Of a DNA stretch of 64,000 bases, positions 1-64,000 are shown piece by piece. The stretch lies in assembly GCA_023958095.1 (NCBI GenBank), contig JAMLGJ010000011.1, positions 1-64,000 on the forward strand. Direction: 5' to 3'. The notes under the pieces are model-generated. The model saw only the letters and a program-made list of their open reading frames with translations. It ran no database searches and had not been told where the DNA came from. Position numbers and translations under genes: made by a program. Each line of letters begins with the position of its first letter. Position 1 is the first letter of the stretch. The stretch is from Microthrixaceae bacterium (GTDB lineage Bacteria; Actinomycetota; Acidimicrobiia; Acidimicrobiales; Microtrichaceae).

Positions 1-2
1 GC

Positions 3-227
3 GACGCATGGTTTGTGGGCTACTCGCCCTACATGGCCACCGCGGTGTGGATGGGCAACCGCGACTCGAACAACGTGAAGATGACCAACGTCGGAGGCAT
101 CAGGGTCACCGGCGGTTCGTACCCGGCCGAGATCTGGCAGGACTTCATGACCCGGGTGCACAGCGGCGTTCCGGCGCTCAGCTTTCCCCCGGCACCCAAC
201 TCGCGTTTCGGCGGCAGCCTCGGCTGA
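3..227 (+). CDS. Class A penicillin-binding protein, C-terminal fragment
   Basis: Only the last 74 codons are inside the window; the gene begins upstream. The reading frame opens with DAWFVGYSPYMATAVWMGN and ends in a short Pro/Ser/Gly tail. The pattern DAWFVGY...TAVWMG followed by GG(S)YPAEIWQDFM is the typical end of the transpeptidase domain of bifunctional PBP1a/PonA-type enzymes, which polymerise and cross-link peptidoglycan on the outer face of the membrane. The SxxK, SxN and KTG motifs would lie upstream and cannot be checked. The tail is short, with no PASTA domain or long Pro-rich extension. Confidence 0.85.
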   Translation, partial: DAWFVGYSPYMATAVWMGNRDSNNVKMTNVGGIRVTGGSYPAEIWQDFMTRVHSGVPALSFPPAPNSRFGGSLG

Positions 228-271
228 GCGCTCCGATCCGGCCGTGTTTGTGGCGGGGAGGGCGCATCGGG

Positions 272-988
272 TTGGATGGGGCGGTGCAGGAACTCCTCGC
301 CTTGCAGGCGCTCGACACAGAAGCCGACCAGTTGCGACATCGGTTGGCAACCCTTCCCGAGCGGGCGGAGGTTGATGCGGCCAAGCTGGTCGAGGCGCAG
401 GCAGCGGACTCGCTCGCGAAGATCGACGAGCAGCGTCACGCCCTGGGGCGTGAGGTGAAGCGGTTCCAGGACGAGACGGCCTCGATCACCTCCCACATGG
501 AGGAGGTGGAGGCGACCCTGTACGGGGGCACGGTGCGCTCGCCGAAGGAGCTGACCGACCTCCAGAGCGAACTGAACTCGCTGAAGCGCCACCGGCGCGA
601 CGTGGAGGACCAGGAACTCGACGTGATGGAGCAGCTCGAGCCGCTGGATGCCGAGCGGGAGAAGGCCAAGGCCGCCCAGGTCGAGGCTGCGGAACGGCGC
701 GAGAACGCCACCGCGCGGCTGGATGCCGCGTCCGAGGTGCTCAACGGCGAGCTGGAGGGGCTGAGCGCGCGGCGGGCCGAGCTGGTTGCGCACGTGGACG
801 CCAGTGCGCTGAGCGACTACGAGCGGCTCCGCGCACAGTTCGGCGGGGTGGCCGTCGCCCAGCTGTCCGGGGGCCGGTGCTCGGGCTGCCACCTGAGCCT
901 GCCCGCCGTAGACCTGGACCAGATCAAGCGAGCTCCCGCGGACGCGCAGGTGTCCTGCCCGGAGTGCGGGCGCCTGCTGGCCCGCTAG
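272..988 (+). CDS. Coiled-coil protein with C-terminal C4 zinc ribbon (DUF164 type)
   Basis: A 238-residue protein. Roughly residues 5-185 are charged heptad-like sequence predicted to form a long coiled-coil hairpin. The end is a zinc ribbon with cysteines at about 203, 206, 229 and 232 (CSGC...CPEC). This is the actinobacterial C4-type zinc ribbon family, thought to bind nucleic acid or act as a chaperone-like adaptor; its exact job is not established. The start is TTG at 272 with a GGGGAGG-like ribosome site about 10 nt before it. GTG at 284 is the alternative. The frame stays open further upstream, but that stretch overlaps the PBP gene and does not look like protein of this family. Confidence 0.8.
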   Translation: MDGAVQELLALQALDTEADQLRHRLATLPERAEVDAAKLVEAQAADSLAKIDEQRHALGREVKRFQDETASITSHMEEVEATLYGGTVRSPKELTDLQSELNSLKRHRRDVEDQELDVMEQLEPLDAEREKAKAAQVEAAERRENATARLDAASEVLNGELEGLSARRAELVAHVDASALSDYERLRAQFGGVAVAQLSGGRCSGCHLSLPAVDLDQIKRAPADAQVSCPECGRLLAR

Positions 989-1000
989 GAGCCGGCCACC

Positions 1001-1498
1001 ATGTTCCTGTGGTACCTCGGGGTGTCCTGGGTTGCCGTGTGGTCGGTGTTTCGCAGCCCGGCTCTGGACTATCGCCTGGTGATGGTCGGCTCGGTGCTGC
1101 CGGTGGGAGAGCTGCCCGTCGGAACCGGCCCGTTGCACACGCTGTTGGCGCCGGTGCTGGCCTTGGCGGTGGTCATGTTGGCCACCCGGCATCGTCGCCT
1201 CGTGCGCCGTCGCTGGCTCGGGCTTCCCATCGGGATGTACCTGCACCTGGTGCTGGACGCGGTGTTCAACATGCCGGAGACCTTCTGGTGGCCCTTCCTG
1301 GGGCTGTCCTTCGGCGCCGACACGGCTCCAGAGGTGAGTCGCGGCTGGTGGTCGGTGGTTCTGGAGGTCGTGGGCATCGCTCTGGCGGTGTGGGCCTGGC
1401 GCCGGTTCGGCCTCGACGATGCCGAACGCCGCAGCCGCTTCGTTCACACCGGGCAACTGGACCGTTCGGTGGTGGGTCAGGAGGCACCGGGGTGCTGA
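1001..1498 (+). CDS. Small multi-spanning membrane protein, hydrolase-like (YdjM-like)
   Basis: A 165-residue integral membrane protein with about four hydrophobic segments (near residues 1-17, 45-62, 75-100 and 118-135). The pattern HTLLAP near residue 46 and YLHLVLDAVFN near residue 80 places His/Asp residues at membrane edges, as in the membrane-bound metal-dependent hydrolase family, but I cannot confirm catalysis. The start ATG has TAGGAG 9 nt upstream. Its last 7 nt overlap the start of the phosphatase gene behind it, so the two are probably translationally coupled and made together. Confidence 0.65.
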   Translation: MFLWYLGVSWVAVWSVFRSPALDYRLVMVGSVLPVGELPVGTGPLHTLLAPVLALAVVMLATRHRRLVRRRWLGLPIGMYLHLVLDAVFNMPETFWWPFLGLSFGADTAPEVSRGWWSVVLEVVGIALAVWAWRRFGLDDAERRSRFVHTGQLDRSVVGQEAPGC

Positions 1499-2175
1499 AC
1501 GCAGGGCGAGGCCCGACACGTGTGCTGCTGGTGCGCCACGGGCGCACCAGTGCCAACGCGAGGGGACTCCTCTCGGGGCGCCACGACGTGGCCCTGGACC
1601 CGGAGGGCCGCCTCCAGGCCGAAGCGGTCGCCGCTGCGATCTCCGTGCGCGTCGGTGGGTCGCCGGTGACCGTGGTTTCGTCACCACTCGAGCGAGCGGT
1701 CGACACCGCCACCGCGATCCTGCGGACCTGTGACCGCGCTGGCGGAACCACCGGTGATCAGGCCGGGGGTGGCGGTCCGTTGGTCGACGACCGCTTCATC
1801 GAACTCGACTACGGCGAATGGGACGGTATCGCCCTCACCGAAGTACCCCCGGAGGCGTGGTCACGCTGGCGCAGCGACCCCGGCTTCGCCCCACCGGGTG
1901 GGGAGACACTCGGTTCGGTCTCGGTGCGCGTGGCCGATGCGCTGCAGGACTGGTCCGGCCGGTTGCAGGGGGAAACCCTGGTCGTGGCCAGCCACGTGTC
2001 ACCCATCAAGGCAGCGGTGACCTGGGCGATGGGGGTCGGTGACTCGGTGACCTGGCGACTCCGGTTGTCCAATGCCTCCATCTGCGAGCTCCTGGTCGAC
2101 AGCGACCCGGAGGGTCGCCCGAGGCCGACCCTGGTGGGCTTCAATGACACAGCCCACCTGGTGGGCCCGGAGTAG
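1492..2175 (+). CDS. Histidine phosphatase / phosphomutase family protein (MSMEG_4193-like)
   Basis: A 227-residue member of the histidine phosphatase superfamily. The catalytic LVRHGRT motif places the phospho-accepting His at residue 16. Further family marks are SSPLERAVDTA, the acid region ELDYGEWDG and the second histidine in VASHVSPIKA. It probably removes phosphate from a small metabolite in the cytoplasm; the substrate is unknown. The start GTG at 1492 has AGGAGG 6 nt before it and overlaps the previous gene by 7 nt. The last eight codons and the TAG stop form the first copy of a 27-bp unit that is repeated twice more downstream. Confidence 0.85.
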   Translation: MLNAGRGPTRVLLVRHGRTSANARGLLSGRHDVALDPEGRLQAEAVAAAISVRVGGSPVTVVSSPLERAVDTATAILRTCDRAGGTTGDQAGGGGPLVDDRFIELDYGEWDGIALTEVPPEAWSRWRSDPGFAPPGGETLGSVSVRVADALQDWSGRLQGETLVVASHVSPIKAAVTWAMGVGDSVTWRLRLSNASICELLVDSDPEGRPRPTLVGFNDTAHLVGPE

Positions 2176-2229
2176 ACAGCCCACCTGGTGGGCCCGGAGT
2201 AGACAGCCCACCTGGTGGGCTCGGATCAG
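2149..2229 (+). repeat. Three tandem 27-bp units, first one containing the stop codon
   Basis: Copies lie at 2149-2175, 2176-2202 and 2203-2229. The first two are identical and the third differs near its end. Each unit holds the inverted repeat GCCCACC-T-GGTGGGC, so the array could fold into three successive hairpins. The first unit is also the coding end of the phosphatase gene (TAHLVGPE, then TAG). The array may serve as a stacked terminator or RNA end-protector; that role is inferred. Confidence 0.85.
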
Positions 2230-2252
2230 GCGGCCCGCACGGGGGTCGGGAT

Positions 2253-2296
2253 CGCCGGCCGGCCTGACGGCCGCGCTCCGAACAGGCCGGCCGGCG
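2253..2296. terminator. Strong 14-bp inverted repeat, probable bidirectional terminator
   Basis: CGCCGGCCGGCCTG at 2253-2266 pairs perfectly with its reverse complement at 2283-2296 around a 16-nt loop. It lies between the end of the phosphatase gene (plus) and the end of the exporter operon (minus). No T-run follows, which is common for terminators in GC-rich actinobacteria. Confidence 0.6.
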
Positions 2297-2341
2297 CGAA
2301 CTGGGGAGTCGTGACGGTCATGTGCACGAGCTCCCGAGGCT

Positions 2342-2512
2342 TCATGTGATCGTCAACCGGTAGTCGCCGGTGCTGGGGTCGAGTGCGACGAGGATGCACC
2401 GCTCACTCCTGAGGGCGCGGGGCTTCTCCTCGACGAGGGGGTGCGCATCGCGTCGCCATGGCACCGGTGGGTGCTCGTTGCGCTTGGACACCCTGGTGAT
2501 CGTGTCGACCAT
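2342..2512 (-). CDS. Possible small protein (56 aa) at the end of the exporter operon
   Basis: An open frame of 56 codons with coding-like third positions. It ends ERCILVALDPSTGDYRLTIT. It lies 75 nt behind the permease stop and in the same reading frame as the permease, so it would be made from the same mRNA. No clear ribosome site precedes the ATG at 2512. I do not recognise the family. It could be a real small protein of the peptide-export locus, a remnant, or a chance frame. Confidence 0.4.
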   Translation of the reverse strand: MVDTITRVSKRNEHPPVPWRRDAHPLVEEKPRALRSERCILVALDPSTGDYRLTIT

Positions 2513-2587
2513 GGTGGATGCATCGGTGCTTCGCCGGCCCTCTGAAGTGGAACGGGCCCGTTGGACCAGCCGGATGATCCGAGAGGC

Positions 2588-3385
2588 TCAGTAGCTTCCC
2601 AGCACGCCGGTTCTCACGGCGGCACGCAGGCACCAGCGGTACACGAGCACCGATGCGGGCAGCATCACCACCGTGAAACCGGTGAGAACGAGTGTTTCGG
2701 TGGCGACGTCCTGCCAACCCGCGTCGGCGAGGAGCAGTTCGCGCACCGCCCGGATGCCCCAGGTGGCGGGAAGCATCCAGCTGATCACCTCGAGGAAGCG
2801 GGGGAGCAGGTCCACCGGGACGATCACCCCCGAGAGGAGCATGCTGGCCTGGTAGAACGGCCCTGAGATCGGGTCGCCGCGCTTGACCAACAGCATCATG
2901 CCGCCGATCGCCACGCCGACCGCAGCGAAGGTGGCGGTCGTCAACAACAGCACCGGGATCGACATCAGCAACCCGCCCAGGGGGATCCCGCTGCCGATGA
3001 TGCCGATGCCGATGCCCAGCAGGCCGGCGATCTGCAGCGTCGCGAGCACGAAGGGCAGCGCGAACATCCCGACCATCAGGGAGGGGATGGGAGCCGGGGA
3101 CGCCAACAGCAGGTCGATCGTGCCGGTGTTCTGCTCCCTAGCGAGGGATTCACCGAACGACGCCAGGCCCACCCCGGCGAACGACGTGACCGCCAGTCCG
3201 ACCAGGGCGAAGTCGAAGTAGTTGCCGCCGTACGCGGCGAGTGAGGACGGTTCCTCGACCATGATCGACACGAAGTAGATGGCGATGGCGATGACCGCCA
3301 TGTCCACGAACTGCAGCGCCAGGCGCATCTGGTAGGTGCGTTCGATCGCCCAGTCACGGCGCAGGATGGCGAGGACGATCCTCAC
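2588..3385 (-). CDS. ABC-2-type transporter permease
   Basis: A 265-residue protein with about six hydrophobic segments and the ABC-2 hallmark region SFGESLAREQNTGTIDLLLASP in its first half. It is the membrane half of an exporter whose ATPase is encoded immediately upstream. Start GTG at 3385 overlaps the ATPase stop by 4 nt (GTGA), so the two are translated in a coupled way. The operon begins with a PqqD-like gene, so the substrate is most likely the modified peptide made at this locus; that is inferred from context. CcmB-like or daunorubicin-type exporters are similar in shape, but no close match can be claimed. Confidence 0.8.
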   Translation of the reverse strand: MRIVLAILRRDWAIERTYQMRLALQFVDMAVIAIAIYFVSIMVEEPSSLAAYGGNYFDFALVGLAVTSFAGVGLASFGESLAREQNTGTIDLLLASPAPIPSLMVGMFALPFVLATLQIAGLLGIGIGIIGSGIPLGGLLMSIPVLLLTTATFAAVGVAIGGMMLLVKRGDPISGPFYQASMLLSGVIVPVDLLPRFLEVISWMLPATWGIRAVRELLLADAGWQDVATETLVLTGFTVVMLPASVLVYRWCLRAAVRTGVLGSY

Positions 3386-4179
3386 CGGGGGCCCTCCCCG
3401 CGCTCGTAGTCGGGGCGCATGTCCTCGAGCAGCATCGACTCCAGCTTCGAGGCCACCGTCGAACCCTCGGAGCGCAGGCTGTCCATCTCGCCGCTGAAGC
3501 GGATGTGTCCGTCGATCAACACCGAGACGTCGTGGGCGGTGCGCTCCAGTTCCTCGAGGCGGTGCGAGGACAACACGACGGTGTGTCCGTCGTCGGCGAG
3601 CTGGCGGAGCAGGCCGCACACCTCGTTGGCGGCGACGGGGTCGAGGCTCCTGGTGGGCTCGTCGAGCACGACCACGGCCGGTTCGTGCACCAGTGCACGT
3701 GCGATCCCGAGCTTGGCGCGCATGCCCGTGGAATACCCGAAGACCAGCCTGTCCACCTCGGCGAGTCCGAACTGCTCGAGCAGCTCCTCGGAGCGCGACC
3801 GCGCCTGTTCGGTCGTGAGCCCGTGGAGGGTGCCGTGGAACTCGAGGTTCTGGCGACCCGTGAGCCGCCAGTACAGCGAGCGGTCGTCGGCCAGCACGAG
3901 CCCGAGCCGCCTGCCAGCTGCACGACGGTCGCTGCTCGGGTCGACCCCGTCGAGGGAGACCGTTCCGGAATCGGGGCTCAGGAGTCCGCTCACGATCCTG
4001 ATCAGCGTGGTCTTGCCCGCTCCGTTGGGACCCACGAGGCCGTGGATGCGGCCGGGCTCGGCACACAGGGTGACGTCGTCGAGCGCGCGGACCTCGGTGG
4101 TCACCGCTGAGCGCAACAACGCCCTCATGAAGCCGGTCGGCGGACGGTAGCTCCGGCTCACTCCTCGGATTTCGAGCAT
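3382..4179 (-). CDS. ABC transporter ATP-binding protein
   Basis: A 265-residue ATPase. Walker A is GPNGAGKTT at about residues 50-57, the signature-like segment is GYSTGMRAKLGIARAL, Walker B is AVVVLDEPT, and the switch histidine is in LSSHRLEE. The signature reads STGM rather than LSGGQ, a variant common in ABC-2 exporters. The ATG at 4179 was chosen because the open frame upstream runs through the PqqD gene in another frame. It lies 55 nt behind pqqD and is coupled to the permease, giving a three-gene minus-strand operon. Confidence 0.88.
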   Translation of the reverse strand: MLEIRGVSRSYRPPTGFMRALLRSAVTTEVRALDDVTLCAEPGRIHGLVGPNGAGKTTLIRIVSGLLSPDSGTVSLDGVDPSSDRRAAGRRLGLVLADDRSLYWRLTGRQNLEFHGTLHGLTTEQARSRSEELLEQFGLAEVDRLVFGYSTGMRAKLGIARALVHEPAVVVLDEPTRSLDPVAANEVCGLLRQLADDGHTVVLSSHRLEELERTAHDVSVLIDGHIRFSGEMDSLRSEGSTVASKLESMLLEDMRPDYERGEGPR

Positions 4180-4234
4180 CCAACCGTCCTCGGTTGCCAG
4201 GGTGCGGGCCGAGCCGTGGGCGTGCGCCCCGGCG

Positions 4235-4522
4235 TCACTCGTCCCGGGAGACCTCGAGCAGGCCCTCGCCCAGGAGTTCCTCGATGAAGGCGGCCACGTC
4301 ATCGCGGATCTGTTGTTCCGGCACCGTGGAGAACTCCTCTGACAACACCTGCACGAGGTCGTCCGCGCTGGCACGTGGAACCAGGCGTGGCCACAGCATG
4401 CTCGCGACAGGATTGAGCGTGATCATCTCCGAACCGCTGGTGTCGAGGACGACCACCCGGTCCTCCACACGGTCCCAGGTGAGCCCTGCTGCATGGGTGT
4501 ATGACATCCCGGAGTTTCCCAT
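4235..4522 (-). CDS. PqqD-family peptide-recognition protein (RRE domain)
   Basis: A 95-residue PqqD-like protein. Typical features are the early strand VVVLDTSGSEMITLNPVASMLW, a helix around DDLVQVLSEEF, and the end IRDDVAAFIEELLGEGLLE. In RiPP pathways this winged-helix fold binds the leader of the precursor peptide and presents it to the modifying enzymes; in lasso clusters it is the B1 protein. A hexamer TAGGCT ends 8 nt before the ATG, so the mRNA is probably leaderless. A second in-frame ATG lies 15 nt in. It heads the exporter operon and is divergent from the nucleotidyltransferase. Confidence 0.85.
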   Translation of the reverse strand: MGNSGMSYTHAAGLTWDRVEDRVVVLDTSGSEMITLNPVASMLWPRLVPRASADDLVQVLSEEFSTVPEQQIRDDVAAFIEELLGEGLLEVSRDE

Positions 4523-4530
4523 CGCACCCG

Positions 4531-4536
4531 AGCCTA
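4531..4536 (-). promoter_or_regulatory. -10 hexamer of the pqqD-exporter operon
   Basis: TAGGCT on the minus strand, ending 8 nt before the pqqD ATG. It shares a 44-nt gap with the opposite-strand promoter of the nucleotidyltransferase gene, so the two may be co-regulated. Confidence 0.55.
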
Positions 4537-4553
4537 TCGGCGCTGCGGGCCGA

Positions 4554-4559
4554 TACGAT
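4554..4559 (+). promoter_or_regulatory. -10 hexamer of the nucleotidyltransferase gene
   Basis: TACGAT ending 7 nt before GTG 4567. This spacing, repeated across the window, implies a leaderless transcript and decides the start codon. Confidence 0.6.
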
Positions 4560-4566
4560 CCTGGGC

Positions 4567-5754
4567 GTGTCGAGAGGAGCCGTTACTGCCCGTGGGCGCG
4601 AGCGGCACATGGTGCGCACGCTTGCCGACGCGGTGCGCGACCCCCGTGGCTGCTCGGTTCCCGGACCATCGATCGGTGACGGAGCCGATGTCGAGGACCT
4701 CGTCGAGGTGGCCGAGCGCGAAGAGGTGCTGGGTGTGCTCGCAGTGGCATTCGAGGCACGCGGGGTCGAACTGCCAGCCGCGGTGGCCACCGCGGCCGAC
4801 AGGGCACGGCTGTCACACCTTCAGGCCGCCCGGGCGCTGCGAACGGTTGCCCGGGTGCTGGATGCGCGCGGGGTTCGCTGGGTGGTGGTCAAGGGCCCGG
4901 CCGTGGCCTCAATGTGGCCGGCCGGACAGGTGTCGAGGACCTACGAGGACCTCGACGTGCTGATCGGGCGGTGTGACCTGCCAGCGGCCTGTGAGGCGCT
5001 GGTCGAAGCGGGCTTCGAGCACCGCAACCACAACTGGGGCGGGTTCATCGACCTGGGTGTGGCCGAGATCCCCCTGGACGACGGCTCGGTGGTGCTGGAT
5101 CTGCACTGGAACCTGGTTGCCCTGGCGGACCAGCGGCGCGACCTGTGCATCGACACCGAGGCACTGCTGGACAGGGCCCGACCCGACGGCATGGGGATTC
5201 CGGGCGTGGCGACCCTGGCCGCAGCGGATGCGTTCGTGCACCTGTGCTGCCATGCGGGACTTGCCGGGGCACGCAGCCTGCGCCTCCTGCGCGACGTGCA
5301 CCTGGCAGGCGCACGCGTCGAACCCGACGAGGCGCGGGCAGCCCTGGCCCGGGCCGGATGTGCACGCCTGGCCGCCCCGGTGCTGGACCGGGCGGTGCGA
5401 TGGTTCGGGCCGCTTCCCTCACCCACCGGGGGCACATCGGACGCCCGCAGGATCTGCGGGCATCCGGGGTGGATCGTGCTGAACCGCTTCGTCGACGGGA
5501 TCTGGGCCCTCGTTCGTGGTGTGCGCAGGCCCCTTCACCCCGGCGCACTGGTCTCCTCCGGGCGCCGGGACCTGCGCTCGAGCGCTGCGGCGTTCCTCGA
5601 GCGCCTCACGGTTGCGGTGAGGAGTCGCCTGGGGATGCGCACCCTCGTGTCGGAAGGAGGCGCGTTGCACTGGGAGACCGTGGGGCACGGCGGATCGCAG
5701 CGTGGCCTGGACGACTACCTGCGCTACGTGGCCGGCGAGAGCCGCTGCAGCTGA
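4567..5754 (+). CDS. Nucleotidyltransferase-fold protein of the peptide locus
   Basis: A 395-residue protein. The nucleotidyltransferase-fold signature sits at about residues 105-132: VVKGPAVASMWP, then RTYEDLDVLIG, whose DLD supplies the metal-binding acids. Such proteins are found in lasso and related peptide clusters (the N protein of paeninodin-type loci) beside an HPr-kinase-like enzyme. They are presumed to modify the peptide or its phosphate group, but the exact reaction is uncertain. The start GTG 4567 follows a -10 hexamer by 7 nt; ATG 4609 is the alternative and lacks a good ribosome site. Its last 31 nt overlap the convergent kinase gene. Confidence 0.75.
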   Translation: MSRGAVTARGRERHMVRTLADAVRDPRGCSVPGPSIGDGADVEDLVEVAEREEVLGVLAVAFEARGVELPAAVATAADRARLSHLQAARALRTVARVLDARGVRWVVVKGPAVASMWPAGQVSRTYEDLDVLIGRCDLPAACEALVEAGFEHRNHNWGGFIDLGVAEIPLDDGSVVLDLHWNLVALADQRRDLCIDTEALLDRARPDGMGIPGVATLAAADAFVHLCCHAGLAGARSLRLLRDVHLAGARVEPDEARAALARAGCARLAAPVLDRAVRWFGPLPSPTGGTSDARRICGHPGWIVLNRFVDGIWALVRGVRRPLHPGALVSSGRRDLRSSAAAFLERLTVAVRSRLGMRTLVSEGGALHWETVGHGGSQRGLDDYLRYVAGESRCS

Positions 5755-6758
5755 TGGCCGGACTCGAGCTCGCCGAGCATCTCGGCTGCCCGTCGGAGCC
5801 GCTGGTCGGCATCGCAGGCCAGCCGGAGCTCGGCCACCGGCCCATTCGCGAGCTTCGCCGCGGTCGGGAACCACGAGGCCAGTGGGGCGGGAAGTGCGGA
5901 GAGTACGAATGCGGACACCAGCAGGTCCAGGGCGTCGGCACCTGCGGCGGGGAGGAGCCGGCCGGGTCCGCTGTCGTGCCCGCAGATCACCACCGCGGTG
6001 ATCCTCGCCGGATCGGGCTGCAACACGTGGCCCTCCAGCTCGATTCGCTGTCGGTCATCACCCGGCAGCACCTCGGTGTCGGCAGCGCGTTCGGGGAGAA
6101 CCTCGGAGGGAACCGTGAGCACGCGGGGCACGCCCCTCGCCACCACGTGGTCACCCTCGGGGTGCACCACGACCATGTCGTCGGCCATCACCTGGCGGCC
6201 CGCAATGATCGCTGCGTAGGTGAGCGTCGACTTGCCCTGCCCGCTGTCGCCCACGACCAGTGCGCACCGAGCGGGGCCGTCGCCGCCGCGGTCGAGCCGG
6301 ATCGCCGCGGCGTGGAGCAGGTAGCGCGGTGTTGCACCGGCGCCCTCCTCGACACGACGCCGCCCGGGGCGGCCCCGATCGCGGAGGTAGAGGTGGGCGA
6401 GCACGAACAGCATGCTGTTGCGAACCGCAACCCAGCGCCGGTAGCCCTCGGCGGGACCTCCCAGGACGGCCCCGTTGGGGCCGACCGATGCGGTGAGCCC
6501 CCAGTGGTGCCTGAAATGGGCCCCTTCGGGGCCGTACCAGTGGTCCCCGTAGGGGCCCGCGAAGTCCGGCTCGCGCTCGGGCACGGCGGGTCCCACCGGG
6601 GCCGTGGTGAGCACCAGGGGTTCGCTGGTTCGCCCCGGATCGAACTGGCGCCGTCCGAGCACCTTGGTGAGCAGTGCCAGGTCGTCCTCGGACTGGGCGC
6701 GCACGACCAGGTCGAGCCCTGCGACGTCCAGGTGGGTCTCCGGCGGGGGGTCTCCCAT
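5724..6758 (-). CDS. HPr-kinase-like phosphotransferase of the peptide locus
   Basis: A 344-residue protein related to the P-loop domain of HPr kinase/phosphorylase. Walker A is GDSGQGKST at about residues 170-177, preceded by the family-typical LLHAAAI and followed by MADDMVVV with the catalytic-type acids. Homologues in lasso-type clusters phosphorylate the peptide C-terminus. The N-terminal 165 residues are poorly conserved, and there is no HPr or PTS gene nearby, so a classical role in carbon control is unlikely. Its ATG shares two bases with the start of the divergent peptidase gene. A TACCCT hexamer ends 8 nt before the ATG. Confidence 0.8.
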   Translation of the reverse strand: MGDPPPETHLDVAGLDLVVRAQSEDDLALLTKVLGRRQFDPGRTSEPLVLTTAPVGPAVPEREPDFAGPYGDHWYGPEGAHFRHHWGLTASVGPNGAVLGGPAEGYRRWVAVRNSMLFVLAHLYLRDRGRPGRRRVEEGAGATPRYLLHAAAIRLDRGGDGPARCALVVGDSGQGKSTLTYAAIIAGRQVMADDMVVVHPEGDHVVARGVPRVLTVPSEVLPERAADTEVLPGDDRQRIELEGHVLQPDPARITAVVICGHDSGPGRLLPAAGADALDLLVSAFVLSALPAPLASWFPTAAKLANGPVAELRLACDADQRLRRAAEMLGELESGHQLQRLSPAT

Positions 6759-7170
6759 GGCTGAGCAGGGTACCGGTGCATCGCCAGAGGCGGCAGCCCA
6801 CCTGTTGAGGGCACGGGCTCGCTCCGCGGAGCTGTGGGTGCCCCTCGAGGGCACCTCGATGCTTCCGACGATCGAGGCTCCCTCGGAGGGCCTGGTCACG
6901 GCCATTCGACGTCCGAGATGGGGGGAGGTCTGGGCCTTCGTGGACGCCCGGGGCGAGCTCACGGTGCACCGCGTGATCGCCCGGCTGCGTGGCGACCGTT
7001 GGCTGCTGCGTGGTGACGGCAGCGAACACACCGATGCGCCGGTGGACGCGTCCCTGCTGATCGGGCCGGTTCGGGTCGTGAGGCACCAGGGGCGGACGCG
7101 GCAACTGCGACGCTCCAGGTTGATGGCACTGCGCCTCCACGCGAGGCGCCTGGTCGGACTGCTGCGGTAG
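6757..7170 (+). CDS. Soluble S24/S26-type signal-peptidase-like protein
   Basis: A 137-residue protein with the S26 catalytic-serine motif PLEGTSMLPT (Ser at about 34) and the second conserved block ELTVHRVIARL, where His (about 71) replaces the usual Lys, as in archaeal and eukaryotic-type signal peptidases. No membrane anchor is visible, so it probably acts in the cytoplasm. Next to a precursor-like peptide gene it is a good candidate for cutting the leader, in place of the missing lasso B2 protease; this is inferred. The ATG at 6757 has GGGGGG 6 nt upstream. Start codons of this gene and the divergent kinase overlap in CCATGG. Confidence 0.75.
   Translation: MAEQGTGASPEAAAHLLRARARSAELWVPLEGTSMLPTIEAPSEGLVTAIRRPRWGEVWAFVDARGELTVHRVIARLRGDRWLLRGDGSEHTDAPVDASLLIGPVRVVRHQGRTRQLRRSRLMALRLHARRLVGLLR
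6767..6772 (-). promoter_or_regulatory. -10 hexamer of the HPr-kinase-like gene
   Basis: TACCCT on the minus strand, 8 nt before the ATG at 6758. It lies inside the first codons of the opposite-strand peptidase gene. Confidence 0.45.
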
Positions 7171-7219
7171 TCGGTTCTCCCGGGAGTCGACTGGGTGATT
7201 CAACCCTTCGGAGCAGGTA

Positions 7220-7255
7220 GGGAAGACCTTGTGAATGGGTCGGGAAGACCTTGTG
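7220..7255 (+). repeat. 14-bp direct repeat upstream of the precursor gene
   Basis: GGGAAGACCTTGTG occurs at 7220-7233 and exactly again at 7242-7255, a 22-bp step (about two helical turns). The second copy runs into the -35 element of the precursor-gene promoter, so this looks like a regulator binding site. Confidence 0.7.
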
Positions 7256-7279
7256 GGCTGGTGGGATTGCGGCTAGATT
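7251..7279 (+). promoter_or_regulatory. Promoter of the precursor-like peptide gene
   Basis: TTGTGG (7251-7256), a 17-nt spacer and TAGATT (7274-7279) match the housekeeping sigma pattern. Transcription would start near 7286, giving a 5' untranslated region of about 54 nt. The -35 box overlaps the second 14-bp direct repeat. Confidence 0.65.
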
Positions 7280-7339
7280 GACCGGATCCGCAACAAGAGG
7301 AAGGGCCCGTACCGGGTTCGAGGTCATCTGGAGGCCGAA

Positions 7340-7432
7340 ATGGACTACGCAGCGCCGAAGATCGAGTCCCGCGCCGAGGTCAAGGGCCTCATGAAGGGTC
7401 GCGGCGGCCACCACGGCGGCGGCTACCGCTGA
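7340..7432 (+). CDS. Precursor-like peptide with lasso-type leader (30 aa)
   Basis: A 30-codon gene. GGAGG sits 5 nt before the ATG, a promoter 54 nt upstream and a terminator 6 nt after the stop, so it looks like a complete, independently expressed unit. The leader begins MDYAAPKIE, matching the YxxP recognition motif of lasso-type leaders that is bound by PqqD-like proteins; it continues with an RAEVKGLM segment. The tail is KGRGGHHGGGYR: Gly/His-rich, with no Asp/Glu at positions 7-9 for a lasso ring and no Ser/Thr for phosphorylation. The product is therefore probably not a classical lasso peptide. The peptide assignment is supported by context; its final structure is unknown. Confidence 0.75.
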   Translation: MDYAAPKIESRAEVKGLMKGRGGHHGGGYR

Positions 7433-7438
7433 TCCCCT

Positions 7439-7460
7439 GACCGGTGCTGCGGCGCCGGTC
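7439..7460 (+). terminator. Terminator of the precursor peptide gene
   Basis: GACCGG pairs with CCGGTC around a GC-rich inner stem and a TGCG loop, starting 6 nt after the peptide stop codon. The following bases are not T-rich. Confidence 0.6.
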
Positions 7461-7603
7461 CCGATTCTGAACTGGCCGTCTTCACTGCGGGCTCGGGCGA
7501 CTCGACTTCTTGGGTTGAGCACCCCCACCACCAGTGTCGACGGTCGGTCCGCGTCCGCACCGGTGTTCGCGGCTGTGCTGGGGAATGTGTTGTACGCGGT
7601 TGC

Positions 7604-8434
7604 TCACCGCCTGCGCCGTCTAGCGAGCCTGTGTGCTGTCCGCCTGAAGCGTCGTTCACCCGGGAACCTGTCGGGCAGCCGCAGGTTCACCGAGGTCTGC
7701 TGTTCCAGCCATCCCTGGTCCTGGGGGATCGACATGGGGTTGCCCTCGACGACGCTGCCGAGCAGCCCCACGCCGTAGGCCTGGGCCATCTCCACGACCC
7801 TGGAGACCAGCATCCAGCTGATGCCCTGGCCGCGGGCCTCGGGCATCACGCGCAGGTGCTCGAGGATCATGAAGTTGGGTGTCGGTCCCGAGGTCAGAAC
7901 CGCTGCGTCGACACCCCGCTCGCCGTCGTGCACCACGGCACCGCGCTGTTGTATGCAGCGCCGTAGGTAGACCCGGCGCGCCTTCTTCCCGGTGACGAAG
8001 ACCACCTCGTACCCGGCGAAGACAGCCTCGAGGGCATCCAGGTCGAGGATCGTTGCGAGGCGGGTCTCGCTGCCACTGGGTGCCCATCCGCACTGCTCTG
8101 CCGGTGTGACCACCCGAACGAAGTGCTCCGTCTCACCGGCCCGTTGCATGTGTTCAAGGAGTGGGTCGACGTCCTCGGGGTGGCCGTCCAGTCCCACGAC
8201 CGGAGTCGCCTCGATCGCTCGTGCGAGCCCGGGGGCGTCGCGTGGGTCGGCGAGTCGGGGGTATCCGAGCCAGACCAGGGGTTCCCGGCGCACGATCACG
8301 CAGAGGGAGCCGCCGTACCTGACGACCCGGGCGTCGCGTGGGTGCCCGGCTGCAAGGACTGCCCCGATGGCGAGGGTGGAACGGGGTTCGTGTCGGGCCA
8401 GCTCGGTGATCAGTTGGTCATCGACGCGTTCCAC
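7604..8434 (-). CDS. GNAT-family acetyltransferase-like protein
   Basis: A 276-residue protein whose C-terminal half has the GNAT fold: the acetyl-CoA loop in HLRVMPEARGQGISWMLV (residues about 198-215), followed by a helix and EGNPMSIPQDQGW. The N-terminal half (residues 1-130) is unrelated to known catalytic domains I can name. The end is an Arg-rich tail. The GTG at 8434 follows TACGCT by 6 nt, so the mRNA is leaderless. It borders the peptide locus and could acetylate the product, but it may equally be an unrelated housekeeping gene. Confidence 0.7.
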   Translation of the reverse strand: MERVDDQLITELARHEPRSTLAIGAVLAAGHPRDARVVRYGGSLCVIVRREPLVWLGYPRLADPRDAPGLARAIEATPVVGLDGHPEDVDPLLEHMQRAGETEHFVRVVTPAEQCGWAPSGSETRLATILDLDALEAVFAGYEVVFVTGKKARRVYLRRCIQQRGAVVHDGERGVDAAVLTSGPTPNFMILEHLRVMPEARGQGISWMLVSRVVEMAQAYGVGLLGSVVEGNPMSIPQDQGWLEQQTSVNLRLPDRFPGERRFRRTAHRLARRRRR

Positions 8435-8440
8435 GGCCCG

Positions 8441-8446
8441 AGCGTA
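8441..8446 (-). promoter_or_regulatory. -10 hexamer of the GNAT gene
   Basis: TACGCT on the minus strand, 6 nt before GTG 8434. Confidence 0.55.
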
Positions 8447-8473
8447 CCGGAGGGGTCGTGGAACCGACCCGTG

Positions 8474-11101
8474 TCAGACCCGTACGACGCTCGCGTTGCC
8501 GACGTGTTCGTAACGTCCCGGTGTGCAGGTGAACACGATCACCTGGCATTCCCTCGCAGCAGCGGCGATCACCGCACCCATGCTCCGGAGACGGTCCGGG
8601 TCGCTCCAGCCGAGGGCGTCGTCGAAGATGACCGGCGCCCCACCATCGACAGCAGCGATGGATGCGGCGGCCAGCCGGGAGATGATCCCAAGCTGCTCCT
8701 TCGCCCCGATGCTGAGCTGGTCGAACTCGATGGTCGTGCCATCGAGTGTCCGGCGGTTGATCCTCAGCTCGGAGTCGATCCCCACCTCGAAGCCCGGTCC
8801 GTGCACCAGGCGCCCCAGGCGTTCGATGCGTTCGCGGAACGGTGCCACGTAGCGTTCGTGGGCCTCGTTCCTGCGCTTGAGGAAGGCATCGTGGAGGAGC
8901 CTGGCTGCCTCGGCGCGGGCCATGATCCGCTCGACACGCTCCCTGTGGTGGGACTGCTCGGTGAGTGCGCCGTCGAGCTGGCCCGTGAGCCCCTCACCGC
9001 CCCTGACGCGGATCTTGGTGCGCAGGTCCCTCAGTTCCCCTTCCAGGTCGTCGATGTCGGCACCGAGGCGGCTCTCGAGTGCCTCGGCGTTCTCCAGTTC
9101 CAACTCGATGGTCTCAGGGTCGTCTTCAGCCAGGGCGACTCGGGCTTCGTGCAGCTCCTCCGAGGCTGCGAGTCGCAGCCGCTCTGCATCCTCGCGTGCT
9201 CGTTCGAGGTGGTCGTCGGTGCTCTCACACCTCGACTCCTCCAGGGCCTCACGAGCTGCGGCCAGGTCGGCCTCGGTGCGTTCGACCGCCTCGGCGGTGC
9301 GCGCCATCGACTGCCGGTGTGCAGCCAGTTCGGCCGCCGCGTTGTCGCGGTGGGTCTCGACTCGTTCGAGGACGTCCCGGGCGGCCCTCGATGCCTCGGT
9401 GGCGTCGCTGACCCGCTCCTCGGCCTCATCGCGGTTGTTGGGCAGGGGTGCCTCGCAGTCCCTGGTCGAGGCGAAGGTCTCGACACGCTGGGCCAGGCGC
9501 GCGATGCGGCCCTCCAGTTCCTCCGGGGCCGACCCGGCCAGGTCCACCGTGAGCAGCTGGTCGGCCTCCTCGCGTGCACGGAGCGCGTCCCGGCGTGCCT
9601 CACGGGCCGCAGCGGCGTCCTGACGGTCCGCCACGCCGTGGCGCGCACAGATCGACTGCAGCTGTTCCTCGGCGTCGCGCAGGCCCTCGGCGAGCCTTGC
9701 CACGTCGCCGCCGGCCGAGACGGTGAGCGAGAGGGTCCCCGGCAACACGATGCGGCTGGTGCCCGAGACCACGAGGCCGTGCCGGTCGGCCTCGGCGAGG
9801 GTCTCCTCGCTGTCGTCCACCACCAGGGTCAGCTCCGACAAGGCCTCGATGTCAACCGTCGCGGCTCCCGCCTCGACGCGGGCCCGGGCGGCCAGCACCT
9901 CCTGGTGGGCGGTGTCGACCTCCTCGAAGGCCTCGGCGGTCACCGCATTGGACTCGATGACCTCGAGGGCATCCCGGCGGGCCTCCAGTTGGCGCTGGAC
10001 GCGTTCGAGGCGCCGGCGGTCCTGTTCCAACTCGGCGAGCTCGCCCAGGTGGGTGAGGTCCGCGAGGGCGGCCGCGTGTGCCGTTTCAGCCGCGGTGGTG
10101 GCCTGCTTGGCCTCCTGCAGTTCGCGGTTCAGCTCCTCGAGTCGTGTGGCGAGCTGGGACTCGACCCGTTGCTCCGACTCCAGGCGCGACTCGTGCCCGG
10201 CGAGGCCGGTTGCGAGTGATTCGACCCTGTTGAGAAGCGTTCGTCGGGCCTCGGCCCCGTGGGCGGCCAGCTTGGCTGCGACGTCGGCCTCGCGCAGGTT
10301 CGCCTCCAGGCGTTCCACGTTCCGGGCCCGTTCGCGCACCCGGTTCGCGCGTTCGCGCATCTCGGTCAGGCGCGAGCGGTGCGAAAGGCGTGTCTCGCGC
10401 TTCTGGGCGAGTTCACGGCCCAGCCGTTCGACCCTCTCCGCATCCTCCTCGAGCTCCGCGACCCGGGCCCGGAGGCCCTCGACCCGTTCAGTGGCTCGGT
10501 CGAGTGCTGCGCGTGCGTCGGTGTGCTCGCGCAGGAGCTTTCCGGTGGCGGTCCAGTACTTGTTGCGTTCCTGCACGATCCGTTCGAACAGGTCGTCGTG
10601 GAGTTCCCGGGCCGCGGAACCACCCGCGGCAACGTCGAGGGCCCTGCCGAGTGAGCCGCCATCGAGGCTCGCCTGGGTGACCTCGCCTCCCTGGTCCACC
10701 CAAAGGGCGCGCCAGAGGGCTTCATCGAGGTGCTCCTCGAGGATTGACCGCAGCCGCTCGTGCGCCTCACGGCCGCTGAGCTGCTCCGGGGCGGGCTCGA
10801 GCACCCGCAACTCGGTGGCTGGGCGCGAGAACCAACGCTTCGTGCAGCACAGCCGGTAGGGCCCGGTGCTCAGCTCGATCTCGACCTCGGTACCGACGTC
10901 GCGTCCTACGGGCTTGACCGCCCTCACGGATCGCTTGGTGGTGTCGTGTCGCTCCTCCAGGACCAGATGGATCGCCTCGGCGATGGAGGACTTCCCCGCC
11001 TCATTGGGCCCCTCGACGACGGTGACGCCGCAGGCGTCGAAGTCGACCTCGCGCTCGCTCACACCCCGGAACTCCGACATGCGTAGCCGGTGGATCCTCA
11101 A
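8474..11101 (-). CDS. SbcC/YhaN-like AAA ATPase with long coiled coil
   Basis: An 875-residue SMC-like ATPase. The N-terminal Walker A is EGPNEAGKSS near residue 33; a long charged coiled coil fills about residues 180-720; the C-terminus has the signature-like LSIGAKEQL, Walker B PVIFDDALGWSD and a terminal switch segment VIVFTCTPGRYEHV. It pairs with the phosphoesterase encoded just upstream to form a DNA end-processing and repair complex of the SbcCD/YhaN-YhaO type. The start is probably TTG 11101, overlapping the partner's TGA by 4 nt (TTGA) with a GGGGGG ribosome site upstream; ATG 11080 is the alternative. Confidence 0.85.
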   Translation of the reverse strand: MRIHRLRMSEFRGVSEREVDFDACGVTVVEGPNEAGKSSIAEAIHLVLEERHDTTKRSVRAVKPVGRDVGTEVEIELSTGPYRLCCTKRWFSRPATELRVLEPAPEQLSGREAHERLRSILEEHLDEALWRALWVDQGGEVTQASLDGGSLGRALDVAAGGSAARELHDDLFERIVQERNKYWTATGKLLREHTDARAALDRATERVEGLRARVAELEEDAERVERLGRELAQKRETRLSHRSRLTEMRERANRVRERARNVERLEANLREADVAAKLAAHGAEARRTLLNRVESLATGLAGHESRLESEQRVESQLATRLEELNRELQEAKQATTAAETAHAAALADLTHLGELAELEQDRRRLERVQRQLEARRDALEVIESNAVTAEAFEEVDTAHQEVLAARARVEAGAATVDIEALSELTLVVDDSEETLAEADRHGLVVSGTSRIVLPGTLSLTVSAGGDVARLAEGLRDAEEQLQSICARHGVADRQDAAAAREARRDALRAREEADQLLTVDLAGSAPEELEGRIARLAQRVETFASTRDCEAPLPNNRDEAEERVSDATEASRAARDVLERVETHRDNAAAELAAHRQSMARTAEAVERTEADLAAAREALEESRCESTDDHLERAREDAERLRLAASEELHEARVALAEDDPETIELELENAEALESRLGADIDDLEGELRDLRTKIRVRGGEGLTGQLDGALTEQSHHRERVERIMARAEAARLLHDAFLKRRNEAHERYVAPFRERIERLGRLVHGPGFEVGIDSELRINRRTLDGTTIEFDQLSIGAKEQLGIISRLAAASIAAVDGGAPVIFDDALGWSDPDRLRSMGAVIAAAARECQVIVFTCTPGRYEHVGNASVVRV

Positions 11102-12258
11102 CGCGGCCCCCCTGTCGTGCCCGCCGGCGACGAAGCGAGTCGGTACAGCAGACGCAGCGCCTCCCCTGCGCACGCGGCGGTGTCGGGGTCGTCGGTGTCC
11201 TGGGCCATGGCCCGCAGGTCCTCGGTGGCGGTGAGCGCGTAGCCGCCCAGGTCGAGCACGCCGAGGTCGGCATCATCGGGAACGGTCACCAGGTCGCTGT
11301 GCCGCTGCCACATCTCGAGTGCGCCGAGCAGGGCAGCCCGGTCCTCGAGCCTGCGCTCGAGGTCGGCATGGACCTCGAGGGAGAGCTGACCCACGAGGGA
11401 CAGCTTCACGATGCTGCGCTGCTTGTCGGGCAACGAATCGATGAAGGCGACGACCTCGTCGCAGTCCTCGCGGCATGTCACCTCGAAGTGCCGGCGTTCG
11501 AAGCTCCAGGTCGCCACGCGGTGCCTCTGGGTGCCGATGCGGTCCTCATCGAGCTCGACCACGATCACGTTTCCGGGTTCGACCTCGTCGTAGTCGGTGG
11601 GTTCCGGAGCCCCGGAGTACATGATCCGGCCTGATTCCCCCACCTCGGTGCTCGAATGCCGGTCGCCGAGGGCCACGTAGCTCGCCCGGCCCTCGGCGAT
11701 TGCGGCTTCGGCATCGGCGACGCGTACGAGTGCCGGATCCTCCGGGTCGGGCGAGAGGGTGTCGACGGCTCCGTGGCCGACCACCACCCGCGGCGCACCG
11801 TCGGGAGGCAACGATGCGAGCACGGTGCCCACGAGGTCCTCCAGGGGCCGCTTCGTGCGCCACGGCGCCCCGACGACCTCGATGCCGCTCGGGTCCCTGA
11901 CCGGCTCGCTGTCACGTAGAACCACCACGTTGGGCGGAGCGTGCTCCTCGAAGGTCGGTGAGTCGAAGACCGATGCAGCATCCAACGGATCGTGGTTGCC
12001 CGGGAGCAGGTAGAACCGCACCTCGGGTGTGGAACCCATCGCGTCGAGGGCCCGGATGACCACCTGGAGATCGACGTAGTTCGTCTCGAACACGTCACCG
12101 CCGACGACCACGAAGTCGCATCCGTGTTCGCCAGCGAGCCGCCCGATCGAGCTGATCACGTCGATGCGTGCACCACTGAAGCGCGGCTGGGCATCGTCAT
12201 CGAGGAAGTGCCGGGTCATGCCGAGCTGCCAGTCGGCCGTGTGGACGAAGCGGGCCAT
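11098..12258 (-). CDS. SbcD/YhaO-like metallophosphoesterase
   Basis: A 386-residue DNA-repair nuclease subunit. The five phosphoesterase motifs are visible in order: HTADWQLG, GGDVFE, LPGNHDPLD, VVGHGAVD and GDRHSS. The first (DWQ rather than DWH) and the last (GDRH rather than GHxH) are variants, as seen in the YhaO branch. A C-terminal region of about 150 residues probably caps the active site or binds the ATPase partner. The ATG at 12258 follows TATGGT by 6 nt, and the gene is coupled to the SbcC-like gene by a TTGA overlap. Confidence 0.85.
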   Translation of the reverse strand: MARFVHTADWQLGMTRHFLDDDAQPRFSGARIDVISSIGRLAGEHGCDFVVVGGDVFETNYVDLQVVIRALDAMGSTPEVRFYLLPGNHDPLDAASVFDSPTFEEHAPPNVVVLRDSEPVRDPSGIEVVGAPWRTKRPLEDLVGTVLASLPPDGAPRVVVGHGAVDTLSPDPEDPALVRVADAEAAIAEGRASYVALGDRHSSTEVGESGRIMYSGAPEPTDYDEVEPGNVIVVELDEDRIGTQRHRVATWSFERRHFEVTCREDCDEVVAFIDSLPDKQRSIVKLSLVGQLSLEVHADLERRLEDRAALLGALEMWQRHSDLVTVPDDADLGVLDLGGYALTATEDLRAMAQDTDDPDTAACAGEALRLLYRLASSPAGTTGGPR

Positions 12259-12264
12259 GTAGGC

Positions 12265-12270
12265 ACCATA
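12265..12270 (-). promoter_or_regulatory. -10 hexamer of the sbcD-sbcC-like operon
   Basis: TATGGT on the minus strand, 6 nt before ATG 12258; leaderless transcript implied. Confidence 0.55.
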
Positions 12271-12355
12271 TCGATGTGCTGTGACGCCGAAGGTCGCCCG
12301 AGGCCCGTGATGCACCCGGCCCGCGAGCCGCCGGGCCCGTGTCGGCGGTGTCCCC

Positions 12356-12757
12356 TCAGAGCTCCGAGAGGGTCACCTCGACACTGGGTGGTACGTAGCA
12401 ACAGGGCACCACCAGCCTGAGCAGTCCACATCCCGGCTGCAGTACAGGGGTGGGGAAGTGGTGGGTGCCGTCCGACCACTCCACCTTGGCCTCGTAGAGG
12501 TTCGTGTCGCTGGAGAAGCCGAGCGCCATCGCCCTGTCGATGCACACGACGACCTGGCTCGCCGGGGAGAACCCCTGCGGATTCCACAGCGTCGGCGCAG
12601 AGAAGTCGATCGTGTAGGTGCCGGGCGCGGTGATGTCGTGCGGCGGGCTCGTCACGCAGCCGGAGCCGAGACCGACGAGCGCGATGAGTCCCACGATCGC
12701 CAAGGCCGTTCGGCTGGCCGGCCTGCGCCCCGAGCGCCGTGACTCCGGGTGTCCCAT
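12356..12757 (-). CDS. Small secreted lipoprotein, function unknown
   Basis: A 133-residue protein with an Arg-rich start, a hydrophobic stretch (TALAIVGLIALVGL) and the lipobox GLGSGC, placing the lipid-bearing Cys at about 34. The mature part has five or more cysteines (CGLLRLVVPCC and others) and beta-rich sequence such as YTIDFSAPTLW. No catalytic motif is seen and I do not recognise a family. GGGAGGGGGAGG lies just before the ATG, an unusually strong ribosome site. It stands alone on the minus strand between two unrelated genes. Confidence 0.7.
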   Translation of the reverse strand: MGHPESRRSGRRPASRTALAIVGLIALVGLGSGCVTSPPHDITAPGTYTIDFSAPTLWNPQGFSPASQVVVCIDRAMALGFSSDTNLYEAKVEWSDGTHHFPTPVLQPGCGLLRLVVPCCYVPPSVEVTLSEL

Positions 12758-12828
12758 GGCGGTCCTCCCCCTCCCGTTTCCCCTGGACGCTACCGGAGTC
12801 CGGGATCCCCGCGTCGGCCGATCGCGAG

Positions 12829-14070
12829 CTACCCGCCGGTCAGCCGGGAGATGCCCCGTGAGTCGACCAGCAGGGGCTCACCGGTCTCGTCGGGGTTGAG
12901 CGACACCACCGAAGCTCCCGAGACCCCCAGGTCCAACACCTCCCCGTCCGGGGTGAGGGCCCACACCCGGCTCGTGCAGAAGTCGCTGAAGAGGTAGTGC
13001 CCCTCGATCGCGGGCATGTCGGATCCGCGGTAGACGAAGCCGCCCACGACCGCACAGCCATCATCGTGTCCATATGTGAGGACCGGATCCAGCAGCTGCC
13101 CTTCGGCCTCCGCCCAGCCGGACCGCGGACCCGTTGCATCGAACTCCCGGGTGCCCTCGAGGATGTCCCAACCGAGGTTGGCCCCACGGCCGGTGTCATC
13201 GGAGGCTCGTAGGACGCTCACCTCCTCGGCGTGTCCCTGCCCCACGTCGGCAACCCACAGATCACCGGTTGCCTCGTCGAAGCTGATCCGCCACGGGTTT
13301 CGCAAGCCACGAGCCCACACCAGCGGGTTGGCCCCCGCGGGTTCCGTCGATCCTGCTTCGACATGGGGGTTGTCGCGGGGTGCGAGCTGGGTGCCGGATC
13401 CGGGAAGGCCGGGGTCGAGCCTCAGGATCTTGCCCAGGGGGTCGCTCGGACGCTGGGCCCGTCCGTCGGGATCGCCGGCACCTCCGCCGTCCCCGGTGGC
13501 GACCCACAGCATGTCGTCGGGGCCCCAGAGGAGGTCACCTCCGTTGTGGTTGTCATGTGGCTGAGGCAGCACCAGGAGTTCCCTGGGCCCAGTTGCCTCG
13601 AGCGGTCCGGGCTGGCCCGACAGACTCATCTCGAGCACCACGGTCGCCCCATCCCCGGCCCGGGTGTGGTTGAGGTAGAGGTGGCGCCGCGGCGAATCCG
13701 TGGTCACGCCGAGCAGACCCTGTTCGGCCGCAGTCGTGACGACCTGTGCGCTCAGGTCGACCGGCGTGCCGACCACCTCGTAGTCCCCGTCGAGGCCGCG
13801 CTGCAGCTCCACGAGCCTGCCGCCTCGTTGGGTGACCAGCAGGGAATCGCCCACGGCGTGCACGTCGGTGGGGTTGTTCACATCTGCGTCGGTGTCCACG
13901 AGGGTGAAGTGGGCGCCGGCCGGTGTCGCGAAGGCGGAGTCGGTGGGAACCCCACTCGAACCGCACGCCGCCGAGACGAACGCGAGGGCGGCGAGCACCC
14001 AGGCACCTGACCGACCGCGCCGGGGCGTCGGCGACCGCGGTTCCGGCGAGTGGGCGAGGAGTGGTCTCAC
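12829..14070 (-). CDS. PQQ-dependent sugar dehydrogenase-like lipoprotein
   Basis: A 413-residue exported protein of the soluble glucose/sorbosone dehydrogenase (Asd/YliI) family. The lipobox FVSAAC puts the lipid Cys at about 36. Family blocks in order are EQGLLGV, HDNHNGGDLLWGPD, GDGGGAGDPDGRAQ, GLRNPWRISFD, DLWVADVGQGHAEEV, GANLGWDILEG and VVGGFVYRG. It oxidises sugars outside the membrane and would need PQQ supplied from elsewhere, since no PQQ synthesis genes are seen; the PqqD-like gene of this window belongs to the peptide locus. GTG 14070 is chosen because the open frame beyond it runs into the RNase P RNA gene. Confidence 0.82.
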   Translation of the reverse strand: MRPLLAHSPEPRSPTPRRGRSGAWVLAALAFVSAACGSSGVPTDSAFATPAGAHFTLVDTDADVNNPTDVHAVGDSLLVTQRGGRLVELQRGLDGDYEVVGTPVDLSAQVVTTAAEQGLLGVTTDSPRRHLYLNHTRAGDGATVVLEMSLSGQPGPLEATGPRELLVLPQPHDNHNGGDLLWGPDDMLWVATGDGGGAGDPDGRAQRPSDPLGKILRLDPGLPGSGTQLAPRDNPHVEAGSTEPAGANPLVWARGLRNPWRISFDEATGDLWVADVGQGHAEEVSVLRASDDTGRGANLGWDILEGTREFDATGPRSGWAEAEGQLLDPVLTYGHDDGCAVVGGFVYRGSDMPAIEGHYLFSDFCTSRVWALTPDGEVLDLGVSGASVVSLNPDETGEPLLVDSRGISRLTGG

Positions 14071-14175
14071 AGCGGGTCCACCTTCCCATTCCGGGGGCGG
14101 TGGGGCGAACCGCTGCGTCGGTTCCGGCAGCCCGCCGCCGGGGGTGCGGGGCAGCGCCTCGCCATGTGTCGTCGT

Positions 14176-14556
<381 letters not shown>

Positions 14557-14604
14557 GCCCAGAGTGTGCCACACCGCCAGCCGCGCCACCGGCAGCGAGC
14601 GGTA

Positions 14605-14623
14605 CCGGCGGTGGCACCGCCGG
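14605..14623 (-). terminator. Terminator after the FGGY kinase gene
   Basis: CCGGCGGT and ACCGCCGG form a perfect 8-bp stem with a 3-nt loop, 23 nt downstream of the kinase stop and upstream of rnpB, separating the two transcripts. Confidence 0.6.
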
Positions 14624-14645
14624 CTCGCGTGTGCACTCCGAGCGG

Positions 14646-16103
14646 TCAGAAATCGAGCGCGGAGAGGTCCTCGTGCCAGTGTCCTGCCCGCCGTACGGCT
14701 TCGGCCCAGCGGTCGCGCTCGGTGCTGCGCTCGGAGTCCGTGAGGGAGGGTTCGAGCACCTCGGCCGGCGACCAGGCCGCCGCCACGTCGTCCCAGCCCG
14801 CCCATGCGCCCGTTGCGAGTCCCGCCAGGTAGCCGGCGCCGAGCGTGGTCGCCTCCTTGAGCGGCGACACCTCAACGGGCACTCCCGTGGCGTCGGCCAC
14901 CAACTGGGCGAACAGGTGGTTCGTCGCCATGCCCCCGTCGATCCGCAGGCGGTCCAGCGCGAGGCCCGAGTCGTCCCGGGCCGCCTCGAGCAGGTCGGCT
15001 CCCCGGTGTGCGACGCCCTGCAGCACCGCGCGCACGACGTGGGCCGCGGTGGTGCCCCGGGTGGCGCCGAGGATCGCACCGCGTGCCCCGTAGTCCCAGT
15101 GCGGTGTGCCGAGGCCCAACAGTGCGGGGACGTAGGTGACCCCGTCGGTGGATTCCACCTGCTGTGCCATGGCCTCCGATGCGGCCGGGGAGTCGATCAG
15201 TCCCATGTCCTCGACCAGCCACTCGACGTTGGTGCCGGCGGAGAGCATCACCGCCTCGGTGCCCCAGGTGATGCCCGAGGCATCACGCCACGCCACCAGC
15301 GGGAAGCACCCGGAACCTCCCCGACGGTCGAACTCGGGCCGCGTCGGGCCCAGGCAAACATCCAGCATCCCTCCTGTGCCGAAGGTCGCCTTGACCTCAC
15401 CCGGGCGGACACAACCCTGGCCGATCAGCGAGGCCTGTTGGTCCCCGGCGATGCCGCGGATCACCGGTGCCCCGTCCAATGCTGTGGCCTCGGCGACGTC
15501 GCCGGTGCTGTCCACGATCCGTGGGAGCATCCCTCGGGGTATGCGCAGCCGTTCGAGCACCGACTCGTCGAATCCCGTGCCATCGGGTGTGAGCAGCCCC
15601 CAGATGCCGGCGTTGGAGAGGTCGCTCACGTGGCTGGAGCCCTCGGTGAGCTTCCAGATGAGCCAGCTGTCGGGGGTTCCGAAGCACAGGTCGCGGCTGC
15701 GGTCGGGATCGACCGCGTCGAGGATGTTCGCGAGCTTCGTGGCGGACTGGTTGGGCGCGAGGCGGATCCCCTCGGCCGCCAGGACCAGGCAGTCGCCGAC
15801 GGTTCGCAGGTCCTGCCAACCCTGTGCCGGTGCGACCGGCTCGCCGCTGGATCGGTCCCACACGATCGTGGTCGCACGCTGGCTGGCCACGCCCACCGAC
15901 TCGACCGGGCCGTGCTGTGCCAGCACCTCCCGGGCGCAGTCCAGCGCAGCCGACACATACCGTGTGGCGTCGAACTCGACGAGCCCCTCCGCGGGGGTCT
16001 GGGGGAGTGTCCGGCGCGAGCGTTCCCCGATCACCCCCGCCCGGTCGTCGAGGACCGTGGCGCGCACGCTGGAGGTTCCGAGGTCGATGACGAGGATTGG
16101 CAA
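14646..16103 (-). CDS. FGGY-family carbohydrate kinase, glycerol-kinase-like
   Basis: A 485-residue kinase. The N-terminal phosphate loop is IDLGTSSVRATV; the central block RGIAGDQQASLIGQGC...TFGTGGM and the C-terminal LRIDGGMATNHLFAQL with LGAGYLAG match glycerol kinases. However, the substrate block reads GVASQRATTIVW where classical GlpK has NQRE, so glycerol may not be its substrate. It would phosphorylate a polyol or sugar in the cytoplasm. The start is TTG 16103 with GGGAG about 10 nt upstream. A second, more classical GlpK lies at 35316-36854. Confidence 0.8.
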   Translation of the reverse strand: MPILVIDLGTSSVRATVLDDRAGVIGERSRRTLPQTPAEGLVEFDATRYVSAALDCAREVLAQHGPVESVGVASQRATTIVWDRSSGEPVAPAQGWQDLRTVGDCLVLAAEGIRLAPNQSATKLANILDAVDPDRSRDLCFGTPDSWLIWKLTEGSSHVSDLSNAGIWGLLTPDGTGFDESVLERLRIPRGMLPRIVDSTGDVAEATALDGAPVIRGIAGDQQASLIGQGCVRPGEVKATFGTGGMLDVCLGPTRPEFDRRGGSGCFPLVAWRDASGITWGTEAVMLSAGTNVEWLVEDMGLIDSPAASEAMAQQVESTDGVTYVPALLGLGTPHWDYGARGAILGATRGTTAAHVVRAVLQGVAHRGADLLEAARDDSGLALDRLRIDGGMATNHLFAQLVADATGVPVEVSPLKEATTLGAGYLAGLATGAWAGWDDVAAAWSPAEVLEPSLTDSERSTERDRWAEAVRRAGHWHEDLSALDF

Positions 16104-16144
16104 TTCAGTTCACTCCCGCTCACTCGGCACGACCGGCGTCACGG

Positions 16145-16552
16145 TCAGTTCTCCGCTGAGTCCGAACCGTAGTCGCCGCGCTGCCAGTAGCGGCCGAACA
16201 TGCCGCCCAGCATCGCGGCGGTCGCCATCAGCAACAACAGCAGCGGATAGGCGAGCCAGGAGATCTCCTCGCCCCTGACGGTGCGAGCGACGACCCCGAT
16301 GGCCTGCACGATCAGGTACGTGATGGCTCCCGAGGCAGCGGCTCTCGGGAGCCCGGCGTCCGGGCACAGCCGGATCACCCCCCAACCGCCCGCAGCCGCG
16401 CCGAAGAGGATCAGCAGCCAGAACACCAGCACCGCCGGGGAGTCGCCGTCGATGTCCCCACCGGCCACGAGGAGCTGGTTGAACACCGCCACCGGGAGGG
16501 CCACCACGAGGGCGGTGACCACGCCGCGCCACATGGCCTGTTGCGCAGTCAC
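16145..16552 (-). CDS. Small membrane protein, function unknown
   Basis: A 135-residue protein with about four membrane segments: near residues 9-29, 42-60, 73-92 and 102-122. It has a short charged C-terminal tail. I do not recognise a family. GTG 16552 was chosen over the longer open frame because hydrophobic sequence begins right after it; the longer frame adds only Arg/Gly-rich sequence. It lies 41 nt upstream of the FGGY kinase on the same strand and could be transcribed with it. Confidence 0.6.
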   Translation of the reverse strand: MTAQQAMWRGVVTALVVALPVAVFNQLLVAGGDIDGDSPAVLVFWLLILFGAAAGGWGVIRLCPDAGLPRAAASGAITYLIVQAIGVVARTVRGEEISWLAYPLLLLLMATAAMLGGMFGRYWQRGDYGSDSAEN

Positions 16553-16928
16553 CTCGGGTTCCCCGGCGCCGTGTCCTCGACACTGTCGGGGAGCGCCTCG
16601 TCCACCGCTGCTCGGGATCTCACAGCCCAAGGTTCGCGCGCCGTGGCGGGCTCTCACAGTTCCGCCGCGCTCTGCCGCGGTTCCATCGGGGTGGGGGCTT
16701 CGCGAATGTGGGGCCCCCAACGGCTACGCTGGGGTGACGGGCAGAAGTGCTGCCCGGGTCTCGCGATGTGGGACGGGCGATCGCCGTTGTGGCCTCGCCG
16801 CCCGATTCTTCGGTCTGGGAACCCGGTTCGGGGCGCCATGCAGTGGTGCCGGAACCGAGCAGGTTCCGCTGCTCGAGGGCGTTGTCGAGCAAGCAGTGTT
16901 GCCGAACGCGGCAACGAGAAGGACCAGG
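16553..16928 (+). other. Gene-free stretch: probable long structured leader of the helicase gene
   Basis: No convincing gene is seen in these 376 bases. A TACGCT hexamer at 16725-16730 could start a transcript near 16737, leaving a leader of about 190 nt. The leader holds three perfect hairpins: GGGCAG/CTGCCC (16739-16755), TGCTCGA/TCGAGCA (16870-16891) and TTGCCG/CGGCAA (16899-16914). The last ends 2 nt before the AGAAGGA ribosome site. Such leaders are typical of cold-induced RNA helicase genes; a regulatory role here is inferred. Confidence 0.5.
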
Positions 16929-18521
16929 ATGTCATCACCAACCCCCTCATTTGCCGATCTCGGCGCGCCCGGGCCGATCGTCGAGCAGCTCGCCCAGCGC
17001 GGCATAACCGAGCCGTTCCCGATCCAGGCCGCGGTGTTGTCCGACGCCCTCGACGGGCGCGACATACTCGGGCGTGCCCCCACCGGTTCGGGCAAGACCC
17101 TGGCCTTCGGCATTCCCGTGGTGGCCCGCATGGACAAGGGGACCCGGCGGCGCCCGAGCGCGCTGATCCTCTCACCCACCCGCGAGCTCGCCGAGCAGAT
17201 CGGTGACGAGCTCAGGCCCCTGGCCGGGGCGATGGGCCACAGCGTCGCGGTGGTGTACGGAGGTGTGGGCTACGGAAACCAGCACAAGGCGCTCCAGCGT
17301 GGCGCGTCGCTGGTCGTGGCGTGTCCCGGAAGGCTCGAGGACCTGTTGCAGATGGAGGCACTCTCGCTGGCCGACGTCGAGCAGGTCGTCGTCGACGAGG
17401 CCGACCGCATGGCCGACATGGGCTTCCTCCCTGCTGTACGGCGCCTCGTGGGTGCCACCTCGAGCGACCGCCAGGTGCAGCTCTTCTCCGCCACCCTGGA
17501 CGGGCCGGTGTCGAAGCTGACCAAGGACTTCCAGCGTGAACCCGTCAGGCACGAGGTGGGCTCCACCGAGCCCGACATGACCCTGGCCCACCACCTGTTC
17601 TGGAGTGTCGAGCGGTCGGACCGAGTTCCGCATGTCGCCCAGTTCGTCGACACGGCGGGATCCACGATCGTGTTCACACGCACCCGTCACGGTGCGGACC
17701 GCCTCACACGCCAGCTCGACCGCCATGGCGTGAAGGCGGCGCCGATCCACGGCGGGCGGAGCCAGAACCAGCGGACACGCGCCCTCGAGTCGTTCGCCAG
17801 CGGTCGGGTCAAGGCCCTGGTGGCCACCGATGTTGCGGCCCGCGGGATCCACGTCGACGACGTCGCCGGGGTGGTTCACTTCGACCCACCCGAGGACGCC
17901 GCGACCTACGTGCACCGCTCGGGTCGTACCGCTCGTGCGGGGGCGTCAGGAGTCGTGCTGTCACTGGTCGACCCCGCGGCGAAGCGGGACGCCGAGCGCA
18001 TGCAGCGAGAGTTGGGCCTCGGCCGAGGTGTCGGTGAAGCCGACATCGAGGTGGTGCGCGACCTGCCTCCCACGAAGCGGGACTCCCGGGACCGGACCCG
18101 CACACCCAGCGGTGGAACAGCACGCGGCGTCGACACCGGGGGTGGCGAGCCGGCTGCGAGCGGGGCCACCCATGCGTCCTCGGATGCAGGGCATGCAGCT
18201 GAGGTGGGATCCGGGAGGCGGCACACCTCCGGTGAGGCGAGCCACGGTTCGCGCCCGAGGCACACCCCGCAGCGGGACGCCGGGCGGCCCGGCCGCTCGG
18301 GCGGCGCGGAACTGACCGGCCGGGTGGTGCGCTACGAGCGTCGTCGCGGCTTCGGGTTCATCAAGGTCAAGGGCCGCAACGACGTGTTCGTCCACATGTC
18401 CGGTGTCCGTGGTGAACCACAGGAGGTCCTCGCCAAGGGCAACCAGGTGGCCTTTCGGATCACCAAGGGCCGCAAGGGAGACGTGGCGGTGGATGTCCGC
18501 CCCCTCGGAGCGGCCCGCTGA
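16929..18521 (+). CDS. DEAD-box RNA helicase fused to a cold-shock domain
   Basis: A 530-residue protein. Helicase motifs are in order: Q motif (FADLGAP...FPIQ), I APTGSGKT, Ia PTRELAEQ, II VDEADRM, III SAT, V ATDVAARGIHV and VI YVHRSGRTARAG. After a Gly/Arg/His-rich linker (about residues 385-460) comes a cold-shock domain (about 461-528) with RNP1 RGFGFIKV and RNP2 DVFVHMS. It should unwind structured RNA, with the cold-shock domain adding single-strand binding, for ribosome assembly or mRNA decay at low temperature. ATG 16929 has AGAAGGA 5 nt before it. This fusion is uncommon; stand-alone CspA plus CsdA/DeaD is usual. Confidence 0.9.
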   Translation: MSSPTPSFADLGAPGPIVEQLAQRGITEPFPIQAAVLSDALDGRDILGRAPTGSGKTLAFGIPVVARMDKGTRRRPSALILSPTRELAEQIGDELRPLAGAMGHSVAVVYGGVGYGNQHKALQRGASLVVACPGRLEDLLQMEALSLADVEQVVVDEADRMADMGFLPAVRRLVGATSSDRQVQLFSATLDGPVSKLTKDFQREPVRHEVGSTEPDMTLAHHLFWSVERSDRVPHVAQFVDTAGSTIVFTRTRHGADRLTRQLDRHGVKAAPIHGGRSQNQRTRALESFASGRVKALVATDVAARGIHVDDVAGVVHFDPPEDAATYVHRSGRTARAGASGVVLSLVDPAAKRDAERMQRELGLGRGVGEADIEVVRDLPPTKRDSRDRTRTPSGGTARGVDTGGGEPAASGATHASSDAGHAAEVGSGRRHTSGEASHGSRPRHTPQRDAGRPGRSGGAELTGRVVRYERRRGFGFIKVKGRNDVFVHMSGVRGEPQEVLAKGNQVAFRITKGRKGDVAVDVRPLGAAR

Positions 18522-18602
18522 GGCGCACCTGCGCCGACCAGCGGCGAGGTACCGGACCGGCCGGAGCCGTTCGCCCCCGGTGAGCCACCCGGTGGGCCCC
18601 GT

Positions 18603-18608
18603 TAGGCT
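18603..18608 (+). promoter_or_regulatory. -10 hexamer of the MOSC gene
   Basis: TAGGCT, 6 nt before ATG 18615; leaderless transcript implied. Confidence 0.55.
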
Positions 18609-18614
18609 TCGCCC

Positions 18615-19472
18615 ATGCACGTCGATTCGCTGTGGCGCTACCCGGTCAAGTCGATGGTGGGGGAGCGTCTCGACGAGGTCCTTCTCAGCAGCTCGGGAGT
18701 CGCCGGTGACCGGGGCTGGGCGGTGCGGGACGAGGTCCGCGGAGGCATCCGCGGGGCGAAGAAGATCGGCGGCCTGATGCGGTTCGCAGCGCGGTACGAC
18801 TCCGATGCCGGAGTCGAACCCCCTGCGGGAGCAGGCGTCACGATGACCCTGCCCGACGGCACCGAGGTGCGCAGCTCCGACCCGGATGTGAACGAGGTCC
18901 TGTCCCGCGCGCTGGACCACGAGGTGTCACTGTGGCCGTTGCAGCCGGCCGACGACCTGGATCACTACCGGCGGGGAGCCCCCGACAGCGACGACATGCT
19001 CGAGGAGTTGCGCTCGATCTTCGGGCGCACCCCCGACGAGCCCCTCCCGGACCTGTCGGTGTTCCCACCCGAGATCCTGGAGTTCGAGTCGCCGCCGGGC
19101 ACCTACCTGGACGCCTATCCGGTGCTGGTGATGACCACCTCGGCAATGCGTTCGCTCGAGGAGGCCCTTCCCGACTCGGCGATCGACGTGCGGCGCTTCC
19201 GCCCGAACATCCTGGTCGACACCGGAGACCTGCCGGGCCATCCCGAACTGGGCTGGGAGGGCCGCACGCTGCAGGTCGGTGAGGTGGAACTGGAGCTCGT
19301 CACGGGCTGTCCGCGCTGTGTGATGGTCACCCGGGAGGTCGACGCCACGATTCCCGTGGACCGGGCGGTTCTGCGCCACGTGGTGTCGGACCTCGACCAG
19401 CTCGTGGGCATGTACGCGAACGTCGCCACGCCCGGCAGGATCGTCGGGGGCGACACCGTGACCCTTTCCTGA
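18615..19472 (+). CDS. MOSC-domain protein
   Basis: A 285-residue protein with the beta-barrel N-terminal domain (VDSLWRYPVKSMVGERLD...GVAGDRGWAV) followed by the MOSC core: RRFRPNILVDT, GWEGRTLQVGEVELELVTGCPRCVM. The cysteine in TGCPRC is the conserved one in this fold, linked to molybdenum-cofactor sulfur transfer or to detoxifying N-hydroxylated compounds (the MOSC enzymes YcbX/mARC). No ferredoxin domain follows, so an electron donor must be separate. It is a single gene, convergent with the FAD oxidase that follows. Confidence 0.85.
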   Translation: MHVDSLWRYPVKSMVGERLDEVLLSSSGVAGDRGWAVRDEVRGGIRGAKKIGGLMRFAARYDSDAGVEPPAGAGVTMTLPDGTEVRSSDPDVNEVLSRALDHEVSLWPLQPADDLDHYRRGAPDSDDMLEELRSIFGRTPDEPLPDLSVFPPEILEFESPPGTYLDAYPVLVMTTSAMRSLEEALPDSAIDVRRFRPNILVDTGDLPGHPELGWEGRTLQVGEVELELVTGCPRCVMVTREVDATIPVDRAVLRHVVSDLDQLVGMYANVATPGRIVGGDTVTLS

Positions 19473-19529
19473 CCGCCGGAGGACACGGCACCCGGGTGGC
19501 ACCCTTTCGTCGCGCGGGCGGCGCGCTGC

Positions 19530-21092
19530 TCAGCGTGGAAGGTCGGCGGACCCGAATGGTGACGGGAGCCCGAGCTTGCCCGGGTTGAGGATCCCGTTGG
19601 GGTCGAGTGCGGTCTTCAGGGCGGCGAGCACGTCGTGGGAGTGGCCCATCGCCCCGCGCAGCCAGGCCCCACGGTGCAGGCCGATGCCGTGGTGGTGCGA
19701 CACGGCACACCCGGCAGCCAGGGTCGCCTCCTGGCCGGCGGCCCACATCGCCCGGTGCAGGGCCGCACGGGCCTCCAGCGAGTTGTCGTCACCCTCGACC
19801 TTGCCGGCGAAGGTGAAGTAGAGGCATGCCCCGTCGCCGTAGCTGTGCGAGGCGTGCGCGGATGCGGCGAGACAGCCCGGAACGGCCGACATCGCGTCGA
19901 TGGCCGACCGGTAGGCCCCGGGGAGCACCGACCACCGGCCGGAGACCTCCATCGTGTCCACGACGATTCCCCCCTGCACGAGCGGTTCCAGCTGGCTCAC
20001 GTCGTTGCGCTTGGCGATCCAGTGGTCGAGCACCGAGTCGTCGAGTCGTTCCGCAGGCGCGCCGTCCAGGTTGCGTGCCTCGTCGCGGGCCACCGCAAGG
20101 GACGCCTCGACGAGGATCTCGTCGCCTTCGTCGAGCACGAGCACCACCGAGCGGTCCGTGCCCAGGTGGTAGTTGCGGTCGGACTCGACGCCGTCGTAGA
20201 GGCGCAGCACCGCCGGGGTGGCGCCCCTGCGCAGGATCCGCCGGCAGAAGTCCAGTCCGTCGGGGAACCCCTCGAAGGCCCAGGCGCCCCGCGCGGTGGC
20301 TGCGGGGGCGGGGTGCACCCGGAGCCTCGCTGAGGTGATCACACCCAGGGTTCCCTCGGAGCCCACGAACAACTGGTTCAGGTCGGGCCCCGTGGCCTGC
20401 CTGGGTGCGCCGCCGGTGGTGATCGTCGTGCCGTCGGCGAGGGCCACGTCGAGGCCCACGACCATGTCCTCGATCTTGCCGTAGCGGGTGGAGAGCTGCC
20501 CGGCTCCGCGGCAGGCCAACCAACCACCGACCGTGGAGAGCACCATCGACTGGGGCCAGTGCCCGCAGGTGAGCCCGTGGGAGTCGCGCAGTTCGTCCTC
20601 GAAGCGGTCCCCGAAGGTCCCCGCACCGACGTCCACGACCAGCGACGTGTCGTCCACCCCGGCGATCCCGGCCAGTCCGCAGAGGTCCAGTTGCACGCCC
20701 CCGAAGAGAGGCACGGATCCACCGAGCACCCCTGAACGACCGGCGGACGCGGTGACGGGGATCCGGTTCTCGTTGCACACGGCGAGGATCTCGGGCACCT
20801 GCTCGGCCGACTCCGGTGCCACGAGCGCGCCGGCTCGCGCCGGCACGATGCCCTCCGTCGCCCAGGTCATCGCCAGGGGCCACCAGTCCCGCCCCGCCTC
20901 GGCGAGTGCCCCCTGCTCGACCGAAACGGCCGCCCCGGCCGCCCTCAGGCGTTCCAGCACTGCATCCGGGATCCCGACGGCCACAGCGTCGGTCCTGGTG
21001 GATGCATCCGGTGCGCCTCCTGCGATGCCGATCGGTGGTGTCGGGGCGCCCGGCCCCGGATCGATGCGTGGAATGCCCGAATCGCTCGTCAT
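19530..21092 (-). CDS. FAD-linked oxidase, alkyl-DHAP-synthase-like
   Basis: A 520-residue flavoprotein of the VAO/PCMH family. The FAD-binding segment includes PVTASAGRSGVLGGSVP and the central STRYGKIEDMVVGLDV...GSEGTLGVI. The C-terminal HHHGIGLHRG and DPNGILNPGKLG resemble the active-site histidines and end of alkyldihydroxyacetonephosphate synthase (AGPS), which makes the ether bond in ether lipids, but D-lactate or glycolate oxidases look similar. The ATG overlaps the glpD stop by 4 nt (ATGA), so both are made together: GlpD makes DHAP, the backbone of the AGPS substrate. Ether-lipid function remains inferred. Confidence 0.78.
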   Translation of the reverse strand: MTSDSGIPRIDPGPGAPTPPIGIAGGAPDASTRTDAVAVGIPDAVLERLRAAGAAVSVEQGALAEAGRDWWPLAMTWATEGIVPARAGALVAPESAEQVPEILAVCNENRIPVTASAGRSGVLGGSVPLFGGVQLDLCGLAGIAGVDDTSLVVDVGAGTFGDRFEDELRDSHGLTCGHWPQSMVLSTVGGWLACRGAGQLSTRYGKIEDMVVGLDVALADGTTITTGGAPRQATGPDLNQLFVGSEGTLGVITSARLRVHPAPAATARGAWAFEGFPDGLDFCRRILRRGATPAVLRLYDGVESDRNYHLGTDRSVVLVLDEGDEILVEASLAVARDEARNLDGAPAERLDDSVLDHWIAKRNDVSQLEPLVQGGIVVDTMEVSGRWSVLPGAYRSAIDAMSAVPGCLAASAHASHSYGDGACLYFTFAGKVEGDDNSLEARAALHRAMWAAGQEATLAAGCAVSHHHGIGLHRGAWLRGAMGHSHDVLAALKTALDPNGILNPGKLGLPSPFGSADLPR

Positions 21093-22807
21093 CCCCGGGA
21101 CGCTACAGCTCCGACCGTGGTGGGGAGGTGGGTCTCGGGCAGTCCTGCTGCTGCACGCTCCTCGAGCACGAGCATCCGGTACTGCTCCACCTCTTCCTCC
21201 ACGCGGTCGTCGTCCCAGCCGAGTTCGGCCGCCATGAGCTCCGCGGTGCGGCGGGCGGCGTCGAGTGAGTCGTCTCGGCCGAAGATGCGGGCCCTGGTGC
21301 GACGTGACAGGACGTCGCAGACGCTGTTGGCCATCTCGTAGCGGGCGGCGAAGAGCACCTCTGCCTCGACGTAGTCCAACCCGGGCACCAAGGTCTCGGC
21401 CAGGGTCGGGTCACGTTGGATCATCGCCATGAGGGCCCGCGCCTCGCCCCCGTAGCGCTTGGCGAGGTGCTCGGCGGTGTGCACGGGTACTTCGGGGAAG
21501 GCCGAGCGCGCTGCCAGGACCGTGTCGTGACCCGCCGCTCCCACCAGCTGCAGGCGTGCGGTGCGGCTGGACGGCCAGCCAGCGAACCCGACGTCGGTGG
21601 AATGCACCGATTCGACGACCGTGTCGACGGTGTCGGCGGCCATCTCGCGATAGGTGGTGAGCTTGCCTCCGGTGATGGTCACGAGGCCGGACTCCGACCG
21701 GGACACTCGGTGCATCCTCGAGAGGTCTGCCGTGCGGCCGTCTCCACCGGCCGCCACCAGGGGGCGCAGGCCGGCCCATGTGCCCGTCACGTCGGCCCTG
21801 GTGAGCTCGCCGGTGATCGAGGCGTTGATCGCCGAGAGCAGGTACTCCACGTCCTCGGGAGTGCACTGCGGGTCGTCGATCGGCCCGTCGTAGTCGGTGT
21901 CGGTGGTGCCGATGTAGGTGAGACCGTCATGGGGCACCACGAACACCGAGCGGCGGTCCCCGGGAACGGGGACGACGACCGCCACCTGGTTGCGGACCTT
22001 CTCCCAGGGAACCGAGATGTGGATGCCCTTGGCGGGACGGATCGAGCCGGGGTTCACGCCCTCGTCCTGGGCCCGGATGTCGTCGCTCCAGACGCCTGCA
22101 GCGTTGACCACCGCCCGGGTCCTGATGGTGAACTCCTCGTCGGTCCCCGGTCCCTGCGGGCGTACGGTCACGCCGTCGATGTGTCCAGAGGAGTTATTCG
22201 TCATCCCCACGACCGGGGTGCGGTTGGCGATCACGGCTCCGTGGTGCAGCGCCGCGGTCCGCAGGACCGTCAGCACGAGACGGGCGTCATCCGCGGTGGC
22301 GTCGTAGTAGAGGTACGCCGAGACCAAGCGGTCGGCGGGGAGTGTCGGCATGTACGACATCGCCTCGTCGTGGTCGAGGCGCTTGTGGAGCTTGCCGATG
22401 CGCCATCCGCCGGTGATGTCGTAACCCCACATGGCTGCACCCAGCACCCGCGCGATCTTGGCGGGGAAGACCCCGCCGCGGCCGAGCATCGGGATCAGGA
22501 AGGGGATCACCTCGACCAGGTGCGGGGCGTTGCGCAACAGGCGCCGGCGTTCGCGCAGGGCCTGGTAGACGAGGTTTATCTCTCCCTGCTGGAGGTAGCG
22601 AAGGCCACCGTGGACCAGCTTCGAGGACTTCGAGGAGGTCCCTTCCGCGAAGTCGCCTGCCTCCACCAGGGCGGCCCGCATGCCCCGCGAGGCGGCATCG
22701 AGGACCACGCCGGCACCCGTGATGCCGCCTCCCACCACCACGAGGTCGAACTCCTCGGTGGCCAGGGCCTCCAGGGAGCGGGCACGTTCGAATGGGCGAA
22801 TGCTCAC
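21089..22807 (-). CDS. glpD: Aerobic glycerol-3-phosphate dehydrogenase
   Basis: A 572-residue FAD enzyme that oxidises sn-glycerol-3-phosphate to DHAP at the membrane and passes electrons to quinone. Marks are the dinucleotide fold DLVVVGGGITGAGVVLDAASRG near residue 20, the KSSKLVHGGLRYLQQGEINLVYQALRER block, GTTDTDYDGP and the TITGGKLTTYR C-terminal FAD contact. The C-terminal domain (about 430-572) is full length. GTG 22807 follows TAGGAT by 7 nt; the longer open frame upstream is antisense to WhiB and TrpD and is not real. It is translationally coupled to the AGPS-like gene. Confidence 0.92.
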   Translation of the reverse strand: MSIRPFERARSLEALATEEFDLVVVGGGITGAGVVLDAASRGMRAALVEAGDFAEGTSSKSSKLVHGGLRYLQQGEINLVYQALRERRRLLRNAPHLVEVIPFLIPMLGRGGVFPAKIARVLGAAMWGYDITGGWRIGKLHKRLDHDEAMSYMPTLPADRLVSAYLYYDATADDARLVLTVLRTAALHHGAVIANRTPVVGMTNNSSGHIDGVTVRPQGPGTDEEFTIRTRAVVNAAGVWSDDIRAQDEGVNPGSIRPAKGIHISVPWEKVRNQVAVVVPVPGDRRSVFVVPHDGLTYIGTTDTDYDGPIDDPQCTPEDVEYLLSAINASITGELTRADVTGTWAGLRPLVAAGGDGRTADLSRMHRVSRSESGLVTITGGKLTTYREMAADTVDTVVESVHSTDVGFAGWPSSRTARLQLVGAAGHDTVLAARSAFPEVPVHTAEHLAKRYGGEARALMAMIQRDPTLAETLVPGLDYVEAEVLFAARYEMANSVCDVLSRRTRARIFGRDDSLDAARRTAELMAAELGWDDDRVEEEVEQYRMLVLEERAAAGLPETHLPTTVGAVASRG

Positions 22808-22814
22808 CCGGTGG

Positions 22815-22820
22815 ATCCTA
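22815..22820 (-). promoter_or_regulatory. -10 hexamer of the glpD operon
   Basis: TAGGAT on the minus strand, 7 nt before GTG 22807. Confidence 0.55.
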
Positions 22821-22932
22821 CGGGCGCGGACCTCGCGGCGACTAGGCGAGGCCGCCCGTGGCCTGCGCGGGCGGTCCGGAGCGGTGCCCGGAACGCGGGA
22901 AAACGCACGAAACAACAGGAAAGGCAACCGCT

Positions 22933-22961
22933 TTGGAATCCACGCAACCCCTTGGCAGTAT
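22933..22961 (+). promoter_or_regulatory. Promoter of the WhiB gene
   Basis: TTGGAA (22933-22938), 17-nt spacer, CAGTAT (22956-22961). The transcript should begin within a few bases of the ATG at 22970; no ribosome site is present, so it is leaderless or nearly so. Confidence 0.6.
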
Positions 22962-22969
22962 TGCGACAT

Positions 22970-23239
22970 ATGACACCCCCCACGAACGCTCCCGCATGGG
23001 CGGCGAGTGCCGCCTGCAAGGGTCTGGATTCCACGATCTTCTATCCGGCGACCGACGAGGAAGCCGACGCGGCCAAGGAGGTGTGCGGGGTGTGTCCGGT
23101 GCAGGAGACCTGCCTCGAACATGCCATCGAGCACCGTGAGCACAACGGTGTGTGGGGTGGAGCGACCGAGAGGGAGCGCCAGCGGATCATCCGCCGACGG
23201 CGTCGCCAGCGGAGCCTCGCCAGGGCCGCTGCGTCCTGA
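22970..23239 (+). CDS. WhiB-family iron-sulfur transcription regulator
   Basis: An 89-residue WhiB-like protein. Four cysteines bind a [4Fe-4S] cluster: one in AACKGLD and three in VCGVCPVQETC. It is followed by the turn GVWGG, which contacts the sigma factor region, and a basic Arg-rich tail for DNA contact (RIIRRRRRQRS). Such proteins sense redox or NO and control division, secondary metabolism or stress genes. The spacing EHREHNGVWGG resembles the WhiB1/WhiB2 groups, but I cannot choose the subtype. It is divergent from glpD across 162 nt and not part of an operon with trpD. Confidence 0.92.
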   Translation: MTPPTNAPAWAASAACKGLDSTIFYPATDEEADAAKEVCGVCPVQETCLEHAIEHREHNGVWGGATERERQRIIRRRRRQRSLARAAAS

Positions 23240-23246
23240 GGTCCGG

Positions 23247-23252
23247 TACGGT
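23247..23252 (+). promoter_or_regulatory. -10 hexamer of trpD
   Basis: TACGGT, 6 nt before GTG 23259; this fixes the start at 23259 rather than at ATG 23283. Confidence 0.55.
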
Positions 23253-23258
23253 CCCTGC

Positions 23259-24368
23259 GTGCCAGCAGGCAAGATCAAGGGGATGGGTTCCGGCGTGGAC
23301 ACACCAGAGCACTCCGAGGTGGAATGGTCCGAGGTGCTCGCCTCGGTGGTGTCCGGCAGCGACCTCGACGCCGGGACCGCCCGGGAGGTCATGGCCGAGA
23401 TCCTCGCCGGGGCAGCAACACCCGTGCGGGTCGGTGGACTGCTGTGCGCGCTGCGGACCAAGGGGGAGTCGGCCGGCGAGGTGAGTGGCATGGTGGCCGC
23501 GATGCTGGACGCCGCCGCTCCACTCGAGCTGCCGGATCCGTCGGGCACCCTGGACCTGGTGGGCACCGGTGGCTCCCCGGCCCTGGCCAAGGGTGCGTTC
23601 AACGTCTCCACGATGTCCTCGATCGTCGCAGCGGCCTGTGGAGCGACCGTCTGCAAGCACGGGAACCGCAAGGCCTCGTCGACCTCCGGCAGCACCGACC
23701 TCCTCGAGGCGCTCCGGGTGGAGGTGGAACTGAATGGCCCCGGCGTGGTCGCCTGCGTGCGCGACGCGGGAGTGGGTTTCGCCTTCGCCCGCATGTTCCA
23801 CCCCGCCATGGCCCACGCTGCGCCGGTTCGTGCAGAACTCGGCATCCCGACGGTGTTCAACCTACTCGGGCCCCTGTCCCACCCGGGCCGGGTGGGTCTG
23901 CAGGTCATCGGCGTGGCGGACCCGAACCGGGTCGAGCTCGTCGCAGCCGCGGTCGCGCAACGAGGCACCGTGCGCACCTGGGTGGTGCACGGCCACGGGG
24001 GTCTGGACGAACTCACCACCACCGATGCGACCACGGTCATCGAGCTCCGCGACCGAACCGAGGTGGGCCGCTTCGAGGTGACACCCGAGGAACTCGGCCT
24101 GTCACGGGTGCGTGTCGGCGAGATCTCGGTTGGGGACGCGGCGGCGAACGCGGCGGCTGCGGAGTCGCTCTTCGAGGGCCAGGGCGGTCCGGTGGCCGAC
24201 ATGGTCGCGCTCAACAGTGCAGCCGGCTTGGTCGTGGCGGGCCTCGCCCCGGATCTCGCCGGGGGTGTCGAGATGGCACGCGAGGCACTCCGGGGTGGTC
24301 ACGCGGCGGCGACGTTGGGCCGCCTGGTGGCGGCCAGTCGGGCCGCCACCAGCGGTTCCCCGGACTGA
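23259..24368 (+). CDS. trpD: Anthranilate phosphoribosyltransferase
   Basis: A 369-residue enzyme of tryptophan synthesis that joins anthranilate to PRPP. Motifs: the Mg-PRPP loop VGTGGSPALAKGAFNVST (usual GTGGD has become GTGGS), CKHGNRKASSTSGSTDLLEAL, and FARMFHPAMAHAAPVRAELGIPTVFNLLGPL. The Asp-to-Ser change in the first PRPP loop is a variation worth checking. The start GTG 23259 is preferred because a TACGGT hexamer ends 6 nt before it; ATG 23283 has AAGGGG too close to serve as a ribosome site. No other trp gene is nearby, so this is an isolated trpD. Confidence 0.88.
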   Translation: MPAGKIKGMGSGVDTPEHSEVEWSEVLASVVSGSDLDAGTAREVMAEILAGAATPVRVGGLLCALRTKGESAGEVSGMVAAMLDAAAPLELPDPSGTLDLVGTGGSPALAKGAFNVSTMSSIVAAACGATVCKHGNRKASSTSGSTDLLEALRVEVELNGPGVVACVRDAGVGFAFARMFHPAMAHAAPVRAELGIPTVFNLLGPLSHPGRVGLQVIGVADPNRVELVAAAVAQRGTVRTWVVHGHGGLDELTTTDATTVIELRDRTEVGRFEVTPEELGLSRVRVGEISVGDAAANAAAAESLFEGQGGPVADMVALNSAAGLVVAGLAPDLAGGVEMAREALRGGHAAATLGRLVAASRAATSGSPD

Positions 24369-24375
24369 ACCGGGC

Positions 24376-24400
24376 CCGGGCCGCAGGTGCTCCTGCCCGG
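24376..24400 (+). terminator. Possible terminator after trpD
   Basis: CCGGG and CAGG pair with CCTG and CCCGG around a TGCT loop, shortly after the trpD stop. The stem is imperfect and no T-run follows. Confidence 0.35.
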
Positions 24401-24460
24401 CCGGCCCCGAACCGGTGCGGGTGGGTCCGGCGCTGATTCGGTGTGCGCTCCGAACGGGTG

Positions 24461-24466
24461 CACAAT
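24461..24466 (+). promoter_or_regulatory. -10 hexamer of the small zinc-ribbon gene
   Basis: CACAAT, 6 nt before ATG 24473. Confidence 0.5.
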
Positions 24467-24472
24467 GGGTGC

Positions 24473-24766
24473 ATGTCGATCGATGGCAAGGCCACCGGGA
24501 CCCAGGACGGCACGGAGACGGCCACGGTGCGCTACCGGTGCACCGCTTGCGGGAACCTCACGCGCTTCGATGTGGTGTCGACCCGCCGCACCCGGGCGTT
24601 CCACCACTACTCGTTGTCCGGTGAACTGCAGATCGAGGACACCGAGGTGCTCTCCGAGGATGTCGAGGACGTGGTGTGCCGCTGGTGTGGCAACGGTTCG
24701 GCGGTCGTGACGGCAACCGCGGACGACCCTGGCGCGGGTTCCGGGCCGGACGAACCGGGGGACTGA
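24473..24766 (+). CDS. Small zinc-ribbon protein, function unknown
   Basis: A 97-residue protein with two CxxC pairs, YRCTACGNL (about residue 24) and VVCRWCGNG (about 70), separated by a beta-rich segment that contains RRTRAFHHYSLSGEL. Together they should bind one zinc. The C-terminus is acidic and probably disordered. Similar small proteins occur next to NYN-domain genes in actinobacteria, but the role is unknown to me. A CACAAT hexamer ends 6 nt before the ATG. It lies about 50 nt upstream of the NYN-protein gene and is probably transcribed with it. Confidence 0.7.
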   Translation: MSIDGKATGTQDGTETATVRYRCTACGNLTRFDVVSTRRTRAFHHYSLSGELQIEDTEVLSEDVEDVVCRWCGNGSAVVTATADDPGAGSGPDEPGD

Positions 24767-24815
24767 GACAATCGACGCCGACCTGGTCGTCATCCGGGAC
24801 GCCCTCGAGCTGGCG

Positions 24816-26165
24816 GTGGTGGTGGCCCGCGACGACGCCAGGAAGGCTGATGCCCCGCGTCCGCCGCGTCAGCTGGTGCCGATGCTCGAGTTCAAGCACC
24901 TTCCCGACAGCGCGCTCGGACTGGTCCGTTCGGCACTGGAGGGCGAGGAGGGGTTCCGCCGCAGGGTCGCCGAGCGGGCCCCGGGCGCAGGTGTCGACGA
25001 GGCGTCGCGGCTGTACCTCGAGCGGCCCGAGGGTTGGGCTGAAGCGCTCGCAGCTCTCGCGTCACGGGAGGAGGAGCGCGGAGCGATCGACGAGCTCGAA
25101 CGCAGGAACCGCGAGCTGAGCGAACAGCTCGCATCCGCCTCGGAACGGAGCCGCTCCCAGGAGGTGCGCGCGGCCGAACTCTCCGACGAGGTGAAACGGC
25201 TGGGACAGGCGGCTGACCGTGCGGCCGGGCGGGAACGGGAGCTCACCGAACGGGTCGAGGCCCTTCACGGCCGGATCGACGGTCTCGAACAGGCCCGTGC
25301 GGAGGCGGTGCGCCAACTGAAGGCGGCCGAGGACCTCGCCACACGGCGCCTGCAGCGACAGCGGGAGCTCGAAGAGGAGCTGCGTGTTGCCGGGGAGGCC
25401 CCGCCGGCGGCGGCCAACGAGGTGCAGGACGATCCGGCTGTGCCCCGGGCCGGTGCCCCGGCACCCGGACGTGGGGACGACGCACCCGGGTCCCGCACCG
25501 ACCCCGAGGTGCTCGCGGCCCTGTCGCGTTCGGTGGCCACCTTCGCGGAGAAGCTCTGTGATCTCGGTGAGGCGGCGAAGCTGCTCGCAGGTGACCTCGC
25601 AGTGATCGGGGGTGACCCGGACCCCCGGGCGCGGCGCCCGGAGCGCGAACACCGCAACGACGTCGCCGAGTCCGCCCAGCGGCCCGCTGCGGCGCCCCGA
25701 AGGGGATCTCGCGGCCGCACACCGAGACCGGGGCGCGGCCTGGCCCTGGACACCGCCGAGGGGTTCACCGAGATGTTGGGAGATCCCACCGTGCTCGTGC
25801 TCGTCGACGGCTACAACGTCTCGATGCAGGGATGGCCACGACTCCCGATCGCCACCCAGCGGTCCTCGCTGATCCAGGGTCTGGGCTCGCTCGGGGCCCG
25901 TAGCTCGGCGGAGCTCCAGGTCGTCTTCGACGGGAGTGACTCGGGGCAGCGCCCCGCCGTGGCGAGCCCGTTGCCGGTCAGGGTGCACTTCACCCCGGAG
26001 GGAACCGAGGCCGACGACCAGTTGCTGGCCTTCGCCGCTGGTGCCGGCCGGGACCGCTCGGTGATCGTCGTGTCCTCCGATCGCCGGGTCCGCACAGGGG
26101 CGACCGAGCGTGGAGCGGGAGCGGTGTCGTCCTCGACGCTGCTCGAGGTGATGCGTTCCCGCTGA
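24816..26165 (+). CDS. NYN-domain (PIN-like) RNA-binding protein with coiled coil
   Basis: A protein of at least 449 residues. About residues 70-190 form a charged coiled coil; a Pro/Gly-rich linker follows; the C-terminal NYN domain (about 320-449) starts VLVLVDGYNVSMQGWP, with GTEADDQLLAFA and VVSSDRRVR giving the acidic nuclease pocket, as in YacP/Rae1. It probably binds or cleaves RNA. GTG 24816 is the first normal start codon, but coding-like sequence in the same frame (ADLVVIRDALELA) lies before it, so the true start may be CTG 24783 or another unusual codon. Confidence 0.78.
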   Translation: MVVARDDARKADAPRPPRQLVPMLEFKHLPDSALGLVRSALEGEEGFRRRVAERAPGAGVDEASRLYLERPEGWAEALAALASREEERGAIDELERRNRELSEQLASASERSRSQEVRAAELSDEVKRLGQAADRAAGRERELTERVEALHGRIDGLEQARAEAVRQLKAAEDLATRRLQRQRELEEELRVAGEAPPAAANEVQDDPAVPRAGAPAPGRGDDAPGSRTDPEVLAALSRSVATFAEKLCDLGEAAKLLAGDLAVIGGDPDPRARRPEREHRNDVAESAQRPAAAPRRGSRGRTPRPGRGLALDTAEGFTEMLGDPTVLVLVDGYNVSMQGWPRLPIATQRSSLIQGLGSLGARSSAELQVVFDGSDSGQRPAVASPLPVRVHFTPEGTEADDQLLAFAAGAGRDRSVIVVSSDRRVRTGATERGAGAVSSSTLLEVMRSR

Positions 26166-26196
26166 CCCGAACATCCTTGGCGTCACAGGTGCTCCG

Positions 26197-26202
26197 TATG
26201 GT
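26197..26202 (+). promoter_or_regulatory. -10 hexamer of the Cys-rich small gene
   Basis: TATGGT, 7 nt before ATG 26210; this favours 26210 over the ATG at 26198. Confidence 0.5.
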
Positions 26203-26209
26203 CATCCGC

Positions 26210-26452
26210 ATGGATTCACCCATCACCCATGATCCATGCGGATCCCCAGCGAGTCGCAGCTTCGGGTGCTCGGAGTGCACCCTCGTGGGCTCCGAGCACT
26301 GCGACGACTGCCTCGTCACCTACCTGTGCGACGACTCCGACTGCTGTGAGGTGGTCGTGAGTCTCGACGAGGTGCGCCTGGTGCGCCGTCTCCAGGCGGG
26401 CGGGTTGGTGCCACCGCTGCGCCACCGACCCGCGGCCGGGGCATCCGGCTAG
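26210..26452 (+). CDS. Small Cys-rich protein, probable metal binder
   Basis: An 80-residue protein. Six to eight cysteines cluster in its first half (FGCSECTLVGSEHCDDCLVT, then CDDSDCCEVV), a pattern that should hold a zinc or iron-sulfur site. The second half is a helix with LDEVRLVRRLQAGGLVPPLRH. I do not recognise a named family. The leaderless start at ATG 26210 gives an N-terminus MDSPITHD. It follows the NYN gene by 44 nt and precedes queG by 17 nt on the same strand. Confidence 0.65.
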   Translation: MDSPITHDPCGSPASRSFGCSECTLVGSEHCDDCLVTYLCDDSDCCEVVVSLDEVRLVRRLQAGGLVPPLRHRPAAGASG

Positions 26453-26469
26453 AGCGGGCGGCTCCCGGC

Positions 26470-27744
26470 GTGCAGACTCGCGGGGTGGAACCCGCCGATG
26501 TCGACACTGCGGAAGGCCCGCTGTCGCCGGCGTCGCTCGCGGCAGGGATCGCGTCGGCCCTGCTGGAGGCCGGCGCAGCAGCGGTGGGAGTGTGTGGCGT
26601 CGAGGAGCTGGGCCGTGCACGCGAGGTGCTCGAGGCGCGCCACGCCGCGGGGCTCCACGGGGGAATGCAGTTCACCTTCAGGAACCCGGCGCGCTCCACC
26701 GATGCGCGGCGTGCGCTGCCGAGCGCCGCCAGCGCAGTGGTCGTGGCCCTGCCCTATGACACCGACCGTGGCCCCCAACCATCCGGGCTGGTGGCCGAGG
26801 TCGCACGCTACGCCGCGGTCGACACCTACGCGGAGCTGCGCCGGGTGCTGCGCGTCGGTGCCGAGCTGCTCGGCAACGCCGGGCACCGGGCGGTGCTCGT
26901 GCTGGACGACAACGCACTGGTCGACCGTGCGATGGCCATGCGTGCCGGAATCGGCTGGCTGGGCAAGAACTCGAACATCCTCGTCCCGGGTGCGGGCAGT
27001 TGGGTGGTGCTCGGGAGCATCCTCACCGACGCTGCCCTGCCGGGATCGCGAGGTTTCGGTGCAGGGGCGACGCAGCCAGCGGCTGACCTCGAGGCCGGGT
27101 GTGGCACCTGTTCCCGCTGCATCAGGGAGTGCCCGACCGGGGCGATACTCGTTCCCGGGGTCGTGGATCCCGGTCGCTGCCTGTCATGGCTGTTGCAGCG
27201 GCGCGGTGACTTCCCCCGCTCCCACCGTGTTGCCCTGGGTGCCCGGATCTACGGCTGCGACGACTGCCAGCTCGCGTGTCCGCCTAGCACCAGGGCGGTC
27301 GGGGCGGTATCCACCGAGGTGCCCGGTGGGCAGCTAGTGGCTTCCCGGGGTCCGGGTTCCAGCGGTTGGGTGTCGGTGCAGGAGTTGCTCGAGCTGGATG
27401 ACCAATCGCTGCTGGAGCGTTTCGGCACCTGGTACATCGCGGACCGCGATCCGCGGTACCTGCGGCGCAACGCCCTGGTGGTCCTGGGCAACCTCATGGC
27501 CGGGCGGTCCGGTGCACGTGAATGGGCCTCCACCGGAGCCGCGCATGCACGGGCAAGGGCTCTGCTGCGCCGCTACCTGCGTGACGAGGATCCGATGCTC
27601 GTGGCGCACGCGGCCTGGGCCGCGCGTCGCGCGGGGGAGGGGGACCTGCTCACCGAGAGCGGATGCGCCGGGCATCCCGAGGTGCTCGCCGAACTGGCCA
27701 GGCCGGCGCCCCACCGCGACAATGGCGCCGATGGCAGTGCCTGA
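26470..27744 (+). CDS. queG: Epoxyqueuosine reductase
   Basis: A 424-residue cobalamin-dependent iron-sulfur enzyme that reduces epoxyqueuosine to queuosine in tRNA. The N-terminal domain has the family blocks LEARHAAGLHGGM and RAGIGWLGKNSNILVPGAGSWVVLGSILTD. Two [4Fe-4S] motifs follow: CGTCSRCIRECPTGAI and CDDCQLACP, with a separate C in PGRCLSW. The C-terminal HEAT-like repeats (YLRRNALVVLGNL) bind tRNA. The start may be GTG 26470 or GTG 26485. No other queuosine gene is in the window. Its end overlaps the next gene by 14 nt. Confidence 0.9.
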   Translation: MQTRGVEPADVDTAEGPLSPASLAAGIASALLEAGAAAVGVCGVEELGRAREVLEARHAAGLHGGMQFTFRNPARSTDARRALPSAASAVVVALPYDTDRGPQPSGLVAEVARYAAVDTYAELRRVLRVGAELLGNAGHRAVLVLDDNALVDRAMAMRAGIGWLGKNSNILVPGAGSWVVLGSILTDAALPGSRGFGAGATQPAADLEAGCGTCSRCIRECPTGAILVPGVVDPGRCLSWLLQRRGDFPRSHRVALGARIYGCDDCQLACPPSTRAVGAVSTEVPGGQLVASRGPGSSGWVSVQELLELDDQSLLERFGTWYIADRDPRYLRRNALVVLGNLMAGRSGAREWASTGAAHARARALLRRYLRDEDPMLVAHAAWAARRAGEGDLLTESGCAGHPEVLAELARPAPHRDNGADGSA

Positions 27745-28306
27745 GCGCAACGGGCCCGGCGGGTCGAGACCGACCGCAGCGGAGGCCCGGGCAGCCGCCG
27801 AAGCGGTGCGCGACGAGCGTCGGGCCGCACGTGACCGCCGCCTGAGTGAGGCATTCGGCGACTCGGCACCCGGCCGGCCCGTGCGCGTTGTGAGCTGGAG
27901 CTCCACAGCAGTGCTCGCCGGGGTGTCGCTGGTCACCCTGTTGGACCACGGACTGCTCGGGGTCTACTTCGTGGTGACCTTCTCCATGTTCGTGCTCGGG
28001 GCGGCGCTCCTGGCCCTCGACGTGGTTCTTGCGATGGCGAGGAGCACCACTCACTCGATGGGCATCGGTGGACTCTTCTTCGCGGTGGACAGCGCACCGC
28101 GTGGGGTGGCGGTGTCGCTGAATGCATCACTCGGGTGCGCGGTGCTGGTCGCGCTCGTAACCGCCATTGTCGGCATCTCCACACCCGAGCTCGCGTTCGG
28201 CACGCTGTCACCCCTGCTGCAGGTGGCCCTGACCGGCCTCTGGACCGTGCGCCACGGGTTGTTCCCGGCCCGAGGAGCCGACGCGGGGGGCGACGGTGTC
28301 GGGTGA
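27731..28306 (+). CDS. Membrane protein of unknown function
   Basis: A 191-residue protein. The first 55 residues are charged and Ala/Arg-rich (AEARAAAEAVRDERRAARDRR), then four hydrophobic segments follow near residues 60-77, 80-102, 132-150 and 155-173. No catalytic residue pattern is visible and I do not recognise the family. It starts inside the end of queG (ATG 27731; ATG 27722 also possible) and overlaps the start of the ArsA-like gene by 11 nt, so it is translated as part of that operon. Confidence 0.6.
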   Translation: MAVPERNGPGGSRPTAAEARAAAEAVRDERRAARDRRLSEAFGDSAPGRPVRVVSWSSTAVLAGVSLVTLLDHGLLGVYFVVTFSMFVLGAALLALDVVLAMARSTTHSMGIGGLFFAVDSAPRGVAVSLNASLGCAVLVALVTAIVGISTPELAFGTLSPLLQVALTGLWTVRHGLFPARGADAGGDGVG

Positions 28307-29492
28307 GCAGTCGGTGGCGCGGGTGCTCCTGTTCACCGGCAAGGGGGGAGTCGGCAAGACGACCACGGCAGCGGCGACCGCCATCGAGTTGAGCCGTCGT
28401 GGCCACCGCGTGGTGGTCACCTCGGCCGACCCGGCGCACTCGCTGTCGGACGCCACGGGGACCGCCCTCGGCGCAGAACCCCTCGAGGTGCTCCCGGGCT
28501 GCTGGGCCCAGGAACTGAACGCCCTGGAGCGGATGGAGGAGTCATGGGGAGAGGTCCGCACCTGGCTCGTGGAGCTGTTCCGCTGGGCGGGTGTGGCGGG
28601 TCTCGAGGCCGAGGAACTCGCGATCCTGCCCGGACTGGAGGAGCTCGTCGCGCTGATGGAGATCGGTCGCCTGGTACGTGGGGGAGACCACGATGTCGTG
28701 GTCGTGGACTGCGCCCCCACGGCGGAGACGGTGCGCCTGCTGTCCATGCCTGACCTGCTCGACTGGTTCTTCAGGCGGGCGTTCGGGATGACCAGGAGGG
28801 TGAGCCGGGCGGTAGCACCCGTGCTGCGCACGGTGAGCGATGTGCCGGTCGCTCCGGTCGAGGTTTTCGACGCGCTGGAGGGTCTCCATGCGGAGCTGGT
28901 GGACGTCCGATCGCTGCTGACCGACCCGGCAGTGACCTCCGCGCGGATCGTCGCCACACCTGAGTCGATGGTGCTCTCGGAGGCGCGCCGGACGCTGACC
29001 TACCTTTCGCTGTTCGGCTACCACACCGACGCGGTGGTGCTGAACCGCCTCCTGCCGACCGGCTCCGCGGACCCGTTCCTGCAGGCGATGGCCACTGGTC
29101 AGGCGCGGCAGGTGGAACTCGCGGACGCGGAGTTCGCTCCCATGGCGGTGCTGCGTGCACCCCACGCCCCGGGGGAGGTGACGGGAACCGATGCCCTGGC
29201 GGCGCACGGTCTGGCGCTCTGGGAGGACGCCGATCCGGCGCAGGACCTCTGCCCGGGACGAGCGATGGCGGTGGACTACACAGAGGGAAACCCGGTGCTG
29301 GTGCTGAACCTCCCGAACGTCGAGAGCCACGAGGTCGATCTCACCGCCGTGGATGGTGACCTCGCGGTCGCAGTGGGGCCCTACCGCAGGAACCTCGCAC
29401 TGCCTGCGGGCCTGCGGGGCAAGCAGGTCCGCAGCGCCCGCGTCGAGCGGGGGGAGCTCCGCATCGAGTTCTGTGCCCTCGGCGCGCAATGA
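28296..29492 (+). CDS. ArsA/GET3-family ATPase
   Basis: A 398-residue ATPase. The deviant Walker A FTGKGGVGKTTTAA is near residue 14, followed by switch I VTSADPAHSLSDA and the Walker B-like DVVVVDCAPTAETVRLLSMPDLLDW. A C-terminal HSP20-like beta domain (GNPVLVLNLPNVESHEVDL...RRNLALPAGLRGK) is present, as in actinobacterial ArsA/Get3 proteins. No arsB or arsR is nearby, so arsenite export is unlikely; membrane-protein handling or an unknown role fits better. GTG 28296 overlaps the membrane-protein gene, and the stop overlaps the next ATG. Confidence 0.88.
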   Translation: MSGEQSVARVLLFTGKGGVGKTTTAAATAIELSRRGHRVVVTSADPAHSLSDATGTALGAEPLEVLPGCWAQELNALERMEESWGEVRTWLVELFRWAGVAGLEAEELAILPGLEELVALMEIGRLVRGGDHDVVVVDCAPTAETVRLLSMPDLLDWFFRRAFGMTRRVSRAVAPVLRTVSDVPVAPVEVFDALEGLHAELVDVRSLLTDPAVTSARIVATPESMVLSEARRTLTYLSLFGYHTDAVVLNRLLPTGSADPFLQAMATGQARQVELADAEFAPMAVLRAPHAPGEVTGTDALAAHGLALWEDADPAQDLCPGRAMAVDYTEGNPVLVLNLPNVESHEVDLTAVDGDLAVAVGPYRRNLALPAGLRGKQVRSARVERGELRIEFCALGAQ

Positions 29493-29875
29493 TGGGGGGT
29501 GTGGATGGCTCCGAGGAAGAGACCGGGACCGGCCCGAGTGCAGGGCAGGTCGGCACCGAGCACCTGAAGGCGGCGGCACGTGAGTTGATCGCCGCCGCGC
29601 GGTCGTTCCTGGAGGTGGCCGAGGAGGTGGTGGAGGACGGCCGGGCCTTCGAGGAGGCAGCAGGCGTCATGCGCGGTGTCGTGGCGCAGTTCGGCCCGGG
29701 TGCACCAGCCTCCGGCGAGGCGCCCGAGCCGTCCGGCGGCTCGAGCGGGGACTCCGAGGCGTCGGGTGACGCGACGGTGGGTACAGCCGACGGGGAGGCG
29801 CAGAACTCCTCTCCGGACGACGGATCCGGCCCGTCGCGTCGCAGCTCGCGGGTCAAGCGGATAAACGTGGAATGA
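29489..29875 (+). CDS. Small hypothetical protein of the ArsA operon
   Basis: A 128-residue protein. Residues about 25-70 form an amphipathic helix pair (HLKAAARELIAAARSFLEVAEEVVED); the next 45 residues are an acidic Gly/Ser/Glu-rich disordered region; the end is basic (RRSSRVKRINVE). No family is recognised. Its ATG overlaps the ArsA stop (ATGA), so it is translationally coupled and may be a partner of that ATPase. Confidence 0.65.
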   Translation: MMGGVDGSEEETGTGPSAGQVGTEHLKAAARELIAAARSFLEVAEEVVEDGRAFEEAAGVMRGVVAQFGPGAPASGEAPEPSGGSSGDSEASGDATVGTADGEAQNSSPDDGSGPSRRSSRVKRINVE

Positions 29876-29878
29876 CCT

Positions 29879-29924
29879 GTGACGCCACGGCATGCGCCGA
29901 GAAAATCGGTGACGCCGTAGCATG
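29879..29924 (+). repeat. Imperfect 16-bp direct repeat upstream of the SMC-like gene
   Basis: GTGACGCCacGGCATG (29879-29894) and GTGACGCCgtAGCATG (29909-29924) are 30 bp apart. They lie between the ArsA operon and the next gene. Possible operator; no promoter is clear. Confidence 0.45.
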
Positions 29925-29969
29925 TTGCCTCGGGTACCCGTGGCGAGGGTTCCCGCGTCGGAGGATCGG

Positions 29970-31589
29970 ATGAGACCGCAGGAACGACCAGCAGTGCGCC
30001 GGAGCATCCGGTTGCTGTCGCTTCGCGGTCGCTCGTCGGACTCCGAAGCCGTCGAGTTGTCGCCCGGCCTCAACGTGGTGACCGGAGCGTCACCCGTGGA
30101 CCTCGACCTGCTGCGGTCGAGTTTCGCGGCCCTCACCGCACGCGGTGAGCCCGGCATGGATGCACTCGTGGAGGTCGACGGGACACCGACGGTGCTCGAC
30201 CGTGGGTTCGCCGAACGGTTCGGGTTGCACGGGCTGCCCGCACCCATCGTCGAGGTGCCCTCGACCCGCGACACCGCGACGGTCGGTCAGCCCGGTGGCG
30301 TCGGGGTGGGCGCCGACCGGCTGGCGATGCGGGGCCACCTGGCAGAAGTTGCTGCCCGCGAGCACGCGCTCGCCGGCGAACTCGAGTTGACGAGCCGGGA
30401 ACTCGAACGGGAACGCGACCTCCTGGAGGGCTCCCCGGAGGAGGGCGGTTCCTCGGCGGCGCCCGGGGAGTACGGGGCAGCACCACCGGACAAGGCACTG
30501 CATCCCGCTGATGTGGCGGTCATGTGTGACCGTCTGGGGGAACTGTTGTCGCTCGAGGGGGCAGCGACGGGACGTGAGCTCCTCGAGCGTGTCGAGGCAT
30601 TCGTGCACGGCGAGGTCTACACGCTGTACCGGGTCGAGGCGCTGGACCAGCTGATCGAGGAATGCCGCGCGGCGGTGCGTTCGGCGCGCGAGTACCTGGG
30701 GAGGATCCCGTCCCGTGGCCCCGGGACGGCCGGTGCGGAAGCGGTGCCGGATGGTGCCCGCCCGCTCGAGGACCAGGTGTCGCTCGACATGGAGGCCCGC
30801 ACCATTGCACGCCTGCACCTGCTCGAGGAGCTGTCGGTGTTCTGGGCGGAGCGGCGCAGCGAGGTGGAGCGGACCGCCGCCGAGGGCGCGGGTCTGCTCT
30901 CCGAGGCCAACGAGGCGCTCACGCGGGCGGGTGGTCGACCGTGCGACGACCTCCACCAGGCGATGCTCGAGCTCCGGGAGCTGTCCGCGGGGCAGGAACC
31001 CGACCGTGACGCACTCGGGGAGCTGGTGGATGGGCTGCGGGCCTGGCTCGGCCCCACCGCCCCCGAGGGTTCGGCGCGCGAGGTCCTGGCCCTCGCCGAG
31101 CAGCGACTGGCGGGCGGTGCGCAGGACCGCGGTGCCTGGCGCCAGGCCCACACCGACAGGGTGCGCGAGCTGGAGAAGGCCCGGGGCCGCCTCGATTCAG
31201 CCCTGGAGGCGGTCAGGAGCGAGCTCGCCGCACTACGGCGCGGCATCGCTGCGATGGAGCCCGAGCCGGACCCACGGTCCGAGCCCAATCCCTTCGAAGG
31301 GCGCTTCCCGGCGTCCCCGCAGGTGGGGGACCATTCCCCCGGGGCTCCGGGAGCAGCCGGATGGTCGTTGGCCACCGAGCTGATGCAGCACCGTGGTCGG
31401 GGTGCTTCGGCGTCGCTACCGGTGCTGGTCGTTGAGCCGGGGCGGGAGGGCCACCAACTGGTCGGGGTCGACCCGCTGTCGGTTGCGGCGCTCGCCCTAG
31501 GCGGGCAGGTGCTGTGGGTCACCGACCGGGCCGAGGTCATCTCCTCCCTCGAGGCCCTGGGCGACGAGGTGGTCGTGGTCCGTGCCTGA
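29970..31589 (+). CDS. SMC/RecN-like protein lacking ATPase motifs
   Basis: A 539-residue protein organised like a small SMC/SbcC-type ATPase: a head-like beta start (SIRLLSLRGRS...VELSPGLNVVTG), a long charged coiled-coil middle (about residues 115-440) and a head-like end (LPVLVVEPGREGHQLVGVDPLSVAALALGGQVLWVTDRAEV). The Walker A position reads VTGASPVDLDLLRS with no GKS/T, and the Walker B position has no DD/DE pair, so ATP binding seems lost. ATG 29970 has GGAGGA 5 nt upstream. It overlaps the ROK gene by 8 nt. It could be a regulatory pseudo-ATPase, possibly working with ArsA. Confidence 0.65.
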   Translation: MRPQERPAVRRSIRLLSLRGRSSDSEAVELSPGLNVVTGASPVDLDLLRSSFAALTARGEPGMDALVEVDGTPTVLDRGFAERFGLHGLPAPIVEVPSTRDTATVGQPGGVGVGADRLAMRGHLAEVAAREHALAGELELTSRELERERDLLEGSPEEGGSSAAPGEYGAAPPDKALHPADVAVMCDRLGELLSLEGAATGRELLERVEAFVHGEVYTLYRVEALDQLIEECRAAVRSAREYLGRIPSRGPGTAGAEAVPDGARPLEDQVSLDMEARTIARLHLLEELSVFWAERRSEVERTAAEGAGLLSEANEALTRAGGRPCDDLHQAMLELRELSAGQEPDRDALGELVDGLRAWLGPTAPEGSAREVLALAEQRLAGGAQDRGAWRQAHTDRVRELEKARGRLDSALEAVRSELAALRRGIAAMEPEPDPRSEPNPFEGRFPASPQVGDHSPGAPGAAGWSLATELMQHRGRGASASLPVLVVEPGREGHQLVGVDPLSVAALALGGQVLWVTDRAEVISSLEALGDEVVVVRA

Positions 31590-32499
31590 TCCGGCGCCGC
31601 GGCAGGTGTCGGTGGGGCTCGACGTCGGCGGCACGAAGGTGCTGGCCTGCGCGGTCGCCCGTTCCGGCAACGGGTGGCCGGAGGTTCTCCACGAGCGGTC
31701 GGCACCGTCGGAACCTGCCCTGGGGACTCGACACCTGCTGGAGGTCGTCGTTGGCCTCGCCGGTGACGTGCGCGCCGAGTACTGCCCCGATTCCGAGCGG
31801 CTGGGCGTGGGTGTCGCCGGCTACCTGGGGAGCGACGGCATCCTCGTGCACTCCCCGAACGTGCCCGCCCTGGAAGGACTCGACCTCGCATCCGAGTTGT
31901 CACGGCGCCTGGGTGTCGAGGCGGTGCTCGAGAACGACGCGAACTGTGTGGCCCTGGCGACCCTCGCCGCGCGGAACCCCGCGCCCCGCGACCTCGTGGC
32001 GGTGACGCTCGGGACCGGCATCGGCGGTGCGGTGGTCATGCAGGGCGAGCTGGTCAGGGGCGCGCACGGATTCGCCGGGGAGCCCGGTCACATGGTGGTC
32101 GACCCCGGGGGCATTCCCTGCGTGTGCGGACAGCGGGGTTGCTGGGAACGCTATGCGTCGGGATCAGCGCTGGCCCGCTGCGCCTCGGAGGCCTACGGGA
32201 CAGCGGAGAAGCTGGTCGAGGCAGCGCGGGGCGGTGAACCCGCTGCTCGCGAACTGGTGGATGAGTTCACCCGCTGGGTTGCACTGGGCATGTCCAACCT
32301 CGTCAACCTGCTCGACCCGTCGGTGGTTGTTCTGGGCGGCGGACTCTCGGAGGCGTTCGATGTAATGGCCGGGGGTCTGCGCTCGGCGCTCGAGGACAAC
32401 CCCACGGTGGCACACCGGGTTCCGTCGCTCGAGGCCGCACCGTACGGGGCCGCCGCGGGCGCGGTCGGAGCGGCAGCACTCGCTGCAGGGTGGATCTGA
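31582..32499 (+). CDS. ROK-family glucokinase
   Basis: A 305-residue kinase. The phosphate loop is VGLDVGGTKVLACAV, the catalytic Asp is in LENDANCVAL, the phosphate-2 loop is VTLGTGIGGAVV, and the ROK zinc motif is GEPGHMVVDPGG...CVCGQRGCWERYASG. These fit glucose phosphorylation by an actinobacterial ROK glucokinase (GlkA type), though other sugars are possible. GTG 31582 overlaps the upstream gene by 8 nt. A related but more divergent ROK protein lies at 47593-48567. Confidence 0.87.
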   Translation: MPDPAPRQVSVGLDVGGTKVLACAVARSGNGWPEVLHERSAPSEPALGTRHLLEVVVGLAGDVRAEYCPDSERLGVGVAGYLGSDGILVHSPNVPALEGLDLASELSRRLGVEAVLENDANCVALATLAARNPAPRDLVAVTLGTGIGGAVVMQGELVRGAHGFAGEPGHMVVDPGGIPCVCGQRGCWERYASGSALARCASEAYGTAEKLVEAARGGEPAARELVDEFTRWVALGMSNLVNLLDPSVVVLGGGLSEAFDVMAGGLRSALEDNPTVAHRVPSLEAAPYGAAAGAVGAAALAAGWI

Positions 32500-32564
32500 A
32501 CGCCTGCGGTGGGCGGTGTCGTCCGGCACCGGAACCCGGTCCGTGTGTGCGGGGTGTGAGGGAT

Positions 32565-32570
32565 TAGCGT
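32565..32570 (+). promoter_or_regulatory. -10 hexamer of the aminotransferase gene
   Basis: TAGCGT, 6 nt before ATG 32577. Confidence 0.55.
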
Positions 32571-32576
32571 TCGGGC

Positions 32577-33752
32577 ATGGAGTTCCGACGGATCAGCTCG
32601 CTACCGCCCTATGTGTTCACGATCATCGACAGCCTCAAGGTCGAGGCGAGGCGGGCGGGTGAGGACATCATCGACCTCGGATTCGGGAACCCGGACCTGC
32701 CGTCGCCGGAACTCACCGTGGAGAAGCTCTCCGAGGCCGCCCACAACTCGCGGAACCACCGCTACTCAGCCTCCCGTGGGATCCCCAAGCTGCGGCAGGC
32801 GATCGCGAACTACTACGAACGGCGCTTCGGAGTGCACCTGGATCCCGACACCGAGGTGATCAACACCATCGGTGCCAAGGAGGGACTGAGCCACCTGATG
32901 TGGACCCTCGTGCAGCCCCACGACGCGGCACTGGTCCCCGCTCCGAGCTATCCGATCCACATCTTCGCCCCGCTGTTCGCGGGAGCGAACGTGCGCGAGA
33001 TCCCCCTCGGCACGGGCGAGGAGTTCTTCGACAACATGCTGCGTGCGTGGGAGTACAGCCACCCCAACCCCAGGGTGATCGTGCTGTCCTTCCCGCACAA
33101 CCCCACCACGACCTGCGTGGACCTCGAGTTCATGCAGAGGGTCGTCGACTTCGCCCGCGAGAAGGAGGTGTTGCTGGTGCACGACAACGCCTATGCGGAC
33201 CTCGGCTTCGACGGCTACCGGCCACCGTCGATCCTGCAGGCCGAGGGGGCCAAGGATGTCGCGGTCGAGCTGTACTCGATGACCAAGTCCTTCTCGATGG
33301 CGGGTTGGCGGGTCGCCTTCATGGTGGGCAACAAGGAGGTCGTCGCCGCGCTGGCGAAGCTCAAGTCGTACCTCGACTACGGCACCTTCCAGCCCATCCA
33401 GATCGCCGCGACGGTCACGCTCAATGAACTGCCCGAGTACCCCCGGGAGGTGAACGAGGTCTACCAGCGTCGGCGCGACACCCTGTGCGACGGACTCAAC
33501 CGCATCGGTTGGGAGGTCGAACCGCCCAAGGGAACGATGTTCACATGGGCACGGATCCCCGAGGCCTATGCCGAGATGGGTTCGGTGGAGTTCTGCTCGC
33601 ACCTCGTCCGCGAATCACAGGTCGCCCTGTCCCCGGGTGTCGGCTTCGGCCCGGGCGGGGAGGGACACGTGCGCTTCGCCCTGATCGAGAACGAACAGCG
33701 GATCACCCAGGCGGTCCGCAACCTGCGGCGCACGCTCACCAAGCTCGGCTGA
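32577..33752 (+). CDS. PLP-dependent aminotransferase, class I/II (AlaA/AlaC-like)
   Basis: A 391-residue fold-type I aminotransferase. The N-terminus [15 protein letters not shown], the [14 protein letters not shown] substrate/PLP loop, [13 protein letters not shown] (PLP-contacting Asp and Tyr), and [15 protein letters not shown] with the Schiff-base Lys are all present. Length and motifs resemble the AlaC/YfdZ group, which makes alanine from pyruvate and glutamate or acts on LL-diaminopimelate precursors; substrate cannot be fixed from sequence. It is preceded by TAGCGT 6 nt from the ATG and ends before a strong inverted repeat shared with the convergent TetR gene. Confidence 0.88.
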
Positions 33753-33776
33753 CCTCACCGCCCACACACGCACACA

Positions 33777-33829
33777 GCGAACTGATCGTCGTGGTGCCGA
33801 CCTGTCGGGCACCACGACGATCAGTTCGC
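33777..33829. terminator. 22-bp perfect inverted repeat between convergent genes
   Basis: Arms 33777-33798 and 33808-33829 are perfect complements around a 9-nt loop. The site lies 24 nt after the aminotransferase stop and 50 nt beyond the TetR stop. It should end transcription from both sides. The stem is unusually long for a terminator in this sequence. Confidence 0.8.
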
Positions 33830-33857
33830 CGGGGTCAGTTCGCCGGGGTCAGTTCGC
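33821..33857. repeat. 14-bp tandem repeat growing from the hairpin arm
   Basis: The unit TCAGTTCGCCGGGG occurs at 33821-33834 and 33835-33848, with a 9-nt partial third copy. The first copy overlaps the right arm of the inverted repeat, so the array seems to have arisen by slippage from it. Confidence 0.7.
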
Positions 33858-33878
33858 GGCAGGGCAGGTGGCCGGGGA

Positions 33879-34496
33879 TCAGCTGCCGGCGTAGCCGTTG
33901 CGGCAGATCGACACGACCAGGTCCGCGAGCTCCTCGGGCCGGCGTTGCGCGGAGTCGATGTAGACCATCGTCAGCTGGTTGGTGATCCCCAGGATGGCGT
34001 GTGCGAGGGCCTCAGGGTCCCGCGGCGGGATCAGCCCGTGTTCCACCGCCGTGGAGAGCCGCTGGGCCGCCTGTGCGACCAGTTGGCGCTGCCCGCTGCG
34101 CATGACCTTCGCAAAGGTCTCGTCGGTACGGGCGAACTCGAAGAGCCTGCGCAGGTCGGGATGCTCCGCCATCCACAGCGCACCGGCACGGATGCCCGCC
34201 TCGATCGCCTCGAGCGGATCGTCGGTGGGCCCGATCGCCTTCAGCTGGGTCCTCCTCAGGTCCTGCTGGGCCGCACGCAGGATCTCTATGAACAACTCGT
34301 CCTTGGAGGCGAAGTACCAGTAGAAGACACCCTTTCCGACCCCGACGCCGTCGACGATCTCCGACACTGAGGTCGGGTGGAAGCCGTCGCGGGCGAAGCG
34401 CAGCGTGGCGTAGGCGATCAGCTGTTCGCGCCGTTCCCTGCCCCTCGCGGTGAGGCGCCTCTCCGAGCCCTGCGAGGCGTCCGTGGGTGTTTTCAC
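33879..34496 (-). CDS. TetR/AcrR-family transcription regulator
   Basis: A 205-residue repressor. The helix-turn-helix is in residues about 20-65: LIAYATLRFARDGFHPTSVSEI...VGVGKGVFYWYFASKDELF. The C-terminal ligand domain (TetR_C-like) is not assignable to a known inducer. GTG 34496 is chosen because a TACGGT hexamer ends 7 nt before it; the longer frame would run through the operator palindrome. The divergent palindrome at 34519-34536 strongly suggests self-repression and possible control of the ACT-domain gene. Confidence 0.85.
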   Translation of the reverse strand: MKTPTDASQGSERRLTARGRERREQLIAYATLRFARDGFHPTSVSEIVDGVGVGKGVFYWYFASKDELFIEILRAAQQDLRRTQLKAIGPTDDPLEAIEAGIRAGALWMAEHPDLRRLFEFARTDETFAKVMRSGQRQLVAQAAQRLSTAVEHGLIPPRDPEALAHAILGITNQLTMVYIDSAQRRPEELADLVVSICRNGYAGS

Positions 34497-34503
34497 GTTC
34501 CCA

Positions 34504-34509
34504 ACCGTA
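34504..34509 (-). promoter_or_regulatory. -10 hexamer of the TetR gene
   Basis: TACGGT on the minus strand, 7 nt before GTG 34496. Confidence 0.55.
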
Positions 34510-34518
34510 GCCAAGTTG

Positions 34519-34536
34519 CTTGACCGGCCGGTCAAG
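34519..34536. promoter_or_regulatory. 18-bp perfect palindrome, probable TetR operator
   Basis: CTTGACCGGCCGGTCAAG is a perfect palindrome 10 bp upstream of the TetR -10 box, covering its -35 region, and about 65 bp from the divergent promoter. Its size and symmetry match TetR operators. Confidence 0.75.
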
Positions 34537-34601
34537 TGGGCGTCGCTGCCACCCGAACCGACCCGAAACCGTCGTGAAACAGCGGTGAAACAACGGCGGT
34601 C

Positions 34602-34607
34602 TACCCT
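34602..34607 (+). promoter_or_regulatory. -10 hexamer of the ACT-domain gene
   Basis: TACCCT, 7 nt before GTG 34615. Confidence 0.55.
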
Positions 34608-34614
34608 CTGCGAC

Positions 34615-35280
34615 GTGCAACAGGGTGCCGTTTCAGCAGATGGTGCGGAGGCCTTCCGCGATCACACGCCCGTGGTGCTGCGGGTATGGATGCCGGACCG
34701 TCCCGGTGCCCTGGGTGCGGTGGCGTCGAGGATCGGCGCGGTGGGCGGTGACCTCGTGGGCATCGAGATCGTCGAACGTGGCGCGGGTCGGGCGGTGGAC
34801 GACCTGACGGTCCAGCTTCCCTCACCGGACCTGGTCGACCTGCTCGTGACCGAGATCCACGACGTCGAGGGTGTGGATGTCGAGGACGTCGGCTTCCCGG
34901 GCGACACCTCCAGGGACCCGGCAATGCACGCACTCGAGGTGATGGAGGCCATGGTCGCCGCCGAGGCTGACGCCGGGAGCGAGGCGCTGGTGCTGGGGGC
35001 GGCCAGTCTGCTCAACGCCGACTGGGCGGCGATGGTGGAGATCGACCGTTGCGAGGTGCTCCACTCAGTCGGCGACGAGGTACCCACCGGGAACTGGCTG
35101 GCGGGGTTCGCCGAGGGCATCGCCGACGGAGCGGACTCGGTGCAGGACGTGGCGTGCGCCATGGTTCCCGGAGTCCGTCGCGCCGTGATACTGGGCAGGG
35201 ACCGCCCCGCGTTGCGGGAGAGGGAACGGCGGATTCTCGAGAAGCTCAGTGCCCTGGCACGCATGGCCGACACAGTCTGA
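34615..35280 (+). CDS. ACT-domain protein with a GAF-like C-terminus
   Basis: A 221-residue protein. An ACT domain (residues about 18-80) begins VLRVWMPDRPGALGAVASRIG, the amino-acid-binding fold found in metabolic regulators. The second half (about 100-221) is GAF-like, ending with VILGRDRPALRERERRILEKLSALARMAD. It probably senses an amino acid or nucleotide and controls a partner; no enzyme domain is present. GTG 34615 is set by a TACCCT hexamer 7 nt upstream. It is divergent from the TetR gene and convergent with the glycerol kinase. Confidence 0.7.
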   Translation: MQQGAVSADGAEAFRDHTPVVLRVWMPDRPGALGAVASRIGAVGGDLVGIEIVERGAGRAVDDLTVQLPSPDLVDLLVTEIHDVEGVDVEDVGFPGDTSRDPAMHALEVMEAMVAAEADAGSEALVLGAASLLNADWAAMVEIDRCEVLHSVGDEVPTGNWLAGFAEGIADGADSVQDVACAMVPGVRRAVILGRDRPALRERERRILEKLSALARMADTV

Positions 35281-35315
35281 GCGCTGACCGGAAGGGCCGC
35301 ACGAGCCGGGGCGGC

Positions 35316-36854
35316 TCAACCCCACGCGAGCGAGCGCTGCACTGCCCTGAGCCACGTCTCGTGTGCGGCGTCGAGAGCCTCGCGATCCCCCCCGGGTCGG
35401 AAGGTCGCATCCGCGCTCCATGCCGAGGCGACCTCGGCGACGTCCCCGAACAGCCCGCAGCCCAGACCGGCGAGGTAGGTGGCCCCCATCGCGGTGGTCT
35501 CCGACATGTGCGACCGTGCAACCGGCACACCCAGCTGGTCGGCCTGCATCTGGCACAGCAGGTCCATGACCGCGGCCCCACCGTCCACGCGGAGCTCACT
35601 GAGTGGTCGGCCCGACGCGGAGACCATGGCGTCGACCACGTCGCGGCTCTGGTGGACCATCGCCTCGACCGTCGCCCTCGCCAGGTGGGCCCGGGAGGTG
35701 CCCCTGGTGATCCCGACGATCGTCCCCCTGGCCGCGGGGTCCCACCACGGCGATCCGAGGCCGGTGAAGGCGGGCACGAGCACGACTCCTCCGTTGTCCT
35801 CGACCGAGCGGGCCAGCGGTTCGAGTTCGGCTGCGGTCTCCATGATCCCCAGCCCGTCACGCAACCACTGCACCGCCGAGCCCGTGGAGAAGATCGCACC
35901 CTCGAGTGCGTAGTGGGTGACCGTTGCGTCGGGGTTGCCGCCGTGGTCCCGCTCCGGGAGTGCGGTGGCGGGGAGTTGCCACGCCACGGTGCCGAGCAGT
36001 GCATCGGTGACCGGTGGTGGGGCCGAGCCGACGTTCATGAGCACGAACGATCCGGTGCCGTAGGTGTTCTTGGCCATTCCCGGTTCGACACAGGCCTGGC
36101 CGAACAGCGAAGCCTGTTGGTCACCGGCGATCCCGGCGATGGGGACCCCCGCGCCGAGCACGCACTCCGGTGCGGTGTGGCCGAACACGCCCGCGGATGG
36201 ACGCACCTCGGGCAGGCTCGAGCGCGGCACCCCGAACAGTTCCAGGAGCTCGGGAGACCATTCGAGGGTGGTGATGTCGAACAACATCGTGCGGGACGCG
36301 TTGGTGACGTCGGTCGCATGGACCCGACCCCCGGTCAGCTTCCACAGCAGCCAGGAGTCGATGGTTCCGAGGCGCAGGTCACCGTCGGCCTCCACCCCGC
36401 CCTGCGAGAGCATCCAGGAGGCCTTGGTGGCCGAGAAGTACGGATCCAGGACCAGGCCGGTGAGCCGACGGATGCGTGGCAGCTCGCCGTCCCGGGTGAG
36501 TCGCTCGCAGAGTTCCGCCGTGCGGCGGTCCTGCCACACGATCGCCGGGTGCACGGGGCGACCGGTGGATGCGCTCCAGGCCACCAGCGTCTCGCGCTGG
36601 TTGGTCATGCCCACCGCTGCAACCGGATCGGACGCCCCGGTGTGCCGGCGGATCAGCTCCGAGGCCTCGGAGAGCACCTGCTGGGTGACATCCCAGATCT
36701 CCTCGGGGTCGTGTTCCACCCAACCGGGTCGGGGGAAGTGCTGGGTGAATTCGCGGTAGGCGGCCACCTGTTCCGGGGGCCCTTCACCGGTCACCCGGCT
36801 GGCGATCGCCCGCACTCCGGTGGTGCCGGCGTCGATGGCAATTATCCAAGGCAT
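35316..36854 (-). CDS. glpK: Glycerol kinase
   Basis: A 512-residue FGGY kinase with classical glycerol-kinase motifs: IDAGTTGVRAI, TNQRETLVAW (NQRE substrate loop), IVWQDRRTAELC, GIAGDQQASLFGQACVEPGMAKNTYGTG and LRVDGGAAVMDLLCQMQAD. It turns glycerol to glycerol-3-phosphate, the substrate of the GlpD encoded at 21089-22807. The HxxR site for PTS control is absent at the usual place, as expected outside the Firmicutes. TAGCGT ends 6 nt before the ATG. Confidence 0.92.
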   Translation of the reverse strand: MPWIIAIDAGTTGVRAIASRVTGEGPPEQVAAYREFTQHFPRPGWVEHDPEEIWDVTQQVLSEASELIRRHTGASDPVAAVGMTNQRETLVAWSASTGRPVHPAIVWQDRRTAELCERLTRDGELPRIRRLTGLVLDPYFSATKASWMLSQGGVEADGDLRLGTIDSWLLWKLTGGRVHATDVTNASRTMLFDITTLEWSPELLELFGVPRSSLPEVRPSAGVFGHTAPECVLGAGVPIAGIAGDQQASLFGQACVEPGMAKNTYGTGSFVLMNVGSAPPPVTDALLGTVAWQLPATALPERDHGGNPDATVTHYALEGAIFSTGSAVQWLRDGLGIMETAAELEPLARSVEDNGGVVLVPAFTGLGSPWWDPAARGTIVGITRGTSRAHLARATVEAMVHQSRDVVDAMVSASGRPLSELRVDGGAAVMDLLCQMQADQLGVPVARSHMSETTAMGATYLAGLGCGLFGDVAEVASAWSADATFRPGGDREALDAAHETWLRAVQRSLAWG

Positions 36855-36860
36855 CCCGAC

Positions 36861-36866
36861 ACGCTA
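36861..36866 (-). promoter_or_regulatory. -10 hexamer of glpK
   Basis: TAGCGT on the minus strand, 6 nt before ATG 36854. Confidence 0.55.
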
Positions 36867-36881
36867 GGTCGGTCGCGCACG

Positions 36882-36903
36882 GCCACGACGAAGGTGGCGT
36901 GGC
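36882..36903 (-). terminator. Possible terminator after the mtrA-mtrB-lpqB-like operon
   Basis: GCCACG pairs with CGTGGC around a 10-nt loop, just downstream of the GerMN lipoprotein stop and inside the upstream region of glpK. Confidence 0.4.
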
Positions 36904-36910
36904 GGACGCC

Positions 36911-37555
36911 TCAGCATTCCTCCCTGAGGGCTTCGCGGCGTTTCGTGAGGCTGAGCGCCTGTTGGATCGTGAGGTCCACGTCCTCGGCGGAGGGATCGGT
37001 CAGGCTGCTCGCGTAGTCGCATGCGTCCACCACGTCGACGTCGCCGCGTTCGGGCGAGAAGATCGACAGCGGTTCACCCTCCACGGCAAAGCTGAGGCGT
37101 TCCACTCCGGGCAGCAGGGTCTCGCTCATGACGATCTGTCCCAGCGCCAGCACCCGCGCCTCGCCCTGGACGTCCTCGAAGTCCTCCGACAGGTCGATCT
37201 CGACCAGACCGTCGTCGGGGCCCGTGATGTCGAGCAGCCGGGTGGCCGAGGGGATCGAGCTGGACAGTCCCTGCCCCTCACCGCCGCTCGGGGGTACCAG
37301 GAGCGAATTCAGCACGTCGCGGGGGGTGCGGGCCGGCAGGCGCCTGATGATCGGCACCAGGGCGCTCGCCTTGACCATGTAGAGCCTGGCCTCCTCGTCA
37401 CCGGTGGGCTCGGTGGTGGGAACCGTCGTGGTGGTGGTGGTCACCGGCAGGGCCCTCGGTTCCTCATCGGCGCCGATCCCGCAGGCAGCCGCTGCCAGAG
37501 CCACCAGGCATGCCACCGCCGCGGTACGCAGCCGAAGTCGTCGTGCGCTGCGCAT
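36911..37555 (-). CDS. GerMN-domain lipoprotein, short LpqB-like
   Basis: A 214-residue exported lipoprotein. The lipobox is LAAAAC with Cys at about 25; a Thr-rich linker follows; the GerMN domain covers about 55-180 (LYMVKASALVPIIRRLP...LLVPPSGGEGQGLSSSIPSAT, then LVEIDLSEDF and ALGQIVMSETLLPGVERLSFAVEG). It sits third after an MtrA-like regulator and MtrB-like kinase, the place of LpqB, which modulates MtrB activity. It is much shorter than mycobacterial LpqB (about 580 residues), having lost the propeller-like second half. ATG overlaps the kinase stop by one base. Confidence 0.8.
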   Translation of the reverse strand: MRSARRLRLRTAAVACLVALAAAACGIGADEEPRALPVTTTTTTVPTTEPTGDEEARLYMVKASALVPIIRRLPARTPRDVLNSLLVPPSGGEGQGLSSSIPSATRLLDITGPDDGLVEIDLSEDFEDVQGEARVLALGQIVMSETLLPGVERLSFAVEGEPLSIFSPERGDVDVVDACDYASSLTDPSAEDVDLTIQQALSLTKRREALREEC

Positions 37556-39126
37556 CACGAATCCTCCGCCGCACCGGTCGTCCCGAGTGGGGGCAGGGCG
37601 CGGTGTTCGCCGGTGAGCGTGAGGTTGCCGGTGGATTCCGGTGAGGCCAGCGACAGGTCCTCCTCGGGCTCGCCCGAACGCACCTGGAGCACCGGGAGCT
37701 CGACCACGAAGCGGGCGCCGCTGCCCCCGTCCACCCGGTCCTCGACCCACACCCGACCTCCCTGGATGCGGGCATGTTCGGCCACCAGCGCGAGGCCCAA
37801 CCCCACTCCGATGTCGGCACCCCTGGCCCCTCCCTGGTCGCCGCGATTGAACCGGTCGAAGACCTCTTCGCGCATGTCGGGAGGAACGCCCGGTCCGGCG
37901 TCCTCGACCCCGATGCGCACCGTTGGCTCGGCCAGCGGGTCGTCGCCGTCGGGGTTGTGCAGGGACACCGAGATGTGCGTCGCCCCGTCCGCGTACTTGT
38001 CGGCGTTGTTGCAGAAGTTCACCAGGATCCTGGCGAGCCGGCGACGGTCACATGCGATCACGAGGTCCTCGGTGCCGGGCTCGGCCACGACGGGTACCTC
38101 ATGGCGGCTGAGGGAACCCACGGTGTTGCGGATCATGGGCACCAACGCCACGTCGTCGAGTTCCAGACGCACCGCTCCGGCATCGAAGCGGGATATCTCG
38201 AGCAGGTCCTCGACCAGCTGGGTGAAGCGGTCGACGTCCGATGCGAGCAGGTCGAGTGCCTGCTGGGCCCGTTCGGGCATCTCCGAACGGTTGTTGTCGA
38301 GCACCTGCAGGCCCGCATTCAGGGTCGTCAGCGGCGACCGCAACTCGTGGCTGACGTCGCTGGCGAAACGCGCGTCCCGGTTGATGCGCTGCTGGAGGGC
38401 CTGCACCATGTCGTTGAAGTTCTCCACGAGCGGGGCCAGGTCCGGGTCGTGGCGGTACTCCTCGTAGTTGATGCGGGTGTCGAGGTTGCCGAGGGCGACC
38501 GACTGCGCCGCGGTGGAGACGCGGGTGAGGGGGCGGATCGTGTACCTGCTCGCCCAGGAGCCGAGCAACGCCGCGAGCAGCGTCGACACGACGACGGCGC
38601 CGGCCAGTGCGAGCCGGATGGATGACATCGCGTCCGCGATGTCGTCCAGTGGGGTGACCTCGAAGTAGGCCGCCCGCTGGTTGGGGATCGGCACCGCGAC
38701 CGCCACCTGGGTGTGGCCGTCGGTCTGGTAACGCATGATGCCGGCTTCCTCGTCGAGCAGTGCCCGGTCGCGCAGCTGCGCGGGCAGGTCGTCGGCGGTG
38801 AAGTTCGAGTTGAGGGACTGCGAGTTGGCACCGCCATCCCATATCACCGCCGGGTTGCTGGTGTCGGAGAGGTTGCTCAGAGCGGTGAGGACATCGCCCG
38901 GGTTCGACTCGGAGATGTCGCGGGTGGACAGCACGACGCTCGCGTTCTTGAGTGTGCGCAGGCTGGCGGCTTCCTCCCGTGCGTCCAGCAGCACCTGGTT
39001 CGCGACCGCGAACACCGTGAGCGACACCACCACCGACAGCACGAAGGAGACTCCGGTGACCGACAGGGCCACCCGTGAACGCAACCCGACCCGTGGCTCG
39101 TGCCACGGGCGGGATCCCTCGGGCAC
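37555..39126 (-). CDS. mtrB: MtrB-like sensor histidine kinase
   Basis: A 523-residue kinase. Two membrane segments (about 22-44 and 170-192) flank an extracellular sensor of about 125 residues; a HAMP domain follows; the dimerisation motif ASDVSHELRSPLTTL carries the phospho-His; the ATPase has N (ILVNFCNNADKYA), G1 (VEDAGPGVP), F (FDRFNRG) and G2 (GVGLGLALVAEH). The order RR-HK-GerMN lipoprotein fits MtrAB-LpqB, which couples cell wall growth and division. GTG 39126 is 2 nt behind the RR stop. Confidence 0.88.
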   Translation of the reverse strand: MPEGSRPWHEPRVGLRSRVALSVTGVSFVLSVVVSLTVFAVANQVLLDAREEAASLRTLKNASVVLSTRDISESNPGDVLTALSNLSDTSNPAVIWDGGANSQSLNSNFTADDLPAQLRDRALLDEEAGIMRYQTDGHTQVAVAVPIPNQRAAYFEVTPLDDIADAMSSIRLALAGAVVVSTLLAALLGSWASRYTIRPLTRVSTAAQSVALGNLDTRINYEEYRHDPDLAPLVENFNDMVQALQQRINRDARFASDVSHELRSPLTTLNAGLQVLDNNRSEMPERAQQALDLLASDVDRFTQLVEDLLEISRFDAGAVRLELDDVALVPMIRNTVGSLSRHEVPVVAEPGTEDLVIACDRRRLARILVNFCNNADKYADGATHISVSLHNPDGDDPLAEPTVRIGVEDAGPGVPPDMREEVFDRFNRGDQGGARGADIGVGLGLALVAEHARIQGGRVWVEDRVDGGSGARFVVELPVLQVRSGEPEEDLSLASPESTGNLTLTGEHRALPPLGTTGAAEDS

Positions 39127-39128
39127 CC

Positions 39129-39809
39129 TCAGCCCTGGAGCTTGTAGCCGAGGCCCCGCACCGTCGCCACGTGGGTGGGGTTGGCCGGATCCGGCTCGAT
39201 CTTGGTGCGCAGCCTGCGGATGTGCACGTCCACGAGCCGTCCGTCGCCGAACACCCCGTGTCCCCAGACCCGGTCGAGCAGGTCCTCGCGGGAGAGCACC
39301 GTTCCGGGTTGGGAGGCCAGTTCCACCAGCAACTTGAACTCGGTCTTGGTCAGGTGCACCGGCTCCCCGTTGCGCAGCACCTCGCCCTCCTGCGGGACGA
39401 CCTCCAGCTCACCGAAGGTGAGGTGTGGGTTTCCCGGCGGGGGAGTACGGGCACGGCGTAGCATCGCTCGGATCCGGGCCGACAGCTCCTTGGGCACGAA
39501 CGGCTTCGTGAGGTAGTCGTCGGCTCCGGCCTCGAGCCCGGCGACCACGTCGTGGGTGTCCGCCCGGGCGGTGACCATCACGATCGGCACGTCGCTCTCG
39601 CGTCGGATCGAGCGGCACACCTCGAAGCCGTCGATCCCCGGCAACATGATGTCGATCAGCACCACGTCCGCGTTCGAGGTCGGGAACCGGGCGATCGCAT
39701 CCTCACCGGTCTCCGACTCGACCACCTGCCAGCCCTCGTCCTCCAGGGCCAGGCGGACCGAGGTGCGGATACGCTCGTCGTCTTCAACGGTCAGGATGGT
39801 GGTGCTCAC
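39129..39809 (-). CDS. mtrA: MtrA-like response regulator, OmpR family
   Basis: A 226-residue regulator. The receiver has acids in VEDDE and the phospho-Asp at 53 (LIDIMLPG), Thr in VTARA and Lys in DDYLTKPF. The OmpR-type winged helix ends RLVDVHIRRLRTKIE...VRGLGYKL. The GTG start at 39809 follows GAGAAT by 6 nt. It heads the operon with the MtrB-like kinase and short LpqB-like lipoprotein and is divergent from the HTH-membrane protein. MtrA controls division and cell wall genes in actinobacteria; the targets here are not known. Confidence 0.9.
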   Translation of the reverse strand: MSTTILTVEDDERIRTSVRLALEDEGWQVVESETGEDAIARFPTSNADVVLIDIMLPGIDGFEVCRSIRRESDVPIVMVTARADTHDVVAGLEAGADDYLTKPFVPKELSARIRAMLRRARTPPPGNPHLTFGELEVVPQEGEVLRNGEPVHLTKTEFKLLVELASQPGTVLSREDLLDRVWGHGVFGDGRLVDVHIRRLRTKIEPDPANPTHVATVRGLGYKLQG

Positions 39810-39815
39810 GGCCCC

Positions 39816-39821
39816 ATTCTC
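39816..39821 (-). promoter_or_regulatory. -10 hexamer of the mtrA-mtrB operon
   Basis: GAGAAT on the minus strand, 6 nt before GTG 39809. Confidence 0.5.
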
Positions 39822-39940
39822 TCCCAAAGTGCTGCCCTGCGCGGCACATCGGTGGCGCAGGTGGCCCGGCAGCGGGCCGGTGCGGTTCCCATGGGAGGAA
39901 AGTTACAGCCCGTTGCCTCCGGTGCCGAAGGAGGTTGGGC

Positions 39941-40807
39941 ATGGACCAATTCCAGAACCACACCGGGGCGGGCACGACGCCAGACCCGACCACACCGGCG
40001 CCCGAAGCGCCCGTGGCGGTGCTGGACGCGCCTCCCGAACGCGTCGGCCTGCTGCTGGCCGACGCGCGCACCCGCAGGGGCCTGACCCTCGCCGAGGTGG
40101 CGGACCACCTCGGGGGGACCCTGAGCCCGGGGGAACTGATGGCGGCCGAGAGCGGTGCCCTGGGGATCGAGCCGGCGGTGCTGTCACGCCTCACGAACCT
40201 CTACGGCGTGTCGCCGGGGGACCTGGTGCCCCCTCGCGACCACCTCGTGGTCGACCTGGCCGAGGGGTACATGCGCGCCGGTACGGACATCGCTCTGTTG
40301 GACTCGGGTGTCGGGCGCCATGACGTGCTGTCGCGCTACCTGGAGATGATCTGGGAGCTCCGCGCGGTGGAGCCCGGTGAACGGGTACCGCTCCGCGATG
40401 CCGACCTGGAGGTGCTCGGTTCCTCCTTCAGCGAGGATGCAGTGCTGCTCCGCGAAGAGTTGGAAGCGCTGATGGAGCCACCTGCGAACGGGTCCGTGGG
40501 GCCGGGCAGGTCGCGGCCACGGCGCGGGCGCGTCCTGGTGGGACTCGGTCTGGCGATCGCCGTGGTGACCGGCAGCGCGCTGTTGATCTCCTCCAACGGA
40601 CCTGCCGACGCCGCCCCTGCAGAAGGTCTCGATTCCCTGCCGGAGAACCCCACGGTCTCGATCGCGGATGCACAGGTCCTCGAACGGGGCGGCACCCAGA
40701 CGACCAGGCTCGAGTCGCTCCCGCCTGCACCGCAGGCGGAGATCGGGACCGCTGCGGTGCAGGAGCGGAATCCTGATGGCACGCCGGGGGAGCAGGTCAC
40801 GCGCTGA
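39941..40807 (+). CDS. Cytoplasmic HTH domain with single membrane anchor
   Basis: A 288-residue protein. An XRE-like helix-turn-helix lies at about residues 35-85 (LLLADARTRRGLTLAEVADHL...LSRLTNLYGVSPGDLVPP); a central helical region follows; a single membrane segment (LVGLGLAIAVVTGSALLIS) is near 198-216 with an extracytoplasmic Glu/Pro-rich tail. This resembles RodZ or membrane-tethered regulators, but the C-terminal region is short and disordered. ATG 39941 has GGAGG 6 nt upstream. It is divergent from the mtrA gene, so it could be a target of MtrA; that is inferred. Confidence 0.7.
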   Translation: MDQFQNHTGAGTTPDPTTPAPEAPVAVLDAPPERVGLLLADARTRRGLTLAEVADHLGGTLSPGELMAAESGALGIEPAVLSRLTNLYGVSPGDLVPPRDHLVVDLAEGYMRAGTDIALLDSGVGRHDVLSRYLEMIWELRAVEPGERVPLRDADLEVLGSSFSEDAVLLREELEALMEPPANGSVGPGRSRPRRGRVLVGLGLAIAVVTGSALLISSNGPADAAPAEGLDSLPENPTVSIADAQVLERGGTQTTRLESLPPAPQAEIGTAAVQERNPDGTPGEQVTR

Positions 40808-40811
40808 GCCT

Positions 40812-40835
40812 GCACCGGTCCGCGTCCCACGGTGC
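40812..40835. terminator. Possible terminator between convergent genes
   Basis: GCACCG pairs with CGGTGC around a 12-nt loop, 5 nt after the HTH-protein stop and facing the inositol-phosphatase-like gene. Confidence 0.35.
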
Positions 40836-40850
40836 CCGGGGTGCTCGTGC

Positions 40851-41717
40851 CTAGGTGGTCTCAGGTTCGATCGAGTGGGACACGCCGCAGTCCGTCAGGA
40901 GGTCCCGCAGCTCGGAGATGCGCAGCGGGTGGGTGACCAGCACCGAACCCGGCCTGGGTGGACCGCCCTCCAACGCCTCCACCGCAGCTCCTGCCTCCGC
41001 GGCGACGAGCTGGCCCGCCGCCAGGTCCCAGATGGACAGGCCCGCCTCGTAGTACGCGTCGACGCGTCCGGCTGCCACCGAGCAGAGATCGAGCGCGGCC
41101 GCCCCCATGCGCCTGATGTCACGGATGCGCGGGAGCAGTTCGGCCACCACCCTGCCCTGCAGGGCACGTCGGCGCGGGTCGTAGCCGAACCCGGTTGCCA
41201 CGAGCATCCCGGCCAGCGGTGGGGGCTCACCGAGAGCGAGACGCCGCGGTGGAGCCTTGACCCTGTCGGGTCCCGGTGAGTACTCGCACCACGCACCGCC
41301 ACCTGCAGTGGCGAAGTAGGTGCGGCCGTGTGTCGGGTCGGCGACCACCCCGGCGAGTGTCGAACCGCCTGCGCAGGCAGCGATCGACACCGCGTAGCCC
41401 GGATGGTCGTAGAGGTAGTTCGTGGTGCCGTCGATCGGGTCTATCACCCATGTCACCCGGGTCGGGTCGATGCTGCCACCGTGTTCCTCACCGAGTACGG
41501 CGTCGTCGGGACGCGCCGAGGCGATCCGGGACCTGATCAGGTCCTCCGAGAGGAGGTCCATCTGTGTCACGTGGTCCGTGGAGGTCGACTTGGTGTGCAC
41601 CTCGAGGGACTCTGGCCGACGCAGGTGGATCAGGTCCGCGGCAGCGTGTGCGGCGTCCCGCGCCAGGTCCAACAGGGCATCGGGGTCCGCCCCGGGGTTC
41701 CTCTCAGCGCTTGTCAC
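40851..41717 (-). CDS. Inositol monophosphatase-family phosphatase
   Basis: A 288-residue Mg-dependent phosphatase. Metal-binding motifs are VLGEEHGG, WVIDPIDGTTNYLY and SIWDLAAGQLVAAEAGA. These fit the IMPase superfamily, whose members act on inositol phosphates, PAP or fructose-bisphosphate; the substrate is not clear. It would supply inositol for mycothiol or phosphatidylinositol in actinobacteria. GTG 41717 overlaps the upstream small membrane gene by 14 nt, so the two are coupled. Confidence 0.88.
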   Translation of the reverse strand: MTSAERNPGADPDALLDLARDAAHAAADLIHLRRPESLEVHTKSTSTDHVTQMDLLSEDLIRSRIASARPDDAVLGEEHGGSIDPTRVTWVIDPIDGTTNYLYDHPGYAVSIAACAGGSTLAGVVADPTHGRTYFATAGGGAWCEYSPGPDRVKAPPRRLALGEPPPLAGMLVATGFGYDPRRRALQGRVVAELLPRIRDIRRMGAAALDLCSVAAGRVDAYYEAGLSIWDLAAGQLVAAEAGAAVEALEGGPPRPGSVLVTHPLRISELRDLLTDCGVSHSIEPETT

Positions 41718-41976
41718 GGATCGTGTTCCACTCCCCGAGTGCCCTGAGGGTGAGCACGGCGACCACCGCGACCCCGGTCGCGAAGCCGAGCCCGCACACC
41801 AGCGTCAGCAGCCCGGTGGCGATCGACCCGAAGTTCCCGAGGCGCCCGAAGGCAGCTCCGATCAGCCCACCGGCCGCCCCGCCGAGCAGGATCGAGCCGA
41901 ATGCAACGACCCTCGACCACACCGGTGGCAGGGCGCTGTCCGGTCCGGTGGGGGAGGTGGTCGGGTCCGGGGCCAC
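41704..41976 (-). CDS. Small membrane protein of unknown function
   Basis: A 90-residue protein with two membrane segments (about 23-45 and 52-78). Both are Gly/Ala/Leu-rich, and the loop FGRLGNFGSIATGLLTL is short. No family is recognised. GTG 41976 follows TAGGAT by 6 nt. The stop overlaps the start of the inositol-phosphatase gene, so they form a two-gene operon. Confidence 0.6.
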   Translation of the reverse strand: MAPDPTTSPTGPDSALPPVWSRVVAFGSILLGGAAGGLIGAAFGRLGNFGSIATGLLTLVCGLGFATGVAVVAVLTLRALGEWNTIRDKR

Positions 41977-41982
41977 GGCGGC

Positions 41983-41988
41983 ATCCTA
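41983..41988 (-). promoter_or_regulatory. -10 hexamer of the small membrane protein gene
   Basis: TAGGAT on the minus strand, 6 nt before GTG 41976. Confidence 0.55.
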
Positions 41989-42057
41989 TGGGCGGCGGTC
42001 CGGGCCGGGCCATCCGCCCCGGAGGAGCAGCCCCACCCCTCGGATCACCGGCCGTGG

Positions 42058-42063
42058 CAGAAT
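42058..42063 (+). promoter_or_regulatory. -10 hexamer of the Nudix gene
   Basis: CAGAAT, 6 nt before GTG 42070. Confidence 0.5.
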
Positions 42064-42069
42064 CTCGGT

Positions 42070-42630
42070 GTGAAGCAGTGGTCCGTCGGGGGCGCGGTGA
42101 TCGAGTCGGATGTGCTCGCAGCGTGCTCGGTCGACCCGCCCGGTCCGCACAGCGGTGTCAGCGGTGTGCTCATGGTCCAGAACCTCCGACGCGGAGGGCA
42201 CCGTGACTGGACCCCTCCGGGTGGCGTGATCGACGCCGGTGAGCACCTCGTGGGCGGCCTGACCCGCGAGGTGAGCGAGGAGACCGGGCTCACCGTCACC
42301 AGCTGGGAGGGCCCGCTGTACCGGATCACCGCGGTCGCGCCCGGCCTCGGCTGGACACTCACCGTCGAGGTGCACAGGGCGCTGGCGGTGGTCGGCTGCA
42401 TCGAAGTGGGCCGGGACCCCGACGGCATCGTCGTGGCCGCCGACCTCGTCGCCCCCGACGACTGTGGGCCACGGATGAGCGGAGCGCACCCGTGGGTGAG
42501 CGAACCACTCCTCGACTGGATGGCCCAGCGCTGGAGCGGGACCCGGGACTACGCCTACCGGGTCGAGGGCTCCGACCCGGAACGCCTGCGGATCGAGCGC
42601 ACCGAGCCCGGGGACTTTCGCCTCCCCTGA
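42070..42630 (+). CDS. Nudix hydrolase
   Basis: A 186-residue protein with a perfect Nudix box, GVIDAGEHLVGGLTREVSEE followed by TGL (G x5 E x7 REV x EE x GL), starting at about residue 55. Such enzymes cleave a nucleoside diphosphate linked to another group; the 60 residues after the box do not point to a substrate. The C-terminal part (DWMAQRWSGTRDYAYRV) is family-specific. The leaderless start at GTG 42070 is set by a CAGAAT hexamer 6 nt before it. Confidence 0.85.
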   Translation: MKQWSVGGAVIESDVLAACSVDPPGPHSGVSGVLMVQNLRRGGHRDWTPPGGVIDAGEHLVGGLTREVSEETGLTVTSWEGPLYRITAVAPGLGWTLTVEVHRALAVVGCIEVGRDPDGIVVAADLVAPDDCGPRMSGAHPWVSEPLLDWMAQRWSGTRDYAYRVEGSDPERLRIERTEPGDFRLP

Positions 42631-42654
42631 GGACGCGGCGGGATGATCTGGCGC

Positions 42655-42660
42655 TACCGT
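42655..42660 (+). promoter_or_regulatory. -10 hexamer of the DUF3040 gene
   Basis: TACCGT. Transcription should begin near 42667, giving a leader of about 60 nt with a hairpin at its very start, or a leaderless small frame at ATG 42669. Confidence 0.5.
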
Positions 42661-42672
42661 GTGGCATTATGC

Positions 42673-42692
42673 AGCTGGCACCGCTGCCAGCT
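42673..42692 (+). promoter_or_regulatory. 5'-end hairpin in the DUF3040 mRNA leader
   Basis: AGCTGGCA pairs perfectly with TGCCAGCT around a CCGC loop (8-bp stem). It would form within the first bases of the mRNA and may protect its 5' end or affect expression. Confidence 0.45.
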
Positions 42693-42727
42693 GGTGCCCG
42701 ACGAACCAGGTCAGGGGGTCCGGCCCG

Positions 42728-43111
42728 ATGCCGCTGTCAGAAGACGAACAGCGCATTCTCAGCGAGATCGAGAGCCAGCTGAGGGAGTCCGACCCCGACC
42801 TGGCCGAAGAGGTCTCGCGCACCACGGTCTACCGTGACGCGTTCTCCAAGCTGAGGTGGGCGGTCGCCGGGTTCGTGGTGTTCCTGGGTGTCTCGGTGCT
42901 CCTGTTGAGCGTCAACTACCTGCTCGCCTTCGTGGGCTTCCTCGGCATGTTCGCGATGGCGATGTACATCGAGCGCAACCTCCGTCGTGTGGGAAAGGCC
43001 GGGATCGACGAGGCAACACGTGCCTTCCGGCGCAACAGCCTCCGCGACTACCTGGACAGCGCCGGCAACCGGGCACGGGAGCGCCTTCGTCGCGACGACG
43101 AGGAGTCCTGA
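42728..43111 (+). CDS. DUF3040 membrane protein
   Basis: A 127-residue protein. The N-terminus MPLSEDEQRILSEIESQLRE is the DUF3040 signature; two adjacent membrane segments are at about 44-62 and 65-82; a basic helical tail follows (RRNSLRDYLDSAGNRARER). The family is common in actinobacteria next to division genes, and its role is unknown. The ATG has CAGGGGG about 9 nt upstream. It is a single gene convergent with the transglutaminase. Confidence 0.85.
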   Translation: MPLSEDEQRILSEIESQLRESDPDLAEEVSRTTVYRDAFSKLRWAVAGFVVFLGVSVLLLSVNYLLAFVGFLGMFAMAMYIERNLRRVGKAGIDEATRAFRRNSLRDYLDSAGNRARERLRRDDEES

Positions 43112-43148
43112 CCCTGACCGCTCCCCGTCGGGCCCCGGTGCGGCGAAC

Positions 43149-45329
43149 CTAGGTGGCGAGTCGCTCCCGCAGCGCTGCGAGGGTGGCGCCCGCGACCTCG
43201 GCCCGGCCGGCTGGACCGGTCCCGGTCTCGGCGGCTGACCAGCGTCGCCGCGATTCCAGATCTGCGAGCGCCTGCAGTTCCGGGACGTCCAGCGACCGCC
43301 CACAGCGCTGCGCGAACTCCACGGGAGTGTCGTGGGGCTCCATGGAGAAGCCTCGTTCCTCGAGCATGGACACCGCCCGTTGCCATGCGGAATCCACCGG
43401 GTCGGCGTGCTCACTCCTCCGGGTGCGGCGCCACACCACAAGTGCGCAGAGCGCCACGACGACCACGAGCGCAACGGCCAGGGCCAGCCGCAGGGAGCTC
43501 CCGCTCGTGGAGTCCTGCTCCCGGGGCGTCGCGTCGGTGCCGGCGTCGAGCTGTGGCTCCGTCGGCGAGGTGTCCGGCACCGCGCTCGACGGAGCCTGCT
43601 CGGGTGCGGAGGTCGCGGGAGGGATCGCCTCCTCGACGGCCCCTTCCGCAGGTGCGTCGGCCTGGCCTGCGGCGACGCCCGTCAGGGCGGTCGTGGCCGG
43701 GTTGCCCCGGCCCGGGGTCGGTTCGTAGGGGACCCACCCGATGCCCTCGAAGTGGACCTCGGGCCACGCGTGGGCGTGGCGGCCGCGAACGGCGTAGGTG
43801 GTCGTCCCGTCGGGCTGGACCGAGACGGCATCGCCGGGGGTGAACCCGACCACGACGCGGCTCTCGAACCCCAACGAGCGTGCCCCCAGGGCGAACGCGG
43901 TCGAGAACTGCTGGCAGAAGCCACGGCGGAGTTCGAGGAACGCCGCCAGCGGATCGCTCTCGGCGGACAGGTCCACCGACTCGTCGTAGGTGAACTCGTT
44001 GCGGAAGTGCTCCTGGAGCGCCAGCAGAGCGTCGTGGGGTCCCAGCCCGGATGACAGCTCCGCCGCCAGGGCCACCAGTTCATCGGGAGCACCCGAGGTG
44101 TCGGTGAGATCGGTCGAACCCCCGGACGGGGTGGCCGCCGCCAGGTCATCCCGGTTCACGCCGAGCAGCTCGAATGCATCGGTTGCCCCGGGGGTGGCGA
44201 AGCCCACGCGGTCGCCGTCTCCCAGTTCGCCACTGCGACGGATGAGCGAGGCGGCCCCGGCGTCCCAGTTGAGGCCGAAGTCGGCATCGGCGCTCACGGG
44301 GTGTTCGGGTGAGGGCACCCAGATGCCCCCCAGCCCGAACACGTCCATCGTTGCGACGCCCCCGGGTTCGGCGTCGGGTTCGAGCGGTGCGTCGACTGCC
44401 TCATAGGAGTTGGACAGGACCCATATGGCTTCGCCGGGTTCGTAGTCGTCGAGGGCGCTGATCCTCCAGTAGCCGGCGCGGTCGCTGGTCATCGTGAAGA
44501 GCAGTTCGTCGCTGAGCGTTTCCAGCTGTGTCCCGACATCCACGAAGGGTGACACGACCGTGCGCGGACCCTCCTCACCGAGGCCGCCTCGGCGGAGGTC
44601 GAGCACCGGGTCCGGTCCGCCGGGCAGGAACGCGACCCCTGCGGTGGCCAGCACGGCTGCTGCGAGCAGGATGGATGCTGCACCGCCCGCCCAGCGTCGC
44701 ATGGCCGAGCGGTACCGCGGGATCCAGGGGAGGGCCGAACGGTGCCAACCCACCTGCGCGATGCTGTAGATCCCGAGCGCGGTGAGCATCGCCACCGTGG
44801 CCACGGTCCGACCGGCCTCCCGCGACACGAACCCGAGCCCCACGAACGCGAACAGGTGGGGCACCGCCGCCTGCACCGACGCCCTCATGCGCATGGCGGT
44901 GGTGCTGTTGAACATCGTCAGCACCCACAACAGCGCTGCCATGACCACGAGGTGTCCGGTACGCGCCTCGAGCGGTGCGACCTCGCGGTCGAAGGTCATG
45001 AAGTCGGCCCTGATGGTGTCGACCGCGGAGGTGAGGGAGGACCAGGTGGGCAGGATGCCCCAGCGTTCGGCCGGTGCCACGATCACCAGGAGCAGCACCA
45101 GCCCGAACACGCCATGGAGGATCTCGGCGGCCCAGCCGTTCATGGTGGTCCGCCGAAGGGCGGCGGAGAGGGCCCAGGAGCCGACCACTGCCGCTGCGAG
45201 CACCACGAGGGCGGTGGTGTCGGAGAAGAGCCGCACCGACGCGACCACGAGCCCGAGTCCCAGCACCGCGCAGGAGAACTCGGCTGCCAGGTGCCAGGGT
45301 CCGCGCCGCAGCACGGGGTCGCGCCTCAA
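43149..45329 (-). CDS. Transglutaminase-like membrane protein (DUF3488 + transglutaminase)
   Basis: A 726-residue protein. About six to eight membrane segments occupy the first 260 residues. The periplasmic transglutaminase-like domain has the catalytic triad region RRGFCQQFSTAFALGARSLGFESRVVVGFTPG (Cys), RHAHAWPEVHF (His) and GWVPYEPTPG (Asp/Glu side). A final membrane segment and a DUF4129-like cytoplasmic tail end the protein. It is the third gene of the MoxR-DUF58-transglutaminase unit, thought to remodel or chaperone surface proteins. TTG 45329 overlaps the DUF58 stop by 4 nt (TTGA); GTG 45314 is an alternative. Confidence 0.85.
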   Translation of the reverse strand: MRRDPVLRRGPWHLAAEFSCAVLGLGLVVASVRLFSDTTALVVLAAAVVGSWALSAALRRTTMNGWAAEILHGVFGLVLLLVIVAPAERWGILPTWSSLTSAVDTIRADFMTFDREVAPLEARTGHLVVMAALLWVLTMFNSTTAMRMRASVQAAVPHLFAFVGLGFVSREAGRTVATVAMLTALGIYSIAQVGWHRSALPWIPRYRSAMRRWAGGAASILLAAAVLATAGVAFLPGGPDPVLDLRRGGLGEEGPRTVVSPFVDVGTQLETLSDELLFTMTSDRAGYWRISALDDYEPGEAIWVLSNSYEAVDAPLEPDAEPGGVATMDVFGLGGIWVPSPEHPVSADADFGLNWDAGAASLIRRSGELGDGDRVGFATPGATDAFELLGVNRDDLAAATPSGGSTDLTDTSGAPDELVALAAELSSGLGPHDALLALQEHFRNEFTYDESVDLSAESDPLAAFLELRRGFCQQFSTAFALGARSLGFESRVVVGFTPGDAVSVQPDGTTTYAVRGRHAHAWPEVHFEGIGWVPYEPTPGRGNPATTALTGVAAGQADAPAEGAVEEAIPPATSAPEQAPSSAVPDTSPTEPQLDAGTDATPREQDSTSGSSLRLALAVALVVVVALCALVVWRRTRRSEHADPVDSAWQRAVSMLEERGFSMEPHDTPVEFAQRCGRSLDVPELQALADLESRRRWSAAETGTGPAGRAEVAGATLAALRERLAT

Positions 45330-46459
45330 CCGGCACCTGCCGTGGCGGAGCGTGCGTGGCCGCCGGTGGTTCCGGTGGTGAGCCCCGTGTCGTGCCAGTG
45401 CAGCCACAGCACCCGAGCCGGCAGCTCGGGTAGGTGTGGACCGACTGCTTCGGAGCACAGGATCACGGTGGACATGCCAACTGCCGCGTCGGCGAGTGCA
45501 ACGGTCAGGTCGCCGCCCGGGTGCTGTGTGACCGCAGCCAGGGCGTCGAGGGCTGTGTCGAGGGTCAGCGACGGGCTTTCCGGGCGGTGGCGCCGTTGCT
45601 GTTCGGGTGTGGAGCCGAGGAAGCCGGTGGCGGTGGCCAGGTGGAGGGGCCGACCGAGCTCCGATGCGGCGACGAGGGCGCTCGCGGCCGCTTCGACGGA
45701 CAACTCGAACTCGGCGGGATTGACCGCCGAGGCCCGTGTGTCGAGCACCACTACCACCGGTGCGCTGCGGGCACTCGGTTCGACCTGCACCACGTGTGGT
45801 TCCCCGCGTCTGGCCGAGGTCCGCCAGTGCACCCTGCGGAGGTCGTCACCCGGTACGTAGGGCCGCAGGCCCACGAGGTCGGTGTCGGATTCGAGCGCGG
45901 CCCGTGGCGCTGTGGCCCGTTCGTCATCCCCCGTGTGCAGCACCTCCTGTTCCAGCAACCCGGGGACCCCGTGGACCCTCGGACGGACGGTCAGGATGGC
46001 CTCCAGGGGTTCCTGTCGGCTGCGCCTCCAGATGCCGAGCGGGTCACGTCCGACGACCTCGAGCGGGCCGAAGGAGACCACCCCCCGGTGCGGGGTGTCG
46101 AGTTGCATCCGAACCTCGGAGACCTCGCCCGCCTCGAGTGCCCCGACCGCGAGCCTGCGCGAGCCCGCAGTGCCGAGCGAGCCCGTGAAGGTCGCCGGTG
46201 AGCTCCTCCGGGTTCCCGTGTTGGTGAACCCCAGCACGAGGTCGGAGGGTTCGCCACGCTGCACCGAGGGACGGCTCAGGTGTGCCCGGACCGACGGTGG
46301 TGGGGCAGCGGTGCCCAACCACACCCAGCTGACCACGGCGGCGCCGAACAGTGCGGTCGAGAGTGCCGTCAGCTCCGGCAGGCCGAACAGCCAACCAGTG
46401 GCCACGGCGAGTGCCGCAGCCACTGCCAGCACGAGGAGGGTGCGCAGGCGGAGCTCCAT
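45326..46459 (-). CDS. DUF58-domain protein
   Basis: A 377-residue protein with an N-terminal membrane hairpin (LLVLAVAAALAVATGWLFG and ALFGAAVVSWVWLG), then an extracytoplasmic-type beta region and the DUF58 core GLRPYVPGDDLRRVHWRTSARRGEPHVVQ, followed by a von Willebrand A-like section with VVVLDTRAS. It forms a functional unit with the MoxR ATPase encoded upstream and the transglutaminase downstream. Long upstream Arg-rich sequence in the open frame is not included; ATG 46459 is the first start after it. Confidence 0.85.
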   Translation of the reverse strand: MELRLRTLLVLAVAAALAVATGWLFGLPELTALSTALFGAAVVSWVWLGTAAPPPSVRAHLSRPSVQRGEPSDLVLGFTNTGTRRSSPATFTGSLGTAGSRRLAVGALEAGEVSEVRMQLDTPHRGVVSFGPLEVVGRDPLGIWRRSRQEPLEAILTVRPRVHGVPGLLEQEVLHTGDDERATAPRAALESDTDLVGLRPYVPGDDLRRVHWRTSARRGEPHVVQVEPSARSAPVVVVLDTRASAVNPAEFELSVEAAASALVAASELGRPLHLATATGFLGSTPEQQRRHRPESPSLTLDTALDALAAVTQHPGGDLTVALADAAVGMSTVILCSEAVGPHLPELPARVLWLHWHDTGLTTGTTGGHARSATAGAG

Positions 46460-46529
46460 TCCTAGCCCCGCCGTTGGCCGTGCCGGGGAAGCTCGGTCCC
46501 CGACCGGCGCGGCGCATGCCGGGGCAGGA

Positions 46530-47519
<990 letters not shown>

Positions 47520-47580
47520 GGGCCAAGAGTCTGTCAGACCCCGGCGCGAGCCTCCGTGCGGGCGGGGCAGCGGCCCGGGG

Positions 47581-47586
47581 TAGGTT
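47581..47586 (+). promoter_or_regulatory. -10 hexamer of the second ROK gene
   Basis: TAGGTT, 6 nt before ATG 47593. Confidence 0.55.
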
Positions 47587-47592
47587 TGGGTG

Positions 47593-48567
47593 ATGCCGGA
47601 GCGCCGTTCGCCCGCTGCCGGGCCCGTGGCGGCCCTCGACATCGGCGGCACCAAGATCGAGGCCGGTGTGGTCGACCACACCGGGTGCATCCTGTCGCGT
47701 GTGAGGGTGGGCACGCCCCGGTTCGCGGGCACCCCGGGTGACCCGCATGCAGCCGAGGAGCTGTTCGAGCTGTGCGTGGACACCGTGCGCAGGGCGATCT
47801 CCGCTGCAGGGCCCTGCGGCCCTCCCGCGGCTTGCGCGGATCACCCACCCCGGCCGGTAGCGGCACTGGGTGTCGGTTGCGGGGGCCCGATGTCACGAAC
47901 CGGTGCGTCGGGGGAACTGTTGGGTGTCTCGCCGCTGAACATCCCGCAGTGGCGCGGCTTTCCGCTCGCCGAGCGCCTGGTGGACGAACTGGCGCTGCCC
48001 GTGGGGTTGGACAACGACGCGAAGGCGCTCGCGTTGGCCGAGGGAGCGCACGGTGCCGCGGTGGGAGTGCAGAACTACCTTGCGATGGTCGTCTCCACGG
48101 GTGTGGGCGGTGGGATCGTCCTCGATGGCCGGTTGCTCGATGGCAGGGCCACGAACGCGGGGCACATCGGGCATGTGGTCGTGGTGCCCGACGGGCGTCG
48201 TTGTGCCTGCGGCGCACGAGGATGTCTCGAGGCGGAGGTGTCGGGCAGTGCCATCGAGGCCGCGACCGGCGCTCCGGCGAGGGAGGCCGGCAGCGGGCTG
48301 CGGCGCAGGTGTGGACGTCTGGTGGGGCGTGCAGTGGCCTCGGTGTGCAACCTTCTGGATCTGGACCTGGCAGTCGTGTCGGGGTCGGTGGCGATCGGCT
48401 ACGGCCGGCCCTTCATCGATTCCGCCCAGGAGGAACTCGACCGCCTCGCCAGGCTCGAGTACTCCTCGGGGGCGCGGATCCGGCTCGGAGGCCTGGGGCC
48501 CGATGGGCCCCTGGTGGGTGCCGCACGCGTCGGGTTCGCCGCGCTCGGGGCCGGGCGGCCGGCATGA
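47593..48567 (+). CDS. ROK-family sugar kinase or regulator
   Basis: A 324-residue ROK protein. Phosphate loop LDIGGTKIEAGVV, catalytic Asp in LDNDAKALAL, second loop STGVGGGIVLDG, and a zinc motif GHIGHVVVVPDGRRCACGARGCLEAEVSG. The order C-x-C-x4-C matches ROK. The region after the zinc motif is shorter than in glucokinase and no N-terminal winged helix is present, so it is an enzyme rather than a NagC-type repressor; substrate unknown. It heads an operon coupled through overlaps to three further genes. Confidence 0.85.
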   Translation: MPERRSPAAGPVAALDIGGTKIEAGVVDHTGCILSRVRVGTPRFAGTPGDPHAAEELFELCVDTVRRAISAAGPCGPPAACADHPPRPVAALGVGCGGPMSRTGASGELLGVSPLNIPQWRGFPLAERLVDELALPVGLDNDAKALALAEGAHGAAVGVQNYLAMVVSTGVGGGIVLDGRLLDGRATNAGHIGHVVVVPDGRRCACGARGCLEAEVSGSAIEAATGAPAREAGSGLRRRCGRLVGRAVASVCNLLDLDLAVVSGSVAIGYGRPFIDSAQEELDRLARLEYSSGARIRLGGLGPDGPLVGAARVGFAALGAGRPA

Positions 48568-48845
48568 GCCGCGGACGAGGGCCGACCCTCTCCGCGGGTG
48601 AGCTGCGCCAAGTAGCCGTGGCGGTGCTCGTCCGCCCGGCGCTGTGGCTCGTGTCGCTGCGGCAGCTGCGCCGGCTCGTCGCTCCCGGCTGGTGGCGCCG
48701 TGCACCGTGGCTACCCCTGCCCCCGGCGGAGTACGTGCGCTTCAGGCTGGTTACTGCGTACGGCTCCGACGGTCCCGACGGCCCGCGGGACCTCGCACGG
48801 GACCTGGTCGCCTACCTGCAGTGGTGTCGTGACTCGGGTTGGTGA
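48564..48845 (+). CDS. Small conserved-type hypothetical protein
   Basis: A 93-residue protein with Trp/Pro/Arg-rich sequence (PALWLVSLRQLRRLVAPGWWRRAPWLPLPP) and a C-terminal helix ending DLVAYLQWCRDSGW. No membrane segment is clear and I do not recognise the function. Its ATG overlaps the ROK stop (ATGA), and its end overlaps the start of the MenC-like gene by 17 nt, so it is held tightly inside the operon. Confidence 0.65.
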   Translation: MSRGRGPTLSAGELRQVAVAVLVRPALWLVSLRQLRRLVAPGWWRRAPWLPLPPAEYVRFRLVTAYGSDGPDGPRDLARDLVAYLQWCRDSGW

Positions 48846-49959
48846 TGCAGCTGGTGAGCCGGCGCCGCCGAGGGGTCCGCTCCGCTCCGTCGAGTTGTCC
48901 AGGGTCTCGGTGCCCCTGGTCCGGGTCCACCGCTCCGCCCGCTCCACCGAGACCAGTCGTGAGTCGGTGCTGGTGCGCGTGCAGCACGCCTCGGGAGATT
49001 GTGGCTTGGCGGAGTGCCCGACGCTGTCGGAGCCCGGCTACGTGACCGAGACGACCGAGCAGGCGTGGACGGCGTTGCGCACCGAACTCGCTCCACGTGC
49101 CCTGCGCGGCGAACCCTGCAGCGCCCCCTCGGCACCTGCTGCGAGCGCAGCCCTCGCCGATGCCCTGCTCGACGCCCGGCTGCGGGCAGCGGGGGTGTCG
49201 TTGTCGTCGTGGCTGGCCGGTGGCGGGAACACACGTCGCTCCGTGCCGTGGTGTGCGGTCCTCACCGACGTGGCCGCCGGGGTGGGTCAGGTGCTGCGCG
49301 AGGCCGAGCGGGCACTCGACGCCGGTGCAGCGATGCTCAAGGTGAAGTTCGCCGACCCGGACGCCCTCACCGAGTCGGTGGTGGCCCTCACGGCACGTTT
49401 CGACGTGCCCGTGGCGGCCGATGCCAACGGCAGCCTCGACCCGGCGTCCGCGGCAGGACTGGACGGCCTCGGCCTGGCGTATGTCGAACAACCGCTGCAC
49501 CACGCAGTGGCCCTGGATGACCTCGCCGCCCTCTGCGGGCAGATGGTGACCCCGGTGTGCCTGGACGAGTCCCTCGACTCGGTCGGGGCGCTGACCCGGG
49601 CGTTGCAGGCGGGCGCACTCGATGTCGCATCGCTCAAGCCGGCGCGCCTCGGGGGAGTGGAGGCGGCAGCCGGGGCCGCGGCGCTCTGCGGGGACGCCGG
49701 GGTGCAGTGTTTCGTCGGGGGGATGTTCGAGTTGGGAGTGGGCCGGGCGGCCGCCCTCGCGCTGGCCTCGCTGCCGGGCTGCACCCTCCCCACGGACCTC
49801 GGGCCGTCGGGCCGCTACTTCGTCCGCGACGTGTGTGAACCCCTGCGCACCGATGCCCTCGGCTGCGTGCAGGTGCCACGCGGTGCGGGTGTGGGCAGGG
49901 ACCTCGATGACGAGGTGGTCGCCGCGCACCTGGTCGAGCGGGTGGTGCTGGAGGCGTGA
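48829..49959 (+). CDS. menC: Enolase-superfamily enzyme, O-succinylbenzoate-synthase-like
   Basis: A 376-residue enzyme. The catalytic-type KVKFA, the metal ligands DANGSLD, YVEQP and LDESLDS, and the acid/base Lys in SLKPARLGG follow the enolase/MenC pattern. MenC makes O-succinylbenzoate for menaquinone, but N-succinylamino-acid racemases and other muconate-lactonising enzymes share these motifs, and no other men gene is present, so the name is tentative. GTG 48829 overlaps the small gene before it. The stop overlaps the ligase-like gene by 4 nt (GTGA). Confidence 0.75.
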   Translation: MTRVGDAAGEPAPPRGPLRSVELSRVSVPLVRVHRSARSTETSRESVLVRVQHASGDCGLAECPTLSEPGYVTETTEQAWTALRTELAPRALRGEPCSAPSAPAASAALADALLDARLRAAGVSLSSWLAGGGNTRRSVPWCAVLTDVAAGVGQVLREAERALDAGAAMLKVKFADPDALTESVVALTARFDVPVAADANGSLDPASAAGLDGLGLAYVEQPLHHAVALDDLAALCGQMVTPVCLDESLDSVGALTRALQAGALDVASLKPARLGGVEAAAGAAALCGDAGVQCFVGGMFELGVGRAAALALASLPGCTLPTDLGPSGRYFVRDVCEPLRTDALGCVQVPRGAGVGRDLDDEVVAAHLVERVVLEA

Positions 49960-50669
49960 GCGCAGGGTCCTGGCCGGTCGAGTTCGCGGAGGGAACCGCC
50001 CAGGAACTCCAGGACCTCGACACGGGTGCTCGGCGTTCGATCAGGGTCAACCGCGTGGTGCGACCCGCCATCGTGCTCGGCTCCCGCCAGGACTCCTCGC
50101 GACTCAGCCGGGAAGGGCTCACCGGGATCGACCTGGCGACACGCCGCACCGGCGGAGCTGCGATGTGGCTGGAACCCGGCGCCCAGGTGTGGATCGACCT
50201 GGTGGTGCCCCGCGGGGACCCGTTCCACCGCGACGACGTGGGCGAGGCCTCACGGCTGGCCGGTCGCCTGTGGAGTGCCGTGCTGGGAGCACCGACACGG
50301 GTGTGGAGCGGGGGCATGTCGGCGCCTCGGGCCCAGGAGCTCGCATGCTTCGCCGGTGTCGGACCCGGAGAGGTGGTGGTGGGCCGTCGCAAGCTCGTCG
50401 GCATCTCCCAACGGCGCACCGCCCGTTGCTCGCGCATCCAGTGCGTGGCGTACCTGCGTTGGGAACCGGCTGGACTTCTCAGGGCACTCGGTCTGGGCGC
50501 GGACGGTCCCCGCGACGAGCTGGGCGCGCAGGTCAGGAGGTCACTCGTCGACGGTGTGGCGGTGATCGGCGATCCGCGCACCGAGTCGCAGCTCGGCGCC
50601 GGGGTGCCCGACCCCCGGGATGCGGATGCCCGCGTCGCGCGGTCCTTCCGGGAGCTGCTCGACCGCTAG
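49956..50669 (+). CDS. Lipoate-protein-ligase-like protein
   Basis: A 237-residue protein of the biotin/lipoate ligase fold. The R-R-T-G-G-A-A loop near residue 64 corresponds to the RRxSGGG substrate loop, and VGRRKLVGISQRR to the conserved Lys that forms the acyl-adenylate. The shortened loop (GGAA in place of GGGA) and the lack of the small LplA C-terminal domain suggest a variant, maybe a transferase. It starts at GTG 49956, overlapping the MenC-like gene. The link between the two activities is not obvious. Confidence 0.75.
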   Translation: MSAGSWPVEFAEGTAQELQDLDTGARRSIRVNRVVRPAIVLGSRQDSSRLSREGLTGIDLATRRTGGAAMWLEPGAQVWIDLVVPRGDPFHRDDVGEASRLAGRLWSAVLGAPTRVWSGGMSAPRAQELACFAGVGPGEVVVGRRKLVGISQRRTARCSRIQCVAYLRWEPAGLLRALGLGADGPRDELGAQVRRSLVDGVAVIGDPRTESQLGAGVPDPRDADARVARSFRELLDR

Positions 50670-50719
50670 TCCGGCACCGGCTGGTTCCTCGCGCGCGGTC
50701 CTCGGTGGAGGGGGCGTGG

Positions 50720-50734
50720 TGGGGCGTGGTGGGG
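50720..50734 (+). promoter_or_regulatory. Candidate MraZ operator (TGGGG repeats)
   Basis: TGGGG at 50720-50724 and 50730-50734, separated by 5 nt, is the published TGGGN-N5-TGGGN spacing of MraZ binding sites. It lies about 140 nt before the mraZ promoter, further than usual; a similar but looser pattern (TGGGG...AGGG...CGGG) occurs in the leader at 50897-50918. Confidence 0.45.
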
Positions 50735-50860
50735 GGCTTCGGCCACCGAGGGTGTGCCCGGACCGCTCGTTCCTGCCATTGCGTCACTGTGCGTGGTTGC
50801 GCGTGCTGTCTGAGTGGAAATTTCATGCGTGAAACTCTTCCTCGGTGGCACTTGGTGTCA

Positions 50861-50866
50861 TAGGGT
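50861..50866 (+). promoter_or_regulatory. -10 hexamer of the mraZ operon
   Basis: TAGGGT, which would start transcription near 50873, giving a leader of about 62 nt before mraZ, or a leaderless 10-codon frame at GTG 50875. Confidence 0.5.
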
Positions 50867-50936
50867 GGGGCGCTGTGGAGCAAAAGCACCATGAAGTGGG
50901 GCACTAGGGCTGATCGGGCCTGACCGGTGGCGCAAC

Positions 50937-51353
50937 GTGGATTTCTGGGAGTACAACGAGCACAACATCGACGACAAGGGTCGTCTCGTGCTGCCCGCGT
51001 CCTTCCGGTCCGCGTTCGAGTCCGGCGGCCTGCTCACCTACCACGGGCGGTACCTGGCGCTGTTCGAGTACGCCCGCTGGGAGGCCCACCTGCGCACCAT
51101 GCGCGACAGCGGGAACTTCTCCCCCCAGGAGCTCCGCTACCTGAAGTCCTTCGTGACCGAGTTCACCCCCGATGGCCAGCACCGGGTGACGGTGCCCACT
51201 CGATTGCGCGACCGCGCCGGGATCGACCGGGAGGTTGCACTCATCGGCATGGGCGACCACGTCGCGGTCTACGCCCGGGATGTCTGGAAGGCCTTCGAGG
51301 AAGAACTCGACTCCGGTGGCGACCTCGCCGACCGACTGGCAGAGGCGTTGTGA
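50937..51353 (+). CDS. mraZ: Transcription regulator MraZ
   Basis: A 138-residue protein with two copies of the MraZ/AbrB-like fold: NEHNIDDKGRLVLPASFR at the start and TPDGQHRVTVPTRLRDRAGI in the second half. It forms rings that repress the dcw operon by binding repeated TGGGN boxes; candidate boxes lie upstream. GTG 50937 gives the usual short N-terminus (MDFWEYNEHN). The next gene, rsmH, starts with a GTGA overlap, so mraZ heads the whole cluster. Confidence 0.92.
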   Translation: MDFWEYNEHNIDDKGRLVLPASFRSAFESGGLLTYHGRYLALFEYARWEAHLRTMRDSGNFSPQELRYLKSFVTEFTPDGQHRVTVPTRLRDRAGIDREVALIGMGDHVAVYARDVWKAFEEELDSGGDLADRLAEAL

Positions 51354-52420
51354 ATGCCGGCCGGAACGAGGATCCCCGCGAGGGCCGATCGGGCGACGAT
51401 GCAGGCCGGAACGACGATGCAGGCCGGAACGACGATGCAGGCTGGAACGACGATGCAGGCCGGAACGACGCCGGGCCCGCCGCTTCCTTCGAGCACGTTC
51501 CGGTGCTCCTCGAGCAGGTCGTGTCACTGCTCGAGGGAGCGCCCGACGGGCTGTTCGTGGATGCCACGGTCGGCGGAGCGGGCCACGCGGCCGCGGTGTT
51601 GGATGCGCATCCGGGGCTCCACCTGCTCGGCATCGACCGTGATGACCGTGCCGTCGCCGCCGCACGGGACCGGCTCGGGCGCTTCGGCGCTCGTGCCGAG
51701 GTCGTCCGGAGCCCATTTTCCAGAATCGAGGACCTGGTCAGAGCCAGGTCGGAACAAGGAGCAAGTGCCGTGTTGATGGACCTGGGTGTCAGCTCACCGC
51801 AACTCGACGAGGCCGATCGTGGCTTCTCGCACCGCTCGGCGGGGCCACTCGACATGCGCATGGACCGTCGCGCCCCCAAGAGCGCCTACGAGGTCGTCAA
51901 CGAGTACTCCTTCCCCAAGCTGCGCCGGGTCATCGCGGAGTTCGGAGAAGAACGCCATGCGGATCGCATCGCACGCCACGTGGTCGACGCACGCCCGATC
52001 TCCGACAGCGCACATCTCGCCGAGGTCGTGGCGGCCGCAGTGCCCGCCCCGGCACGCCGGCGCGGCGGGCACCCCGCCCGTCGGACGTTCCAGGCGATCC
52101 GCATGGAGGTCAACCGCGAACTGGACGAACTCGCCGAGGGGCTCGAGGCAGCACTCGGGGCGCTCGCTCCCGGAGGCCGCATGTGCGTGCTGTCGTACCA
52201 CAGCCTCGAGGACCGCATGGTCAAGGGTGCCTTCCGGGAGGCGGCATCCGGTGGCTGCGTGTGCCCCGACGGCCTCGAGTGCGTCTGCGGGGCCACGCCG
52301 ACGGTAAGGCTGTTGAAGCGTGGCGCGTGGAAGCCCACCGAGAGCGAGGTGCAGCGCAACCCGAGGTCGCGCAGCGCCCGGTTGCGTGCCGTCGAAGCGG
52401 TCGGGGGCAGGGCGTCGTGA
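51350..52420 (+). CDS. rsmH: 16S rRNA (cytosine-1402-N4)-methyltransferase
   Basis: A 356-residue methyltransferase. After an unusual N-terminal repeat region (residues about 1-42) the enzyme starts FEHVPVLLEQVVSLL; the SAM site is FVDATVGGAGHAAAVL and IDRDDRAVAAA, with LMDLGVSSPQLDEADRGFS and GGRMCVLSYHSLEDRMVK as family marks. It modifies 16S rRNA at C1402. The N-terminal part contains four perfect or near-perfect 18-bp repeats coding DDAGRN. GTG 51350 overlaps the mraZ stop (GTGA). Confidence 0.92.
   Translation: MNAGRNEDPREGRSGDDAGRNDDAGRNDDAGWNDDAGRNDAGPAASFEHVPVLLEQVVSLLEGAPDGLFVDATVGGAGHAAAVLDAHPGLHLLGIDRDDRAVAAARDRLGRFGARAEVVRSPFSRIEDLVRARSEQGASAVLMDLGVSSPQLDEADRGFSHRSAGPLDMRMDRRAPKSAYEVVNEYSFPKLRRVIAEFGEERHADRIARHVVDARPISDSAHLAEVVAAAVPAPARRRGGHPARRTFQAIRMEVNRELDELAEGLEAALGALAPGGRMCVLSYHSLEDRMVKGAFREAASGGCVCPDGLECVCGATPTVRLLKRGAWKPTESEVQRNPRSRSARLRAVEAVGGRAS
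51395..51466 (+). repeat. Four 18-bp in-frame tandem repeats inside rsmH
   Basis: GACGATGCAGGCCGGAAC is repeated four times without a gap; the third copy has one change (Arg to Trp). It codes DDAGRN units, so changes in copy number keep the frame. Confidence 0.9.
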
Positions 52421-52794
52421 GCACCGCGACGGTTCACCCGGGCCGGCTCCACCTCCTGCGTGCACGGTCCGGCGCCCTGCGCCTGCCCCGTCCCGGGGCG
52501 GCGCGTTCCTTCCTCGCCGCAGGGTTCGCGATGGTCGTGCTGGCAGTCGCCCTCCAGGCCCAGTTGGTTGCCGGGCAGGACTCCCTCGAGGAGTTGAACG
52601 CAGCGCGCGTCGAAGCATCGGAGCTGGGTGCGGACCTGCGGGCCTCGGTCGCCGCCGCCGAGTCACCGGCGAACGTCCTCGCGGCAGCCGAGGAGATGGG
52701 CATGGTGCGCCCCGCTGCAGCGGTGGCCGTCCCCGCAGCACCGAACGAGCACGCTGCTGTACCGCAGGTCGACGGGTCCGCGGGGAGCCGCTGA
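52417..52794 (+). CDS. ftsL: FtsL-like division protein
   Basis: A 125-residue bitopic membrane protein. A basic N-terminus (about 30 residues), one membrane segment (SFLAAGFAMVVLAVALQAQLVA) and a short coiled-coil-like helix (DSLEELNAARVEASELGADL) followed by an Ala/Pro-rich tail match FtsL by architecture and by its position between rsmH and ftsI. The sequence itself is too variable to prove it. FtsL links FtsB/FtsQ to the septal synthase. GTG 52417 overlaps the rsmH stop (GTGA). Confidence 0.7.
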   Translation: MSTATVHPGRLHLLRARSGALRLPRPGAARSFLAAGFAMVVLAVALQAQLVAGQDSLEELNAARVEASELGADLRASVAAAESPANVLAAAEEMGMVRPAAAVAVPAAPNEHAAVPQVDGSAGSR

Positions 52795-52815
52795 TGACGC
52801 CGGAGCGGGTGTCGC

Positions 52816-54912
52816 GTGGCAGCTGAGACGACACGGAACGCAGCCCGGAAGGGGCAGCGCTCGCCGTCCCGGAGGACCGGAGCAGGCCGCTCGGGTCCCC
52901 GCCGTTCAGCGCGCCGGGCCGGGTCGGGTTCCACGCTGGGAGGCGTCCATGGACCCCAGCGCCGGGCCGGTCGTCCGAGCCGCCAACCCGGGCGGGCCGG
53001 TGCCGGAACCAGGACCACGCGGCGGCGGGCCGCCCGCAGGGGTGATGCCGGCGCCAACCCGACCGCGCGCGTCCGTTTCGTGGTGGCCGTGTTGGTGGCC
53101 CTGGCCGTGGTACCCGTGTGGAAGTTGCTCGGGGTTCTCATCGGTGAGGGGGAGGTGCTCGCGGAGAGCGGACGGACCCAGGGTTTCGCCGAGGTCTCCA
53201 TCCCCGCCATGAGGGGATCGATCCTCGACCGCAACGGGGTCGAACTGGCCATCTCGCTCCCGCGGGTGCGGATCGCGGCGAACGCCAAGCGCCTGGGTGA
53301 ACTGGCCGAGGAGGATCCCGGCGCCGAGGGCGCCTTCGTGGGGATACTCGCTTCCGCGGTGGGCGTGGACGAGCTCGAACTGATGGACACCCTGAGTGCC
53401 TCGGCGGACGACGACCCATGGGTGGAGCTGGTTCCCCTGGCCACACCGGAGGCAGCGGATCGCGCCCGTGAGGAGCTGCTGGAGGCGGGGCTCCTCGACG
53501 CACTCGTGCTCGAGGACACCTCGGAACGGGTGCATCCCAACGGCGAGAGCGGACTGCGTGTGGTCGGCACGCTCGGACCCGACGGGCCGGGGCCCGGGGC
53601 CGGCGTGGAGGCGGCGCTGGACTCCGAGCTCCGGGGGGTCGAGGGGCGACGCTCGATGGAGGTGAGCCCCTCCGGTGACGTGATCGCGGGCACCGACCAG
53701 ATCGACAAGGCGCCGGCCGACGGGGCATCGGTCTGGCTCACCCTCGACCGGAACCTGCAGTACGAGGTCGAACAGGTCCTGCTGCGCGGCGCCGAGGCCG
53801 CCGGGGCAGCGGGAGGCGTCGTGGTGGTCGGCCGACCGGACACCGGTGAGTTGCTGGCAGTGGCAGGTGTCGAGCGTTCCGAGGACGGAGAGCTGGTGCT
53901 CGCCGACTCCCCCAAGCCATTCGCCGATGCCTACCAGGCGGGGTCGGTGTTCAAGCTCGTTCCCGTCTCGGCAGCGATCCAGGACGGCATGGTGGGCCTC
54001 GACACCGCGGTGACGGTGCCCCCGCGGATAACCCTCTACGACCGCACGTTCAGCGACCACGACGACCATCCGGTCCAGGACATGACGGTGCGCGACATCG
54101 TCGCCCACAGCTCCAACGTGGGTACGATCAAGCTCGCCCAGCAGCTCGGGCCGGAGCGCCTGCACAGGGCTCTGCGCGACTTCGGGTTCGGGGAGCTCAC
54201 CGGCGTCGCGGCTCCCGCTGAGTCCGCCGGACTGCTCCCCCCGGTCGATCTGTGGAACGGGCCCGACATCGCCGCCAGCGCGATCGGCACCCTGCAGTCC
54301 GCCACCGCCGTCCAGCTGTGGGCCGCCTACAACGTGATCGCGAATGACGGCGAGTACGTGGCCCCCCGCCTGGTCAAGTCGGTGGAACGGCCCGACGGCA
54401 CGCCCGTGGCGGCCGAACCCCAGGAGCGCCGCAGGGTGCTCGATGCCGAGGCCGCGAGGCAGGTCGAGGAGGCGCTGCGCGCCGTGGTCACCGAGGGCAC
54501 CGCCAGCCACTGGAGCATCCCCGGGTTCCCCGCGGCGGCCAAGACGGGTACCAGCCGGATGCCCGACCCCGAGCACTCCGACGGTGAGGACGGATACCTG
54601 TGGTCCGACGGCAGGTACCACTACCTGAACGTCCTGACGGGCTACCTCCCGGTGGACGACCCCGAGCTCTCGATCACCGTCCTGCTGGAGGACACCGCTG
54701 AGGGGCTCACCGGTTCCAGCGGCGCCGGTCCGGTGTTCTCCGCCCTGGCACAGCTGGGCATCCGTGAGCTCGGTCTGGCCCCGGCAGGCGCGGATCCAGA
54801 CACCGCGCCAGTGGGTCTGCGCGCGGAACCCGCAACCCCCGCCGTGTCACCGGAGGCTCCGGAGGTGGCCGATGATGTAGCGGATGTCGACGGATCTGCG
54901 ACAGTTGGGTGA
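52816..54912 (+). CDS. ftsI: Septal penicillin-binding protein (FtsI/PBP3-like)
   Basis: A 698-residue transpeptidase. An Arg/Gly-rich cytoplasmic tail of about 85 residues precedes the membrane segment (FVVAVLVALAVVPVWKLLGV). The dimerisation domain begins RGSILDRNGVELA. Active-site motifs are SVFK (in AGSVFKLV), SSN (AHSSNVGT) and KTGT (AAKTGTS). There is no PASTA domain. It cross-links septal peptidoglycan with FtsW. GTG 52816 follows ftsL by 21 nt; the stop overlaps murE by 29 nt. Confidence 0.92.
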   Translation: MAAETTRNAARKGQRSPSRRTGAGRSGPRRSARRAGSGSTLGGVHGPQRRAGRPSRQPGRAGAGTRTTRRRAARRGDAGANPTARVRFVVAVLVALAVVPVWKLLGVLIGEGEVLAESGRTQGFAEVSIPAMRGSILDRNGVELAISLPRVRIAANAKRLGELAEEDPGAEGAFVGILASAVGVDELELMDTLSASADDDPWVELVPLATPEAADRAREELLEAGLLDALVLEDTSERVHPNGESGLRVVGTLGPDGPGPGAGVEAALDSELRGVEGRRSMEVSPSGDVIAGTDQIDKAPADGASVWLTLDRNLQYEVEQVLLRGAEAAGAAGGVVVVGRPDTGELLAVAGVERSEDGELVLADSPKPFADAYQAGSVFKLVPVSAAIQDGMVGLDTAVTVPPRITLYDRTFSDHDDHPVQDMTVRDIVAHSSNVGTIKLAQQLGPERLHRALRDFGFGELTGVAAPAESAGLLPPVDLWNGPDIAASAIGTLQSATAVQLWAAYNVIANDGEYVAPRLVKSVERPDGTPVAAEPQERRRVLDAEAARQVEEALRAVVTEGTASHWSIPGFPAAAKTGTSRMPDPEHSDGEDGYLWSDGRYHYLNVLTGYLPVDDPELSITVLLEDTAEGLTGSSGAGPVFSALAQLGIRELGLAPAGADPDTAPVGLRAEPATPAVSPEAPEVADDVADVDGSATVG

Positions 54913-56341
54913 GCGGCCGGTGGTCACGGTGGCGGATGTCGCCCGTGTGGTGGGCGGTCGCGTCATCGGCGCGGATGGAGTCCGACTCGAGGGTGTGACC
55001 CACGACTCCGGCCAGGTGCGCCCCGGCTGGCTGTTCTGTGCGGTGGTGGGGGAGCGCCACGACGGAGGGGAGTTCGCAGCCGAGGCCGTGAGGGCCGGTG
55101 CCGTGGCCGTGCTCACCCAACGGGAGCTGGACCTGGAGGTGCCCCAGGTGCTGGTCCGCGACGCACGTGCGGCCATGGCGCCCGCAGCACGCGTCGTCCA
55201 CGGCGACCCCGCGTCGGCGCTCACCCTGGTCGGCGTCACCGGGACCAATGGCAAGACCACTGTCGTGGAGCTGCTGGCACAGGTGCTGAGAGCAGACGGG
55301 GCACGGGTGGCCACCATCGGCACCCTCTCGGGGACGCGCACGACACCCGAGGCGACTGACCTCCACCAGCGACTGGCCGAGTTCCGACGGGAGGGCTTCT
55401 CACACGTGGTGATGGAGGTGAGCTCGCACGCCCTCGAGATGCACCGCGTCGACGGGATCGTGTTCGACGTGGCGGTCTTCACCAACCTGGGTCGTGACCA
55501 CCTCGACTTCCATGGCACCCAGGAGGCGTACTTCGCCGCGAAGGCCCGCCTGTTCGAGGTGGATCGATGCGAACGGGCGGTGATCAACACCGACGACCTC
55601 CACGGGCGCCTCCTGGCCGACACCGTCGAGGTGCCCGTCGAGCCCTGCGCGGTGTCGGAGCTGACGGACCTGCAGCTCTCCGCGGCGGGCTCCGGACCCA
55701 ACCGTGGCAGCCGCTTCACCTGGCGGAACCAGGTGGTGGAGCTCCCGCTGAGTGGGCGCCACAACGTGTCGAACGCGCTCGCGGCCGCTGAATCGGCGCG
55801 GCTGCTCGGGGTCGACGAACCAGTCGTGGCGGCCGCGCTCGGGGCGCTCGGGACGGTGCCCGGCCGATTCGAGGTCCTGGACTCGCCGCCCGGGGCACCG
55901 ACGGTGGTCGTCGACTACGCGCACACCCCGGATGCCCTCCAGAACGTGCTCGGGGCCGCAGCGGAGCTCCGGGGCGACGACGGGCAGCTGGTGGTGGTCT
56001 TCGGATGTGGCGGTGACCGTGACCGCGGCAAGCGTCCGCTCATGGGTGCGGTGGCCACTGCGGGAGCCGACGGCGTCGTGCTCACCAACGACAACCCGCG
56101 CAGCGAGGATCCGCAGGGGATCATCGATCAGGTGCTCACGGGATGTGATGATTCGGTTGTGGTTGAACCCGACCGACGTGAAGCGATCGCGCGCGCCCTG
56201 CACGGGAGGAGCAGCGGGGACGTGGTCCTCATCGCGGGCAAGGGGCACGAGGTCGGCCAGGTGTTCGCGGATCACACCGAGGAGTTCGACGACCGCCTCG
56301 TGGCCTCGGAGCTGCTGCACGAGATGGGCGGCGGCTCGTGA
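54884..56341 (+). CDS. murE: UDP-MurNAc-tripeptide synthetase
   Basis: A 485-residue Mur ligase that adds the third residue to the peptidoglycan stem. ATP loop is GVTGTNGKTT, with MEVSSHALEMHRV, TNLGRDHLDFHGT (carbamylated Lys follows in FAAKARLF) and the selectivity motif TNDNPRSEDP. DNPR binds meso-diaminopimelate. The next gene is mraY, directly overlapping (GTGA), so no murF lies between them, in contrast to the usual order. The start ATG 54884 overlaps ftsI by 29 nt and lacks a strong ribosome site. Confidence 0.93.
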   Translation: MSTDLRQLGERPVVTVADVARVVGGRVIGADGVRLEGVTHDSGQVRPGWLFCAVVGERHDGGEFAAEAVRAGAVAVLTQRELDLEVPQVLVRDARAAMAPAARVVHGDPASALTLVGVTGTNGKTTVVELLAQVLRADGARVATIGTLSGTRTTPEATDLHQRLAEFRREGFSHVVMEVSSHALEMHRVDGIVFDVAVFTNLGRDHLDFHGTQEAYFAAKARLFEVDRCERAVINTDDLHGRLLADTVEVPVEPCAVSELTDLQLSAAGSGPNRGSRFTWRNQVVELPLSGRHNVSNALAAAESARLLGVDEPVVAAALGALGTVPGRFEVLDSPPGAPTVVVDYAHTPDALQNVLGAAAELRGDDGQLVVVFGCGGDRDRGKRPLMGAVATAGADGVVLTNDNPRSEDPQGIIDQVLTGCDDSVVVEPDRREAIARALHGRSSGDVVLIAGKGHEVGQVFADHTEEFDDRLVASELLHEMGGGS

Positions 56342-57366
56342 TACGGCTGTTGTTGGCGGCGGGAATCAGCGTCGCGGTCTCCCTGGTGGGGACGCGACTG
56401 CTGATCCTCGCGCTGACGAAGCGCCGGATCGGCCAGCCGATCCACGAGGACGTGCCCTCGGGCCACACGGTCAAGGCCGGGACTCCCACCATGGGGGGCA
56501 TCGCGATCGTCGCCGGCTGCGTCGCCGGCTACCTGGTGTCGAACCTGTGGGACGGCGTGTTCACCTGGACGGGGTTGATCTCGGTCGCCGCCATCGTGGG
56601 TGCCGGGATCGTCGGGTTCCTCGATGACTGGCTCAAGATCACAAGGGAACGGAACCTGGGCCTGAACAAGCGGGCCAAGACGATCGGCCTGCTCGCGGTG
56701 GCGGTCGGGTTCGCGCTCGGGATGCTCTGGCTCACGCGCGTCCACACGAGCATCAGCTTCACCCGCTGGGACGACATGGGAATCGAGTTGTCCCGCGGCG
56801 TGTGGGCGGTCTGGGCCGTGGTGTTGATCCTCGCCGCATCCAACGCGGTGAACCTGACCGATGGGCTCGACGGCCTCGCTGCGGGTTCGGGAGCGATCGT
56901 GTTCGCGGGCTACCTGTTCATCGGCTACTGGATCTTCCGGCACCCTTCCTACGGGATCTCGGTGGGCCTGGACCTCGCGGTCGTGGCCGCCGCCATGATG
57001 GGGGCCTGCACCGGGTTCCTCTGGTGGAACGCCGCCCCGGCGCGGATCTTCATGGGCGACACGGGTTCCCTGGCCATCGGCACCGGGCTGGCCGCACTCG
57101 CGTTGTCCTCTTCCACCGCGATGCTGTTGCCGATCCTCGGCGCCGTGTTCGTGGTGGAGACGCTCTCGGTGATCATCCAGGTGGCGGCATTCCGAACCAC
57201 CGGCAGGCGCGTGTTCAAGATGGCGCCGATCCATCACCACTTCGAGCTGATGGGCTGGCCGGAGACGACCGTGATCATCAGGCTCTGGATGATCACCGGC
57301 GGCGCCACGGCGTTCGGCATCGCACTGTTCTACCGGGAGTTCCTCCGGGCCGGGGGGCTCGAATGA
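56338..57366 (+). CDS. mraY: Phospho-MurNAc-pentapeptide transferase
   Basis: A 342-residue membrane enzyme with ten or so membrane segments. Motifs are IHEDVPSGHTVKAGTPTMGG near residue 36, DDWLKITRERNLGLNKRAKTIG near 98, NAVNLTDGLDGLAAG and FMGDTGSLAIG, and PIHHHFELMGWPE. It links UDP-MurNAc-pentapeptide to undecaprenyl phosphate to make lipid I. The GTG 56338 overlaps the murE stop, and the stop overlaps murD (ATGA). Confidence 0.95.
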   Translation: MIRLLLAAGISVAVSLVGTRLLILALTKRRIGQPIHEDVPSGHTVKAGTPTMGGIAIVAGCVAGYLVSNLWDGVFTWTGLISVAAIVGAGIVGFLDDWLKITRERNLGLNKRAKTIGLLAVAVGFALGMLWLTRVHTSISFTRWDDMGIELSRGVWAVWAVVLILAASNAVNLTDGLDGLAAGSGAIVFAGYLFIGYWIFRHPSYGISVGLDLAVVAAAMMGACTGFLWWNAAPARIFMGDTGSLAIGTGLAALALSSSTAMLLPILGAVFVVETLSVIIQVAAFRTTGRRVFKMAPIHHHFELMGWPETTVIIRLWMITGGATAFGIALFYREFLRAGGLE

Positions 57367-58793
57367 GCTCCGGCGCCGGGAGCCCCGCGGCGCAGCGGTG
57401 GATCAACTCCCCGAAGGCTGTGGCTCTCGTCGGCCTCGGTGTCGCGAACACCGCGTGTGCTCGCGCGCTCCATGCCCACGGCCACACCGTGGTGCTCTGC
57501 GACGACGGGGATTCCTCCGGCGGCGAGCGACTCGCCGCCGAACTGGGCTGTGCGTTCGTGCACCGTCCCCGCCGCCCGGAGCTGCTGGAGTTGCTCGGGG
57601 ACTGCGTGGCCGTGCTGCCCACACCGGGACTGCCCGAGGCGCACCCCGCGTTCGGGGTGGCGGCGGAGCTGGACCTGGAGCTGCTCAGCGAGTTCGACCT
57701 GGCGGCCGCCTGGGACGACAGGCCACTGCTCGCGGTCACCGGAACGAACGGCAAGACGACCGTGTGCACGTTGACCGCGGCGATGCTCGAGGAATCCGGC
57801 ATCAGTTGCGCTGCGGTGGGGAACCTCGACGTGCCGCTCGTGGCCGCGATCGAGGATCCCGGACCGAGTTGCTTCGTGGTCGAGGCATCGTCGTTCCGTC
57901 TGGCCAGGAGCACCCGGTTCGCCCCGGGTGTGGCCACCTGGCTCAACTTTGCAGCGGACCACCTGGACGTGCACTCGGACCTGGAGTCCTACCGTGAGGC
58001 CAAGGCGAGGATCTGGTCCCACCAGGGACCCGGCGACGTTGCGGTCTACAACGCTGACGACCCGGTCGTGTCCGACGCCGTGCTCGGGGTGCCGGAGGGC
58101 GTCGAAGCGATCGGATTCACCCTCTCGCAGGGCACCGGGGCCCCCGGGGTTCCGATGTACCGCGAGACGAACGGCGTGATCCTCGATCCGTCGGGTGCCG
58201 AGCTGCTCGAGGTCGAGCGCCTGTGGAGCCGGCTGCCCCACGACCGTCGCAACGTGATGGCCTCCGCGGCGACGGCCCTCGCCGGCGGCGCATCGCCCGA
58301 CGGGGTGTGTCGAGCGGCGCTCGCGTTCCGGGGCCTGCCGCATCGGGTGGAGCTGGTCGCGAGTCATGACGCCGTGCGGTTCTACAACGATTCGAAGGCC
58401 ACCACGCCCCACGCAACCCTCGCGGCGCTGAAGGGCTTCGACTCGGTCGTGCTCATAGCCGGTGGCCGGAACAAGGGCGTGGACCTCTCGGTGCTCGGCA
58501 CCGCCGGGAACGTCTCCGCCGCGGTGGGCATCGGGGAGGCCGGCGCCGAGGTGGCCTCGGCGTTCCGGGAGCGGCCCACGGTTCTGGCCACCGACATGGA
58601 TGACGCGGTACGCAGGGCGGCGTCGCTGGCATCGCCCGGGGACACGGTGCTGCTCTCACCCGGATGCGCCTCCTTCGATGCCTACGGTTCCTACGCGGAG
58701 CGGGGCGAGGCGTTCCGTGCTGCGGTCGAGCGTCTCGGGGGTACCGGGGCGTCCGATTCCCCGGACGGAACGTCGGGGGATGCCCATGGCTGA
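57363..58793 (+). CDS. murD: UDP-MurNAc-L-alanine:D-glutamate ligase
   Basis: A 476-residue Mur ligase. The N-terminal Rossmann-like fold begins VALVGLGVANTACARAL; the ATP loop is VTGTNGKTTVCTLTA; Glu and His region FVVEASSFRLA and NFAADHLDVHSDL; the C-terminal domain has FYNDSKATTPHATLAAL and LIAGGRNKGVDLS. It adds D-Glu to UDP-MurNAc-L-Ala. ATG 57363 overlaps the mraY stop by 4 nt. The gene ends with an 8-nt overlap into ftsW. Confidence 0.94.
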   Translation: MSSGAGSPAAQRWINSPKAVALVGLGVANTACARALHAHGHTVVLCDDGDSSGGERLAAELGCAFVHRPRRPELLELLGDCVAVLPTPGLPEAHPAFGVAAELDLELLSEFDLAAAWDDRPLLAVTGTNGKTTVCTLTAAMLEESGISCAAVGNLDVPLVAAIEDPGPSCFVVEASSFRLARSTRFAPGVATWLNFAADHLDVHSDLESYREAKARIWSHQGPGDVAVYNADDPVVSDAVLGVPEGVEAIGFTLSQGTGAPGVPMYRETNGVILDPSGAELLEVERLWSRLPHDRRNVMASAATALAGGASPDGVCRAALAFRGLPHRVELVASHDAVRFYNDSKATTPHATLAALKGFDSVVLIAGGRNKGVDLSVLGTAGNVSAAVGIGEAGAEVASAFRERPTVLATDMDDAVRRAASLASPGDTVLLSPGCASFDAYGSYAERGEAFRAAVERLGGTGASDSPDGTSGDAHG

Positions 58794-59937
58794 GTCGCGT
58801 GTCCGACGGCCCGTGGAACAGTCGGTGCTCATGTGGGCCATCAGCCTGTTGTTGCTGCTCGGTTCGGTCATGGTCTACTCGGCGTCCTCGGTGACGGCCC
58901 TGAGGCAGACCGGACACACCTGGAGCGTTCTCGCTCGCCACCTGGTGTTCGTGGCCCTCGGTCTCGGGTGCATGTGGCTCGCCGCGCGGGTGCCGTTGGC
59001 GGTCTGGAGGGACCGACTCACTCCGCTGCTGTTGGTCGCTGCGTTCGCAGGGCTGGTCGCCCTGGCGGTACCCGGCATGCCGCTCGCGCGCGAGGTGAAC
59101 GGAGCCACGCGGTGGATATCGCTGGGCCCGGTCAGCTTCCAGCCCTCCGACGTGGCCAAGCTCGCCCTCGTGCTGTGGCTGGCGCGCTTCCTCGTGGTGA
59201 ACCGCCGGGAGGTGGGGGAGTGGTCGCTGCTGAAACGCGCTGCCTTCGTGGTGGTTCCCCTGTGCACCCTGGTGCTGGTGGGCGATGACCTGGGTACGAC
59301 GATGCTCCTCGGCGTGGTGTTCGTGGCCATGTGGTTCATCGCCGGGGCACCGGTGTCGCAGGTGACGACCATCGGAGCCGGAATGCTCGGTGCCGCCATG
59401 CTCGCGTTGACGGCCCTGGAGGGGTTCAGGGTGACCCGTGTCATGGCCTTCCTCAACCCCGAGGAACACGCGACCGGTGCCGGCTACCAGACGCTGCAGT
59501 CGCAGATCGGCTTCGCCACGGGTGGCCTCTGGGGCAGCGGACCCGGAGCCTCGAAGGCCAAGTGGGGGTTCCTCCCGGAGGCCCACACCGACTTCATCCT
59601 CGCGGTGGTCGGCGAGGAACTCGGCCTCCTCGGCACGATCGCGATCATCGGTTGCATCGTGGCGGTGGTCGGCGCGGGCATCGTCATCGGTGTGCGCTGC
59701 CGCGACCCCTTCGGGAGGCTCGTGGCGTTCGGCATCTCGGTCTGGCTAGGGGTGCAGGCACTGGTCAACCTGGGCGTGGCCGTGGGCGCGCTGCCAACGA
59801 AGGGGATTCCGCTGCCGTTCGTCTCCTCCGGGGGAACCGCCATGATCGTGTCCCTGCTGGGTGTGGGCGTGCTGCTCTCCATTGCCCGCACGGCTCCGCG
59901 ACGACGCCCTGCGATGTCGGGAACCGCCCGTGGCTGA
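58786..59937 (+). CDS. ftsW: Septal peptidoglycan polymerase FtsW
   Basis: A 383-residue SEDS glycosyltransferase with about ten membrane segments. Marks are FQPSDVAKLALVLWLA, VGDDLGTTMLL (catalytic-type Asp), GYQTLQSQIGFATGGLWGSGPG, PEAHTDFILAVVGEELG and the family end GIPLPFVSSGGTAMIVSLLGVGVLL. It polymerises glycan at the septum with FtsI. ATG 58786 was preferred over ATG 58780 because GGGGGA lies 5-6 nt before it. It overlaps murD and murG. Confidence 0.94.
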   Translation: MAESRVRRPVEQSVLMWAISLLLLLGSVMVYSASSVTALRQTGHTWSVLARHLVFVALGLGCMWLAARVPLAVWRDRLTPLLLVAAFAGLVALAVPGMPLAREVNGATRWISLGPVSFQPSDVAKLALVLWLARFLVVNRREVGEWSLLKRAAFVVVPLCTLVLVGDDLGTTMLLGVVFVAMWFIAGAPVSQVTTIGAGMLGAAMLALTALEGFRVTRVMAFLNPEEHATGAGYQTLQSQIGFATGGLWGSGPGASKAKWGFLPEAHTDFILAVVGEELGLLGTIAIIGCIVAVVGAGIVIGVRCRDPFGRLVAFGISVWLGVQALVNLGVAVGALPTKGIPLPFVSSGGTAMIVSLLGVGVLLSIARTAPRRRPAMSGTARG

Positions 59938-61066
59938 CAGCGGTGCCCCCGAGGGCTGCGTCATGGTCGCCGGCGGGGGCACCGCCGGACATGTGCTGCC
60001 GGGCATCGCGGTTGCGCGCGAGCTGGTCGCAAGGGGTCTCGATCCCTCCGAGATCCACTTCGTCGGGTCGCAACGCGGCCCCGAGGGTGAGCTCGTGGAG
60101 AGCGCCGGGTTCGCGGCCAGCCTCCTTCCGGGTCGCGGGATCCAGAGGCGACTCACGCTCGAGAATCTCGGTGCCGCTCTGGGCCTGGTGGTGGCGTTCG
60201 GCCGCGCCCTGACCCTGGTTCGGCGCAGCCGGCCCCGCGTCGTGCTGGTTCTCGGCGGCTACGCCGCTCTCGCCTGTGCCCTCGCCGCGGTGATCTGGCG
60301 CGTACCGCTCGTGGTGGCCGACCAGAACGCCCGCGCGGGCGCGGTGAACCGGATCGCAGGTCGTTTCGCCGTGGCCTGCGCGGTTCCGTTCGACTCCACG
60401 GACCTGCCCCACAAGGTGGTCACCGGCAACCCGGTGCGCTCCGAGGTCGTCGAGCGCGCAGCCCGGCGCGATCCGCGTGGGGCCCGCTCGGAGCTCGCCG
60501 TGCCCGACCGCAAGGTGGTGGTCGCCGTCTTCGCGGGTTCGCTGGGTGCCGACCGGATCAACGCCGCGGTCGGGGAGGCCGTGCAGGGGGAGTGGTCGTC
60601 CCGACCGGAGCTGGCGGTGTACCACGTGCTGGGAGCACGCGGTTGGGATGCCGCCTCGAGGGACGGACGCGTGCTCGAGCGGGCCGGGACCTCGGGTGCC
60701 TGGTACCGGGCGGTGCGCTACGAGCAGCGCATGGCCCTGCTGCTCGACGCCGCCGACATCGTGGTGTGCCGTGCCGGCGGGACCACGGTCGCGGAACTGG
60801 CGGTGATGGGCACACCCTCGTTGCTCGTGCCGTTGCCGATCGCGACCCGTGACCACCAGAGCGCCAACGCGGCGGAACTGGTGGATGCCGGTGCGGCGGT
60901 GTGCGTGCCCGACGGGGAGTTCGACGCAACCCGCCTCGTCTCGGAGGTCGACCGGCTCCTGCGAGGAGCGGGCACCCTCTCCGAGATGGCTTCGGCGGCG
61001 GCACGCTCGGGCCGTCCCGACGCCGCCTCGGCCGTGGCTGACCTGGTGCTTGCCAATGCCCGCTGA
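59930..61066 (+). CDS. murG: UDP-GlcNAc:lipid I GlcNAc transferase
   Basis: A 378-residue GT28 glycosyltransferase. Marks are MVAGGGTAGHVLPGIAVA, VLVLGGYAALACALAA (Gly-rich acceptor loop), DQNARAGAVNRI, VFAGSLGADRIN and the nucleotide-sugar loop CRAGGTTVAELAVMGTPSLLVPLP...DHQSANAAEL. Typical GGS in the third Gly loop reads AGS here. It makes lipid II at the inner face of the membrane. GTG 59930 overlaps ftsW by 8 nt; its stop overlaps murC by 11 nt. Confidence 0.93.
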   Translation: MADSGAPEGCVMVAGGGTAGHVLPGIAVARELVARGLDPSEIHFVGSQRGPEGELVESAGFAASLLPGRGIQRRLTLENLGAALGLVVAFGRALTLVRRSRPRVVLVLGGYAALACALAAVIWRVPLVVADQNARAGAVNRIAGRFAVACAVPFDSTDLPHKVVTGNPVRSEVVERAARRDPRGARSELAVPDRKVVVAVFAGSLGADRINAAVGEAVQGEWSSRPELAVYHVLGARGWDAASRDGRVLERAGTSGAWYRAVRYEQRMALLLDAADIVVCRAGGTTVAELAVMGTPSLLVPLPIATRDHQSANAAELVDAGAAVCVPDGEFDATRLVSEVDRLLRGAGTLSEMASAAARSGRPDAASAVADLVLANAR

Positions 61067-62462
61067 TGCACAACCGCCGCCGAGTGGGTTGGACCTCAGC
61101 CGTCCGAGGCGCATCCACGTGGTCGCGGCCGGTGGTGCGGGAATGAGTGCCATCGCAACGCTGCTGGCCGAGGCGGGCCACGAGGTGAGCGGCAGCGACG
61201 CGGTCGCCGGGGAGAACCTGGAGACCCTGCGCCGCACCGGGGTCGCCGTACGTGTGGGTCACCACGCGGACTCGGTGATCGGGGCGGACCTCGTCGTGGT
61301 GTCCACCGCGGTGGCCGCCGGCAACGTGGAGGTCGAAGCGGCGCGTGCGGCGGGGATCCCGGTGCTGAACCGCAGGCAGTTCCTGCCGCTCATGGCACGG
61401 GAGCAGCCCTTCGTGTCGGTCAGCGGTACCCACGGCAAGACGAGCACCACGTCGATGCTCGCAGTGGCCCTGCGAGGAGCGGGAGCGGATGTCTCGTGGC
61501 TCATAGGTGCCCGTCCGGAGGGCCTGGGAAGTGCTGCTCGGCACCGCCCGGGTCCCTATCTCGTGCTCGAGGCGGACGAGTCCGACGGCTCGTTCCTCGC
61601 CGGGCCGCGCCGGGGTGCCGTGGTGACGAACCTGGAGGCCGACCACCTCGAGTTCTGGGGCGACACGGCGGCACTGCGCCAGGGTTTCGTCGAGTTCGTG
61701 GAGGGTACCGAGGGGCCAGTCGTGGTCTGCGGAGACGACCCCGGCTCGGCGTCGCTGGCATCTCACGGTTCGGCGACGGCTTCCACGCGCACCTACGGCC
61801 GGCAGCCGTCGTGTGACTACCGCATCGAGTCCCTGGAGACCTCGGTGTCGGGTTCCGCGTTCCGATTGTGCAGCCGGTTCGGTACCCAGCAGGTGGTGCT
61901 GGGCGTTCCCGGGTCGCACAACGCACTCAACGCAGCGGGTGCGCTCGCGCTCACCGCGGAACTGGGCGAGGACCTCCCGGCCGCGGCCGAAGCGCTGCGC
62001 AGCCACACCGGTGTGCACCGGCGCTTCGAACGTCGGGGTTCGGCGGGCGGAGTCGAGGTGGTGGACGACTACGCGCACCTGCCCACGGAGGTGAGTGCTG
62101 CCCTGCGGGCCGCGGCGGACACCGGACCACGAAGGCTCGTGGTGGTCTTCCAACCGCACCGCTACTCGCGCACCGAGGCACTCTGGGCCCAGTTCGCGCC
62201 GAGCTTCGACGCGGCCGACGTGTTGGTGCTCACGGACATCTTCCCCGCCGGCGAGGCTCCGCGGGAGGGTGTGAGCGGTCGCCTGGTGCACGACGCCGTC
62301 GCCCGCCGCGGCGTCGTGTCGCCGGTCTGGGCCGCGACACTGCCCGAAGCGGCCGCGGCCCTCGGGGATCTGCTGGAGGAGGGCGACCTGCTGATGACGG
62401 TGGGTGCCGGCGACGTGCGCGAGGTTGGCGACATGGTGCTCGCGGCGCGGGAGGGGTCGTGA
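61056..62462 (+). CDS. murC: UDP-MurNAc:L-alanine ligase
   Basis: A 468-residue Mur ligase. N-terminal HVVAAGGAGMSAIATLLAEAGHEVSGSD, ATP loop SVSGTHGKTSTTSML, EADESDGSFL, TNLEADHLEFWG, HNALNAAGALA, DDYAHLPTEVSAAL and QPHRYSRTEAL follow the MurC order. HVVAAGGAGMS in place of HxVGIGGxGMS is a mild variation. It adds the first L-Ala to UDP-MurNAc. ATG 61056 lies within the murG end; the stop overlaps murB (GTGA). Confidence 0.94.
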   Translation: MPADAQPPPSGLDLSRPRRIHVVAAGGAGMSAIATLLAEAGHEVSGSDAVAGENLETLRRTGVAVRVGHHADSVIGADLVVVSTAVAAGNVEVEAARAAGIPVLNRRQFLPLMAREQPFVSVSGTHGKTSTTSMLAVALRGAGADVSWLIGARPEGLGSAARHRPGPYLVLEADESDGSFLAGPRRGAVVTNLEADHLEFWGDTAALRQGFVEFVEGTEGPVVVCGDDPGSASLASHGSATASTRTYGRQPSCDYRIESLETSVSGSAFRLCSRFGTQQVVLGVPGSHNALNAAGALALTAELGEDLPAAAEALRSHTGVHRRFERRGSAGGVEVVDDYAHLPTEVSAALRAAADTGPRRLVVVFQPHRYSRTEALWAQFAPSFDAADVLVLTDIFPAGEAPREGVSGRLVHDAVARRGVVSPVWAATLPEAAAALGDLLEEGDLLMTVGAGDVREVGDMVLAAREGS

Positions 62463-63439
62463 CCGCAGGCGATTCGACCCCCTCGGAGGTGCCTCGGGAC
62501 GGCGACCTCCCGGGTGGTGCCGAGGATGTCGTGGCACGGATCGACTCCGCACTGGCCTTCCTCGGTGCGGACATGCGCAGGGAGGTCCCCCTCGGCCCCA
62601 TGACCACCTACCGCGTCGGTGGCGCGGCCCGGCGCTTCGTGGAGGTCACCGGCGATGAGCAGCTCTCCGCGATCGCGTCCGCCCTTGCATCCGCCCGGTT
62701 GGGTGACAGGGTCCTGTGCGTCGGTCGGGGGTCCAACCTGCTGGTCTCCGATGCCGGCTTCGAGGGCCTGGCGATCGTGCTCGGTGAGCGGTTCGCCGAG
62801 GTGGCCATCGAAGGAACCTCGGTCGACGCGGGAGCGGCGGCGAGCCTGCCCGTGGTCGCGCGCCGCACCGTGTCGGCCGGGCTCTCGGGGTTCGAGTGGG
62901 CCGTGGGCGTGCCGGGGTCGATGGGTGGTGCGGTCGCCATGAACGCAGGGGGTCACGGCTCCGACATGGCCGCGACCACCGTCGGGGTCCGCGTCCACGA
63001 CCTGGTCTCGGGCGAGACTCGCGAGATGAGTCCTGCCGATCTCGACTTCGGCTACCGCCGTTCGGCGATCGCCCCGCACCACGTAGTGAGCCGTGTGCGC
63101 ATGTCGCTGCAGCCGGGCGACGTCGAGCACGGCGAACGCCTGATCTCCGAGATCGTCCGCTGGAGGCGTGAGAACCAGCCCGGGGGCCACAACGCCGGCT
63201 CGGTGTTCACGAACCCGCCGGGTGAGTCTGCCGGAAGGCTGATCGACCGGGCCGGCTGCAAGGGGCTGCGGTTCGGTTCCGCCGAGGTATCGGCGAAGCA
63301 TGCCAACTTCATCCAGGCCGACCCCGGGGGATCCGCGGACGACGTGCACCACCTGATGCAGGAGGTGGCCCGGCGCGTGCTGGAGACCTCCGGAACCAGC
63401 CTGCACCCCGAGACCAGAACGATCGGGTTCCAGCGATGA
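62459..63439 (+). CDS. murB: UDP-N-acetylenolpyruvoylglucosamine reductase
   Basis: A 326-residue FAD enzyme. Marks are PLGPMTTYRVGGAARRFVEV, VGRGSNLLVSDAGF, GLSGFEWAVGVPGSMGGAVAMNAGGHG, DLDFGYRRSAI and NAGSVFTNPPG with the catalytic Ser, then LIDRAGCKGLRFGSAEVSAKHANFI. It makes UDP-MurNAc from the enolpyruvyl form. GTG 62459 overlaps murC; the stop overlaps ftsQ (ATGA). The murC-murB-ftsQ order is usual in actinobacteria. Confidence 0.93.
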   Translation: MTAGDSTPSEVPRDGDLPGGAEDVVARIDSALAFLGADMRREVPLGPMTTYRVGGAARRFVEVTGDEQLSAIASALASARLGDRVLCVGRGSNLLVSDAGFEGLAIVLGERFAEVAIEGTSVDAGAAASLPVVARRTVSAGLSGFEWAVGVPGSMGGAVAMNAGGHGSDMAATTVGVRVHDLVSGETREMSPADLDFGYRRSAIAPHHVVSRVRMSLQPGDVEHGERLISEIVRWRRENQPGGHNAGSVFTNPPGESAGRLIDRAGCKGLRFGSAEVSAKHANFIQADPGGSADDVHHLMQEVARRVLETSGTSLHPETRTIGFQR

Positions 63440-64000
63440 CCGCGACGAAGCAGCGTCGTCCGGTGAGCACGAAACCGCCCGCTGCCACACGTGGTTCCGG
63501 GGCGCACGACCGCCGGCGCCGCACGCGGGGCCGCGGTTCCGGGACCGGACCCGGTGCTGGACGTGCCCGGAGTGCCCTCGGCTCGTTGCGCAGGGGGGTC
63601 GGTGCCCTGCTCGGAACCGCTCGAGTGGGAATCCTCTCGCTGCTCGGACACCTCGATCCGCGCCGCTGGATCCGGCACCTCCGGCGCGGATCGATCGACC
63701 TGCGCGAGCCCGCACGCCCGAAGCCGGGGCACCGGGGAGAGCCGGCCGACGGAGCCCGACCCGACGCGCCGGAGGTGCATCCCAGGATCGCCCGGAGACG
63801 TGCCGAGGTGCGAAGGCAGTCCCGTTCTCCCCGGCGCCTGCTGCGGTGGCTCCCGATCGTGTTCGCGGTGGGCGCCACCGCGCTGGTCGCGGCCCTGTTC
63901 TCACCCCTGGTCGACCTGGACCACCTCGAGGTGGTCGGGCTGGAGGGTGAACCGGAGGCCCGGGTGCGCGAGGTGGTGGCGCTCGACGCCGGGACGGCGC
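63436..64000 (+). CDS. ftsQ: FtsQ-like division protein, N-terminal part (cut by window)
   Basis: At least 188 residues lie inside the window. A very long Arg/Gly/Pro-rich cytoplasmic segment (about 130 residues, with a weakly hydrophobic patch near 50-65) precedes the membrane segment LLRWLPIVFAVGATALVAAL (about 135-155). The POTRA domain begins VDLDHLEVVGLEGEPEARVREVVALDAG. FtsQ connects FtsL/FtsB and the septal synthase. ATG 63436 overlaps the murB stop (ATGA). The usual cytoplasmic tail of FtsQ is much shorter. Confidence 0.85.
   Translation, partial: MTATKQRRPVSTKPPAATRGSGAHDRRRRTRGRGSGTGPGAGRARSALGSLRRGVGALLGTARVGILSLLGHLDPRRWIRHLRRGSIDLREPARPKPGHRGEPADGARPDAPEVHPRIARRRAEVRRQSRSPRRLLRWLPIVFAVGATALVAALFSPLVDLDHLEVVGLEGEPEARVREVVALDAGTA

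Follow-up and report, generated by a model that had tools for sequence, protein, structure and literature searches.

What does a locus make that carries a RiPP recognition element, an exporter, a kinase and a nucleotidyltransferase of the kinds found with lasso peptides, but neither of the enzymes that would close a lasso? The question is raised by a 6-kb locus in the window, a 64,000-nucleotide stretch of a Microthrixaceae genome (contig JAMLGJ010000011.1, positions 1 to 64,000). An earlier note on this DNA had listed the genes, remarked that an AsnB-like cyclase and a B2 protease were missing, and offered two explanations: a new class of non-looped peptide, phosphorylated or nucleotidylated and trimmed by an S26 leader protease, or a cluster whose cyclase lies elsewhere. 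Every gene it named is present, and we found no AsnB-like or B2 gene within the locus, which comprises the following features:

2588 to 3385, minus strand: ABC-2 type permease of the exporter, 265 residues (PF01061, E 3.5e-18)
3382 to 4179, minus strand: ABC ATPase of the exporter (PF00005, E 1.4e-29)
4235 to 4522, minus strand: PqqD-type RiPP recognition element, RRE (PF05402, E 4e-16)
4609 to 5754, plus strand: NTP_transf_5 nucleotidyltransferase-fold protein (PF14907, E 6.5e-27)
5724 to 6758, minus strand: HprK/PEPCK-fold kinase (weak PF07475 by sequence; fold assigned from an AF2 model)
6757 to 7170, plus strand: soluble S26 (SipW-like, Ser/His/Asp) putative leader protease (weak S24/S26-type match by sequence; signal-peptidase fold by model)
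7330 to 7334, plus strand: Shine-Dalgarno sequence GGAGG, 5 nt ahead of the precursor ATG
7340 to 7432, plus strand: precursor peptide of 30 residues, MDYAAPKIESRAEVKGLM followed by KGRGGHHGGGYR, with the inferred cleavage site between them; its leader motif is common to 22 precursors
7604 to 8434, minus strand: GNAT acetyltransferase (PF00583 at 20.6 vs 20.7 bits)

The RRE, ATPase and permease genes form a single operon, the latter two overlapping by 4 nt, and the start codons of the kinase and protease genes overlap within a CATG. Position 2342, where the earlier note placed the left edge, corresponds to a 56-residue ORF. The cassette stands outside any polysaccharide locus.

The cassette is genuine and its grouping goes beyond chance, because 16 other genomes, representing other genera, other families and one other class, carry most of the same genes. 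Contiguous copies with rearranged gene order were found in G001, G002, G008, G389, G395, G652, L085, L086, L089, L091 and L095, whereas in L092, G418, G412, G124 and Aquihabitans sp. G128 the cassette is incomplete or split, the last keeping kinase, protease and precursor adjacent while its RRE-exporter part lies elsewhere. Weak HprK matches (E 1e-5 to 1e-16) from further genomes, mostly in other contexts and some with AsnB, were excluded from this count, as was G359 (L074), which gave RRE, ABC, S26, kinase and NTP matches but no precursor with the strict motif. Among the recurring cassettes, permease orthologues are 37-72% and ATPase orthologues 41-72% identical. That the genes occupy both strands and several transcription units might have suggested chance neighbours beside a spurious small ORF, but this reading, already refuted by recurrence in shuffled order, retains a negligible probability: among three congeners the precursor ORF is 62-67% identical in DNA while its flanks are only 25-34% identical, and an ORF with the strict motif is rare by chance, with four matches in 3.2 Mb of shuffled sequence and two in 568 kb of other loci, a set that includes the window, so that one of the two is probably the window's own precursor.

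Nearly all of the 22 precursors lie directly 3' of the S26 gene and share a leader, YExPx[IV]x(5)[LVI]xGx[LM], ahead of a core that varies. Over the 16 residues of this motif, Y and P are present in 22/22, G in 21/22 and L or M in 22/22; the YxxPx[IV] part occurs in all 22, and reads YAAPKI in the window. Cores range from about 5 to 26 residues and are either rich in Gly and His or bear RGS, as in MKYEEPKITQKVDLEGELGRNHPPKPGRGSGVYES. Ser is present in 21/22 cores, often within RGS or as the final residue; the window core, KGRGGHHGGGYR, contains neither Ser nor Thr, and a search of the window genome for a second precursor, such as one bearing Ser, returned none at significant score. The stretches GGHHGG, GGGGHC, HHKHNGGG and GGGGHHS recur among the cores of distant carriers.

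The predicted enzymes retain their critical residues. A profile search with the RRE matched TbiB1 (5v1u) and LppB (9x8z, E 3.5e-8), and its N37, D75 and F79 are invariant across 16 orthologues. The kinase model (pLDDT 90.4) resembles HprK/P over its C-terminal domain (Z 12.9) and PEPCK over its whole length (Z 15.2), with H149, K176, D193 and D194, corresponding to the His-Lys-Asp-Asp set of HprK-like kinases (PMC9266682), invariant in 14 sequences. The protease model (pLDDT 92.8) superposes on 96 residues of signal peptidase I (Z 11.2, rmsd 2.0), and its S34, H71 and D93 are invariant in 14; the active site of this "S26" enzyme is of the Ser/His rather than the Ser/Lys kind. The KG, DxD and DLH motifs of the NTP_transf_5 protein are invariant in 12 orthologues, and its comparison with solved structures gave nothing significant. 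GNAT genes accompany the Microthrixaceae, G124 and Aquihabitans cassettes and were not found in the others, about half of the total; two orthologues adjoining the precursor are 57% and 31% identical.

This combination closely parallels the linear polyphosphorylated peptides (LPPs), described in May 2026 from the lpp gene cluster of Paenibacillus alginolyticus DSM5050 (Popov et al. 2026) and reported as restricted to Bacillota, in which a discrete RRE reads a YxxP leader, a SipW-like enzyme serves as leader protease, an HprK kinase and an NTP-transferase are encoded, and no cyclase is present (PMC13381572). In both systems the macrolactam cyclase and B2 are missing, an NTP-transferase gene accompanies an HprK-like kinase with an intact active site (judged here from sequence and model), and one to several precursors with a conserved YxxPx[VI] leader and variable core are patchily distributed. 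The spacing from Tyr to the cleavage site, as inferred here, is 16 residues, equal to that of LppA. The Asn, Asp and Phe of LppB that hold the leader Tyr and Pro (N33, D70, F74; PMC13381572) are equivalent to N37, D75 and F79 of the window RRE, and S34, H71 and D93 of the predicted protease, which by fold and residues is SipW-like, to S29, H68 and D93 of LppS (PMC13381572); the LppS and LppK comparisons draw on published residues and descriptions rather than on aligned sequences. A search of plasmids with an LppB fragment for a Bacillota LPP locus returned no match. Papers on RRE-Finder and on structure-based RRE detection make no mention of an S26/kinase class (PMC7470986, PMC12710340).

The two systems also differ. 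The Bacillota LPPs use an MsbA-like transporter, whereas the present set has ABC_tran and ABC2_membrane proteins from two genes; the Bacillota leader reads YxxPxVLxHQxIxFETxxS, whereas here YxxPx[IV] is followed by x(5)[LVI]xGx[LM]; and the LppA core, at 45 residues, exceeds any found here. One branch of cassettes also has a GNAT. LPP loci of Bacilli also sit in polysaccharide loci (PMC13381572), a capsule setting that the window cassette does not share.

Very probably these eight genes produce, trim and export a small, linear, modified peptide with lasso-type parts but no lasso-closing enzyme. We consider it likely that the pathway, for a short linear RiPP, is of the LPP type, an LPP-like variant in Actinomycetota that would bring a peptide family earlier described only in Bacillota into a second phylum. 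By homology with LppA, LppB, LppK and LppS, binding by the RRE, RRE-dependent cleavage and action of the kinase on the peptide would be expected. The ribosome would make the 30-residue precursor, whose YAAPKI motif the RRE (4235-4522) would bind and offer to the modifying enzymes. Of these, the HprK-fold kinase would phosphorylate the core or its termini, and the NTP_transf_5 protein plausibly has an LppN/PsmN-like role; the peptide may be phosphorylated or nucleotidylated. At a guess, core or termini receive further groups from the NTP_transf_5 protein and the GNAT; the choice of residue in the window species, and the use of the product, are likewise guesswork. The RRE-recruited SipW-like protease (Ser34-His71-Asp93) would remove the leader, with the cut probably falling behind the conserved G-x-[LM], and the ABC-2 exporter (2588-4179) would carry the core out, no macrocycle being made.

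Against this reading stand the leader tail (xGxL) and exporter type, both unlike those of Bacillota LPPs, and the lack of GNAT from about half of the cassettes. An RRE tree to which LppB, TbiB1, PbaB1, TfuB1 and PqqD were added is too weak to place LppB, which fell among the cassette RREs with weak support and on a long branch, and a constraint uniting the cassette RREs was not rejected (p-AU 0.72), a result of little weight. A further divergence concerns the core: LPPs are polyphosphorylated on Ser, and S3T and S3Y variants of the P. alginolyticus peptide were not phosphorylated (PMC13381572), whereas the window core offers neither Ser nor Thr. A separate RiPP class of Acidimicrobiia is conceivable, though we judge it rather doubtful, combining LPP-like recruitment and SipW-type cleavage with a defining modification other than the polyphosphorylation of Ser. 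In such a class the kinase-fold enzyme, NTP-transferase and GNAT would jointly decorate short linear peptides, Gly/His-rich or of the RGS type, which the ABC-2 system would export and which might bind metal or act as signals. A narrower version, in which Gly/His-rich cores of the Microthrixaceae type receive their modification on His, Lys or a terminus, possibly binding metal, and the kinase-fold protein performs some other phosphotransfer, seems to us unlikely. The window core free of Ser and Thr, the recurrent Gly/His stretches and the GNAT that accompanies most of that branch would suit it, but Ser occurs in all cores other than the window's, the kinase catalytic set is intact throughout, and an assembly base error could mask a Ser codon, one base removed from Gly. 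It is very unlikely that the kinase and NTP_transf_5 protein act on an envelope polymer while the peptide is merely a secreted signal cut by the S26 enzyme: related RRE-HprK-exporter sets do occur in polysaccharide loci (L167, L157, L164), as do the LPP loci of Bacilli, but the window cassette does not, the kinase of the LPP system has been demonstrated to use the peptide as substrate (PMC13381572), and even in Aquihabitans the kinase and protease stay beside the precursor.

The LPP-type reading must also be set against a lasso pathway for which AsnB-type cyclase and B2 are encoded at other sites of the genome or were recently lost in this strain. Exporter, kinase and RRE do resemble lasso parts: paeninodin-type and pseudomycoidin lasso peptides likewise have an RRE, an HprK-like kinase (His-Lys-Asp-Asp), an NTP-transferase, an exporter and a [Y/W]xxP leader, and the acetylated lasso peptide albusnodin likewise has an acetyltransferase gene adjoining an RRE-dependent precursor. 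The former, however, possess a cyclase and B2 where the window has an S26 protease, and albusnodin has a cyclase and other tailoring genes. Lasso-like Chloroflexota relatives of the exporter (L088, L094) adjoin an HprK-like gene and B2, L094 having in addition an AsnB-like protein and a methyltransferase-like gene; a search of these two loci for S26 gave no match. The window genome itself has three AsnB-like loci, all outside the cassette, but its only PqqD domain is that of the RRE gene, and the precursor shows neither an Asp or Glu in its core for ring closure nor, having no Thr anywhere, the Thr at leader position -2. No acidimicrobial cassette contains an AsnB-type cyclase, and whole-genome searches found no complete Asn_synthase protein in nine carriers (G008, G395, G652, G412-G415, G417, G418), which yielded short PP-loop matches or none, and no B2 (PF13471) in any of the 16 acidimicrobial carriers searched, the same search having found B2 in both Chloroflexota genomes. 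These searches refute a cyclase elsewhere for the nine carriers with respect to AsnB and for the 16 with respect to B2, and a lasso pathway appears extremely unlikely.

The earlier note was largely right: its proposal of a non-looped peptide served by lasso-type accessory enzymes and an S26 leader protease draws support from a cassette conserved without cyclase or B2 in acidimicrobial relatives, from the shared RRE-type leader and from the published biochemistry of the matching Bacillota set (PMC13381572), although with LPPs now known the kind is not wholly new. The same logic, present in Acidimicrobiia and in one more class of actinobacteria, makes cyclase-less, lasso-derived linear RiPPs a wider branch, and the 22 precursors point to core residues, RGS and a terminal Ser, that may be important. 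Carriers without AsnB and with a single RRE remove the problem of lasso crosstalk, the complete Aquihabitans genome holds the parts, and the action of NTP_transf_5 proteins on RiPPs becomes testable in a smaller system.

Every gene on which the earlier note had based its reading of a lasso-like RiPP locus without a cyclase was found in place in the window:

2588-3385, minus strand: ABC-2 permease, in one operon with the RRE
3382-4179, minus strand: ABC ATPase, in the same operon
4235-4522, minus strand: PqqD-type RiPP recognition element (RRE), in the same operon
4609-5754, plus strand: NTP_transf_5 protein
5724-6758, minus strand: HprK-like protein (HprK_C, E 0.0012)
6757-7170, plus strand: S24/S26-like protein of 137 aa (Peptidase_S24, E 0.005)
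7340-7432, plus strand: 30-aa precursor ORF MDYAAPKIESRAEVKGLMKGRGGHHGGGYR, with GGAGG 5 bases ahead of its ATG
7604-8434, minus strand: GNAT

The divergent start codons of the kinase and S26 genes overlap (CATG, 6757/6758), as they also do in the congener G001 (L030:8281/8282) and in G008, from another genus (L032:9253/9254), so that the promoter of each would need to sit within the other gene. Downstream of the permease lies a 56-aa ORF (2342-2512, minus strand) whose C-terminal part, RCILVALDPSTGDYRLTI, has a counterpart in the same position in the second congener, G002, and none found in G001. A palindromic CCCACCTGGTGGG unit occurs in three near-identical tandem copies at the end of a phosphatase-like gene (2150-2225).

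This cassette is a conserved unit: the proposed search of related genomes recovered it in congeners, another genus, other families and another class. The window genome is a 3.25-Mb assembly, 94% complete; both sampled congeners, Microthrixaceae MAGs, carry the cassette, intact in G001 and frameshifted in G002, and in G008 it is present with rearranged gene order and different flanks. Carriers from other families of the order are G389, G395, G124 (divided between two contigs) and Aquihabitans sp. G128 (G292), with RRE-exporter genes at 0.54 Mb and kinase-S26-precursor-GNAT genes at 2.63 Mb; in the latter group two to three tandem GNAT genes adjoin the kinase, S26 and precursor genes (L073:11075-13364). 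Scanning GTDB with the permease profile brought in loci L085, L086, L089, L091, L092, L093, L095 and a partial L083, and the phylum sample contributed G652, which belongs to another class. The cassette occurs in 7 of 397 genomes of the order sample, and its distribution is patchy, as described for the Linear Polyphosphorylated Peptides (LPPs) of Bacillota.

In nearly all carriers an ORF of 30-44 codons, frequently two in tandem, immediately follows the S26 gene in the same orientation; in G652 the precursor sits beyond the NTP_transf_5 gene, and in G412 it adjoins an RRE on a separate contig. The usual place in G652 holds a reverse-transcriptase-like ORF (L156:11470-12792, plus strand). The leaders form a family: 22 aligned precursors gave the consensus Y-E-x-P-x-[IV]-x(5)-[LVI]-x-G-x-[LM], with Y and P invariant and information falling steeply past the L/M. 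Other loci totalling 568 kb, the window among them, yielded two matches to a strict form of the motif, and 3.2 Mb of shuffled sequence yielded four; when the whole window genome was searched with a profile, only the one precursor scored significantly. Among the three congeners, DNA identity was 62-67% in the precursor ORF and 25-34% in its flanks. Since Y to the consensus L/M spans 16 residues inclusive, the same as Y-16 to T-1 of the LPP precursor LppA, leader cleavage would fall after G-x-[LM], giving cores of 5-26 residues. GS follows R or W in 13 of 22 cores (RGS in 11), the last residue is Ser or Thr in 13, and a Gly/His-rich type recurs among distant carriers (window, G001, G008, G124, G652).

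Because their sequence matches were weak, structures of the S26 enzyme and kinase were predicted from 14-orthologue alignments. The predicted S26 structure, with pLDDT 92.8, aligns with type I signal peptidase (3s04) at Z 11.2 and an rmsd of 2.0 over 96 residues. That of the kinase (pLDDT 90.4) aligns with HprK/P 1jb1 in its C-terminal domain (Z 12.9) and, at full length, with PEPCK (Z 15.2), whose catalytic domain is related to HprK.

Popov et al. (Nat Commun 2026; PMC13381572) described LPPs in Bacillota, to which they stated them to be restricted, with an RRE (LppB), a SipW-like protease (LppS; S29/H68/D93), an HprK kinase (LppK), an NTP-transferase (LppN), an MsbA-like transporter (LppD) and the precursor motif YxxPxVLxHQxIxFETxxS. 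There LppB N33 and D70 grip the Pro kink and Tyr of the leader, leader cutting by LppS requires LppB, and LppK adds up to four phosphates to the precursor, at core Ser3; the role of LppN and the final product were left unassigned (PMC13381572). The active sites of the cassette are intact. N37, D75 and F79, invariant in 16 RREs aligned to LppB 9x8z, are counterparts of its leader-holding residues, and protease S34, H71 and D93 (invariant, n=14) of LppS S29/H68/D93. Kinase H149, K176, D193 and D194 (invariant, n=14) correspond to the His-Lys-Asp-Asp set that lasso kinases are reported to have (PMC9266682); the KG, DxD and DLH motifs of NTP_transf_5 are invariant (n=12). Unlike LPP loci, however, the cassette has an ABC-2 exporter and its precursors lack the HQxIxFETxxS part.

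The alternative of a lasso cluster whose cyclase lies elsewhere was weighed against the genomes. Three AsnB-like (cyclase-type) loci are present in the window genome, far from the cassette, which holds the genome's only PqqD domain, and no Transglut_core3 (the lasso leader protease, B2) was found there or in 15 other acidimicrobial carriers searched. Asn_synthase gave just short PP-loop matches in G008, G395, G412, G413, G414, G415, G417 and G418, and none in G652. We do not class the window locus with the lasso peptides. B2 is present in both Chloroflexota genomes picked up by the exporter profile, and at the Chloroflexota locus L094 a related exporter stands with AsnB-like, HprK-like and B2-like genes, an association consistent with shared ancestry with lasso clusters. 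A small lasso-like ORF, MRDYEAPTVTEIGRVEDLTETIIIVAQGETS, lies close to an exporter relative at L168:10394. In another actinobacterial class, L157:1842-8158 unites RRE, HprK-like, B2-like and radical-SAM-like genes, an ABC exporter and a YEKPVL precursor. Within a polysaccharide locus, L167:10121-12149 reads HprK-RRE-85-aa precursor-S26-ABC-permease; this precursor has a YERPEV leader and a sortase-like LPSTGG plus hydrophobic segment, and the set may form an RRE/S26 module that exports a cell-wall-anchored protein.

By homology, the RRE would bind the leader, the S26 enzyme would cleave it in an RRE-dependent manner, the kinase would modify the peptide and the ABC-2 transporter would export it. 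As guesses, the NTP_transf_5 protein might add to the phosphate (compare PsmN, pseudomycoidin, linked to hexose addition), and the GNAT might acetylate Lys or the N-terminus, with albusnodin as precedent. The main difficulty is the window core, KGRGGHHGGGYR, which has no Ser or Thr, whereas Ser is present in the other 21 of 22; the possible reasons are use of a different residue, an assembly error, or a different task for the kinase in this branch.

The leading idea of the earlier note, lasso accessory enzymes acting on an unlooped peptide with S26 as leader protease, was right in substance. Because the MsbA-like exporter and HQxIxFETxxS leader part, both defining, are absent, we file the locus as an LPP variant, not as a member of the family as published. 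The actinobacterial branch, with its leader, exporter, GNAT and 22 precursors, appears to be without a description in the literature searched; the pathway type has been known since 2026, and there are good grounds to expect that the window locus works like the LPP pathway.
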